Below, in pieces: positions 1 to 44,262 of a stretch of DNA of 44,262 nt. The stretch comes from Limisalsivibrio acetivorans (GTDB taxonomy: Bacteria; Chrysiogenota; Deferribacteres; Deferribacterales; Geovibrionaceae). The notes under the pieces were generated by a model, which searched no databases, had not been told where the DNA came from, and worked only from the letters and a program-made list of their open reading frames with translations. Both the position numbers and the translations under genes were made by a program. How positions within the stretch are numbered: the first letter of the stretch is position 1; each line of letters opens with the position of its first letter. The stretch covers positions 360,668 to 404,929 of the forward strand of contig NZ_ATWF01000001.1 in NCBI RefSeq assembly GCF_000421105.1, in the 5' to 3' direction.

Positions 1-207
1 GGTGGTCATGAAAAGTATAACAAGGATTATCCATGCCGGGTGCTCAAGGGCGAAGATATATTTAAGGGCATACCCCAGAAGAATAAGCTGGATAAAGCCC
101 CGTAATGTTGAGATAACCGTAGTCTTCTCCAGACTAAGCTCATACCGCCAGCTGAGATACACAACAAGGGCTATGAGAACCGTTGAGCCTATATAGATGC
201 TGAGCAT
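1..207 (-). CDS. fetB: FetB/UPF0014-type ABC permease, N-terminal part (cut by window edge)
   Basis: Reading the minus strand from the ATG at 205-207 gives 69 residues with no stop before the window edge, so only the N-terminus is present. Two hydrophobic segments are visible (about residues 3-18 and 36-52). The stretch LSLEKTTVISTLRGFIQLIL followed by GYALKYIF matches the start of the FetB/YbbM family (UPF0014), the membrane subunit of an ABC transporter linked in E. coli to iron export and oxidative-stress resistance. It starts 13 bp after the stop of the HD-GYP gene on the same strand, so the two are probably co-transcribed. The ribosome site is weak (GACGGA). The FetA ATPase partner would lie outside the window or elsewhere. 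Confidence 0.75.
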   Translation of the reverse strand, partial: MLSIYIGSTVLIALVVYLSWRYELSLEKTTVISTLRGFIQLILLGYALKYIFALEHPAWIILVILFMTT

Positions 208-220
208 TCCGTCTATTTTA

Positions 221-1486
221 TCAGCCTACCTTGACCGCCTTCGGGTTACCGGAGACGAAGTCATTAATAATCTCATTTGTTGTTATACCGTATTTCTCCG
301 ACCGTATGGATGATATGATCTTTTTAAGAGGTTTTCCAGTTTTAATGGAGTTCTGCCTCAGATCAAAGAGGTAAGGCACAACGGGCTTGCCAGCTTCATC
401 GGTTATCATTAACACAGTGGGGCGCATTATATCCTTTTGGCTGGTTTCAAAAACAATGGCCAGCTCCTGCGTGTCCAGAATAAGGAGCGTGCCCACGGGG
501 TATATACCCATGATGTTTATGAAGAATTTCACCAGAGTCTCATTAAAGTGCTTTCCTGCATTCTCAAAGATAAGCTTGAGAGCTTCGGAGGGGGATACCC
601 CCTTATGGTAGACCCTGTCGCTTGTTACAGCATCGTAAACATCGGCGATGGAGACAATCTTAGCCACCGGATTTATCTGCCTCTCCATGAGCCCGCAGGG
701 ATAACCGGATCCGTCGGACTTTTCATGGTGTTGAAGTGTTGCTATGGAAACATCCTCGGGGAATTTTGTATCCTTTTTCAACCTTTCATACCCTTTCTCA
801 GGGTGCTGTTGTATAATCTTAAACTCGTCATCGGTGAGCTTGCCCGGCTTGTTGAGGATCCTGTCCGGTATGAGCATCTTTCCCACATCGTGCATGATGC
901 CGGCGAGACCTAGGAGGGATAGATCCTTCTCAGATTTGCCCAGCCTTCTGCCTATGGCGATACTTATGATACTTACATTGAGGGAGTGGGTGAAGGTGTA
1001 GTCGTCGTAGTCCTTAAGCCTTGTCATGCTGGCAAAAACTGCGGGGCTGTTCATGCAGGAGATCACAAGCTCGTTCACAACATCCTTGGTGGCGTTGGTG
1101 TCGATGGATTTGCCCATGCGGACATCTGTGAGGATCCCCTTGGCAACCTCCTTGGCACGCCGGTGGATGAGGGCTGCCCTTTTTACCTCCTCGATGGTGG
1201 GAGAGGTGTCTTCCACAGAGATGAACTCAGCCTTGTCCATATCCTGAGTTCGCTCGATAAGCTCCTGCTCAATGAGCTTATCACCTTCGGAGAGAGAGGA
1301 TTCGCTGTTTTTCTTCTCTTCCTTTATAAACACAAACTCCACACCAGCCCTGCGGAGGGTGGTGATCGGTTTTTCATCCTTAATGGGCGTTCCGTAGAAG
1401 GGGAAGTATATACCTGCTCTATCCGCCCTTGCAACGGTCATTCCGGTTTTAAGTTCTGATAATGGTATCTTTTTTAATTCAGCCAT
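221..1486 (-). CDS. HD-GYP domain protein, probable cyclic-di-GMP phosphodiesterase
   Basis: 421 residues. The N-terminal ~60 residues (IPLSELKTGMTVARADRAGI) resemble the DUF3391-type domain often found in front of HD-GYP proteins. The catalytic domain runs from about residue 160 to 340: THSLN near 166-170, the metal-binding HD at 199-200 in HDVGK, HHE at 253-255, and the diagnostic GYP at 261-263 within DGSGYP. All expected HD-GYP residues are present, so hydrolysis of cyclic di-GMP is likely. No membrane segment or receiver domain is seen, so it is probably cytosolic. The C-terminal ~80 residues form a small extra domain without a recognised family. A GGAGG ribosome site precedes the ATG. 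It is followed at 13 bp by the FetB-type gene. It lies next to an NtrC-type regulator, but 131 bp separate them and no direct link is shown. Confidence 0.88.
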   Translation of the reverse strand: MAELKKIPLSELKTGMTVARADRAGIYFPFYGTPIKDEKPITTLRRAGVEFVFIKEEKKNSESSLSEGDKLIEQELIERTQDMDKAEFISVEDTSPTIEEVKRAALIHRRAKEVAKGILTDVRMGKSIDTNATKDVVNELVISCMNSPAVFASMTRLKDYDDYTFTHSLNVSIISIAIGRRLGKSEKDLSLLGLAGIMHDVGKMLIPDRILNKPGKLTDDEFKIIQQHPEKGYERLKKDTKFPEDVSIATLQHHEKSDGSGYPCGLMERQINPVAKIVSIADVYDAVTSDRVYHKGVSPSEALKLIFENAGKHFNETLVKFFINIMGIYPVGTLLILDTQELAIVFETSQKDIMRPTVLMITDEAGKPVVPYLFDLRQNSIKTGKPLKKIISSIRSEKYGITTNEIINDFVSGNPKAVKVG

Positions 1487-1617
1487 AGGGCCTCCGTTAA
1501 GTGGTCTGGATGCCTGGTGATTATAAATATACTTCCGAAGAAATCATGTGCCAGTCCCAATAAATGATGAGAGCTCCATATACTTTACGACATAAGTTTC
1601 CTTATATCAAATGTATA

Positions 1618-3024
1618 TTACTGTTGTTCAGAAAGCTCCTTTCGGTTTAGGAGTCGTTTGTTGAGCGCCTGTCTTGATATCCCCAGAAGCCTTGCCGCCT
1701 CCTTCTGGTTGTTGTTCGAGACCTTCATTGCTTCATCAATAATATGCTCTGTCATCTCAGACAGTGTGGGAAATTTACCGAAGAATGTACGGATGTCGTT
1801 AGGGTTGGTGTCCTTGCTCTTTGTGACCGTATGGTGGGTATTCATCCTTGAACGAAGGATCTCCGCAGGGAATTTTCCGCCAGTTGAGAAAGCAACAGCA
1901 TCAACCACAAGAGCCTTGAGCTCACGGACATTTCCGGGGAATGAGTAAGAGGAGAGGATATTGATAATCTCCTCATCAATACCGGGCTTAGGTTTATCCA
2001 TGGCTTCGGCGGACTGCTCTGCAAAGTACTCCGTAAGAAGGCGTATATCCTCCGGTCTTTCACGCAGAGGGGGGACTATAATAAGGTGTGTGCTGAGACG
2101 GAAGTACAGGTCCTTCCTCAGTCCCGACTCTGAGCCGACAATGTTATGCAGCTCCTTGTTTGCCGCAGCAACAATCCTCGCCTTCGACCTCTTGGGTTTA
2201 TCAGAGCCAAGGGGGAGGTACTTCTCCTCCTGAATCAGACGGAGGAGCTTGAGCTGACATTGTTCGTTCAGATCACCTATCTCATCGAGGAAGAGCGTAC
2301 CGCCTGCGGCCCTTTCCACAAGACCCTGCCGCTCCCTGTCCGCACCGGTGTAAGCCCCCTTTGTATGGCCGAAAAGCGTATCGGAGAACATCGTATCATC
2401 CAGCCCGGAGAGATCCACAGGAATAAAATCACCTTCAAGGCCACTGGAATTGTGTATGGCTCTTGCGATCATCTCTTTTCCCGAACCTGTCTCCCCAAGC
2501 ACCAGCACAGGCTGGCCAGAGTTTGATATAGCCTCGATATAGCTGAATATGGATGACATCTTCGGGTTTGCTGTTAGCACATGGGAGAACGCTTCCGGCC
2601 TTTTTATCTCCTCCCTGAATGCCTGGTACTTCAGGGAGGAAACCTCATATCTTAGGTTAAGCAGTTCGCCGGCGTTCTTTATGGATGACTGCAGCCTCTT
2701 TATGTCGAGGGGCTTAACCAAGTAGTCGTATGCACCCACTCGCAGGCAGTCCACTGCGGAATCGATATCTGAGTTTGCTGTGATGATGATTACCGGTATG
2801 TTGGGATATTCCTTAACAATGCTGTTCAGGAGATCCTTTCCTGTAATATGGGGCATGTTAAGATCAAGCAGAACTATGGAATAGGGGTTGTCTGAGAGGG
2901 TATCGTGCAGATTTCTGCCATCCTGTACAGGGATCACGTTTTCGTAGCCGGCTGAACGTAAAACCAGTTCACAGGCTTCTAAAATACTCTTTTCATCATC
3001 AACGATTATAATCGTTGGCTTCAT
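1618..3024 (-). CDS. NtrC-family sigma-54-dependent response regulator
   Basis: 468 residues with the classical three-part layout. The receiver domain (1-120) has acidic residues DDE at 9-11, phospho-acceptor Asp54 in VLLDLNMP and the Lys in YLVKP. The AAA+ domain (about 145-375) has Walker A GETGSGKE, the sigma-54-contacting loop as GAYTGA (Phe replaced by Tyr, a common variant) and Walker B LFLDEIGDL. A Fis-type helix-turn-helix ends the protein (EAARLLGISRQALNKRL). It should activate sigma-54 promoters when phosphorylated. It is transcribed divergently from a three-gene operon that has a strong sigma-54 promoter, which makes that operon a natural first target (inference). No sensor kinase is adjacent. 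The ribosome site is GAGG about 11 bp before the ATG. Confidence 0.93.
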   Translation of the reverse strand: MKPTIIIVDDEKSILEACELVLRSAGYENVIPVQDGRNLHDTLSDNPYSIVLLDLNMPHITGKDLLNSIVKEYPNIPVIIITANSDIDSAVDCLRVGAYDYLVKPLDIKRLQSSIKNAGELLNLRYEVSSLKYQAFREEIKRPEAFSHVLTANPKMSSIFSYIEAISNSGQPVLVLGETGSGKEMIARAIHNSSGLEGDFIPVDLSGLDDTMFSDTLFGHTKGAYTGADRERQGLVERAAGGTLFLDEIGDLNEQCQLKLLRLIQEEKYLPLGSDKPKRSKARIVAAANKELHNIVGSESGLRKDLYFRLSTHLIIVPPLRERPEDIRLLTEYFAEQSAEAMDKPKPGIDEEIINILSSYSFPGNVRELKALVVDAVAFSTGGKFPAEILRSRMNTHHTVTKSKDTNPNDIRTFFGKFPTLSEMTEHIIDEAMKVSNNNQKEAARLLGISRQALNKRLLNRKELSEQQ

Positions 3025-3158
3025 ACTATAGGCTACCTCATTGTTATCTGCACTGAAAAATCAACCGGGAAGTTGTACCCTTCAATCTGTTTTGCACATT
3101 ATAAAAATAATTCATTTTCATTACAAGCAGTTTTATATCCGCTACCCTTAAGAAAGAG

Positions 3159-3216
3159 TGCAACAATTATTGTAGGGCTGCAACAAAAGTTGCATCATAA
3201 ATGTATAAAAGTTGCA
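3159..3216. repeat. Cluster of TGCAAC/GTTGCA half-sites, candidate enhancer (UAS) for the 3309 sigma-54 promoter
   Basis: Four copies of one hexamer occur within 58 bp: TGCAAC at 3159-3164 and 3179-3184, and its complement GTTGCA at 3189-3194 and 3211-3216. The central pair forms the 16-bp palindrome TGCAACAAAAGTTGCA (3179-3194). The cluster lies about 95-150 bp upstream of the -24/-12 element at 3309, the usual distance for binding sites of NtrC-type activators, and between that promoter and the divergent NtrC-type gene. Binding by that regulator is inference. Confidence 0.6.
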
Positions 3217-3308
3217 TTCAAGTTCTATTTTCGTATCTAAGATCCTTATTAATCAACCAAATTTTAACATATGCAATTAATAATTTATTAATAGTCAAAT
3301 ATTCTTTA

Positions 3309-3324
3309 TGGCACAGTGATTGCA
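3309..3324 (+). promoter_or_regulatory. Sigma-54 (-24/-12) promoter
   Basis: TGGCAC-N5-TTGCA is an essentially perfect RpoN consensus, with GG (3310-3311) and GC (3322-3323) separated by the required 10 bp. Transcription would start near 3335, giving a leader of about 60 nt before the first small gene at 3397. The rest of the 372-bp interval 3025-3396 is AT-rich and holds the TGCAAC cluster. Confidence 0.9.
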
Positions 3325-3396
3325 TGTTTATTAAGCACAATCGCCGGATTGTAAGATAAGGGGGGAGCCCTTTTTAGTTTAGGAGAATTAAAAGAC

Positions 3397-3567
3397 ATGC
3401 AGAGAAACGAGAACTTCAGAATTATTGATTCAGGAAGATCAAGGACAGAATCCGAACTTGAGAGAATAAGACGTTATGAGAACTACAAAACCGGTTTATC
3501 CGGGCATGATGTGGAGCTTGATGACTATCTTGGTAAAATAAGCAGAATTAAGAAATATTTAATATAG
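3397..3567 (+). CDS. Small protein of unknown function (56 aa), first gene behind a sigma-54 promoter
   Basis: The ATG at 3397 opens 56 codons ending in TAG at 3565-3567. The product is short, highly charged and predicted helical (SELERIRRYENYKTGLSGHD in the middle, a basic end ISRIKKYLI). It has no signal peptide or membrane segment and I recognise no family. An AGGAG ribosome site lies about 11 bp upstream. It is the first reading frame after the sigma-54 promoter at 3309 and is followed by two further small genes on the same strand. A regulatory or adaptor role is conceivable, but nothing in the sequence proves one. The short length leaves some doubt that it is translated. Confidence 0.6.
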   Translation: MQRNENFRIIDSGRSRTESELERIRRYENYKTGLSGHDVELDDYLGKISRIKKYLI

Positions 3568-3646
3568 GTTCGCCTGCCGGACTGATTTTATTCAGGGGGG
3601 AAGTTCCGTTTTTTCAGTTTCCGGTGAAGAGCCGAGAGGTAGATAT

Positions 3647-3910
3647 ATGAAGAAGGGTGAAAGTATTTGGGAAAACAGGATTGCCATGTACTTCCAGAAC
3701 AGACCAGGGTCTAGTACCGATGATTTCGTTCAACAGCTAAGTGACAGCGGTCTTATGACATTCATGGAGGACTGCTCTGGGATCATCATGAAGGAAGTTA
3801 GCATTAGCCGGAGTGAAAGAAGAGAGTTTGAGGATATTGAGGACCTTATCAGGAATGCACTGAGAAGGTTTGTTGATGAGTTTATCAGTAAGCGTCAGAA
3901 TGCAGTTTAG
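3647..3910 (+). CDS. Small protein of unknown function (87 aa)
   Basis: 87 residues, mostly helical in appearance, with no signal peptide or membrane segment. The middle (SGLMTFMEDCSGIIMKEV) and the acidic-then-basic C-terminus (FEDIEDLIRNALRRFVDEFI) look like a small helical bundle or dimer. I recognise no family. An AGAGG ribosome site precedes the ATG by about 8 bp. It is the second gene of the sigma-54-driven trio, 79 bp after the first and 17 bp before the third, so co-transcription is likely. Function unknown. Confidence 0.72.
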   Translation: MKKGESIWENRIAMYFQNRPGSSTDDFVQQLSDSGLMTFMEDCSGIIMKEVSISRSERREFEDIEDLIRNALRRFVDEFISKRQNAV

Positions 3911-3927
3911 GCTTGGAGCAAAGGTAC

Positions 3928-4161
3928 ATGACAACATTGAAAACAACTGATGTGGCTGAGCTCATTATTAACGAAAGGTCGCCCGGTGATTTTGAGCACA
4001 CTGTCAGAGAGTTCTTCCACAGAACGCCCATTGCGGAGATAATCGAATACGTCAAAGAGAACTCAATACCACCTCAAAATCTTAAAAGGTATTATTACAG
4101 GCATATTAAAAACGGTGCGCCTAATGCAACTCTGGAGCAGTTTCTTTCATACTTCGGGTAA
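3928..4161 (+). CDS. Small protein of unknown function (77 aa)
   Basis: The reading frame is open from a TTG at 3913, but the ATG at 3928 is the better start because GGAG/AAGG lies just upstream of it. The 77-residue product is soluble and helical, with a basic, Tyr-rich patch (LKRYYYRHIKNG) and a C-terminal LEQFLSYFG. The family is not recognised. It is the third gene of the sigma-54-driven set and ends 19 bp from the convergent antiporter gene. I see no clear terminator in that short gap. A shared role with the two preceding small proteins is inferred only from operon structure. Confidence 0.7.
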   Translation: MTTLKTTDVAELIINERSPGDFEHTVREFFHRTPIAEIIEYVKENSIPPQNLKRYYYRHIKNGAPNATLEQFLSYFG

Positions 4162-4180
4162 GCTCCAGTTTCTTATAAAC

Positions 4181-5200
4181 TCAGGTTAGAAAGAATAGAA
4201 AAGCATTGCCAAGTATGTAAACAGCGAATATGAGACTGCTCTCCCAGCCTATCTTGCCGAGCCCCTGCTCCTCTCTGTGCAGCAGGCCCATTATCAAAAC
4301 ACCTGTCATAAGTATGGTCATGGCGATCATGTATACCTGGTTCATCGTAACCGCCTGCAGTATGCTCCCCTCAAGGTAGGCGAAATCCGCAAACGCCACG
4401 AACATTACGTCGAATGTATTTCCTCCGATAATATTCCCCACGGCCATGGTCAATGCGCCATAACGAACGGCCGCCACAGATACAATAAGCTCTGGAAGGG
4501 AAGTGGCAACTGCTGTGAACAGGGCTCCGACCAACGATTCGGAAAGGCCGGTCTTGTCTGCGATGATGATCCCCGATTCTGCAACACTGTAACCTGCAGT
4601 ACCCACTACAGCGGCAAGCAGAACGAATTTTATGATCAGGGCTTTCATGCTGAGTTTGCGAATATTCTTAATATCAGGCTCATCCTCAACCGTTTCCCTA
4701 GTAAGCCTGGGGCGCCACATAGGTTCGTCCTTAGCCTTTGAAACCAGCTTTGAGCCTCCAATGTAGAAGATGATAATCAGGAGGGAGAACGGATGGAAAT
4801 GGAAGATCTCCGCCGATGGTCCCGCTATGCCCGCCATAACCAGAGAGAGCAGGGCGATGAGCATTGTGCCCTGCATCAGGTTTGGAAATGATGCTGCGGC
4901 GTGCTCAAGGTTGGTCTTTCTGTATGATATATCAGCAATGGAGAGAAAGAATGTCTGGGCGGCGATCCCGCCGATTGCGTTGCTTACGGCAAGCTCGGGA
5001 TGGTTTGAGTATGCGGCGGTTACGGAGGTTATGATTCCGGGAAGAGATGTTGTTCCGCCGAGAAGAACGGCACCAAATACTGCTTCCCCCATACCTGTTA
5101 CATCCGCAAGCTCATCGGATGTTTTCGCAAGGTAAGTACCGCTTACTGCAATAACCGCTGTTGATATGATAAAGACAGCCGAAGCTGTTAGGATGTCCAT
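4181..5200 (-). CDS. CaCA-superfamily (YrbG-like) Na+/Ca2+-type antiporter with atypical alpha-1 repeat
   Basis: 339 residues, almost entirely membrane-embedded, about 10 segments in two inverted halves around a central charged loop near residues 145-180 (SKAKDEPMWRPRLTRE). The two alpha repeats that define the family are visible: alpha-1 in the first half (GAVLLGGTTSLPGIITS) and alpha-2 in the second (LFTAVATSLPELIVS, followed by GNIIGGNTFDVMF). In alpha-1 the usual SLPE is SLPG, so one of the two ion-coordinating glutamates of characterised exchangers is missing. The cation handled is therefore uncertain. The ribosome site AGAGG precedes the ATG. It is convergent with the sigma-54 operon and divergent from the MoaE-like gene. 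Confidence 0.83.
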   Translation of the reverse strand: MDILTASAVFIISTAVIAVSGTYLAKTSDELADVTGMGEAVFGAVLLGGTTSLPGIITSVTAAYSNHPELAVSNAIGGIAAQTFFLSIADISYRKTNLEHAAASFPNLMQGTMLIALLSLVMAGIAGPSAEIFHFHPFSLLIIIFYIGGSKLVSKAKDEPMWRPRLTRETVEDEPDIKNIRKLSMKALIIKFVLLAAVVGTAGYSVAESGIIIADKTGLSESLVGALFTAVATSLPELIVSVAAVRYGALTMAVGNIIGGNTFDVMFVAFADFAYLEGSILQAVTMNQVYMIAMTILMTGVLIMGLLHREEQGLGKIGWESSLIFAVYILGNAFLFFLT

Positions 5201-5365
5201 TAAACCCCTCTAAAATAATTGTTCCTATTAAATTTAATGTAAACGATACAAGCCGTAAAGGGAAGAGAACATGGGTAATTATCGGTGAGAATGGTTTTGT
5301 GATTGGACTGGCGGGGTATTCTTCGGTATCCTTATAATTCTGAAATCTAAGACTCGAGGTTGTTC

Positions 5366-5731
5366 ATGGATATTTCAAAGAAGATTGAAGAGATGAAGCA
5401 GGACCCAGACTTCGCAGAGAACGTTGGGATGATCCTAGTGCACAACGGTATTGTGAGGGGAAGCTCCCGTGGGGATAAATCAAAGGTTACCAAGCTTGAG
5501 GTCTATCCCGATTACGATAAGATAGAGGAGATAAGGAAAGAAATCCTCGAGATGGAAGGGATTTACAATATCGCCATCGAGGCGAAGTCCGGAGTTATGA
5601 AGCCGGGTGACGACCTTTTGTTCCTTGTTGTTGCTGGTGATATCAGAGAGAATGTTAAGCCTGCATTGGCGCTGCTTCTGGATCGTGTTAAGGCGGAAGC
5701 GGTTACGAAGAAAGAACACATTGAAGGGTAG
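5366..5731 (+). CDS. moaE: MoaE-like molybdopterin synthase large-subunit family protein
   Basis: 121 residues. In the molybdenum-cofactor pathway MoaE transfers sulfur from MoaD thiocarboxylate to precursor Z. Features seen: an N-terminal ILVHNGIVRGSSR resembling the GAxxxFxGxVR region, a PDYDKIEEIRKEIL helix, IAIEAKSGVMKPGDDLLFLVV in place of the HRxGxLxxGExxVxV strand pair, and a C-terminal DRVKAEAVTKKEH with the spaced lysines typical of the catalytic LK...KKE region. The canonical HR pair is lost, so it may be a divergent paralogue. The start is ATG 5366 with GAGG 6 bp upstream, not the TTG at 5360. No other moa gene lies in the window. A -10-like TATAAT sits at 5333-5338 without a good -35. 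Confidence 0.75.
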   Translation: MDISKKIEEMKQDPDFAENVGMILVHNGIVRGSSRGDKSKVTKLEVYPDYDKIEEIRKEILEMEGIYNIAIEAKSGVMKPGDDLLFLVVAGDIRENVKPALALLLDRVKAEAVTKKEHIEG

Positions 5732-5820
5732 TTTTTTGCTATGTCGGGGTACGTTTACCTTCACGATATTTCCGCTTTTTGCAGGGTTTTACGGCATTTT
5801 GACAATATATGAAAAATTCC

Positions 5821-5849
5821 TTGACTTGGAATTAAGTCTTTGATATAAC
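5821..5849 (+). promoter_or_regulatory. Sigma-70-type promoter of tRNA-Pro
   Basis: TTGACT (5821-5826), 17-bp spacer, TATAAC (5844-5849). The predicted start near 5856 is about 20 nt upstream of the mature tRNA. Confidence 0.75.
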
Positions 5850-5875
5850 CTGTTTTCTCGACAGAGAAAGCACTG

Positions 5876-5949
5876 CGGGACGTGGCGCAGCTTGGTAGCG
5901 TACACCCTTGGGGTGGGTGTGGTCGCTGGTTCAAATCCAGTCGTCCCGA
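5876..5949 (+). tRNA. tRNA-Pro (anticodon GGG)
   Basis: All four arms can be folded by eye. The acceptor CGGGACG pairs with CGTCCCG, with discriminator A at 5949. The D stem GCGC pairs with GCGT. The anticodon stem CACCC/GGGTG encloses the loop TTGGGGT, so positions 34-36 are GGG (proline codons CCC/CCU) with the G37 expected for tRNA-Pro. The T arm is GCTGG TTCAAAT CCAGT. The 3' CCA is not encoded. It has its own promoter (5821) and terminator (5970), so it is a single-gene transcription unit. Confidence 0.95.
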
Positions 5950-5969
5950 TTTTAAAAAATCCCCAATTA

Positions 5970-5999
5970 AGCCGGCTGGTAATTCAGTCGGCTTTTTTT
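5970..5999 (+). terminator. Rho-independent terminator after tRNA-Pro
   Basis: The arms AGCCGGCTG and CAGTCGGCT pair around the loop GTAATT and are followed by a run of seven T. It lies 20 bp after the tRNA. Confidence 0.9.
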
Positions 6000-6064
6000 A
6001 TTTGACGAGATTAAGATAATTAATATGTAGCTTAAACTAATCCACAATGTAGTGGAAGTTTGGG

Positions 6065-6307
6065 TTATTTTCTGCTGTATACTGAAAACCAGTATAGATC
6101 GAAGTGTTTTCGCTGTTCCTTCAAGAAGTAAGCCCTGCTTGCTTTATTGAATCTTAACGAGGTTATGCGAATCTCTTCAAGCTGACTGTATGCCTCTGGT
6201 TGCTGGGTGAGCCAACTTCGAAAGTCCTCATCCTCCCTCAATCCTCCAAATTCCACAAGAAAATCCGTACCCTTTTCCATAAGCCACCCATACTTATAAT
6301 ACCCCAA
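6065..6307 (-). CDS. Hypothetical small protein (80 aa)
   Basis: The frame opens with TTG at 6307, which has an AAAAGGG ribosome site at good spacing. An in-frame ATG at 6280 is the alternative start (71 aa). The product is soluble, rich in charged and aromatic residues (EDEDFRSWLTQQPEAYSQLE, then RKHFDLYWFSVYSRK). No family recognised. It is isolated between the tRNA terminator and the next plus-strand gene. Its protein-like composition argues for a real gene, but there is no conserved motif, so confidence is modest. Confidence 0.42.
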   Translation of the reverse strand: MGYYKYGWLMEKGTDFLVEFGGLREDEDFRSWLTQQPEAYSQLEEIRITSLRFNKASRAYFLKEQRKHFDLYWFSVYSRK

Positions 6308-6473
6308 AAAGAAGCCCTTTTCAAACAGGTGGCGATTTAAATGATATTACAGTTCATGATAGTAATTGGGCGTATTTTCCCATTGAAAGACAGAAACATT
6401 TGTATATCTTATTGTCAAACACATCCAAAATTACCACTTACATTATTATAAATGAATATAAGGAGGATGCAGG

Positions 6474-7490
6474 ATGCCCACTGCTACTGCTGGTGTTGAA
6501 AACATCGCAGTGAGACTGCTGAAGAACGCAGAGCTTATATTACGACTTATTGTGGTGAAAAAGATCTTCTCATCGGATAGTGCCTTCCATCGAAAAGAGA
6601 TGGGGAGGGCGGATATCGATTCTGTTGTGGAAGAGATTGTGAATATTGCCGATAATATCGAGGTTAAGGCTCAGGAGCTTGAGAGCGACTTTGTAGAGTG
6701 GATCCACGCAGGAAACGCTAAGCTGCGCAGAGGTGAAAGCTCTCTGATGCGTGTTCTTGAGGTCGAAGAGCCCGAACCAGAGCCCTTTGCATACTACAAC
6801 GCCTCCCTTTCACATATGAAGTCGCTAATAACCTTCTGTAAGGCGGAGCTCCTCGTTGCCCTTGATGATGACGATAGAAGCCACCTGCGCAATCTTATGG
6901 ATGTCTGTAGAAATATAAGAGCATCACTCAGCCGTATATCAAAATACCGCTACGATGTTGAATGTGTACATACTGATATCGTCGAAGGTACCGAGGAGTC
7001 TGTGGAAGGGCTATACAAGTCCCTTGAGTACATGTTCCGTATCGCCGTTCAGGATATCGCAACAGAGTTTACCCAAAGACGCATTCGCAACAATAGAGAG
7101 TTTGCGAGAAACTACACCTCGGACTATATCCATCTCAGCGGCGGACGAACGGTTGAAACGGCGAACCTTCTCTGGCTTTTCCGTTTTATCTTCTGGGAGG
7201 GGGAGAAGAAGCGCCCCTCTAAATATCCAGTAAACCATATCCTCTCCATTGGTACGACCGAGTATATGGACTTTCGCAAAGAAGTTGACAACGTGTTAAA
7301 GAGGGTGGTAGGCACACAGGGGGATATGTTTGGAAGGTTTAATAGCCTTTTTGCCCAGGTTATGCAGGGTAGAACACTAAAAAGGCTTGATCAGGAAGTT
7401 GTTACCGCCCTTGATGATATATTCTTTGACATGTGGGCAATTGCTGCAGCAAAGACAATTCTCATGGAAAAAGGGGAGGAAAACGCCTGA
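6474..7490 (+). CDS. Helical protein of unknown function (338 aa)
   Basis: A strong AAGGAGG ribosome site precedes the ATG. The 338-residue product has no signal peptide or long hydrophobic segment and looks all-helical, with a Glu/Pro stretch near residues 97-105 (EVEEPEPEPF) that may link two domains. The second half contains aromatic segments (ANLLWLFRFIFWEGEKKRP; DDIFFDMWAIAAAKTILM). I recognise no catalytic motif or family. It ends 98 bp before the PocR-PAS kinase, whose own sigma-54 promoter sits in that gap, so the two are probably separate units. The function cannot be stated. Confidence 0.8.
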   Translation: MPTATAGVENIAVRLLKNAELILRLIVVKKIFSSDSAFHRKEMGRADIDSVVEEIVNIADNIEVKAQELESDFVEWIHAGNAKLRRGESSLMRVLEVEEPEPEPFAYYNASLSHMKSLITFCKAELLVALDDDDRSHLRNLMDVCRNIRASLSRISKYRYDVECVHTDIVEGTEESVEGLYKSLEYMFRIAVQDIATEFTQRRIRNNREFARNYTSDYIHLSGGRTVETANLLWLFRFIFWEGEKKRPSKYPVNHILSIGTTEYMDFRKEVDNVLKRVVGTQGDMFGRFNSLFAQVMQGRTLKRLDQEVVTALDDIFFDMWAIAAAKTILMEKGEENA

Positions 7491-7543
7491 TACACAAAAA
7501 GTATAACTAAAATTTGACAATTCCCCTTCTTATAACCATCACA

Positions 7544-7559
7544 TGGGTATATATTTGCA
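7544..7559 (+). promoter_or_regulatory. Sigma-54 (-24/-12) promoter of the PocR-PAS kinase gene
   Basis: TGGGTA-N5-TTGCA, with GG (7545-7546) and GC (7557-7558) 10 bp apart. The -24 part departs from TGGCAC at two positions, while the -12 part is perfect. The start near 7570 would leave a leader of about 20 nt before the ATG at 7589. Confidence 0.72.
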
Positions 7560-7588
7560 TATATAACCCATTGTAAAGTGAGTATTCA

Positions 7589-10078
7589 ATGAGCGGAGTG
7601 CGTAGACTTTCATTAATTGCCGACTCTTCCAACCTATCCAAGATATTCGACCTATACTTGGAAACCACTGATATTACAGCGTGTATTGCAGATGCAGAAT
7701 GTTCGGCAAGCTTTGTCTGTTCTAAACAGAGGGATGTGTGCATGCACTTCCATAAGTCTTACGAAAAGAGCCATGAGGCTTGTAACAGACTTGGGTCAGA
7801 AATGGCGGATGAGCTTGACGGCAACAAGGAATATGCCGTCATAACATGCGACAACGGCATGAACCATGCCGCGGCAAGTCTTATGGTTGGTGGAGTGAAA
7901 GCTGCTGTAATACTAACCGGACAGGTTTTCACCCAAAAGCCTGATTTGGATTATTTTGCTAATCAGGCAGAGAGATACGGCTATGATAAGGATGAATATT
8001 TAGCAGAGATCCAGCGTGTACCGGTGGTGGATGAAGATTATCTGATTAACAGCGTCCGTTACCTTAAACTTCAGTGCGAGAATATCCTTGAGCTCGGTGC
8101 AAATAAACACGAGCTTGAGAAGGAGAGGGAGCGTTTCAGTCTCGCCGTTGAATCCACAAGGGACGGCGTTTTCGACTATGACATTGAGAATAACTCATTC
8201 CATGTTTCCCCTCGGTTCTCTTACATGCTTGGTTATCCGGAGGGCTATTTTACGGATAAGGACTCCGTTGTTAATTTGCTCCACCCGGACGATAAGGATA
8301 GAGTTTTACAAAGTTTCAGCGAATGTCTGGAAAGCGGTTACGAATTCTATGAAGAGAAGTACAGGCTCAAGAAAGGAAGCGGTGGATACATAAACATACT
8401 CTCCCGAGGCAGTATCGTGCGGGATGAGAATGGAAAAGCTGTAAGGATGGTTGGCTTCCATTCGGATATATCCGATGACGTCAGCGCCGCTGAAAAGCTC
8501 ATGCGTGAGAAGGAAAAATGGGCTAATCTGTTCTATAAGCACAGCTCAGTTATGCTCCTGATAAACCCTGTTACTGGTGAGATAACAGATGCTAACGAAG
8601 CGGCGGCATCCTTCTATGGCTATTCCCGTGAAGAGCTTATGAGGATGAGTATAACATCCCTTAACACACTTCCGCCGGAGGTTGTAAGAGCAAGACGCCG
8701 TGAGGCGGAGATCAGGAAAACTAACCGCTTCGTATTCCCCCACAGGCTTGCTGACGGCACGATAAAAACAGTGGAGGTGTTCTCATCACCCATAATAGAA
8801 GGTGGAGAGACACTCCTGTTCTCAGTTATTCAGGACATAACAGATAAGGTGAAGGCGGAGCGTGACCTGGCTGAGGTCAACAAGGAGCTTGAGAACCGTG
8901 TTGAGAATGAGCTGATGAGCAGAATCAAGAGCGAGATCAAATACAGCTATCTCTTCAACGCCATGCATGACGGTGTACTCCTGAACTACGTTGTGGACGG
9001 TAAGACGGGGGCTATCTTCGAGGCGAACGACTCCGCCTGTAAGATGCTTGGATACAGGAAGGATGAGCTGTATCTTATACATCCGGAAAAGCTTCTATCA
9101 CCTGCATTTGCTGTAAATGCACAGGACCACATAAACAACCTTGTAAAAAATGGTTACGCCTATGCAACAGCAGAGCTTATCAGGAAAGACGGCTCAATCC
9201 TCAATGTAGAATGGAATGCAACACTATTCACCTATGAAGGCAAGCGCACTTCCTGCATCATATTTCGGGATATTGAGGACAAGATCGCCGCAGAGCAGCG
9301 CAGGATACAGAATGAGCAGCTCCTCGTGCAGCAGTCCAAGCTGGCGGCTATGGTTGAGATGATGGGAGCCATCGCCCACCAGTGGAGACAGCCACTCAAC
9401 GCCCTGAGCCTTCTAATACAGGTTCTGGATGACGATTACGACTCCGGCGACATCGACAAGGGGTATCTGGAAGAGTTCATAGACACAACAACCGGCATCA
9501 TTAACCACATGTCCTACACCATCGATGACTTTAAAGACTTCTTCAAGCCCTCCAGAGAGAAGAAGCATTTTGATATAGTCACTGCGGTCAAAGATGTTAT
9601 CGGGCTTATATATGCCCAGTTGGAGGCTAATGGTATAAGCTTTCGTTTCAGCTGTCAGTGTGGTGTGAAAAGCTTCGAGGGGATAAACGAGATTACTAAA
9701 AACACCTGCGAGGAGAACCTTCTGAAGGTTTATGGCTATCCTAGCGAGCTTAAGCAGGTTGTTCTAAATCTCATACAGAATGCGAATGATGCAATGCTTG
9801 AGAGAAGAAAGGGTTACAGAAAACTAAAGCCTTTTATAGATCTTGAAATTAAACAGGCTGGCGAATGGATACTTATCAGCATTACAGACAATGGCGGCGG
9901 TATACCGGAGGAGATATTAGACCGTGTATTTGAGCCTTACTACACAACAAAGCTGGCCTCCGGCACCGGTATAGGCCTTCACATGTCCAGAATGATTATC
10001 GAGGAGCATATGAACGGTATGATTGAGCTTAAGAACAACAATGACGGTCTGACAGCTGTGGTTAAGCTCCCCTCCTAG
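7589..10078 (+). CDS. PocR-PAS-PAS-PAS sensor histidine kinase
   Basis: 829 residues, no membrane segment, so a cytosolic sensor. Order: an N-terminal PocR-type sensory domain (about 15-165; Cys/His-rich, CSKQRDVCMHFH, and GGVKAAVILTGQVF typical of the family); a PAS domain (about 185-300, SPRFSYMLGY); a second PAS (about 310-420, ANEAAASFYGYSREEL); a short coiled coil; a third PAS (about 450-570, EANDSACKMLGYRKDEL); then the kinase core. The phospho-acceptor is His597 in IAHQWRQPLN. ATP-binding boxes follow: NLIQNANDAM, DNGGGIPEE, GTGIGLHMS. HQWRQPLN marks the HPK4-like class often paired with NtrC-type regulators. No regulator is in the same operon. Expression is probably sigma-54 dependent (7544). 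Its stop overlaps the convergent FapA stop at the shared CTAG (10075-10078). Confidence 0.92.
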   Translation: MSGVRRLSLIADSSNLSKIFDLYLETTDITACIADAECSASFVCSKQRDVCMHFHKSYEKSHEACNRLGSEMADELDGNKEYAVITCDNGMNHAAASLMVGGVKAAVILTGQVFTQKPDLDYFANQAERYGYDKDEYLAEIQRVPVVDEDYLINSVRYLKLQCENILELGANKHELEKERERFSLAVESTRDGVFDYDIENNSFHVSPRFSYMLGYPEGYFTDKDSVVNLLHPDDKDRVLQSFSECLESGYEFYEEKYRLKKGSGGYINILSRGSIVRDENGKAVRMVGFHSDISDDVSAAEKLMREKEKWANLFYKHSSVMLLINPVTGEITDANEAAASFYGYSREELMRMSITSLNTLPPEVVRARRREAEIRKTNRFVFPHRLADGTIKTVEVFSSPIIEGGETLLFSVIQDITDKVKAERDLAEVNKELENRVENELMSRIKSEIKYSYLFNAMHDGVLLNYVVDGKTGAIFEANDSACKMLGYRKDELYLIHPEKLLSPAFAVNAQDHINNLVKNGYAYATAELIRKDGSILNVEWNATLFTYEGKRTSCIIFRDIEDKIAAEQRRIQNEQLLVQQSKLAAMVEMMGAIAHQWRQPLNALSLLIQVLDDDYDSGDIDKGYLEEFIDTTTGIINHMSYTIDDFKDFFKPSREKKHFDIVTAVKDVIGLIYAQLEANGISFRFSCQCGVKSFEGINEITKNTCEENLLKVYGYPSELKQVVLNLIQNANDAMLERRKGYRKLKPFIDLEIKQAGEWILISITDNGGGIPEEILDRVFEPYYTTKLASGTGIGLHMSRMIIEEHMNGMIELKNNNDGLTAVVKLPS

Positions 10079-11511
10079 ATATTTTTAAGTGTTATCTCAT
10101 TCTTCTCGTCCAGCACAAACCTCCCCCTGTGCTGGCTGTTGGTAAGCCTGATGAACTTATCCCCAAGGATAACCTTCACATCGTTCCAGATCTCTTTCTC
10201 AAAGCGAATTGAGGAGTTTTTTATATTCTTCAGACCTTCTTTTATATTCTTGGTTCTCTGCTCAAGCCTTTGTGTTCGAACCTCAAGCCGCTCCCTGTTC
10301 TTTATGAGCTTCTCCACCCTTTCGCGTTTGTCGCTGTCATAGACACTGGTATCAATGTTCCTTCCGGGGCCAAGGAATGCATTCAGTTTTTTCAGTGTTT
10401 TCTGTCCGGCAAAGAGTTCGCTGGAGAGATTCTTTATATCTTCAATCATTCTGGATGAGGGGAAAACGCCAACCTCTGTTCTTATGAAAAACTTCGAGCC
10501 GATAATCTTAGCCCGTATCCCTTTAACTCCGTAGCATACTCCTCCGATAATGGCTCCCGGAGAGCCCTCGCAGACTACCTCACCATCGGAAAGGATTTTT
10601 GAATGGATTATTGATTTTTTTATATGAATATCCTCAGCGGCGATGATATCCCCATGCTGAACGAACTTGGCGGAGATGTTCCTCCCAGCTCTGCATACGG
10701 CCATCTTTGAGGGGCTGTCACCGATTATTCCCTGCTTTATGATGATATCTCCCCCCGCCTCAACGTAGGAGTCTTTGACAGTATCTGCTACAACGTTATT
10801 TCTGGCGTAAACCTCAAAGCCAGCTTTGATTATTCCCTTTACAATAACCGAGCCTGGGAAGTTTATGTTACCTGTGGAGAAGTCCACATCCTCTTTGATG
10901 GTAAGAACCTCGCTGACATCCATACGAACCTTCTGCCCCTCTCTGCTGTACTCGAGAAGGCCGTCTATGGTGCTGATTACTTTGTTGTCTTCAAGGTATA
11001 CATTCTCACCCAGTTCGATCTCAATATCCTCTCCGGGTATCGCTTTGGAGATGTTTCCGAAGATATCCGAGCCGTCGGACCCTTCGGATGCTTTGATGAT
11101 AAGCCCCAGCGCCTCATCCTTTTTGGCGAGGCTCAGTTTCTTCTGCCGGTATGTTCTGTAGTCGACCTTCTGGAGGTCATCGGAGGAGATGATCTCATCC
11201 TCGGGTGATTCGGACTTAAGGATGATTTCGCCGTTGGTTCCATGCTGAGGAGGTGTTCCAGAGGCGATGATTACCCTTTCACCCTTGCCGTCACCCGCCT
11301 GTATCAGTTTTTCGGCACGGTAGGCATTCTTTTCGTCAACGCCTTCAGTTATCCCGTTCTCCTCTATGAGTGCACTTACGGAGACATAGCTGTAGTCTTT
11401 GATGGGGATAACTATCTCTGCAGTGATATTATCTTCTGAGATAACGAGTTCAACGTTCTCGCTTATGTCCTCACCAAAGAGGGTTCCACGTTTACCAACA
11501 TCCCCTGTCAT
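10075..11511 (-). CDS. FapA/DUF342 family polymer-forming protein
   Basis: 478 residues. The central region (about 150-370) is a run of short glycine-rich turns and strands (IVKGIIKAGFEVYARNNVVA, YVEAGGDIIIKQGIIGD, CRAGRNISAKFVQHGDIIAA), typical of the beta-helical DUF342/FapA family. The C-terminus is a charged coiled coil (KLIKNRERLEVRTQRLEQR). The family is poorly understood; members are linked to flagellar placement and to sugar-responsive signalling in vibrios. The gene starts 11 bp after the stop of the NtrC-type regulator on the same strand with AGAGGG upstream, so the two form an operon. It ends tail-to-tail with the PocR-PAS kinase, sharing 4 bp. Confidence 0.87.
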   Translation of the reverse strand: MTGDVGKRGTLFGEDISENVELVISEDNITAEIVIPIKDYSYVSVSALIEENGITEGVDEKNAYRAEKLIQAGDGKGERVIIASGTPPQHGTNGEIILKSESPEDEIISSDDLQKVDYRTYRQKKLSLAKKDEALGLIIKASEGSDGSDIFGNISKAIPGEDIEIELGENVYLEDNKVISTIDGLLEYSREGQKVRMDVSEVLTIKEDVDFSTGNINFPGSVIVKGIIKAGFEVYARNNVVADTVKDSYVEAGGDIIIKQGIIGDSPSKMAVCRAGRNISAKFVQHGDIIAAEDIHIKKSIIHSKILSDGEVVCEGSPGAIIGGVCYGVKGIRAKIIGSKFFIRTEVGVFPSSRMIEDIKNLSSELFAGQKTLKKLNAFLGPGRNIDTSVYDSDKRERVEKLIKNRERLEVRTQRLEQRTKNIKEGLKNIKNSSIRFEKEIWNDVKVILGDKFIRLTNSQHRGRFVLDEKNEITLKNI

Positions 11512-11522
11512 TATCCAACCCT

Positions 11523-12938
11523 CTAATAATCAGCTTCCTCTCCCTTGATTCTGGAGAGATGCCTGTATATTGTCTGTCTGTTTATTCCCAGTATAAAAGC
11601 GGCCTGGCTTATGTTGCCTTCGGTTTCTTCAAGAGCTGTTTTTATTGCGTAGTCTGTAATCTCCTTAAGGGTTGGGAATCTTCCGGAATAGCTGATGCTG
11701 AGGCCGCTGAATATATCATAGCCGGGCTCGTCCTCAACCTCGATGCCGTTATTTCGGAAATGCTCCCGCACCATCCTTTCATCGATCCTCTCTGTTCTCA
11801 GCTTAGCCGTGAGATCGAAGAGGATCCCCTCCAGCTCACGAACATTGCCTGGATAGTCGTATTTGGTCAACTCCAGCAGTGCTTCGGGGGTTATCTCCGG
11901 CTGTTCAACACCGTATATCTGTGACGCTTCGCTAAGACAATGCTCTGCGATGGGGAATATATCCTCACGGCGTTCCCTGAGCGGGGGAATCTTGACATGA
12001 TGGAATGAAAGCCTGTAGAAAAGATCCTTCCGGTATTCCCCTTCGTCGGCAAGCTTGCGGATGTCTCTATTAGTTGCGGCGATGATCTTTGTATTGGTTT
12101 TCATCACCTTGTCCGAACCGAGGGGGTAATAGGTTCCATCCTGTAGCAGCCTGAGAAGCTTAACCTGCGAACCTGTCTCAAGATCCCCTATCTCATCGAG
12201 GAACAGTATACCGTTTTCGGCTGTTTTGATAAGACCTTCCCGTTTGGAATCAGCGTTTGTGAATGCACCTCTGGTGTGTCCGAAGAGGGTGTCGGAAAAC
12301 ACTGTATCATCCAGACCGGAAACGTTCACTTTCACGAGTTCACCGCTGAAACCGCTCATCTCATAGATGAGATCCGCCATTAGCTCTTTCCCTGTTCCCG
12401 TTTCTCCTGTTATGAGTATCGGCACTGGTGCGGCTGCAATATTCTTGATATACCGGAAGATTCTCAGCATTTTCCGGCTGTTTGTGATAAACCCCGATTC
12501 CCTTGCACCAGGTTCCTCGGGACGTTCCATATAGTCTGTTTTGAGCCTGTTAAGCTCAACGGTCATAAAGAAATGTTCCGATGCCTTGCGTACAGAAGTA
12601 ATCAGCCTGTTGGTTCCAGAAGATTTTGTCACATAGTCGAAGGCGCCCCCTTTCATGGCAGAAACCACAGCCTCACTCCCTTCATTTGCCGTAACAATGA
12701 TTACGGGTATATCGGGGAAGGTGTAGTTTATCTCTGTCAGGAGTTCCTCTCCACTTATGTGTGGCATGTTCAGATCCAGGAGGATAACACTGTATCTCTC
12801 CTCACTGAGCCTTCCAAGAACCTCTCTACTGTCTGCAACAGCTTCAATGGCTCCAATTCCGTTTTCCTTTAGCAGCCTCTCGGAGAGTTTAAGGAATTCG
12901 TGGTCATCATCCACGATCATGATTTTATAATTAGTCAT
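11523..12938 (-). CDS. NtrC-family sigma-54-dependent response regulator (GAFTNA loop)
   Basis: 471 residues from the ATG at 12938. The frame is open back to a TTG at 12974, but that triplet coincides with a good -35 hexamer. Receiver domain 1-120 with DDD at 10-12, Asp55 in ILLDLNMP and the Lys after YVT. AAA+ domain about 150-375 with GETGTGKE, LFLDEIGDL and the sigma-54 loop as GAFTNA rather than GAFTGA. The Fis-type C-terminal helix-turn-helix is QAAFILGINRQTIYRHL. Domain order and size match the regulator at 1618-3024, but the two are clearly diverged. It is in an operon with fapA (11-bp gap) and divergent from the sigma-54 promoter at 13189. No Shine-Dalgarno is visible before either start. 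The kinase partner is unknown. Confidence 0.9.
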   Translation of the reverse strand: MTNYKIMIVDDDHEFLKLSERLLKENGIGAIEAVADSREVLGRLSEERYSVILLDLNMPHISGEELLTEINYTFPDIPVIIVTANEGSEAVVSAMKGGAFDYVTKSSGTNRLITSVRKASEHFFMTVELNRLKTDYMERPEEPGARESGFITNSRKMLRIFRYIKNIAAAPVPILITGETGTGKELMADLIYEMSGFSGELVKVNVSGLDDTVFSDTLFGHTRGAFTNADSKREGLIKTAENGILFLDEIGDLETGSQVKLLRLLQDGTYYPLGSDKVMKTNTKIIAATNRDIRKLADEGEYRKDLFYRLSFHHVKIPPLRERREDIFPIAEHCLSEASQIYGVEQPEITPEALLELTKYDYPGNVRELEGILFDLTAKLRTERIDERMVREHFRNNGIEVEDEPGYDIFSGLSISYSGRFPTLKEITDYAIKTALEETEGNISQAAFILGINRQTIYRHLSRIKGEEADY

Positions 12939-12945
12939 AATAAAA

Positions 12946-12974
12946 ATATTATTCACATAGTCTAACTTTTTCAA
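12946..12974 (-). promoter_or_regulatory. Sigma-70-type promoter placed directly before the regulator ATG (possible leaderless mRNA)
   Basis: On the minus strand TTGAAA (12974-12969), a 17-bp spacer and TAATAT (12951-12946) sit with the ATG at 12938, only 7 bp after the -10. Transcription would begin at or near the A of the start codon, which would explain the missing ribosome site. Confidence 0.5.
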
Positions 12975-13100
12975 GTAAATGCGTTGTATTAGGGTAATGT
13001 ATTTTTTTGTTACGGGTAATTACTAGGTAAAAAAACAAAGTGTATTGATTTTGTTCACTTTTAAAGGCTATATTTAGTCATATACATTAGACACTAACGT

Positions 13101-13120
13101 TTCGAAGAGAATTATTCGAA
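13101..13120. promoter_or_regulatory. TTCGAA inverted repeat, candidate activator site for the 13189 promoter
   Basis: TTCGAA at 13101-13106 and 13115-13120, separated by 8 bp, lies about 70-90 bp upstream of the sigma-54 element. The hexamer is itself palindromic, so the site could also be read as two adjacent sites. Role inferred from position only. Confidence 0.35.
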
Positions 13121-13188
13121 CCCAAATCCCTCATGTGCGGGAGAATCTGAACAAGCTTCATCTTTATACACCTCGGCGGCTGGCCATA

Positions 13189-13204
13189 TGGCATAGGCGT
13201 TGCA
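13189..13204 (+). promoter_or_regulatory. Sigma-54 (-24/-12) promoter of the receiver-like gene
   Basis: TGGCAT-N5-TTGCA, with GG (13190-13191) and GC (13202-13203) 10 bp apart. Only one base departs from consensus. The start near 13215 makes a GTG start at 13221 unlikely and favours the ATG at 13254. The rest of the 315-bp interval 12939-13253 is AT-rich. Confidence 0.85.
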
Positions 13205-13253
13205 ATAGAGATGCGAGCAAGTGAACATTCAGTATGTAATAGAGGGTGAAATT

Positions 13254-13634
13254 ATGAACACAAGATACAATATAAAATGCTCCAGAGTTTATTTCATGGC
13301 GGATGGAAGCGTTGCGGCAACACCTTTCTTTAAAGCGCTTAATACATCGGTGGATAAGCTTTATATAGGAATGGACAAGGTTTACGGACTCCAGCTTATG
13401 GAGGATGGATACATAGATATGATGCTCCTTGATATAAGCATCGAGAACAACGATGCTCCGGAGGTGGACAGCTTTATCGGTGCGGTTAAGAGCAGGAGCG
13501 GCGATTTTCCTGTGATAGTAATCTCAGAACCGGGTGATGTAGCGGATAATATTGTCGAAGCGGACTTCGTTATGGTTAAGCCCGTCATCGGCGACAGCAT
13601 ATTCCAGGTACTGGATATATGCGCTAACTGCTAG
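13254..13634 (+). CDS. Degenerate receiver-like protein (126 aa)
   Basis: The start is ATG 13254, with AGAGGGTG 7-10 bp upstream. An in-frame GTG at 13221 lies almost at the predicted transcription start. The product has the strand pattern of a response-regulator receiver: MMLLDISIENN at the phospho-acceptor strand, PVIVIS at strand 4 and FVMVKPV with the strand-5 Lys-Pro. The N-terminal acidic pair that binds Mg2+ is missing (YFMADGS there instead), so phosphorylation is doubtful. It may be a pseudo-receiver that signals by binding. No output domain is present. A sigma-54 promoter drives it, and its stop overlaps the convergent receiver-phosphatase gene at the shared CTAG (13631-13634). Confidence 0.72.
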   Translation: MNTRYNIKCSRVYFMADGSVAATPFFKALNTSVDKLYIGMDKVYGLQLMEDGYIDMMLLDISIENNDAPEVDSFIGAVKSRSGDFPVIVISEPGDVADNIVEADFVMVKPVIGDSIFQVLDICANC

Positions 13635-14773
13635 GCTCTGTTCTCAATAAGCATAAAGGCCGCATCGTCCTCGAGGGCGGAGGTGTCTATCTCTTTGGAG
13701 AACTCCTTCTCAAGGTCTGCGGCCTCTTTTATTCTGGAGGCGTAGTCCATCAGTCTCTCGGATAGTCTCCTTTGGGAACTCTTTGTCATACCATAGATGT
13801 CCGTGTGTATAAGCAGTATGTCCCCCTTGCCCAGGTTAAATGTTTTCTCGTTGAATACCATATCCGGCACAAGTCCGAGATCCGTGTCGGGAGTTATGAT
13901 CTCCTGCAGGTCTCCGTCTCTGTAAAGGATAGGGGAGGGCTGGCCTCCGCATGAGAGTGTGATGTCGCCCGTTTCTGTATCCAGAATTCCGTAGGTGAGT
14001 GATAAATAGTTTGATTCATCCTCGGAGAAGTGGTTGTTTACGTATTCCATAACACTCGAAGGGCGGGCGGGTTTCTTTGTGCCGTCTGCAAAAAGGGGTG
14101 AGCCGGGTTCATCGGGCATCAGAATCCGGTTAAGAGCGATGGCCATCATCGATGCGCTGACACCGGAGGATGCCATATCAGCTGATAGAAAGCCCACGAA
14201 CCGGCTGTCGAAGGGGAAGTAGTTCAGCAGATCGCAGGGTGCATGGAGTCCCGGAAACAGGACATGGCGCAGAGTGAATGATTTATAGCTGTATTCCGCC
14301 GCAGGGAGCAGGCTCTTTTGAATGTAATGTACCGAGGCGAGATCCTTCTCGGCATACCTGAGAATCTCCTCGAGCTTACGGTTCTTCTCCTCCAGAGCCG
14401 CTTCAAGCTGGACAACCCTTTCTCCAGCACGGACACGAACCCTGAGCTCCTGAGGATCGAAGGGTTTGCTCAGGAAGTCATCGCATCCTGCCTCCATCCC
14501 TTTTATGTAGTTATCAGAGCCTGATTTTGCTGTGAGCATGATGATATAGATGTATCGCTCGGTCAGTTCCCAGCGCAGTTTTCTGACAAGCTCGGTTCCC
14601 TCCATATACGGCATCATCCAGTCCACAATAACCATGCTGATATGCTCTCTTGCAAAGATCTCAAGAGCTTCCTCGCCGCTCTCAGCCTCAACGGGTTCAT
14701 GCCCCCAGTTTTCAAGGCTCCTTACGAGCAGTTTTCTGGTATCTAAATCATCATCAACAATAAGGATTCTCAC
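13631..14773 (-). CDS. Response regulator with SpoIIE/PP2C-type phosphatase output
   Basis: 380 residues from the GTG at 14773, which has AGGGGGAAAG upstream. The ATG at 14800 lacks a ribosome site and lies at the start point predicted from the -10 at 14805. The receiver domain (1-120) has DDD at 7-9, Asp51 in VIVDWMMP and the Lys in FLSKPFDP. A coiled coil follows (QLEAALEEKNRKLEEILRYAE), then a PPM/SpoIIE-like domain (about 160-378). Family motifs are present but altered: SADMASSGVSASM for GDVxGxGxxAAL, HTDIYGMTK for YTDGxxE, and DDAAFML for DDxTxxx. It could dephosphorylate a partner such as an anti-sigma antagonist, or be partly inactive. No STAS or anti-sigma gene is nearby. Confidence 0.85.
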   Translation of the reverse strand: MRILIVDDDLDTRKLLVRSLENWGHEPVEAESGEEALEIFAREHISMVIVDWMMPYMEGTELVRKLRWELTERYIYIIMLTAKSGSDNYIKGMEAGCDDFLSKPFDPQELRVRVRAGERVVQLEAALEEKNRKLEEILRYAEKDLASVHYIQKSLLPAAEYSYKSFTLRHVLFPGLHAPCDLLNYFPFDSRFVGFLSADMASSGVSASMMAIALNRILMPDEPGSPLFADGTKKPARPSSVMEYVNNHFSEDESNYLSLTYGILDTETGDITLSCGGQPSPILYRDGDLQEIITPDTDLGLVPDMVFNEKTFNLGKGDILLIHTDIYGMTKSSQRRLSERLMDYASRIKEAADLEKEFSKEIDTSALEDDAAFMLIENRA

Positions 14774-14804
14774 AGCCTTTCCCCCTATAGCATAATTCAA
14801 TTAC

Positions 14805-14810
14805 ATTATA
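14805..14810 (-). promoter_or_regulatory. -10 element of the receiver-phosphatase gene
   Basis: TATAAT on the minus strand without a strong -35. The implied start near 14798 falls at the upstream ATG, which supports translation from the GTG at 14773. Confidence 0.4.
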
Positions 14811-14965
14811 GAGCAAAATTAACTGGAATTCATTACCAACAGTATGGGTATATTTTCCATACTTATTCGAAAACCGGTTCATATTCACTTTCAAAAAGGT
14901 GCAACCTGTTGTTTATTACTCTTTGTGTTCGTGCCATAATAGAGAAAAATACCGGAGGTTTCCCT

Positions 14966-17900
14966 GTGAGAAATAAATTTACCTTATTGATGCTTCTTCT
15001 GTTTTCAACATTGCTCCTCAGCGCCTGCGGAGGCGGCGGGGGCGGCGGAGGCGGCGGAAGTGATTTTGCCGTTTACGGTGTCGCAGCCGAAGGGGAGGCC
15101 ATCAACGGTACTGTCTATCTCACCGATTCCAACGGTGTACGTTCCGATGCTGTCTCCATAGAGTCCGACGGCAGTTTCAGCTTCAACACATCAACACTTC
15201 GGGCACCTTATCTCCTGAAGGCGGTATCCTCCGAAAGCGGTATGGAATATGCTGCAATCGCCGAGGGGAGAGGGCGGTACAATATTACACCCTTCAGCCA
15301 TCTTGCCTTCTTGCTTGCAGGTGAAGGGAATGTTACCCTCGCACAGGCTTGGGATAATACAACTTTGTTCGAGAATACGCTTCTCAGCTATGAAACTGCG
15401 AAAAGTGATGTGAACAGCATGTTCTCCACACCCTATGATAGCTATAAAACAGCTGTCAGCCCCTTCACAGGGAATCTTTACGTGGGGAGCAATCTGGATA
15501 TGATTCTCGATGATATGTATTTCCGGTTTAATACATCGGATGCAGAGATAAGCTCAAAGATTTCCGGTCATCCTCTCATAGATGTTCAGTACTCATCGGG
15601 CGGTTCGCCTAGTCTTTATTTCGACAATAATACCTTCGATACAATAAACGATAATTCCTACCTCACATCCATATCCCTTAGCCCTGCTGAGGCAACCCTT
15701 CGTCCTGGAGATTCTCGCACCTTTGCCGCAGTGGGTTCCTATGTGGACGGCTCGGTTCATAATATCGACAGGGTGGCCTCATGGAGCATTGACAATTCAT
15801 CGGTGGCATCTGTGGATACGGGTATAGTGACAGGCCTTTCCACTGGCTCTGCTCTGCTTACGGCGGCACTTGGCTCTGTGAGTAAAACCGCGGATATTAC
15901 TGTAAGTGAAGGGGGTGATTACCTCATCGGTCTCAGCGTTACCCCGGTCAATCCCTCTGTCCCCTACGGCAATACAAAACAGCTTACCGCCACGGGCATC
16001 TATTACGACTCAGAAACCCAGGGTTTCTCCAAAACGATGGATGTTACAAAGAGTGCGGACTGGGCAAGCTCCGCTGAATCGGTTGCGAAGGTAGGGAACG
16101 ACAACGGCACTAAGGGTCTTGTGACCACGATAGCCTCTGGAACCGCTACTGTCACAGCATCCCTTGAGGGGTATTCATCAAGCACAAATATAAACGTGTC
16201 AAACTCCGAACTGCAGTACATAAACATATCCCCCTCTGCGCCCCAGATAGGCCCCGGCGGGAGCGTTCAGTTCACAGCCACCGGTATTTACACAGATTCT
16301 TCAACACAGGATATAACCGGTTCTGTTATCTGGATCTCGGACAACTCGAGCGTTGCAGAGATAAGCAACGATAACGGCACAGCCGGACTTGCAGAGGCCG
16401 GTGACAATACAGGAACCACAGGTATTGTGGCCACAAAAGGTGGTGTTACCGCGATGACAACCTTAAAGGTGGCACCTGTTCAGATAACGGGCATTGGCGT
16501 TACACCTGCGGTTAAAACCCTTGCCGCAGGGAATACACAGCAGATGACCGCTACCGGTACATACAACGACAACTCCACCTCCGATGTTACCTCCGATGCT
16601 GTCTGGTCCACAAGCACCCCCTCCGTAGCCACCGTTGATACGGACGGAGTTCTCACTGCAGTTGGCTCAGGTACTGCAACGGTAACGGCAATCTTCGGCG
16701 GTGTAAGCGGAACGGCACAGGTAACAGTAAAGGCGGCGGAGCTTGATAAGATAGAGGTAACCCCAGCATCCCCGGAGGTTCCCCTCGGTCTTGAGAAGCA
16801 GATGACCGCCACAGGTATATACAGTGACGGCTCAAAGCAGAACCTGACATCAGTGGTTACGTGGCAGTCTTCGGACACATCGGTGGGCGTGATAAGCAAC
16901 GCCGTGGACAGCAAGGGGCTGTTCAGTACGCTCACATCCGGCACATCGGATATTACAGCCGCTCTGGCAGGTGTTTCCAGTGCTCCAGTAACAGTTACGG
17001 TAACCTCCGCCCAGATCAAGGAGATACAGCTTACCCCAGAGGGGTCATCCGTTCCCCTTGGTGTGGACCAGCAGTTCACCACTACGGCTGTTTTCACAGA
17101 CAACACGACCCAAAACATGACCGAATCGTGCACATGGTATATAACGGATCCCTATGCGGCCGTAAGCAACGCCTCCGGAACAAAGGGCTTCGCTAAAACC
17201 ATAGGGGAGGGCACCACAATGGTGCGGGCGGTTTATGGTGAGTTTTCCGATGAAACCAGCTTCACCATAACCCCTGCAGAGCTGACCCAGCTTCAAGTGA
17301 GCCCCGTAACCCCCTCTGTGGCTCTTGGCGGCTCCAAACAGATGAACGCAGTGGGTATATATACGGACAACACGAACGTTGATGTAACATCACAGGCTAC
17401 ATGGGCTTCTTCGGATGGAACAGTGGCAAGCATAAGTAATGCCGGCGGCTCCGAAGGACTTGCCGTATCCCTTGCCACAGGAACCTCAACATTGTGTGCA
17501 ACCATGGATAACATTACCGACAGTACGGTGATGAGTGTAACCCCCGTCTCGCTTCAGCATATCACTGTTACCCCTGCGAACCAGTCTCTGCCGCTGGGTA
17601 ACGACCAGCAGTATACGGCTACGGGTATATACTCCGATCTTACCACTGAGGATCTCACAGCATCTGTTACATGGTCGGCTGATAATGCTAGCGTCGCTTC
17701 CATAAGCAATGCCGGGGGTAGCGAGGGTCTTGCATCATCCGCAGGAACCGGGAATGCTGTTATCACAGCGGATTACAACAGCGTAACAGGAACGGCGAAG
17801 CTCACAGTCACACCCGCTACGCTGACATCGATCGTTGTTAACCCCATAAACGCATCCATAGCGCAGGGGAATACCCAGCAATATACAGCCACGGGCTACT

Positions 17901-19162
17901 ACAGCGACAGCACCAGCCAGAACCTTACTAACATCGTTGCATGGACCTCGGATAACGCCGCTGTGGCCTCCATAAGCAACGCCGTTGGCTCACAGGGTAT
18001 AGCAAGCTCCGTTGGTACTGGCTCGGCTAATATAACCGCCTCCTACGATAACGTTACAAGAACCGTTCCGCTTACTGTAACTGCGGCACAGCTCGAGAGC
18101 ATAGACATAGCACCGGCGAACCCCTCTATAGTTAATGGTACAAACCAGCAGTTTACCGCAACAGGCAATTACAGCGACGGTTCCACCCAGGATGTCACGA
18201 CTCAGGTTACGTGGCTCTCCAGCGATGTGGGTGTGGCCTCCATAAGCAACGCTGGTGGCAGCGAAGGTCTTGCAACATCCGCCGGAACTGGTACAACCAC
18301 CATACTCGCAGCTCTAGACGGCAAAGCAGGCTCCACGAACCTTACCGTAACAGCCGCAACGCTCCAGAGCATAGCCATAACACCTGCGGATCCCTCCATA
18401 CCTCTGGGCACTACCCAGCAGTTCACCGCTACGGGTACATACAGCGACACCACCACACAGGATATAACCACGCAGGTTACTTGGCAGTCCGATGATGATA
18501 CAGTGGCCGTTGTAAGCAATGCGGGTGGAAGTGAAGGACTCACGACCTCCATGGCTCAGGGCACTGCCAATATTACTGCAGATATGGGAGGAATAACCGG
18601 AACAACCTCCATAACGCTTACAGCTCCCCAGCTCCAGAGCGTAAGCGTTCTCCCTGCGAACACATCCATAGCCGTTGGGGATACCCTGCAGTACACGGCC
18701 ATAGGTAACTATTCAGGCGGCGGCATTTCGGATATCACCGATCAGGCAACATGGGTTTCCACCACAGCCTCTGTGGCAAGCGTTGGAAACACCCAGGGGG
18801 TTGATAAGGGGCTGGCAACCGGCATCGTGGCGGGAAGCACCAACATCGAGGCTACTCTGGACGGGATTACAGGTACAACACCCCTTCAGGTAACCGGACT
18901 TCCGCTCATCGATATAACCGTAACCCCTGCGGATCCAAGCATACTTACCGGTGCTAACATCCAGTTTACCGCAACCGGTACTTACAGCGATTTCTCCACC
19001 GAGGATATATCCAACAGCTGTACGTGGGTGATGGATAATACCGATATCGCCACAGTCGATGCAACAGGGCTAGCGACGGGTGATGCTGTCAATACGGGAA
19101 CAACTAACGTAAGGGCTCAGAAATCCGGAGTGGAGGGCTCAACAAGCATTACGGTTAACTAA
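14966..19162 (+). CDS. Large lipoprotein with 13 tandem Ig-like (BIG2) domains
   Basis: 1398 residues from the GTG at 14966 (GGAGG 7 bp upstream). The frame is open from a TTG at 14909 but that would displace the signal peptide. A lipoprotein signal is evident: MRNK, a hydrophobic core, then lipobox LSAC with Cys21, followed by ten glycines as a flexible tether. After an N-terminal domain of about 210 residues come 13 repeats of about 90 residues, each beginning like LxxIxVTPAxxSxxxGxxQQ(F/Y)TATGxYSD and containing VTWxSxxxxVAxISNAxGxxGLA, i.e. BIG2 (invasin/intimin-like) folds. Such proteins usually extend from the cell surface for adhesion or matrix binding. It is probably anchored in the outer membrane. 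A single-gene unit with a strong terminator at 19198. Confidence 0.9.
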   Translation: MRNKFTLLMLLLFSTLLLSACGGGGGGGGGGSDFAVYGVAAEGEAINGTVYLTDSNGVRSDAVSIESDGSFSFNTSTLRAPYLLKAVSSESGMEYAAIAEGRGRYNITPFSHLAFLLAGEGNVTLAQAWDNTTLFENTLLSYETAKSDVNSMFSTPYDSYKTAVSPFTGNLYVGSNLDMILDDMYFRFNTSDAEISSKISGHPLIDVQYSSGGSPSLYFDNNTFDTINDNSYLTSISLSPAEATLRPGDSRTFAAVGSYVDGSVHNIDRVASWSIDNSSVASVDTGIVTGLSTGSALLTAALGSVSKTADITVSEGGDYLIGLSVTPVNPSVPYGNTKQLTATGIYYDSETQGFSKTMDVTKSADWASSAESVAKVGNDNGTKGLVTTIASGTATVTASLEGYSSSTNINVSNSELQYINISPSAPQIGPGGSVQFTATGIYTDSSTQDITGSVIWISDNSSVAEISNDNGTAGLAEAGDNTGTTGIVATKGGVTAMTTLKVAPVQITGIGVTPAVKTLAAGNTQQMTATGTYNDNSTSDVTSDAVWSTSTPSVATVDTDGVLTAVGSGTATVTAIFGGVSGTAQVTVKAAELDKIEVTPASPEVPLGLEKQMTATGIYSDGSKQNLTSVVTWQSSDTSVGVISNAVDSKGLFSTLTSGTSDITAALAGVSSAPVTVTVTSAQIKEIQLTPEGSSVPLGVDQQFTTTAVFTDNTTQNMTESCTWYITDPYAAVSNASGTKGFAKTIGEGTTMVRAVYGEFSDETSFTITPAELTQLQVSPVTPSVALGGSKQMNAVGIYTDNTNVDVTSQATWASSDGTVASISNAGGSEGLAVSLATGTSTLCATMDNITDSTVMSVTPVSLQHITVTPANQSLPLGNDQQYTATGIYSDLTTEDLTASVTWSADNASVASISNAGGSEGLASSAGTGNAVITADYNSVTGTAKLTVTPATLTSIVVNPINASIAQGNTQQYTATGYYSDSTSQNLTNIVAWTSDNAAVASISNAVGSQGIASSVGTGSANITASYDNVTRTVPLTVTAAQLESIDIAPANPSIVNGTNQQFTATGNYSDGSTQDVTTQVTWLSSDVGVASISNAGGSEGLATSAGTGTTTILAALDGKAGSTNLTVTAATLQSIAITPADPSIPLGTTQQFTATGTYSDTTTQDITTQVTWQSDDDTVAVVSNAGGSEGLTTSMAQGTANITADMGGITGTTSITLTAPQLQSVSVLPANTSIAVGDTLQYTAIGNYSGGGISDITDQATWVSTTASVASVGNTQGVDKGLATGIVAGSTNIEATLDGITGTTPLQVTGLPLIDITVTPADPSILTGANIQFTATGTYSDFSTEDISNSCTWVMDNTDIATVDATGLATGDAVNTGTTNVRAQKSGVEGSTSITVN
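15662..19159 (+). repeat. 13 tandem repeats inside the lipoprotein gene
   Basis: Repeat units of about 260-300 bp start with codons for LTSISLSP, LIGLSVTP, LQYINISP, ITGIGVTP, LDKIEVTP, IKEIQLTP, LTQLQVSP, LQHITVTP, LTSIVVNP, LESIDIAP, LQSIAITP, LQSVSVLP and LIDITVTP. Units 7-11 are closest to each other at DNA level and share near-identical runs such as TCCATAAGCAA(C/T)GC. Confidence 0.88.
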
Positions 19163-19197
19163 GAGAGACGGTTAACGGAAAGAATAACAACAGACAT

Positions 19198-19236
19198 AAG
19201 GGTCCTCCAGTAAATACCGGGGGACCCTTTTTTATT
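19198..19236 (+). terminator. Rho-independent terminator of the lipoprotein gene
   Basis: AAGGGTCCTCC pairs with GGGGGACCCTT (one G-T pair) and is followed by TTTTTTATTATTA. The opposite strand has no T run after the stem, so it acts on the plus strand only. Confidence 0.9.
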
Positions 19237-19264
19237 ATTACTTGGGTATACAGGAAGGGTGCTT

Positions 19265-21790
19265 TTACTCTGAATCAGCAGCAGGAAAGCGCAGTGTAAT
19301 AACTGCACCCCTTTCACTGTTCTCTGCTTTCATTCGGCCATTCATATGTTTTTCCACAATTATTCTGGACATGAAAAGACCTATCCCCGTTCCTTCACCC
19401 TCCCCCTTGGTGGTGAAATAGGGGTCGAAAATCATGGACATTATATTCTCTGGGATACCGCCGCCGTTGTCAGAAAAGCTTACAATAATATCTCCGTTAT
19501 CTCTGGATACGGCAATAACTATCTCTCCAACACGGATATCACCCTTCTTTCTGTACTTGGTTATCGCTTCAATGCTGTTGTGAAGGATGTTTATCACAAC
19601 CTGCTTGAACTCGCCCGGTATGCCCCGTACCTTAAAGTCGCTCTCCTCATCTGTTTTGGATGTGCGTCTGTAGGGTACAGCACCGATGCCGCTGTCTATG
19701 AGTAGCTTTACATCCTTGCTCTCCATCTGTGCATAAACAAGGGAGGAGGACTCGTATATATGCTTGAGAATATCAAGGTCTGCCGGTGAGTCGTTAGTTA
19801 TGTAAAAGTTTCTGAAGTCATCGATGGTTTTCGACATATACATAATAAGATGCATACAGCTTTCTGTCATGCTGTCTATGTACTCCCTGTCCAGCTCGCC
19901 GAGTTCGTAGGAGTCCTCAAGATCCTGAATATAAAGACCGAGGGCGTTTATCGGCTGTCTCCACTGGTGGGCTATGGCGCTTATCATCTGCCCTATGGAT
20001 GCGAACTTCGACTGCTCAAAGAGGAGGGATTCATTCTTCCTGCGCTTCTCCGTTTCCACCTCTACTGTTTTTTCAAGGTTTCTGTTAAGCATTTCCAGTT
20101 CCCTTGTTTTACTCCTGAGCTCGTTCTCCATGTTCTTTTCCTGGGTGAGGTCCTCGAGGATACCCAGAAGCATATAAGCCTTTCCTTCGTTGTCAAATAT
20201 CGGGACCTTAGTGTTACGAACAGTGATTAACCCTTCCGGCGTCTTGATCTCGACAATATTACGGGTGACAATACCCTCCTGGATGGTTGCTATATCCGAT
20301 TCTGTGGCAATCTCTTGATCTTTGTAGTCAGCAAAGGATGTTCTCGATGTACTGTCCATTATCTCAGAGATGGTTTTACCCTTTGCTTCTGAAACTGATA
20401 CGCCGAAGATTTTTTCGGCCATCCTGTTCCAGAGTACTATCCTGAAACCATCGGAAGGATCCTTTGTGAAAAGACCCACCGGCAGATTCTCAATAATGGA
20501 GGTTAAAAAGATCTCCTTCCTTACAGCCTCATTCTCTGCCGACTTCTTCATTTCGATTATTTCATGGAGTGACTCTCCGATATTGATAAACTCGTTGTAT
20601 TTAAGGTTAACTGAATCGGTATCTCCATCCTCGATGCTCGTTCGAAACAGAACCATGAGGCTTCCAAGCTCTTTGTTAAGCCGGTTTGTGAAAAACAGTC
20701 CTGCGGTGGCCCCCGCTATAAGGGAGAATACGAAGATGATCCCGATGAAGACGAGCTGCTTCTGGATACTCTCTTCAAGTTCCTGACGCTTCACTGCGAT
20801 AATATCATCGATCTGGTCTATGTTTACCCCTGTCCCTATGTACCATTCCCAGTCCTCAATGCCTTGGGCGTAGCTGATTTTCGGCCTTGGCTTATCGGAG
20901 TTGAAGCGGGGGAGTACATAATCCACAAATCCTCCACCCTCACGGGCCGCCTTTATAAGCTCCTGAACGATCTTCTTTCCGTTTATATCTGTGACGTTGT
21001 ACATGTTTTTGCCCTTGGCAGGGCCCGAAAGGCTGAGCCCGTCCCATGTGGCGGCGAAAACATAACCATCATCCTCATAACGTATGGATGAAATGCGGTC
21101 CAGGACACTTTCCTGAAGATCTTTTTCCTGATCATCGAGGTATTCCCCTGTGCCAATGTACCAGTTAAAGGGCTTGAACCCTTTAACATAGGTGAGTTTT
21201 GGGTATATCATCTCGCCGTTGCCGGCGGGCTTTCGCCAGTGACCCTTAACAAACCCCTCCCCACGGTTTTTTACAAGTCTGATCTCTTTTCTGATCACGA
21301 AGTTGCCGAGGGCATCAACGAGGTTTATTATGTTCTCGTTTTCATATTCAGGTGCTATGGGGTACAGGATCTCGGTTCCGTTCATACTGCCGATGAATAT
21401 ATACCCTCTGCCGTCACTGAAACGTACAGGCCGCAGAGCCTCCTTGATGATCCCTTTTATTTCAACACTGCTGTGGGTTTCCTTATGGGTGTTGTATAGT
21501 GAGAGTGCGATGGCGTGGGCCTTATTTACCTCTTCCCTAAGCCTTTCTCTAAGCTCTACCTCTGAATTGGAGCGGACATAGGCGATATACTCCGCAACAC
21601 GTTTAACCTCGAATTTTATACGGGCTTTGCGTTCTTCTATGTATTCTCTTCGCAGGTTTTTAGCCTCATCCTCAAAGCGGCTGTATTCGGAGGAGATCCA
21701 GAAATAGGCTATGGGGATAACAGATATAAGAGCTGTTATCAGCATTGATAAATAAAAAAGACTACTCAGGCTCTTTAATCTGTTGGACAT
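19265..21790 (-). CDS. Membrane sensor histidine kinase with two Cache domains and PAS
   Basis: 841 residues from the ATG at 21790 (AAGGGAAA upstream). The frame extends to 21871 but the extra residues precede the natural membrane anchor. Order: transmembrane segment about 12-33; two periplasmic Cache_2-like domains (about 45-230 and 235-330) with repeated signatures GRGYIFIGSMNGTEILYP / FNWYIGTGEYLDDQ and DGYVFAATWDGLSL / WEWYIGTGVNIDQ; transmembrane segment about 346-368; a linker; PAS (about 425-550, ENLPVGLFTKDP); coiled coil; kinase core with His608 in IAHQWRQPIN; ATP boxes NILHNSIEAI, DNGGGIPENI, GEGTGIGLFMS. Cache_2 domains usually bind small organic acids or amino acids. Same kinase class as the gene at 7589. 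No partner regulator adjacent. Confidence 0.92.
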   Translation of the reverse strand: MSNRLKSLSSLFYLSMLITALISVIPIAYFWISSEYSRFEDEAKNLRREYIEERKARIKFEVKRVAEYIAYVRSNSEVELRERLREEVNKAHAIALSLYNTHKETHSSVEIKGIIKEALRPVRFSDGRGYIFIGSMNGTEILYPIAPEYENENIINLVDALGNFVIRKEIRLVKNRGEGFVKGHWRKPAGNGEMIYPKLTYVKGFKPFNWYIGTGEYLDDQEKDLQESVLDRISSIRYEDDGYVFAATWDGLSLSGPAKGKNMYNVTDINGKKIVQELIKAAREGGGFVDYVLPRFNSDKPRPKISYAQGIEDWEWYIGTGVNIDQIDDIIAVKRQELEESIQKQLVFIGIIFVFSLIAGATAGLFFTNRLNKELGSLMVLFRTSIEDGDTDSVNLKYNEFINIGESLHEIIEMKKSAENEAVRKEIFLTSIIENLPVGLFTKDPSDGFRIVLWNRMAEKIFGVSVSEAKGKTISEIMDSTSRTSFADYKDQEIATESDIATIQEGIVTRNIVEIKTPEGLITVRNTKVPIFDNEGKAYMLLGILEDLTQEKNMENELRSKTRELEMLNRNLEKTVEVETEKRRKNESLLFEQSKFASIGQMISAIAHQWRQPINALGLYIQDLEDSYELGELDREYIDSMTESCMHLIMYMSKTIDDFRNFYITNDSPADLDILKHIYESSSLVYAQMESKDVKLLIDSGIGAVPYRRTSKTDEESDFKVRGIPGEFKQVVINILHNSIEAITKYRKKGDIRVGEIVIAVSRDNGDIIVSFSDNGGGIPENIMSMIFDPYFTTKGEGEGTGIGLFMSRIIVEKHMNGRMKAENSERGAVITLRFPAADSE

Positions 21791-21906
21791 AATTTTCCCT
21801 TGTGTTTTTATTATTTTGTACCATATGAATGTTTTTTTCAATACTTCATAGATAGGGTTTGGATAAAGCAAGTTGCAATGGAGAAAAACATGCTATAGAT
21901 TTACCC

Positions 21907-24765
21907 ATGATCGATGCCGCCGCCGGATACATAAAGTCGGGAAAGTTCGGTGATGCCCTCTCCTATGAGGGTGAGATTCCTGCCAAAGGAACCGATACCG
22001 AGCCCCTCGAGATAATTGAGTCTGAGATAGTTCGTGAAGCATTGCGCGATATGGGGATCAACTCACTGTACTCTCATCAGGCGGAGAGCTACCGGCGTGT
22101 CAGGGGTGGGGATAATATTATCGTGACTACCCCTACCGCCAGCGGGAAGACCCTCTGCTATAATCTACCCATCCTTGAAGATATGTACCATAACCGTAAC
22201 GTTAGAGCGTTGTACCTCTTTCCTCTCAAGGCTCTGGGGCACGACCAGAAGAGGGGCATAGATGAACTGCTGTCTGAGATACCCCTTGGTGGAGGGATAT
22301 CCTCATCGGTTGTGGACGGCGATACGGATAAGCAGACAAGACGGAAGATCCTCAAGGATCCGCCCAACATAATCATAAGTAACCCCGATCTCCTCCATTA
22401 CTCAATGCTCGTCAAACGCAACGACTGGGATCCATTCCTCTCCAGGGTTAAATATCTTGTAGTCGATGAGCTTCATACCTACAGGGGTGTCTTCGGAACC
22501 CATGTACACAACCTCTTCCAGCGTTTTTTGAGGCTTTATCCCGATGTCAGGATAATCACAAGCTCCGCCACCATTGGTGGAGCCTCGGAGTTTGCAAAAC
22601 AGCTCTTCGGGCGTGAGTTTGTGCATATAGATAAAAGCGGCGCACCGGCGGGACGTAAGCGGTTCATGATGTTCAATCCGGAGATCCCACCTGCGGCCAT
22701 GGCAAACTATCTGCTCAAAACAAACCTTGAAGCTGGGATTAAAACCCTCTGCTTCACTAAGAGCCGCAAGCAGACCGAGACCATATATTCCCGAATCATA
22801 TCCGCCGAGCCCACAGCCTCCAGATACGTCAGCTCATACAGAGCGGGCTTCCTGCCCGAAGAGAGGCGGGACATAGAGAAACGTTTCTCCGGGGGGGAGC
22901 TGAAGGCTGTTATATCAACATCCGCCTTTGAGCTGGGTATAGATATAGGCGGTGTTGACTCCACCATCCTTGTGGGCTACCCCGGTTCGATGATGAGCCT
23001 CTGGCAGAGAGCAGGGCGGGCCGGCAGGAAACAGAAAGACAGCCTTATCATGTTGATCGCAGGGCGTGATGCCCTGGATCAGTATTACGTTAAATACCCC
23101 CACCTCCTATTTGAAAGTGGATATGAGGAACTCACCGTGGATAGGGACAACCATGAGATAAACTCCGGCCATCTTATCTGTGCTGCCTATGAGGAACCCT
23201 TGAAGGGTGGTGAAGCTTACCTCGAGAACAACAGGGAGCTCGCCGAAAAGATGGTTCGGGAGGGGAAGCTGTTTGTGGAGACGGATGGCGAACGCCTGTT
23301 CAGTCTAGGCAGTTACCCCTATAGAAACGTGGATCTCCGCATGGCGGGTGAGAGCTATACCCTTAACTGCTCAGGCTCGCTTATTGCCACAAACTCCGGA
23401 CGCAGAGCCTATACGGAGAACTTCCCCGGAGCCGTATATCTCCACAGGGGGAGCCGTTTCATCGTTAAGAAGATGGATAAGCAGAAGCGGGAGATTATCG
23501 TTGAGCCTTTCCGGGGGAACTACTACACATGGCCTAATACGGACAAGCAGACCACCATACTCAAAGATCATGACACAGCCCTGAAAGGGAATCTGGCATA
23601 CTCCTTCTGCGATCTGAGGGTAACCGAAACGCTCACAGGCTATTCCAAGGTATCCGAAAAGACAGGGGAGAAGATTCAGGATGTTCCTCTGGAGGCGGAG
23701 CCCATAGAGTTTGAGACCAAGGGTTTCTACATACGTATCCCCGAACAGCTTCGTGAGGAGATCGTCCAGAAAGGTATGAACTTCATGGGCGCCATCCACG
23801 CCTTTGAGCACGCCGTAATATCTATGATCCCGACATTCATACTAAGCTCACGTGATGACATTGGGGGTATCTCATACCCCATGCACCCCCAGACCGAAGC
23901 CTCAGCGGTCTTTGTATACGACGGCTACCCCGGCGGTGTGGGGATAACAAAGCGCATGTATCCGGATATGCTGTCCCTTGTGAGGCGGACCCTTGAGCAG
24001 GTGAAGGGTTGCGACTGCGAGGAGGGGTGCCCCTCCTGCATCTATTCACCCAAGTGCGGAAGCGGAAACTATCCGCTGGATAAACCAGGCTCGGTTTTCC
24101 TCATGGAGCGGCTGCTCGACTGCGACATAGAGGAAAACTGCGGACCCGCAAGGGAAGTATCCGAAGAGGTGGGTGAGAAACGGATCAGCGATGAGGTGCT
24201 GGTTTACGATATCGAGACAAAATACTCCGCCGATGAGGTGGGGGGATGGAACAATGCCCACAAAATGGGTGTCTCCGTGGCCGTTGTGTGCAATATGATA
24301 GACAACACCTTTACAGCTTACACAGAGGAGCGGGTTGAAGAGATGATAGAGAGGCTCGAGGCGGCAAGAATGGTCTTCGGCTTCAATAATATATCCTTCG
24401 ACAACAAAGTACTCTCCGGCTACAGGAAGCTTGACTTCAGGGGTACGTTTATCTTCGATATGCTGGCGGATATACGCACTAAAACGGGAAAGCGTTTCTC
24501 TCTGGACAAGCTGGCGGGGGCGACCATAAATGCGGCCAAAAGTGCGGACGGTCTGGCCGCTCTGCGCTGGTACAAGGAGGGGCGGCTCGACCTCATAGAG
24601 GAATACTGCCGCAAGGATGTGGAGGTAACGAGGGATCTGTTCCTTTTCGGCGTGAATAAAGGGTTTATACACGCCCCCATGAAGGATGGAAGCGTTATCC
24701 GGATCCCCGTTGAATGGGGGGAGATACTCGAAAGCTACACCCCCGAAGGGAGCAGTACAGAATAA
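21907..24765 (+). CDS. MrfA/YprA-like DEAD/DEAH helicase fused to a DEDD exonuclease domain (MrfB/YprB-like)
   Basis: 952 residues from the ATG at 21907. A TTG at 21859 would add 16 residues, and neither start has a good ribosome site. Helicase core: Walker A TPTASGKT (about 75-82), DELH box, SSATIGGA, and motif VI WQRAGRAGRK. DUF1998 region with a cysteine cluster at 702, 704, 708, 711 and 717, probably zinc-binding. The last ~190 residues form an RNase H-like DEDDy exonuclease: VYDIE (Asp768, Glu770), FNNISFD (Asp832) and YCRKDVEVT (Tyr900, Asp904). In Bacillus subtilis MrfA and MrfB are separate proteins acting in repair of mitomycin C lesions; here both activities sit in one chain. It is divergent from the Cache kinase and probably stands alone. 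Confidence 0.9.
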   Translation: MIDAAAGYIKSGKFGDALSYEGEIPAKGTDTEPLEIIESEIVREALRDMGINSLYSHQAESYRRVRGGDNIIVTTPTASGKTLCYNLPILEDMYHNRNVRALYLFPLKALGHDQKRGIDELLSEIPLGGGISSSVVDGDTDKQTRRKILKDPPNIIISNPDLLHYSMLVKRNDWDPFLSRVKYLVVDELHTYRGVFGTHVHNLFQRFLRLYPDVRIITSSATIGGASEFAKQLFGREFVHIDKSGAPAGRKRFMMFNPEIPPAAMANYLLKTNLEAGIKTLCFTKSRKQTETIYSRIISAEPTASRYVSSYRAGFLPEERRDIEKRFSGGELKAVISTSAFELGIDIGGVDSTILVGYPGSMMSLWQRAGRAGRKQKDSLIMLIAGRDALDQYYVKYPHLLFESGYEELTVDRDNHEINSGHLICAAYEEPLKGGEAYLENNRELAEKMVREGKLFVETDGERLFSLGSYPYRNVDLRMAGESYTLNCSGSLIATNSGRRAYTENFPGAVYLHRGSRFIVKKMDKQKREIIVEPFRGNYYTWPNTDKQTTILKDHDTALKGNLAYSFCDLRVTETLTGYSKVSEKTGEKIQDVPLEAEPIEFETKGFYIRIPEQLREEIVQKGMNFMGAIHAFEHAVISMIPTFILSSRDDIGGISYPMHPQTEASAVFVYDGYPGGVGITKRMYPDMLSLVRRTLEQVKGCDCEEGCPSCIYSPKCGSGNYPLDKPGSVFLMERLLDCDIEENCGPAREVSEEVGEKRISDEVLVYDIETKYSADEVGGWNNAHKMGVSVAVVCNMIDNTFTAYTEERVEEMIERLEAARMVFGFNNISFDNKVLSGYRKLDFRGTFIFDMLADIRTKTGKRFSLDKLAGATINAAKSADGLAALRWYKEGRLDLIEEYCRKDVEVTRDLFLFGVNKGFIHAPMKDGSVIRIPVEWGEILESYTPEGSSTE

Positions 24766-24811
24766 TCTGATTTAAACCATGGTTCTAAAAGAGGGGCTTT
24801 GTCTCCTTATC

Positions 24812-24840
24812 TTGACTTGGCATCCTTTATAAAGTAGTAT
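24812..24840 (+). promoter_or_regulatory. Sigma-70-type promoter of the hom operon
   Basis: TTGACT (24812-24817), 17-bp spacer, TAGTAT (24835-24840). The start near 24847 leaves a leader of about 95 nt before hom. Confidence 0.65.
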
Positions 24841-24868
24841 TTGCAGACTATTTTTGTACTGCTGTAAA

Positions 24869-24910
24869 CTGCCGAAAGGCTTAGATTTTAAGGGCACAGA
24901 CCTTTGGCAG
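24869..24910 (+). other. Leader hairpin before hom
   Basis: CTGCCGAAAGG (24869-24879) pairs with CCTTTGGCAG (24901-24910), with one bulge and a 21-nt loop, in the predicted 5' UTR. No T run follows, so it is not a classical attenuator, and no Thr-rich leader peptide is seen. Confidence 0.45.
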
Positions 24911-24942
24911 AGAAGCAAATCATTTTGGAGGTATTTTCTTAC

Positions 24943-26262
24943 ATGGCTAAACAAGTAAACGTCGGAATTATCGGTTACGGCACAGTGGGGCAGGGGACTC
25001 TCAAAAACCTGTTCAGCAACACCAATAGTATCGCAGTTAAAACAGGGCTGGATATAACGGTTAAGACGGTTGCCGACCTTAAAATCGAGGAATTCACGAG
25101 TGATGAGCTTCTGGAGAAAGTGCCCGTAAAAACCACGAACGGAATGGACGTTATAAACGATCCCGAGATAGATATCGTTGTGGAGCTTATCGGAGGCTAC
25201 AACGTGGCGAGGGAGTTTATCCTTGCCGCAATCAATAACAGAAAACATGTTGTTACAGCAAACAAAGCTCTTCTGGCTGTTCACGGTGCGGAGCTCTTCA
25301 AAGCCGCCCAGGACAACGGTGTTAATATTGGCTTTGAGGCTGCAGTGGCTGGGGGCATCCCTATAATCCGTGTCCTGAAAGAGGATCTGGCGGCAAACCG
25401 AATACTTGAGATCTCCGGTATTATCAATGGAACAGCAAACTATATCCTTACCCGTATGGAAACCGAGGGGAAGGAGTTCCACGAGGTACTCGCCGATGCC
25501 CAGGAGCTCGGCTACGCAGAGGCGGATCCCACATTCGATGTGGAGGGGCAGGATACAGCCCATAAGATTGCCCTTCTCGCATCCATAGGCTTTGCAACCC
25601 TCGTACCCTTCGAGAAGATCTACGTTGAGGGTATAACTAGCATTAAGCAGGTGGACATACAGTTTGCCAAGAAGCTTGGATGCAAGATAAAGCTCCTTGC
25701 CATAGCAAAAAGACACGATGACGATATTGAGGTGCGTGTGCACCCCACCATCATCCCCGAAACAGAGCTTCTGGCACAGGTTGGGGATGTTTTCAACGCC
25801 GTTCAGGTTAAGGGTAATATGGTGGGCGACACCATGCATTACGGCAGAGGTGCCGGTGGCGAACCCACAGGAAGCGCCGTTGCGGGTGATATAATCTCCA
25901 TCGCAAGGGATGTTGCCGCAGGCGGCGATAAGCGTGTTCCTGTGCTCGGCTTCACCAAGGAATACACATACTACTTCCCGCTCAGAGACATCAAGGAGAT
26001 CGAATCAAGCTTCTATCTCCGTTTCTCCGCAGTGGACCAGCCCGGTTCCATGGCGGAGATCGCCGGAATACTCTCCAAGTACGGCATAAGCATATCCCAG
26101 GCAATCCAGTCCACCCCCCAGAATACGGGAGAGGTGGTCCCCCTTGTTTTTATGACACACCTCACAGAGGGCTCCAAGGTTATGAATGCAGTGGAGGAGA
26201 TAAACAACCTCGGCGTTGTACGTGACAAGACTGTTGTAATAAGAGTTGAAGGACTTGACTAA
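24943..26262 (+). CDS. hom: Homoserine dehydrogenase
   Basis: 439 residues from the ATG at 24943 (GGAGG 11 bp upstream). The TTG at 24904 falls in the leader hairpin. It reduces aspartate semialdehyde to homoserine, the branch point to threonine and methionine. Rossmann motif GIIGYGTVGQGT at the N-terminus; substrate/catalytic region VVTANKALLA and GINGTANYILT-type sequence (SGIINGTANYILTRM); ADPTFDVEGQDTAHKIALLA downstream. A C-terminal ACT domain (from about residue 360, YLRFSAVDQPGSMAEIAGILSKYGISI) suggests feedback control by threonine. It is the first gene of an operon: its TAA is followed at once by the ATG of the ApgM-like gene. Confidence 0.95.
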   Translation: MAKQVNVGIIGYGTVGQGTLKNLFSNTNSIAVKTGLDITVKTVADLKIEEFTSDELLEKVPVKTTNGMDVINDPEIDIVVELIGGYNVAREFILAAINNRKHVVTANKALLAVHGAELFKAAQDNGVNIGFEAAVAGGIPIIRVLKEDLAANRILEISGIINGTANYILTRMETEGKEFHEVLADAQELGYAEADPTFDVEGQDTAHKIALLASIGFATLVPFEKIYVEGITSIKQVDIQFAKKLGCKIKLLAIAKRHDDDIEVRVHPTIIPETELLAQVGDVFNAVQVKGNMVGDTMHYGRGAGGEPTGSAVAGDIISIARDVAAGGDKRVPVLGFTKEYTYYFPLRDIKEIESSFYLRFSAVDQPGSMAEIAGILSKYGISISQAIQSTPQNTGEVVPLVFMTHLTEGSKVMNAVEEINNLGVVRDKTVVIRVEGLD

Positions 26263-27438
26263 ATGAAATATCTAGTACTGCTCTGCGATGGCATGAGCGA
26301 CCATAAAATAGAAGAGCTCGGCAATAAAACCGTAATGGAATATGCCGATACATCCAACTTTGACTATCTGGCAAAAAACGGCGTATGCGGCAAGATAGCC
26401 ACAGCCCCCGGAGGACTCTATCCCGGGAGCGACATATGCAATCTGAGCGTTATGGGGTATGACCCCCATAAATACTATAGCGGCAGAAGCCCCCTTGAGG
26501 CCGGTGCGATGAATATCGAACTGGGTGACAGGGATATGGCCTTTCGCTGCAACCTCGTTACACTCACCGAAGACGGCAAAACAATGGACGATTTCAGTGC
26601 CCATCATGCGGGTAACGAAACCGGTAAGAGGGCTATTGAGGCTCTCAAGGAAGTTTTTCAAGATGATGATGGCGTTGAGTTTTACCCCGGAGTGGGCTAC
26701 CGCCATATACTTGTCCTGCGTGATGTGGATTTCGAGCTAAAAACCACAGCCCCCCACGATATAATGGGTAAGGAGATTGCGGATCACCTTCCCGAAGGTA
26801 AGGGTGCTGAGCGTGTACGTGAGATAATGGCCAAGGCGAGGGTTGTTTTTGCCGGCGGTGGTTATGAGCGTGCCAACGCTATATGGCTTTGGGGGGAGGG
26901 TGGAAGACCCCAGATGCCCCTCTACAAAGATCTCTACGGCGTTGAAGGTTCCGTTGTTGCAGCAGTGGATCTAATCAAAGGTATAGGCAATTTTGCCGGT
27001 TTCAGGATTATAGATGTGCCCGGAGCCACCGGGTTTATCGATACAAACTTCAAAGGGAAGGCGGAATACGCCGTTAAGGCCCTTGAGGATACAGACTACG
27101 TATTCGTACATGTGGAAGCCCCCGATGAGGCGGGTCACATGGGCAGTGTGGAAGAGAAGGTGAAGGCTGTTGAGAATATCAACAGCCTTATGATTCCGAC
27201 TATCCTTGAAGGGATGAAATCCTTCGGGGATTTCAGAATTCTCGTAACGCCGGACCATCCGACGCCTGTCGCTCTGCGGACCCACGTTAACGAACCCGTT
27301 CCCGCTATAATATACGGAACCGGGGTAGAGGCGGATTCCAACAGCGAATATACCGAATATGTGGACCCATCCTTCTTTATGGAAGAGGGGTACAAGATAG
27401 CGGAGCTTTTTCTTAAGGCTCCTGTCATAAAGGGTTAA
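26263..27438 (+). CDS. ApgM-like phosphomutase, probable homoserine kinase
   Basis: 391 residues of the alkaline-phosphatase-like, cofactor-independent phosphoglycerate mutase family (archaeal ApgM type). Metal-site Asp in LLCDGMSD at the N-terminus; the phosphoserine region PGSDICNLSVMGYDP; late metal motifs VEAPDEAGHMG and TPDHPTP. A subset of this family, seen in genomes lacking classical ThrB and next to threonine genes, has been proposed to be a homoserine kinase (TIGRFAM model TIGR02535). Position supports that: directly after hom with no gap and 12 bp before lysC. No thrB-like GHMP kinase is in the window. Phosphoglycerate mutase activity remains the alternative. Confidence 0.85.
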   Translation: MKYLVLLCDGMSDHKIEELGNKTVMEYADTSNFDYLAKNGVCGKIATAPGGLYPGSDICNLSVMGYDPHKYYSGRSPLEAGAMNIELGDRDMAFRCNLVTLTEDGKTMDDFSAHHAGNETGKRAIEALKEVFQDDDGVEFYPGVGYRHILVLRDVDFELKTTAPHDIMGKEIADHLPEGKGAERVREIMAKARVVFAGGGYERANAIWLWGEGGRPQMPLYKDLYGVEGSVVAAVDLIKGIGNFAGFRIIDVPGATGFIDTNFKGKAEYAVKALEDTDYVFVHVEAPDEAGHMGSVEEKVKAVENINSLMIPTILEGMKSFGDFRILVTPDHPTPVALRTHVNEPVPAIIYGTGVEADSNSEYTEYVDPSFFMEEGYKIAELFLKAPVIKG

Positions 27439-27450
27439 GGAGGAACATTA

Positions 27451-28665
27451 GTGAGCCTTGTTGTAATGAAGTTCGGAGGAACCAGCGTCGGCTCCATCGA
27501 AAGAATCAGGAACGTAGCACGGATTATTGCGAAGAAGAAGGAAGCAGGACACGATGTCGTGGTTACAGTCTCCGCAATGGCAGGCGAAACGGACAGGCTC
27601 ATCGGTCTTCTTAAAGAGGTCGATGAAAACTACAGCCTTCGCGAGTATGACCAGATAGTTTCCACAGGTGAGCAGGCGAGCTCCCCCCTCGTTGCGCAGA
27701 CACTCATAACGATGGGTTGCCCCGCAGTTTCGCTCACAGGAATCCAGATCGGTATGGAAACGGACGGCTCACACTCTAAATGCCGCATTATGAATATAAA
27801 AGGTGACAGAATCCGCAAGGAGCTTGCCGAAGGCAAGGTTTGTATCGTTGCAGGGTTCCAGGGATATTATCCCCCCACAGGCGATATAACCACCCTCGGA
27901 AGAGGGGGCTCAGATACCACAGCCGTTGCCATCGCCGCTGCACTCAAGGCGGATGTATGCGAGATATATACGGATGTTGACGGAATCTATTCCGGCGATC
28001 CCCGTGTTGTGCGCAAGGCGAAGAAGATGGACAGGGTAAGCTACGATGAGATGCTCGAACTCGCATCACTCGGAGCAAAGGTACTTCAGTCAAGAAGTGT
28101 TGAATTCGGCATGAACTACGGAGTTGACATCATGGTGCTTTCCTCCCTCGAGGAAAAGCCCGGAACTCTTGTTACCAAGGAGGATGATGAGATGGAGCAG
28201 GTAATAGTCAGAGGCGTTGCGAGCGATAAAAATCAGGCAAAACTTACAATCAGGAACGTACCGGACAAGCCCGGTATCGCTGCTACTATCTTCAGCAGTC
28301 TTGCTGAGGATGCTATAAATGTTGATGTGATCGTACAAGATGTGAGCGTTGAAGGTAATACAGACCTCTCCTTCACCGTTGCAAAGACCGATCTTAACAG
28401 GGCAATGGAGTCCTGCCGCAAGGTTTCCGAGCAGATCGGAGCGGGCGAGGTTCTCACAGACGAGGAGGTAGCCAAGGTTTCCATCGTCGGTGTTGGAATG
28501 AGAAGCCATGCGGGTGTTGCCGCCAAGATGTTCAAGGTTCTTGCGGACAACAATATCAACATTATAATGATTACCACCAGCGAGATAAAGGTTTCCTGTG
28601 TTGTTGAGGAAAAATACTCTGAACTCGCTGTTAGAGTTCTCCATGAGGCATTTGTAGAGGATTAA
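27451..28665 (+). CDS. lysC: Aspartate kinase
   Basis: 404 residues from a GTG with AAGGAGG 7 bp upstream. It phosphorylates aspartate, the first step to lysine, threonine, methionine and isoleucine. The kinase domain begins MKFGGTSVG and has [38 protein letters not shown] and [13 protein letters not shown]. Two C-terminal ACT domains (about 262-400: [20 protein letters not shown] and [19 protein letters not shown]) indicate allosteric inhibition by end products. Length and order match the single-domain LysC class of about 400 residues. It is third in the hom operon, and cimA starts 3 bp after its stop. Confidence 0.96.
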
Positions 28666-28668
28666 TAT

Positions 28669-30252
28669 ATGGCTCGTAAAATCGACATATATGACACCAC
28701 CCTGCGGGACGGAACCCAGGCGGAGGATGTCAACTTCACCGTTAAGGATAAGGTGAAGATAGCCGAGACACTCAGTGATTTCGGCATAGCATACATAGAA
28801 GGGGGATGGCCAGGTTCCAACCCCAGGGATATCGAGTTCTTCCGCAGTGTGAAGGACTCAAATGTCCCCATAGATAAGGTTGCGGCCTTCGGAAGTACAA
28901 GAAGGGCGGCGAGGACATGCGATACCGATGAGAACCTTCAGGCTCTGCTTGAAGCGGAGGTTCCCAACCTCACCATCTTCGGCAAAACATGGGACCTCCA
29001 CGTAACCGAAGCGCTTAAGCTTGAGCTTCCCCAGAACCTTGAGCTTATCAATGATTCTGTGGCATACCTTAAAACCAAGGTGGATAAGGTATTCTACGAT
29101 GCAGAGCACTTCTTCGACGGCTATAAGGCGAACAGGGATTACGCAATCCAGACCCTCAAGGCTGCAAGGGATGCCGGTGCGGACTGCCTCGTTCTCTGCG
29201 ATACAAACGGCGGAACCATGCCCTTTGAACTTGCAGATATCTTAGACGATGTTAAATCCGAGCTGGGGGATTATCCCCTGGGTATCCATTGTCATAACGA
29301 CAGCGACTGCGCCGTTGCCAACTCCACCATAGCTGTGGAGAAGGGGATCGTGCAGGTACAGGGTACGGTGAACGGATACGGGGAGCGGTGCGGTAATGCG
29401 AACATCTGCTCTGTAATCCCTAACGTACAGCTTAAGCTGGGGCATGAATGCGTACCGCCGGAGAAGCTAAGCGATCTGCGTGTGGTTTCAAGGTTTGTTA
29501 ATGAGCTTGGCAACCTTAAGCACAACATACATCAGCCCTACGTAGGACGTTCCGCTTTTGCCCATAAGGGCGGTGTGCACGTGAGTGCAATCCTTAAGAA
29601 CTCAAGAACCTATGAGCATATTGAACCGGAGCTTGTGGGGAACACCCAGCGTGTTCTTGTTTCTGATCTCTCCGGCAGGAGCAACCTTATCTACAAGGCG
29701 AAGGATTTTGGTCTTGATATCGACAGCAAGGACCCGAAGATTGCCGAGGTTGTGGAGCAGCTTAAGGAGCTTGAGAACAAAGGGTTCCAGTACGAAGGTG
29801 CAGAGGCATCCTTTGAGCTTCTCATGCGTAAGACCATGGGCAAATTCGAACCCTTCTTCGACTCTCTCAGCTTCCGTGTTATAGATGAGAAACGTTCAAA
29901 GGGTGAACAGCCCCATGCAGAGGCCACCGTTATGCTCAAGGTGCACGGCGAGGCGGAGCATACAGCCGCCACAGGGAACGGCCCTGTTAACGCCATCGAT
30001 AACGCAATCCGGAAGGCGCTCAGTAAGTTCTATCCCAACCTTGAGGAGATGACCCTTGTGGACTTCAAGGTTCGTATCCTTACAAGCGGAACGGGCACAA
30101 AGGCTCTCACAAGAGTGCTTATCGAATCTAAGGACGGCAAGGATGTTTGGGGCACTGTGGGTGTTGCCCACAACATTATCGAGGCGAGCTATCAGGCGCT
30201 CATCGATTCCATTGAGTATAAGCTTTTAAAGGATCGTGATAACGGTGTTTAA
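28669..30252 (+). CDS. cimA: Citramalate synthase
   Basis: 527 residues, AGAGG ribosome site. It condenses pyruvate and acetyl-CoA to (R)-citramalate, giving a threonine-independent route to 2-oxobutyrate and isoleucine. HMGL-like barrel: [18 protein letters not shown] at the start with the catalytic Arg-Asp pair, [12 protein letters not shown] (distinguishing it from isopropylmalate synthase), [10 protein letters not shown], and the metal histidines in [15 protein letters not shown]. Then [27 protein letters not shown]-type sequence. The C-terminal LeuA-type regulatory domain starts near residue 395 and probably binds isoleucine. Its presence beside hom/lysC means the operon serves both the threonine and citramalate routes. 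Terminator at 30342. Confidence 0.95.
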
Positions 30253-30341
30253 AAACTCTTGAAAATTGCAAAGATATTTGTATAATTACACTCGTTATCA
30301 GTGAAATAATAATAGGTTTCTAGAATATAACAGTACTATTG

Positions 30342-30402
30342 CCCGGCTATTTCTATGCTTTATCCCTCCTCCCCCCTTAAAGCATGTAGCCGGGATTTTT
30401 TT
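30342..30402 (+). terminator. Terminator of the hom-lysC-cimA operon
   Basis: Outer arms CCCGGCTA and TAGCCGGG, inner arms ATGCTTTA and TAAAGCAT, loop of C and T, then a run of seven T. Confidence 0.88.
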
Positions 30403-30447
30403 GCTTACAGGATTCTTTATAATTAAGAGAAGTATACTCCTCTCTGC

Positions 30448-31374
30448 CTAGTCTCTTTTATGCTTGACCAGGTTGTAATGGGGGTCCTTATGGGGGTAGA
30501 AGCGGAGGGAGTCGATCTCTTTGCCGTCGATATCGATCGCTTTGTAAACAAGTTCATCACCCTCAAAGTACATCTTTGTGTAGTGATAATTTCTTACGTA
30601 TACCTTGCTGTAGTCGTTTTCCCTTCTCGGTCCCCTCAGAGGTGCGCCGCCGCCTGCCGTGATTATATGGTGTATGCCGTCAACATATGAGCGTTCATAG
30701 CTGTGCAGATGGGCGTTGAATACGGCATGAACCTTGAACTTTTTCATAATTGGGAGAATAGATTCACCGATATTCATCTCATCCTCAACCTTCATCCGGC
30801 TGTATAGGGGGTGATGGAATATTACGAATTTGAATGCCGCATCCTTATGATCACGCAAATCATGCACAAACCATTTGTACTGCTCCGAATCTTTGCTGAG
30901 ATCCCCAGTTGAATTAAGTACAGTGAAATGTATGCCGTATCGATCGACGGAGTAGTATTCCTCGTTGCCGGGAAAGTCAAAGTACAGGTAATAGAGCAGA
31001 GAGTTATGTTCGTGGTTGCCAAGGGTCGCGTAGTAGTCCGTCTCTTTGATAAGCTCCTTTTCGATGCGGTGAAAGGCGAACCAGTCCGGGAGCCCCCATC
31101 CATGGGTCATGAGATCCCCGGTGTGGAAAACAACAGAAGGGCTCTCGCTCCTTATCATCTCGACTATCTTTCTGTGGGTGTCGTGATAGGTTCGTGTGTC
31201 GCCATATATAACTATCTTAGGTATACGTGAAATAGGGTCGTGTTTAATTTCGTAATGAAAGTAGAGAAATATAAAGAATATGAATGCTATATAAAGCACG
31301 CCCGTGGAGAACAGCGTGACAAGTAGAAGCTTCCAGAACCGTCTTCTTGAAAGGAACCGCAATCTCTTTATCAT
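30448..31374 (-). CDS. Membrane-anchored metallophosphoesterase
   Basis: 308 residues. A basic N-terminus is followed by one transmembrane segment (about 16-40), placing the catalytic domain outside the cytoplasm. Binuclear-metal motifs of the calcineurin-like/purple-acid-phosphatase fold appear in order: VIYGDTR, FHTGDLM, LGNHEH, IFHHPLY and NAHLHSYERSY. All metal ligands look intact. The GGGAP sequence at the C-terminus is typical of the purple acid phosphatase branch. The substrate is unknown; extracellular phosphate release or lipid/cell-wall phosphate removal are possible. A lone gene, convergent with the hom operon and divergent from the phasin-like/ubiB pair. Confidence 0.85.
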   Translation of the reverse strand: MIKRLRFLSRRRFWKLLLVTLFSTGVLYIAFIFFIFLYFHYEIKHDPISRIPKIVIYGDTRTYHDTHRKIVEMIRSESPSVVFHTGDLMTHGWGLPDWFAFHRIEKELIKETDYYATLGNHEHNSLLYYLYFDFPGNEEYYSVDRYGIHFTVLNSTGDLSKDSEQYKWFVHDLRDHKDAAFKFVIFHHPLYSRMKVEDEMNIGESILPIMKKFKVHAVFNAHLHSYERSYVDGIHHIITAGGGAPLRGPRRENDYSKVYVRNYHYTKMYFEGDELVYKAIDIDGKEIDSLRFYPHKDPHYNLVKHKRD

Positions 31375-31473
31375 GAGTCATTATCTGTATTTACTGTGAT
31401 CAAAATGTTACAGAAAAATTGAATTACAGTCATAAATGACTATTTTATGCAGAAATGAATAACTCATAAAACA

Positions 31474-31501
31474 TTGAAATACTGACAAAAACAGATATTA
31501 T
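31474..31501 (+). promoter_or_regulatory. Sigma-70-type promoter of the phasin-like/ubiB pair
   Basis: TTGAAA (31474-31479), 16-bp spacer, TATTAT (31496-31501). The start near 31508 is 14 nt before the ATG, with GGAGG between. Confidence 0.6.
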
Positions 31502-31521
31502 TTAGGTAGCGGAGGTGAAAC

Positions 31522-31818
31522 ATGAATAAAGGCGACAAAGATAACGAACTGAAGGATTTTTTCTATGTAGGTCTTGGAGCGGCTCTCATGGCAAAGGAGA
31601 AGCTGGATAAGGAGATCGAAACCTTTATGCACAGAGGTAAAGCAGCCCAGGATGCGAAGGATAAAATGAGTGAAGAGGCCAAAAAGAAGGCCAAAGAGTT
31701 CGAAAGCGAATTCGACAGTAAGCTGAAAGAGAAGGTTCAGGAAATACTCAAGGAACTTGATATCCCTACCAGAGAGGAGTTTGAAGAACTCAGGAAGAAG
31801 GTGGAAGAGAGCAAGTGA
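31522..31818 (+). CDS. Phasin-like coiled-coil protein (98 aa)
   Basis: 98 residues with a GGAGG ribosome site. The N-terminal half has a short apolar stretch (FFYVGLGAALMAKEKLDKEI). The rest is highly charged coiled coil (AKKKAKEFESEFDSKLKEKV), ending LDIPTREEFEELRKKVEE, a pattern typical of small PhaF/phasin-family proteins. Family members coat polyester granules or act as adaptor helices, but no PHA synthase is in the window, so granule binding is not supported here. The last 4 bp (GTGA) overlap the start of the UbiB gene, showing translational coupling and probable joint function. Confidence 0.68.
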   Translation: MNKGDKDNELKDFFYVGLGAALMAKEKLDKEIETFMHRGKAAQDAKDKMSEEAKKKAKEFESEFDSKLKEKVQEILKELDIPTREEFEELRKKVEESK

Positions 31819-33374
31819 AAAAAAAAATCCTGAAACTTTATTCGCCGAGGAGAATCTACCGTGTTTTTATGGTTCTCCTTACTACATTTCTTATCATCAA
31901 GAACCGAAAGAGTTTTTTGATGATAAAGCCCCTGAGGCCGGCAAGGCTCAGGGCTTATATTCAGGCACTGGGTGCGAGCTTTATAAAGCTTGCCCAGGTG
32001 CTTGCTACCAGAGCAGATTTCTTTACAGAAGAATACCTTGATGAGCTTCGGGGTGTGCATGACGACATCCCGAAGATGAGCCATGAGGATTTCCGCAAGG
32101 TTTATGAAAAGGCCTTCGGGGAGCGGGATCCGTTCAAAACATTCCTCGAAAACCCCATTGCCAGCGCATCCATAGGGCAGGTGCATCATGCTGTACTAAT
32201 GGATGGAACCGAGGCCGCCGTTAAGCTCCGCCGTTATGATATTGAGAAGATTATACGGGCGGACATTAAGATTCTGCGTTTCTTTAACCGTATTTTTAAG
32301 CCGCTCTTTTCGGAGTATACGAAGAACTCCATAGAAGGGGTGATCGAGGAATTTACTAACATGATCACCCGGGAAGTGGATCTGTACGTCGAACTCCAGA
32401 ATATGAAAAAATTCGCTGAAACATATCCCAACAGCGGGATACGGTATCCGGAGCCTTACGATAAATACTGCAGTTCCGATGCCCTTGTTATGAGCTTTGA
32501 GCATGGTTTTAGGTTTGACGACAGGCGTGTACTTGAGAGGCTCAATGTAAGCTTCGAAGAGGTTATGGAGAAGCTGATCTATTTCTATACGGATCAGATG
32601 CTTGTAAACGGCTTCTTCCATGCGGATCCCCACCCGGGTAACCTTATGATTACACCGGATGGAGAGCTTATTCTGCTCGATTTCGGCATGGTGAAGCGTA
32701 TCTCAGAGCGTACCAGGAAATCCATAATCGAGATTATCAAGGCTGCAAATGAAAGGGATTTTGAGACCTATATCAAAGCGTGTAAGAAGCTCGGCATCAT
32801 AGGTGTGGATGCACCCGACAACCTTCTGCAGGAGGTTGCAGAGCGGATGTTCGATATCTTCTCCAATGAAACGCTTGATGCAAAGAGCATGCAGACATTA
32901 GCCTTTGAGGTTCTGAACTCGGTGAAAAACCTCCCCTTCAAGCTTCCTCAGGAGGCGATATACATAATGCGTGTGAGCTCCATCATAGAGGGGCTGGGCA
33001 CCAACTATATAGATAATTTCAACGGCATCAAAGATATACTTCCCGTGCTCAAGGAGAACATGCCGAGAGCGCTTGGTATTGATGACAAATTCATCGAGTT
33101 CCTCAAGGGTGAGGCTATTGAAGTTCCCTTCACCCTTCGCAAGATGAAGAAGATTATCAACGATGTTAGCGACAACTCCCTTGAGATAAAGATCTCCAAG
33201 GAGAGTATCGATTATATTAGAGAGAAGTCCAGAAGCTACTACCGACCCATAGTCAATGGAGCGATGCTTGTTGTTGTCGGCTTTTTTGTGGTATTTCTTG
33301 GTTTTGACAAGAGCGAGTATGTTGGTTCGGCATTCTTTTTTGTTGGTATGTTGAGGGTGTTTTTTGCGATTTGA
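31815..33374 (+). CDS. ubiB: ABC1/AarF/UbiB family atypical kinase
   Basis: 519 residues from GTG 31815, overlapping the preceding stop by 4 bp. The family supports quinone synthesis or lipid handling; UbiB-type proteins show ATPase activity. Motifs: FIKLAQVLATRADF corresponds to the invariant KxGQ, but the Gly is Ala (KLAQ); ASASIGQVHHAVLMDGTEAAVKL holds the Ala-rich loop and the ATP-binding Lys; NGFFHADPHPGNLM is the catalytic loop; LLDFGMVKR the DFG. Two C-terminal hydrophobic segments (about 475-515) anchor it in the membrane. The start codon is followed by a run of ten A, which could make start selection or frame prone to slippage. Confidence 0.9.
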   Translation: MKKKILKLYSPRRIYRVFMVLLTTFLIIKNRKSFLMIKPLRPARLRAYIQALGASFIKLAQVLATRADFFTEEYLDELRGVHDDIPKMSHEDFRKVYEKAFGERDPFKTFLENPIASASIGQVHHAVLMDGTEAAVKLRRYDIEKIIRADIKILRFFNRIFKPLFSEYTKNSIEGVIEEFTNMITREVDLYVELQNMKKFAETYPNSGIRYPEPYDKYCSSDALVMSFEHGFRFDDRRVLERLNVSFEEVMEKLIYFYTDQMLVNGFFHADPHPGNLMITPDGELILLDFGMVKRISERTRKSIIEIIKAANERDFETYIKACKKLGIIGVDAPDNLLQEVAERMFDIFSNETLDAKSMQTLAFEVLNSVKNLPFKLPQEAIYIMRVSSIIEGLGTNYIDNFNGIKDILPVLKENMPRALGIDDKFIEFLKGEAIEVPFTLRKMKKIINDVSDNSLEIKISKESIDYIREKSRSYYRPIVNGAMLVVVGFFVVFLGFDKSEYVGSAFFFVGMLRVFFAI

Positions 33375-33387
33375 CTTGGATTGATGT

Positions 33388-33401
33388 ATGGAAAACTCCA
33401 T
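33388..33401 (+). repeat. Remnant hairpin arm of the repeat family
   Basis: ATGGAAAACTCCAT followed by AGA-TAAATC resembles the right half of the last hairpin of the 140-bp module (ATGGAAAATTCCAT). It begins 14 bp after the ubiB stop and may be the end of a lost copy. Confidence 0.5.
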
Positions 33402-33410
33402 AGAATAAAT

Positions 33411-33549
33411 CAGGCTCCCATGGATGGGAGCCCTGAAATAGATTTTATTAAGCTCCGCTTCATAAAATATATGGAAGCAAGCGGAGCGAAGGCTTTGCCA
33501 ATTGGAGCGGCAGGGAAATTCTCAGGATAATGAATTTCCCAGATTAAAT
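33411..33549 (+). repeat. Multi-hairpin module type I, copy 1
   Basis: Four hairpins in order. X: GGCTCCCAT / ATGGGAGCC around GG (33413-33432). Y: ATTTTAT / ATAAAAT. Z: the AAGCGGAGCGAAGGCTTTGCC region. W: GGGAAATTC / GAATTTCCC (33513-33540). It then ends in AGATTAAATC. It is directly followed by copy 2, so the two are in tandem. Confidence 0.8.
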
Positions 33550-33690
33550 CAGGCTCCCATGGATGGGAGCCCTGAAGACGCAATTAAATTGAATTGTATT
33601 CAATTTATGTAGTCGGAAGTTCGAGAGGGCAGGGTTTCCCTGCCCGAACAACGATGGAATTTCCATGGATGGAAAATTCCATACATAAAA
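33550..33690 (+). repeat. Multi-hairpin module type I, copy 2
   Basis: X is the same as in copy 1 (33552-33571). Y is AAATTGAAT / ATTCAATTT (33586-33606). Linker GTAGTCGGAAGT. Z is a perfect GGGCAGGG / CCCTGCCC around TTT (33627-33645), unlike Z of copy 1. W is ATGGAATTTCCAT / ATGGAAAATTCCAT around GG (33654-33682). It ends 7 bp before the cydB stop. Confidence 0.85.
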
Positions 33691-33696
33691 TCAGCC

Positions 33697-34725
33697 TCAG
33701 TATGCCTCCACATCAGGATCCGTAACATCCTCCGGCCTTACTGAATGGCGGAAAACGTAATAAGTCCAAACCTGATAAGCGATAACAACAGGAACGAACA
33801 GAACAACAACTACTGTCATGATCGTAAGAGTATACTCGCTTGAAGAGGTGTTGAAGGCTGTAAGGCTGTAAGCAGGATCGATCTTCGATGGGAGAAGATT
33901 GGGGAAAAGCCCGATTACACCTGTGAAAGTAACCATAACTATGGTTAAGCATGATGCGATGAAAGCCAGGAAAGAGCTCTTCTTAAAGAGTATGCCCAGG
34001 GCTAGGAGTGCCGCCACTGCTATTACAGGAACGAGCAGGAATGCAGGCATATCAAAGAAGTTGTTGAAAAGCGGAGTTACGAAATATGTCATAACAAGGA
34101 AAAGTACCGCTATTACAACCGTTGCAATCCAAAGTTTGGGAACCAAAGCCTTCGCCCTTACCTGTAAATCCCCTTCTGTCTTCATGCTTAGCCAGAGTGC
34201 GCCGTGGGTAAGAAAGAGGGCTACAAAGAGCACGCCTGTGAGCAGCCCGTAGGGATTGAGGAGGCTGAAAAGGTTTCCTCTGTATACGTTGTTTGCATCA
34301 ATGAGAAGCCCCTCAAAGATGTTTCCAAATGCCACGCCGAATAGAAGAGCAGGTACAAAACTTCCAAGGAATATACAGGTATCCCATACTTTTTTCCATG
34401 TTTCGCTCTCCGCCTTTCCTCTGAATTCGAAGGCAACGCCTCTTATGATGAGACCGAAGAGGATCAGAAGAAGCGGTGTGTAGAGCCAGCTGAACATATA
34501 GGCGTATGTTGTTGGGAATGCCGCAAAAGTGGCACCGCCAGCTGTGATAAGCCATACTTCGTTACCATCCCATACAGGGCCCAGAGTGTTGATGATTATC
34601 CTTTTATCGGTGTCGTCCTTACCGAGGACGGGATGAAGCATTCCGGCACCGAAATCAAACCCGTCGAGCATAAAGTAGACCGCCCATAGCAGTCCCCAGA
34701 GTGCAAACCAGATTGTTTCTAACAT
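33697..34725 (-). CDS. cydB: Cytochrome bd oxidase subunit II
   Basis: 342 residues, about eight membrane segments, the usual size for bacterial CydB. Family sequence is plain from the N-terminus: WFALWGLLWAVYFMLDGFDFGAGMLHP, then GPVWDGNEVWLITAGGATFAAFP. It forms the quinol oxidase with CydA, reducing O2 to water with high affinity and supporting respiration or O2 protection at low oxygen. Its ATG shares one base with the cydA stop (TAATG), so translation is coupled. The stop lies 7 bp from a hairpin repeat module, which may serve as the transcript end. A small CydX-type subunit is not seen: only repeats follow. Confidence 0.96.
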   Translation of the reverse strand: MLETIWFALWGLLWAVYFMLDGFDFGAGMLHPVLGKDDTDKRIIINTLGPVWDGNEVWLITAGGATFAAFPTTYAYMFSWLYTPLLLILFGLIIRGVAFEFRGKAESETWKKVWDTCIFLGSFVPALLFGVAFGNIFEGLLIDANNVYRGNLFSLLNPYGLLTGVLFVALFLTHGALWLSMKTEGDLQVRAKALVPKLWIATVVIAVLFLVMTYFVTPLFNNFFDMPAFLLVPVIAVAALLALGILFKKSSFLAFIASCLTIVMVTFTGVIGLFPNLLPSKIDPAYSLTAFNTSSSEYTLTIMTVVVVLFVPVVIAYQVWTYYVFRHSVRPEDVTDPDVEAY

Positions 34726-36068
34726 TACTGCACCTCCCCTGCGGTCTGAGCGTTTTTAGGAGCTTCAGGACCTTTTCTGGCAAATTTAAAAAGAAGGTAT
34801 ATATCTACAACGCCAAGGGTTCCGTAGAAGACGAGGAAGCCGAGGAGCGAGAGGAATACCTGTGAAGTAGTTATATTAACCGATACCGCATCGGATGTTT
34901 TCATGAGTCCGTAAACGATCCAGGGCTGTCTGCCAACCTCTGCAACAATCCAGCCCACCTGTGCCGCAATATAGGGGAGTGGTATGGAATAGAGCAGAAC
35001 CCTTAGAAGGAGCGTCTTGTTCTCTATAACACCCTTTCTCGAATAGTAGTATGCAAGCACAGTGAGCAGAAGGAACAGTGTTCCAAGACCCACCATGATA
35101 CGGAAGCTGAAGAATGTCAGCCCCACAGGAGGACGTTCATCTTTTGGAATATCCTTAAGACCTGTCACCTCGGCATTGGGACTGTGATAAGCGAGTATGG
35201 ATGCGAGCTTGGGGAGGGGGAGTATTTCTACACTGTTGCGCTCGTTCTCAGAATCGGGTACTGCGAACATTATAACGGGAGCACCTTCCTGGGTTTCCCA
35301 TATAGATTCCATAGCGGCAAATTTTGAGGGCTGTGTTTTAGCAACCTCTGCAGCGTGGAAATCACCAATGAGAAATACTGCAAAAGCGGAAAGGAGACCG
35401 AATACCGAGGCTATCTTCATGGATTTTTTGAAGAGCTGTATCTCATTCTTCTTAAGGAGATGGTATGCGGATATTCCCATCACGAAGAATGCGCCTATCA
35501 CCCAGCCGCTGGATACGGTGTGGAAGAATTTAAGCCAGGCATAGGGTGAAAATATTACAGCAACGAAGTCTACGAGTTCTGCCCTTCCGTTGCGTAGCTC
35601 ATAGCCCACAGGATGCTGCATCCAGCCGTTTGCAATCAGAATCCATAGTGCTGAAAGGTTTGAACCGAGGGCAACCATCCAGATGGCGAAAAGGTGCGCC
35701 TTCTTTGATACCTTTTTCCAGCCGAAGATCCAGACACCGAGGAAAGTAGATTCAAGGAAAAATGCGACAGTAGCCTCGATGGCAAGGGGGGCTCCGAAGA
35801 TATCACCCACATACTTAGAGTATTCAGCCCAGTTCATACCAAACTGAAACTCAAGGGTTATACCGGTTACTACTCCGATGGCGAAGTTGATAAGAAAGAG
35901 TTTACCCCAGAATTTCGTCATTCTGAGATAGTCCTGGTCACCGGTTCTCACATAGATAGTCTGCATAATAGCAACAAGTATAACCAGGCCAAGGGTCAGC
36001 GGTACGAAAATAAAATGAAAACCCGCTGTCATTGCGAACTGAAGCCGCGATAGCATTAATGCGTCCAT
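34725..36068 (-). CDS. cydA: Cytochrome bd oxidase subunit I
   Basis: 447 residues, nine or so membrane segments. Heme-ligand His18 in AGFHFIFVPLTLG, GITLEFQFGMNW, and NGWMQHPVGYELRNGRAEL are all diagnostic. The Q-loop region (around GLKDIPKDERPPVGLTFFSFRIMVGLG) is short, so the enzyme is of the short-Q-loop class rather than the E. coli CydAB type. A GGAGG ribosome site precedes the ATG. First gene of cydAB. Upstream are a sigma-70-like promoter (36228-36257) and a palindrome TTGGACA-N5-TGTCCAA (36121-36139) that may bind the nearby Rrf2 regulator. Confidence 0.97.
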   Translation of the reverse strand: MDALMLSRLQFAMTAGFHFIFVPLTLGLVILVAIMQTIYVRTGDQDYLRMTKFWGKLFLINFAIGVVTGITLEFQFGMNWAEYSKYVGDIFGAPLAIEATVAFFLESTFLGVWIFGWKKVSKKAHLFAIWMVALGSNLSALWILIANGWMQHPVGYELRNGRAELVDFVAVIFSPYAWLKFFHTVSSGWVIGAFFVMGISAYHLLKKNEIQLFKKSMKIASVFGLLSAFAVFLIGDFHAAEVAKTQPSKFAAMESIWETQEGAPVIMFAVPDSENERNSVEILPLPKLASILAYHSPNAEVTGLKDIPKDERPPVGLTFFSFRIMVGLGTLFLLLTVLAYYYSRKGVIENKTLLLRVLLYSIPLPYIAAQVGWIVAEVGRQPWIVYGLMKTSDAVSVNITTSQVFLSLLGFLVFYGTLGVVDIYLLFKFARKGPEAPKNAQTAGEVQ

Positions 36069-36120
36069 ATATACCTCCTAAGGAATTAAATACCTGCTTC
36101 GACCATACTGCAACCAAAGT

Positions 36121-36139
36121 TTGGACAATTTGTGTCCAA
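36121..36139. promoter_or_regulatory. Palindromic operator upstream of cydA
   Basis: A perfect inverted repeat TTGGACA / TGTCCAA with 5-bp spacing, 52 bp before cydA. It does not match the FNR or Rex consensus. An Rrf2-type repressor is a plausible binder because such a gene lies 1.5 kb away; a partial match (TTTAGACAATT) occurs just upstream of that gene near 38130. Confidence 0.6.
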
Positions 36140-36227
36140 TTAAATGAACCAAAAAAACTTCTTCTTTCGATACAGCCCGCACACTGTAGTTTCAGATCTG
36201 TTTATCCGTTATTATTAACTTATCTAT

Positions 36228-36257
36228 TTTATACTATCCTTGTCTATTTTTTGTCAA
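36228..36257 (-). promoter_or_regulatory. Sigma-70-type promoter of cydAB
   Basis: On the minus strand TTGACA (36257-36252), 18-bp spacer, TATAAA (36233-36228). The start near 36221 gives a leader of about 150 nt containing the palindrome. Confidence 0.65.
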
Positions 36258-36459
36258 GACTAATTGTACCTTTTTACTCTTATTATAACATGCAGATATA
36301 TTGAACTTTTTATCCTAGTCAAGAAGTATGAATTGATGGGGTTTATGCGTATTGTATACAGTATGCATTGAATGACTCTGTAAACCGGTGTCGATTATTG
36401 ATTTATCCAATGCCGTAATGGTTACTAATTGGCTGATCAGCGGGGGGAACCCTGGTCTT

Positions 36460-36601
36460 AATTTATCTGGGAAATTCATCCTCCTGAGAATTTCCCTGCC
36501 GCTATGCTCGGCAAAGCCTTCGCTTCGCTTACTTCCGGCTACATAAATTGAAAACAATTCAATTTAGTTGCGCCTTCAGGGCTTCCATACTTGGAAGCCT
36601 G
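36460..36601 (-). repeat. Multi-hairpin module type I, copy 3 (inverted)
   Basis: Read on the minus strand: X is GGCTTCCA / TGGAAGCC with the core altered to AGTA (36580-36599), linker CTGAAGGCGCAAC, Y AAATTGAA / TTCAATTT, GTAGCCGGAAGT, Z AAGCGAAGCGAAGGCTTTGCC, and W GGGAAATTC / GAATTTCCC (36469-36496), then AGATAAATT. The interval 36316-36459 to its left holds nothing I recognise. Confidence 0.8.
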
Positions 36602-36741
36602 TTACGTAACAACCTCAAATGTATGATTAGCATAAGCTTTCATGGATGAAAGCTGCTTGCGTAAGTGAGAGGAAGTCTCTTTCTTCGAACGGCAGAATAA
36701 TTTCCATGGATGGAAAATTATTCAGATAGATAAAGGAGTTT
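36580..36741 (+). repeat. Multi-hairpin module type II, copy 1
   Basis: Shares hairpin X with the inverted type I copy. It continues with GTATGATTAGCATA, the hairpin AGCTTTCAT / ATGAAAGCT around GG (36635-36654), the linker GCTTGCGTAAGTGAGA, then AATAATTTCCAT / ATGGAAAATTATT around GG (36696-36722) and CAGATAGATAAAGGAG. The following ~75 bp contain a G/A-rich hairpin (CCTAAGGGGAAAGTTTTCCC). Confidence 0.82.
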
Positions 36742-36817
36742 TTAAGGGGATCCTAAGGGGAAAGTTTTCCCTAAAAATTTATCCTTAGTCTTATTCTTTA
36801 CATAATCACATCCAAAA

Positions 36818-37225
36818 TTAGTCACTAATCTCTTTGTCTTGCGCTTTCGCGCCCCATACTTTTTAAAAAAGTATGCAAAACTATTCCCTCATGGTTTTAC
36901 ATCCCCCATTGTTACTCATTTATTATCATAAATTCGTAAGTGATGGGGGTACCCTCATTTCACTCTTTTTCCACCTGAAATTTTGCTAATGCTGAGGAGT
37001 GTAACCGCATATCATACGTGAAAGTATTCAATATTTAGGATTACCTCGTCTGTCATATGCGGCCAAAACTTCCAGGCGGTTCCAAAAGAGCTTATTCGGC
37101 TGTAAAACATTCGGGGAAGATTAAGAGCGTTTGTGACAAAACTAGTTGTTGGCTACTAGTAACCACCTAACTGAAAAACCTCTTCACATCACACGTTGTT
37201 TTCTCTTGAGTGTAAACGTTATAGC
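36818..37225 (+). repeat. 408-bp direct repeat, copy 1
   Basis: From TTAGTCACTAA to GTAAACGTTATAGC. The second copy (41749-42156) has the same length and is roughly 90% identical by eye, with no net insertion or deletion. It contains GCGCTTTCGCGC and CATACTTTTT / AAAAAGTATG hairpins. No convincing gene is present: a minus-strand frame open in copy 2 is closed early here. The middle (about 37050-37140) is the best conserved part. Confidence 0.85.
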
Positions 37226-37230
37226 TACCG

Positions 37231-37373
37231 ATTAAATCTATGGAATTTCCCATCCATGGAAATTCCATTGTTGTTCAAGCGGGGGAACCCCACTCTCTCG
37301 TACTTCCGGCTACATCAGACCAGCAAAGCTGTTCTTCCTTTCGCCTTCAAGGCTTCCATCCATGGAAGCCTGT
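37231..37373 (-). repeat. Multi-hairpin module type I, copy 4 (inverted)
   Basis: Read on the minus strand: X GGCTTCCAT / ATGGAAGCC around GG (37351-37370), linker TTGAAGGCGAAAGG, Y AGAACAGC / GCTGGTCT around TTT, GTAGCCGGAAGT, Z with AGTGGGG / CCCCCGCTT, and W ATGGAATTTCCAT / ATGGGAAATTCCAT (37240-37268), then AGATTTAATC. Z has new arms but sits in the same frame of linkers as copy 2. Confidence 0.82.
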
Positions 37374-37514
37374 TGAGTAGCAACCATATTTGTATGATTA
37401 GCATAAGCTTTCATGGATGAAAGCTGCTTGCGTAAGTGAGAAGGAAGTCTCTTTCTTCGAACGGCAGAATAATTTCCATGGATGGAAAATTATTCAGATA
37501 GATAAAGGAGTTTT
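37351..37514 (+). repeat. Multi-hairpin module type II, copy 2
   Basis: A near-identical second copy of the 36580 module, 771 bp downstream. Again it shares X with an inverted type I copy. Hairpins at 37406-37425 (AGCTTTCAT / ATGAAAGCT) and 37468-37494 (AATAATTTCCAT / ATGGAAAATTATT). Confidence 0.85.
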
Positions 37515-37515
37515 T

Positions 37516-37561
37516 GAGGGGTGCGGGGAACTTTGTTCCCTAAAAAGTTCCCTGCGATCTT
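37516..37561 (+). repeat. 46-bp G-rich hairpin repeat, copy 1
   Basis: GAGGGGTGCGGGGAAC, then CTTTGTTCCC and TAAAAAGTTCCC, ending TGCGATCTT. GGAAC/GTTCC and GGAACTTT/AAAGTTCC pairings compete. It recurs at 41680-41724, there directly in front of the 408-bp repeat. Confidence 0.75.
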
Positions 37562-37571
37562 AGGTTTACTA

Positions 37572-37665
37572 ATCTATGGAAGCCTTTTGCATTTCAACCT
37601 TGCTTGTATGATTAGCATAAGCTTTCATGGACGAAAGCTCGCTTGCGTAAGTGAGAAGGAAGATT
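37572..37665 (+). repeat. Multi-hairpin module type II, copy 3 (partial)
   Basis: Starts in the middle of X (ATGGAAGCC), keeps GTATGATTAGCATA and the hairpin AGCTTTCAT / ACGAAAGCT (37620-37639, one core base changed), and is cut after AAGGAAG. It abuts the rrf2 stop. Confidence 0.75.
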
Positions 37666-37670
37666 CTCAA

Positions 37671-38108
37671 TCACCCCTTCAGCCAAAGGGCAGAGAATGG
37701 AGCCTCCTGAGCCATGCCTTTGAGGTCTGCTATACTTGTTTGAGCTAGGTCGGAGTAAAACTTCTCAAAAGCGTTTTTTACGATAACCAGTATGGCGCAT
37801 CCCGGAACGGCATCGCAATCCCTCTGCTCATACTGACATGCAACGGTGGATTCTCCGTCCTCGAAGATCCGGAATATATCCGCAAAGGTTATATCGGAAG
37901 CATCACGGCCAAGGGTATACCCTCCCTTCACGCCGGGAGTTGCGCTAACAATCCCTTCCCGGCTGAGATCCTGCATAACCTTCGCCAGATATGTCTTTGA
38001 TATATTCTGACGCTGGGCCAGCTCCTCAAGCTGAACAGCATCCCTTTCTTTATATGCTAAATATAAAACAGTATGTAGAGCATACTCAGTTTTCTTGGAC
38101 ATCCTCAT
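37671..38108 (-). CDS. Rrf2-family transcriptional regulator, probable Fe-S sensor
   Basis: 145 residues from the ATG at 38108 (AAGAGG 9 bp upstream). A TTG at 38138 is less likely. The N-terminal winged helix is typical (KKTEYALHTVLYLA, LEELAQRQNISKTYLAKVMQDLSREGIV, PGVKGGYTLGR). Three cysteines in CQYEQRDC and DAVPGC (spacing C-x6-C-x5-C) are placed like the cluster ligands of IscR/NsrR, so it may sense iron-sulfur state, NO or O2. The target is unknown; the palindrome before cydA is a candidate. No isc/suf genes adjoin. Divergent from the gph operon. The 3' end lies at the edge of the hairpin repeats. Confidence 0.88.
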   Translation of the reverse strand: MRMSKKTEYALHTVLYLAYKERDAVQLEELAQRQNISKTYLAKVMQDLSREGIVSATPGVKGGYTLGRDASDITFADIFRIFEDGESTVACQYEQRDCDAVPGCAILVIVKNAFEKFYSDLAQTSIADLKGMAQEAPFSALWLKG

Positions 38109-38213
38109 ATTCCGCACCCTCTTGAGGAATTTAGACAATTATTTAATTTATTTCAAGTTTTAGTATCCATCCATACCTGATATAATCGTTAAAAAATTCA
38201 AGGATTGGCAAAA

Positions 38214-38849
38214 ATGGTAGAAACCGCTGTATTCGATCTGGACGGCACCGTCCTAGATACCCTTAACGATATCCACGAATCGCTCATGGAAACCCTTGAG
38301 CTGAACGGTCGACCCACATTTGATATAGATGTAACAGCAGGCTATGTGGGCAACGGGTTGCCAAAGCTTCTGGAAAGAGCAGTGGGTAAAGAGTATTACA
38401 CCGAAGAACTATTGGAACACTTCAGGGATGTGTACAACCGCAGAATGGTTGAGACAACAACCTATTACTCCGGTGTAGAAGAGATGCTTTCCGTTCTGAA
38501 AAGCATGGGAATCCGGCTCATTGTCCTCTCAAATAAGGCCCGCATTTTCACAGACGGGATCATTACAGGTCTTGGTGCCGACAGGTACTTCGATGCCTGG
38601 TACGGTGGAGACAGCTTCCCAGAGAAAAAGCCCTCCCCACTCCCCTTACAGGTCATAATGCGGCGCTTCGCTTCCCCCATCGAGAAAACGGTGATTATCG
38701 GCGATAATTACACCGATATTGAATCGGGGCACGCCGCCGGGGTAAAAACTTGCTTTTGCGAATACGGATATGGTAAACTCGCCTCCGTCGAGCCGGATTA
38801 CAGGGCATCTAAACCCAGCGATATTACATTATTTGTGAGGGATTTATGA
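38214..38849 (+). CDS. HAD-superfamily phosphatase (Gph-like)
   Basis: 211 residues from the ATG at 38214; the TTG at 38205 sits on the AAGGAT ribosome site. HAD motifs: I, FDLDGTVLDT with Asp8 and Asp10; II, VLSNKA; III, the Lys region EKKPSP; IV, IIGDNYTDI. The cap lies between motif I and II, as in phosphoglycolate phosphatases, which clear 2-phosphoglycolate. Substrate specificity cannot be read from sequence, and pyrophosphatase or nucleotidase activity is possible. A TATAAT at 38180-38185 may be its -10. It overlaps mtaD by ATGA, so the two are translationally coupled. Confidence 0.85.
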   Translation: MVETAVFDLDGTVLDTLNDIHESLMETLELNGRPTFDIDVTAGYVGNGLPKLLERAVGKEYYTEELLEHFRDVYNRRMVETTTYYSGVEEMLSVLKSMGIRLIVLSNKARIFTDGIITGLGADRYFDAWYGGDSFPEKKPSPLPLQVIMRRFASPIEKTVIIGDNYTDIESGHAAGVKTCFCEYGYGKLASVEPDYRASKPSDITLFVRDL

Positions 38850-40135
38850 ACAAGATTGCCGTATTTGCCGATTTTATTCATTACGACAGCCGCATAGAGG
38901 AAAACAAGTATCTCCTTATTGATGGAGAAATCATAGAAGGACTGGCAGATAAGGCCCCCGATGGGTACGATATTAAAGAGAAGAAGAACGCAGCAATATT
39001 CCCTGCACTGATCAACACCCATACCCACCTTCCTATGTCCATATTCAGAGGGATGGCCGATGACCTGCCTCTCATGGACTGGCTCCAGAATCATATATGG
39101 CCGGCCGAAACAAAGTGGCTCTCCGATGAGTTCGTTCATGATGCCACCCTCCTCTCATGCATGGAGATGATACGATGCGGAACATCCACTGCCTTTGATA
39201 TGTATTTCTTCTCAGGAGAAATTGCATCTGCCCTTTCCATGACGGGTCTCAAGGGTGTGGTAGGCGTTGGTGTACTGGATTTCCCAACAAAGTTTGCCAA
39301 CAACGCCGATGAGTACATCAAGAAAGCTTCGGACCTTTACCACAGATACAAGGAACATCCGGATATCGATGTTTCCCTCTGTCCCCATGCGCCCTATACA
39401 GTGAGCCCTGAAAACTATCTTAAATGCGTTGATTTCTGCGGAAAGCACGACCTTGTTCTGCATACACACCTTGCAGAGACCGCCTTTGAGATAGGGCAGA
39501 TAAAAGAGAAATACGGCAAAACACCCGTTGAAATAATGAACGAATCCGGCGCATTCGATATACGCTCCATCTTCGCCCACTGCGTTCATCTTACAGATGA
39601 AGAGATTGAACTAATGGGGGAGAAGAACGTAAATATCGCCCCCTGCACAGAGAGCAACCTTAAGCTTGTCAGCGGTTTTGCACCCCTTAAAAAGCTTATG
39701 GATGCTGGGGCAAACCTCACCATAGCCACGGACGGTGCCGCCAGCAATAACGATATAGACATGATCGGCGAGATGGCCACCACCGCAAAGGTGCATAAGG
39801 CGGTTAACCATGATGCAACGGCTTTCAGCGCAGAGACTGTTCTCAAAATGGCAACATCAAACGCCGCAAAGGGATTAGGACTTGGAAATACTGGCGAGCT
39901 GAAAGAGGGCTATAAGGCAGACTTCTTCGTGCTCAGCTTCGAGGATGCCGGAGTAACCCCTGTTTACAACCCGGTTTCCCATCTCGTCTATTCCGCAGGA
40001 AGGCATGATGTTACAGACACATATGTGAAAGGCAAACCGCTCATGGAGAACAGGCAGATCCTTGTGGCAGATGAGGAAGAGATTAAAAACAAAGCCCGCA
40101 GATGGGCAAAAAAGATAAAGGAAAGTAAGAACTGA
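38846..40135 (+). CDS. mtaD: 5-methylthioadenosine/S-adenosylhomocysteine deaminase (amidohydrolase)
   Basis: 429 residues. Metal-dependent amidohydrolase fold: [24 protein letters not shown] near the N-terminus, [28 protein letters not shown] and the late Asp in [14 protein letters not shown]. MDWLxxxIWPAE and SNNDIDM are typical of the MtaD/Atz group that deaminates adenosine moieties of MTA or SAH to the inosyl compounds, part of methyl-cycle recycling. Placement between gph and purB in a coupled operon (ATGA and TGATG overlaps) fits purine salvage, as the product can feed inosine metabolism. Other aminohydrolase substrates are not excluded. Confidence 0.88.
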
Positions 40136-41568
40136 TGGATCCCAAAACCTATTCAAACCCTCTTAACGAAAGATACGCTAGCGAGGAGATGCTTTATATC
40201 TTCTCACCCCACAAGAAATTCACCACATGGCGCAAGCTCTGGATAGCTCTGGCAGAATCTGAGAAGGAGCTGGGGCTTGAGATAACAGATGAGCAGATCT
40301 CCGAGATGAAGGATAACATCGAGAACATCGATTTCGATTACGCCAAGGAGATGGAACGCAAGTTCCGCCACGATGTTATGGCCCATGTACACACCTACGG
40401 CAAGGCGTGCCCCAAGGCTATGCCTATCATACACCTCGGGGCAACCAGTGCGTATGTTGGTGATAACACGGATGTAATCGTTCTTCGTGAGGGGATGCAG
40501 GTTATCAGGCGAAAGCTTGCCGCTGTAATGAACAACCTGGCCCGCTTTGCGATGGAACATAAATCCATGCCTGCCCTCGGTTTCACCCATTTCCAACCCG
40601 CCCAGCTTACCACGGTGGGCAAACGTGCCTGTCTTTGGCTACAGGATATGATGCTTGATTTCGAAGCCCTAGATTTCGCCATAGACAACATACGATTCAG
40701 GGGCGTTAAGGGAACCACAGGAACCCAGGCAAGCTTTCTCCACCTTTTCGGCGGCGACCACGACAAGGTCCGCATGCTGGACAGGCTTGTCACCGATAAG
40801 ATGGGGTTCGACAAGTTTCTCACCATCACAGGGCAGACATACACCAGAAAGCAGGATACAAGGGTGCTTTCCGCCCTCGCTTCCGTTGCCGAAACCGCCC
40901 ATAAGATGGCCACCGACATCAGGCTCCTTGCCAACCTCAAGGAGGTCGAAGAGCCCTTTGAGAAGAACCAGATAGGCTCCAGCGCCATGGCGTATAAAAG
41001 AAACCCCATGCGAAGCGAGCGTGTCTGCTCACTTGCAAGGCATGTAATAACTCTCTCCATGAACCCCTACATGACCCACTCCACGCAGTGGTTTGAGCGT
41101 ACCCTTGATGATTCCGCTAACCGTAGAATATCAAACTCAGAGGCGTTCCTTACCCTCGATGCGATACTCGAACTGCTGTACAATATCACCGACGGAATGG
41201 TCGTTTACGAAAAGATGATCCACAAGCGTGTTATGGAGGAGCTCCCCTTCATGGCAACGGAGAATATCATCATGGAATCGGTAAAACGTGGCGGAGATAG
41301 ACAGGAGCTCCACGAGATCGTGCGCCAGTGCTCCATGGAAGCTGCAAAACAGGTTAAGATGGAAGGATTAGAAAACGACCTTTTGGACAGACTTGCCGCC
41401 CATGAGGATGTTCCTCTCACAAAAGATGAAATAGACGAATTGCTCGACCCTGTCAAATTTGTCGGCCGTGCACCGGAGCAAACAACTGAGTTCATAAATG
41501 AAGAGGTCAAACCCGTCCTCGAATGCTTTAAGGATGAACTCAAGCTCGATGTGGATATAAAGGTATAG
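40135..41568 (+). CDS. purB: Adenylosuccinate lyase
   Basis: 477 residues. It cleaves SAICAR to AICAR and adenylosuccinate to AMP in purine synthesis. Fumarase/aspartase superfamily signatures: [16 protein letters not shown], a catalytic-His region in [16 protein letters not shown] and the flexible signature loop [15 protein letters not shown]. Length matches the longer PurB class (about 475 residues). The ATG overlaps the mtaD stop (TGATG). Third and last gene of the operon; a 10-bp-stem hairpin follows 10 bp after the stop. Confidence 0.96.
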
Positions 41569-41577
41569 GGATTATGA

Positions 41578-41613
41578 CTAAGGGGAAATCTCTAAGGGAA
41601 ACCTTCCCCTTAG
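41578..41613 (+). terminator. Hairpin after purB, possible terminator
   Basis: CTAAGGGGAA (41578-41587) pairs with TTCCCCTTAG (41604-41613), a perfect 10-bp stem, but no T run follows directly. A second hairpin TGCTTATG / CATAAGCA lies at 41628-41651. These could be terminators or further members of the intergenic hairpin set. Confidence 0.5.
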
Positions 41614-41679
41614 AATCCCCTTTATTTTGCTTATGCAAAACTACATAAGCATTTAGAAATCTCCTCAAAATGTTTTTTT

Positions 41680-41724
41680 GAGGGGTGCGGGGAACTTTGT
41701 TCCTAAAAAGTTCCCTGCGATCTT
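41680..41724 (+). repeat. G-rich hairpin repeat, copy 2
   Basis: The same as 37516-37561 apart from a missing C. Here it lies 24 bp before the 408-bp repeat; in the other tract it lies after the repeat and a type II module, so the order is rearranged. Confidence 0.75.
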
Positions 41725-41748
41725 TTTCTTTCACACTTATATTCGTAA

Positions 41749-42156
41749 TTAGTCACTAACTTATTTGTTTTGCGCTTTCGCGCCACATACTTTTTAGAAA
41801 AGTATGCAAAACTATTCCCTCAGGGTTTTCCAGCCGCCATTGTTACTCATTTATTATCATAAATTCGTAATAGATCGTGGTTCCCTCATTTCACTCTTTT
41901 TCCACCTGAAGTTTTGCTGATGCTGAGGAGTGTAACCGCACTTCATATATTTAAGATGTTCAACATTTAAGATTAACTCATCTATCATGTGCGGCCAAAA
42001 CTTCCGGGCGGTTCCAAAAGAGCTTATTCGGCTGTAAAACATTCGGGGAAGATTAAGAGCGTTTGTGACAAAACTGGTTATGGGCTACTAGTAGCCATCT
42101 AACTGGAAAACCTCTTCACGTCTCACGTTGTTTTCTCTTGAGCGTAAACGTTATAG
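41749..42156 (+). repeat. 408-bp direct repeat, copy 2
   Basis: Same length, orientation and ends as 36818-37225. A minus-strand frame of 61 codons (41857-42042) is open here but closed by a stop in copy 1, and most differences between copies within it change the residue, so coding is not supported. The repeat is followed by a type I module, as in copy 1, but here that module is in the opposite orientation. Confidence 0.85.
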
Positions 42157-42198
42157 CCAACTTGATTCAATTCTGACGATGAAGGTTTATGAGTAAAC

Positions 42199-42340
42199 AG
42201 CCAACATGGATGTTGGCTCTGAAGGCGAAAGAAAGAACAGCTTTGCTGGTCTGACGTAGCCGGAAGTAAGCGGAGCGAAGGCTTTGCCGAGTGAAGCGGC
42301 AATGGAATTTCCATGGATGGAAAATTCCATAGATAAAAAT
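42199..42340 (+). repeat. Multi-hairpin module type I, copy 5
   Basis: X has entirely new arms, AGCCAACAT / ATGTTGGCT, around the same GG (42199-42218). Linker CTGAAGGCGAAAGA, Y AGAACAGC / GCTGGTCT (42234-42252), GTAGCCGGAAGT, Z AAGCGGAGCGAAGGCTTTGCC, W ATGGAATTTCCAT / ATGGAAAATTCCAT (42302-42330), AGATAAAAAT. The following 42341-42449 hold no feature I can support. Confidence 0.85.
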
Positions 42341-42449
42341 AAGCCCTGTCTTAAAACAATGCGATATTGAACAGTAACTAAAATAAGCATCCTACCTCCC
42401 CGCGGATTATTCTATTGTCAACATGATCGACATGTAATAAGATCCTGCT

Positions 42450-42788
42450 ATGAGCAATAAAAACCTCGAAATCATTTGTAAGAAAACTGTGGATCTTGGA
42501 CAGAAGCTTCTCGAAGCTGATGTTGACGAGAAGTATGTCCAGAGACTAAATGAATACAATAACTTCTTCGGCCAAGCTCTACAGATTATTAAAGAAAAAG
42601 ATATTGACGCTACCGAGCGAGAGGAGCTTCAAAGGCTCCATGAGTTCCATAGAAAGCTTGAGGCGAAACTGCAGGATGATAAGCAGAAGCTTAGAGCGGT
42701 GATCCAGAGTTTGAATAAAGGTTCATCGCTCAGAAAGAAATATTACGGCGGAAAGAAGAGCCCCAAGGCCTTTGACAGGAAATGCTGA
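42450..42788 (+). CDS. Small coiled-coil protein, unknown (possibly FlgN/FliT-like)
   Basis: 112 residues, helical and charged throughout, without signal peptide or membrane segment. Heptad-like stretches (CKKTVDLGQKLLEADVDEKY; LQRLHEFHRKLEAKLQDDKQ) suggest a helical hairpin. The basic end (NKGSSLRKKYYGGKKSPKAF) recalls the C-terminus of flagellar export chaperones of the FlgN/FliT group, where a helix pair is followed by a short GxxYxxxG-type tail. That resemblance is by eye and weak. No flagellar genes are adjacent. No strong ribosome site is visible before the ATG. Confidence 0.6.
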   Translation: MSNKNLEIICKKTVDLGQKLLEADVDEKYVQRLNEYNNFFGQALQIIKEKDIDATEREELQRLHEFHRKLEAKLQDDKQKLRAVIQSLNKGSSLRKKYYGGKKSPKAFDRKC

Positions 42789-43005
42789 AATAATATCTCA
42801 TCCTTGTATACCCCATCTAGAACTCCCCATAAGTGTTTAATATCAAGCTATTGCTAAAAAGGAACAATTACCGGTTCATGGAGCATAAGTTCCTATTGAA
42901 TATAATAATTGATTATAAGAAGAAGGGCAGAAACTCGTAAACCATTGGTAAAAGGTGTAAACGTATGTTTTTAAGATGTATCTGATTCTAAAGACACAAC
43001 AAAGG

Positions 43006-43030
43006 AGGAAATATCGATATGATATTTCCT
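43006..43030. other. Perfect 10-bp hairpin after hupB, overlapping a strong ribosome site
   Basis: AGGAAATATC (43006-43015) and GATATTTCCT (43021-43030) pair around GATAT. On the plus strand the stem hides an AAAGGAGG ribosome site (43001-43008) and the start of a 9-codon frame. On the minus strand it lies 45 bp after the hupB stop and could be its transcript end, although the tail (CCTTTGTTG) is a poor T run. Confidence 0.6.
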
Positions 43031-43048
43031 AGTCATGACAGACAGTAA
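43019..43048 (+). CDS. Possible 9-codon micro-ORF (MIFPSHDRQ)
   Basis: ATG 43019 to TAA 43046-43048, with AAAGGAGG at ideal spacing upstream. No known leader-peptide pattern, and no gene follows on the plus strand until murJ. The match may be a chance effect of the hairpin described at 43006. Confidence 0.2.
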   Translation: MIFPSHDRQ

Positions 43049-43074
43049 GAGGAAGACCTGAAGATTAGCAGGAC

Positions 43075-43359
43075 TTAGCTCATCTTGATGAGCAGTTCCT
43101 TAATCTCTTTACCAGGCTTAAAGTAGGGAACCTTCTTAGAGGGAACCTGAACCTTTTCACCGGTTTTGGGGTTTCTTCCGGTCTTGGAGTTCTTCTCTCT
43201 GATTTTGAAGCTTCCAAAGCCTCGAATCTCGACCTTGTCGTCTTCCTTAAGAGCTTCTTTGATTGAGTTGAAAACGCCGTTCACAATAAACTCGATCTGC
43301 TTTTTTGTCAGATTCTGGTTTTCCGCTGCAATCGCTTCGATCAGCTCTGATTTGGTCAT
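43075..43359 (-). CDS. hup: HU/IHF family DNA-binding protein
   Basis: 94 residues, usual size. The N-terminal helical body is MTKSELIEAIAAENQNLTKKQ. The beta-arm signature is complete: VEIRGFGSFKIREKNSKTGRNPKTGEKVQVPSKKVPYFKPGKEIKELL in outline, with the RNP motif whose Pro inserts into DNA. It bends and compacts DNA. The GFGSF and VPYFKPGKE elements fit the IHF-beta/HU group; which subunit it is cannot be decided from sequence alone. Ribosome site AAAGGAGC. A good promoter is at 43424-43452. HU-type proteins bind cruciform DNA, so it could interact with the hairpin repeats nearby (inference). Confidence 0.95.
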   Translation of the reverse strand: MTKSELIEAIAAENQNLTKKQIEFIVNGVFNSIKEALKEDDKVEIRGFGSFKIREKNSKTGRNPKTGEKVQVPSKKVPYFKPGKEIKELLIKMS

Positions 43360-43423
43360 AGCTAGCTCCTTTAACTTCTGAATTATCCAATAGACTGTGA
43401 TATCGAAATTTTTAATTTACAAC

Positions 43424-43452
43424 ATTATATCCAATGCCCTATAAAGTGTAAA
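43424..43452 (-). promoter_or_regulatory. Sigma-70-type promoter of hup
   Basis: On the minus strand TTTACA (43452-43447), 17-bp spacer, TATAAT (43429-43424). The start near 43417 gives a leader of about 58 nt. Confidence 0.78.
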
Positions 43453-43514
43453 GTGAAATGCCCATATTTTTTTAGTGTATCCTCTTTATATTGAACCATA
43501 ATTTAAGGGAAAGA

Positions 43515-44262
43515 ATGTCAAATTTTTTAAAAGGTATAATCAAGTCATCTTTTGGAATCCTTACCAGCCGTGTATTCGGGCTCCTTCGGGATATTTCCAT
43601 TGCCGCATTTTACGGAGCAAATGCTCTCACCGATGCTTTTTTTGTAGCCTATGCAATACCTAATCTTTTCCGTGCTTTTTTTGCAGAGGGAGCACTTTCC
43701 TCGGCATTCGTTCCATTCCTAAGCGACAATATGAAAGATGATAAGCGATCTGCAAACCAGTACCTCACGAGCATGTTTATATTCCTTGCGCTTATAACCT
43801 CAGGTATCGTACTGCTGTTTATTATGTTCCCGAAGCCAGTGATAATGCTCTTCATGCCCGGCTATGCGGACGATGCCGAGCTGATAGCCACCGCCGCCGG
43901 AATGCTCCGCTTTGTTATGCCGTATCTCCTTTTCATCAGTCTCTGCGGTCTTTTCACGGGTTTTTTGTACCTTCACAACAGCTACTATGTTCCATATTCA
44001 TCCACAGCGCTTCTTAATATCTCGATGATTGCAGGTGCATACCTCGGTTTCCGTTTCGGCGGTGACATATACTGGCTCTGCTACGGTGTAATAGCTGGCG
44101 GTGCCATCCAACTGATGTATATATTATTCTTCGCATTCCTCAATGGCTATAGACCGTCGCTCAGCGGGATACACCCCGATGTACCTAAAACATTCCGTAA
44201 GATACTCCCTTCCATCGCCGGGCTAGGGATTACCCAGCTCTATTTCACACTCGGCCGCATAA
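43515..44262 (+). CDS. murJ: Lipid II flippase MurJ, N-terminal part (cut by window edge)
   Basis: The frame is open from the ATG at 43515 to the window end (249 codons, no stop). AAGGGAAAG lies just upstream. MurJ (MviN) flips Lipid II across the inner membrane for peptidoglycan synthesis. The start SSFGILTSRVFGLLRDISIAAFYGANALTDAFFVAYAIPNLFR is highly characteristic, as is AEGALSSAFVPFLS. Five to six membrane segments are visible, with the conserved Arg of RVFGLLRD and the Asp of TDAFFVA. About half of the usual ~500 residues is present. Divergent from hup. Confidence 0.95.
   Translation, partial: MSNFLKGIIKSSFGILTSRVFGLLRDISIAAFYGANALTDAFFVAYAIPNLFRAFFAEGALSSAFVPFLSDNMKDDKRSANQYLTSMFIFLALITSGIVLLFIMFPKPVIMLFMPGYADDAELIATAAGMLRFVMPYLLFISLCGLFTGFLYLHNSYYVPYSSTALLNISMIAGAYLGFRFGGDIYWLCYGVIAGGAIQLMYILFFAFLNGYRPSLSGIHPDVPKTFRKILPSIAGLGITQLYFTLGRI

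Follow-up and report, generated by a model that had tools for sequence, protein, structure and literature searches.

A putative sigma-54-driven operon of three small orphan proteins beside an NtrC-type regulator gene in Limisalsivibrio acetivorans

The window analyzed here, a stretch of 44,262 nucleotides from Limisalsivibrio acetivorans (C1:360668-404929), contains a gene for an NtrC-type response regulator (RR1) that is transcribed divergently from three short open reading frames, P1, P2, and P3 (the trio), with a sigma-54 promoter and a set of hexamer sites between them (Table 1). A preliminary description of this DNA had placed a dedicated activator gene at the position of RR1, and the Pfam matches of its product to a receiver, to Sigma54_activat, and to a Fis HTH agree with an activator at this place; in the translation, the Asp, Thr, and Lys of the receiver are kept and both VLLDLNM and GAYTGA can be read. 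The same description gave genes of 56, 77, and 87 codons, sizes that stand, although the actual order along the DNA is 56, 87, and 77. An exchanger gene on the opposite strand, which ends at 4181, closes the operon.

Table 1. Features of the regulator and trio locus, in window coordinates
Feature	Position	Strand	Description
RR1	1618..3024	-	NtrC-type response regulator, 468 aa; proposed activator; receiver, AAA+ with GAYTGA loop, Fis-type HTH
TGCAAC half-site	3159..3164	+	Precedes the TGCAAC arm of the perfect dyad by 20 bp
Perfect dyad TGCAAC-AAAA-GTTGCA (TGCAACAAAAGTTGCA)	3179..3194	.	Proposed enhancer; center about 148 bp upstream of the predicted transcription start
GTTGCA half-site	3211..3216	+	Follows the GTTGCA arm of the dyad by 22 bp
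Sigma-54 promoter TGGCAC-N5-TTGCA	3309..3324	+	Predicted transcription start near 3335
Leader motif ATAAGGGGGGAGCCC	3356..3370	+	Same form in the leader of the second target
P1	3397..3567	+	56 aa, basic (pI 9.2), no known family
P2	3647..3910	+	87 aa, acidic (pI 4.9), predicted all-helical, no known family
P3	3928..4161	+	77 aa from ATG, five short helices predicted, no known family

The promoter ahead of the trio, described earlier as near-perfect, proves to be an exact match: TGGCACAGTGATTGCA (TGGCAC-AGTGA-TTGCA, plus strand, 3309-3324) has the sigma-54 core with no mismatches and is the sole exact match to that core within the window. Genome-wide, the pattern TGGCAYN5TTGCW occurs at 18 sites, compared with six for a reversed control and about 5.6 expected from base composition, so that roughly two-thirds of these sites should be real. 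RpoN is encoded in the genome (PF04552, E 5.6e-59), and genes assigned by eye as PII-like and oxidoreductase-like stand behind other sigma-54 sites. Taken together, the GG and GC elements, the presence of rpoN, and the activator-like sites farther upstream are the features by which a sigma-54 promoter is recognized from sequence, and a control architecture of the known, textbook type is well supported on this basis.

In the intergenic region between RR1 and the trio, four TGCAAC/GTTGCA hexamers fall within 60 bp (3159-3216), a clustering found in none of 20,000 simulated intergenic sequences. Arms of the same type are 20 and 22 bp apart, or about two helical turns, which places them near one face of the helix. 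The perfect dyad within this cluster occurs twice in the 2.97-Mb genome, against 0.17 copies expected, and the other copy (C1:609730) is found 190 bp upstream of one of the genome's 18 sigma-54 sites, TGGCACAGTTGTTGCT at C1:609920, a placement with a chance probability of about 0.002. The system had been proposed to be self-contained, a view that this second promoter displaces: as the perfect dyad is common to two sigma-54 promoters, the regulon probably has two targets. The leaders of both targets also carry ATAAGG-N1-3-GAGCCC, with the spacer GGG in the trio leader and A in that of the second target (L061:7964). A search covering the fetched loci and the window finds this motif in only these two of the 18 sigma-54 leaders examined, with 0.03 matches expected within the window. 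The shared dyad, the placement of its second copy, and the shared leader motif are good sequence evidence that the trio promoter and the promoter at C1:609920 answer to one activator.

The second target is a lone, receiver-like gene whose reading frame runs from 8016 or 8034 to 8417 in the fetched locus L061 (L061:8034-8414 corresponds to C1:610033-610413) and whose match to Pfam Response_reg, at E 0.0025, lies below the curated cut-off. It aligns with genes of two sister-genus genomes at 33 and 29% identity, and these relatives are syntenic, lying between genes named by eye as an XRE-cupin-like regulator and MutS2-like. Where both syntenic relatives carry the phospho-acceptor Asp (VVMD or IVMD), the second target has Glu (VVME), a residue that mimics phosphorylation at this position in some receivers.

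RR1 is probably the activator that uses the sites upstream of the trio and, through the same dyad, it probably also switches on the receiver-like gene at C1:609920. Its nearest relatives within the family, 52-53% identical, are flanked by genes for a kinase and an aldehyde dehydrogenase, and the TGCAAC-N4-GTTGCA dyad was not found beside these sister-genus regulators in the fetched loci. Thus, the assignment of the dyad to RR1 rests on proximity, and a paralogous activator could bind it. Behind two of the sister-genus kinase-regulator pairs, a sigma-54 site of the type TGGCATG-N-TTATTGCA (L015:1492 and L016:1495) is followed by an aldehyde dehydrogenase-like gene. The several NtrC-type paralogues in the genome, together with the missing dyad beside the closest relatives of RR1, lend some weight to the alternative that another enhancer-binding protein, such as RR2 (11523-12974) or one encoded at an unlinked locus, drives the trio promoter and that the divergent arrangement is incidental. 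However, the enhancer cluster is situated in the region between RR1 and the trio, and RR2 has its own adjoining sigma-54 site (13189) without a perfect dyad as well as a loop that reads GAFTNA in place of the usual GAFTGA, so that an activator other than RR1 is considered unlikely.

If RR1 is the activator, the kinase that addresses it would be encoded at some distance, as no kinase gene adjoins RR1. Two kinase genes (7589-10078 and 19265-21871) are found in the same 20 kb; compared with the kinases beside the sister-genus relatives of RR1, they are 28-34% identical and neither is a clear orthologue. Other signaling genes are also present in the window. A cluster of genes for kinases, receivers, and a SpoIIE-type phosphatase includes one (14909-19162) whose 1417-aa product matches Big_2 domains twelve times, and a 338-aa protein without a Pfam match is encoded at 6474-7490, shortly before the gene for a PocR-PAS histidine kinase.

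The products of the trio had been described as belonging to no recognized family, and this continues to hold, as Pfam, NCBIfam, PHROGs, and PADLOC give nothing above chance or cut-off. Likewise, no match to flagellar or phage proteins, named earlier as evidence that would count against the proposed operon, was found for P1, P2, or P3. Several weak candidates were considered and rejected as chance similarities. These include, for P1, DUF6257 (16.3 bits against a cut-off of 26.2) and MutS-like and phage exonuclease genes (E 0.2-0.9); for P2, DUF7293, DUF1515, phrog_11003, the PADLOC model CARF1 (13.1 bits), and a stretch of a gene identified by eye as an LptE-like lipoprotein (L003, E 0.007); and for P3, a protein beside a sigma-factor-like gene (L092, E 0.006 per genome, with 51 genomes searched). 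An identification of P1 as FlgM was set aside since a separate FlgM-like gene is present in the genome (L093:2527-2829). P1 is very hydrophilic, P3 is near neutral, and none of the three is hydrophobic overall. Modeled from single sequences, P2 and P3 come out entirely helical with moderate confidence (mean pLDDT 67-68), and a fold search with these models gave no solved-fold match with E under 1. The order of helices is alike in the two models, but the sequence similarity of P2 and P3 is no better than that of shuffles, and a paralogous relationship between them was rejected. The three products are small and hydrophilic and would be soluble proteins, predicted to be helical in the case of P2 and P3.

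Conservation of the trio with its divergent activator in related genomes had been suggested as a check of the operon, and here the expectation fails, as no homologue of the trio is found in 11 genomes of the same family. The reading as a conserved operon is thereby lost; the operon is lineage-specific, which does not disprove it as an operon. With the own genome included in each count, no homologue beyond the protein itself and chance matches was found for P2 in 60 genomes, for P3 in 51 genomes of the same phylum, or for P1, for which the search was narrower, in 12 genomes of the family. Pattern scans for P2 and P3 across the GTDB genomes of 84,980 species, a method that finds close relatives only, gave none, neither protein has a homologue in the rest of the phylum as searched, and searches of IMG/VR, phages, and plasmids with the trio were likewise negative. 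This leaves an operon of orphan proteins that is driven by sigma-54 and specific to its lineage, with the trio detected so far in one bacterium only.

The neighborhood bears on how such an operon may have come to this position. In three sister-genus genomes, orthologues of the HD-GYP gene are 61-63% identical and much of the left-hand neighborhood is kept, but genes other than RR1, the trio, or the exchanger follow HD-GYP, so that these were either inserted here or lost there. Insertion would be compatible with cargo that arrived recently, perhaps on a mobile element or phage not yet described, that came under a host sigma-54 activator and that has a selfish role such as toxin-antitoxin function, anti-phage function, or element maintenance. 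Beyond the difference in synteny, which loss in the relatives would explain equally well, a tRNA-Pro gene at 5876 and an exchanger for which a search at E 1e-30 likewise gave no family match are in keeping with acquisition. Nevertheless, no integrase or transposase was noticed among the nearby open reading frames, and phages, plasmids, IMG/VR, and PADLOC give nothing beyond chance; an origin as mobile cargo is therefore given a low probability.

That the trio encodes proteins is suggested by the arrangement of its reading frames. Open reading frames of at least 50 aa that begin with ATG tile 669 nt of the plus strand, an extent reached by none of 3000 dinucleotide shuffles, only two of which hold three such frames. 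For P1, P2, and P3, codon scores are highest in the annotated frame among the three plus-strand frames (z 2.4-3.4), though below those of ordinary and neighboring genes, and a purine-rich, ribosome-binding-like site lies upstream of each ATG. Near the leader motifs (window 3356-3370 and L061:7964), hairpins with GGA in the loop are possible, and a CsrA-like gene is present at L093:9874-10101. Control of the leaders by CsrA through such loops is possible but was not retained, since the fold is no better than that of shuffles. The lack of protein homologues in anything searched, the weak codon scores, and the leader motif common to both targets might point to a real promoter whose main product is RNA, either a regulatory transcript of about 850 nt or the leader of it, with the three frames marginal or non-coding, but the tiling of one strand by frames with ribosome-binding sites, the absence of an Rfam match, and folding of the leader and intergenic sequences no better than that of shuffles (z -0.9 and 0.4) make this very unlikely.

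A lineage-specific sigma-54 operon under two-component control is, on balance, the best explanation of the locus as a whole. A histidine kinase encoded elsewhere would phosphorylate RR1, which we infer would then bind the hexamer cluster at 3159-3216, reach the promoter by DNA looping, and use ATP to open RNA polymerase-sigma-54 at 3309-3324. A single mRNA would carry P1, P2, and P3, and the proteins would be produced only in the presence of the signal, most likely acting as modulators or adaptors of a signaling or stress response. The control of the trio is quite likely and is more secure than the role of its products. Taken by itself, the step that makes P1, P2, and P3 small conditional modulators or adaptors is tentative; it is suggested by their small size, their solubility, and their co-control with a receiver-like protein and, as the operon has no gene of known function, depends on protein size and on the signaling nature of the second target. 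More speculative still, and improbable, is that the trio represents a new, lineage-born module in which small helical proteins bind and redirect a two-component pathway, are co-induced through sigma-54 with a receiver-like protein that has undergone an Asp to Glu change, and come under an additional level of control through the leader motif common to both mRNAs.

Sigma-54 promoters require a dedicated, ATP-driven activator, and for this reason such a promoter before genes without detectable relatives hints that orphan genes of this kind have a function and are used under particular conditions. In the most ordinary case, the locus is a further example of an operon of orphan genes with textbook control. 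It also offers a testable regulon of two promoters for an uncharacterized activator in the little-studied phylum Deferribacterota.

Comparison with other systems illustrates which elements of this arrangement are shared and which are particular to it. Within the window itself, a module at 11523-13634 likewise has an NtrC-type regulator, RR2, divergent from a sigma-54 site (TGGCATAGGCGTTGCA, 13189) with a small gene downstream, but this gene is single, aligns loosely with receivers without a Pfam match, and has no dyad in common with the trio. The kinase-regulator-aldehyde dehydrogenase loci of the sister genera (L015-L019) have in common with the trio locus the regulator itself, at the identity given above, and, in two of them, a sigma-54 site before the target gene; they differ in their adjacent kinase, in their target, and in lacking the dyad in the fetched loci. 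In a studied regulome, activator genes are often co-localized with their sigma-54 targets (PMC4641369). The enhancer-binding protein regulons of Desulfovibrio vulgaris (PMC4641369) share with the locus described here a response regulator with AAA+ and Fis HTH domains, upstream dyads, a -24/-12 promoter, and an adjacent target. In contrast to the NtrC-family regulators with an adjacent sigma-54 operon in that work, the regulator of the present locus has no adjoining kinase gene, its proposed target operon consists of three small orphan proteins only, and its probable second, unlinked target is receiver-like.
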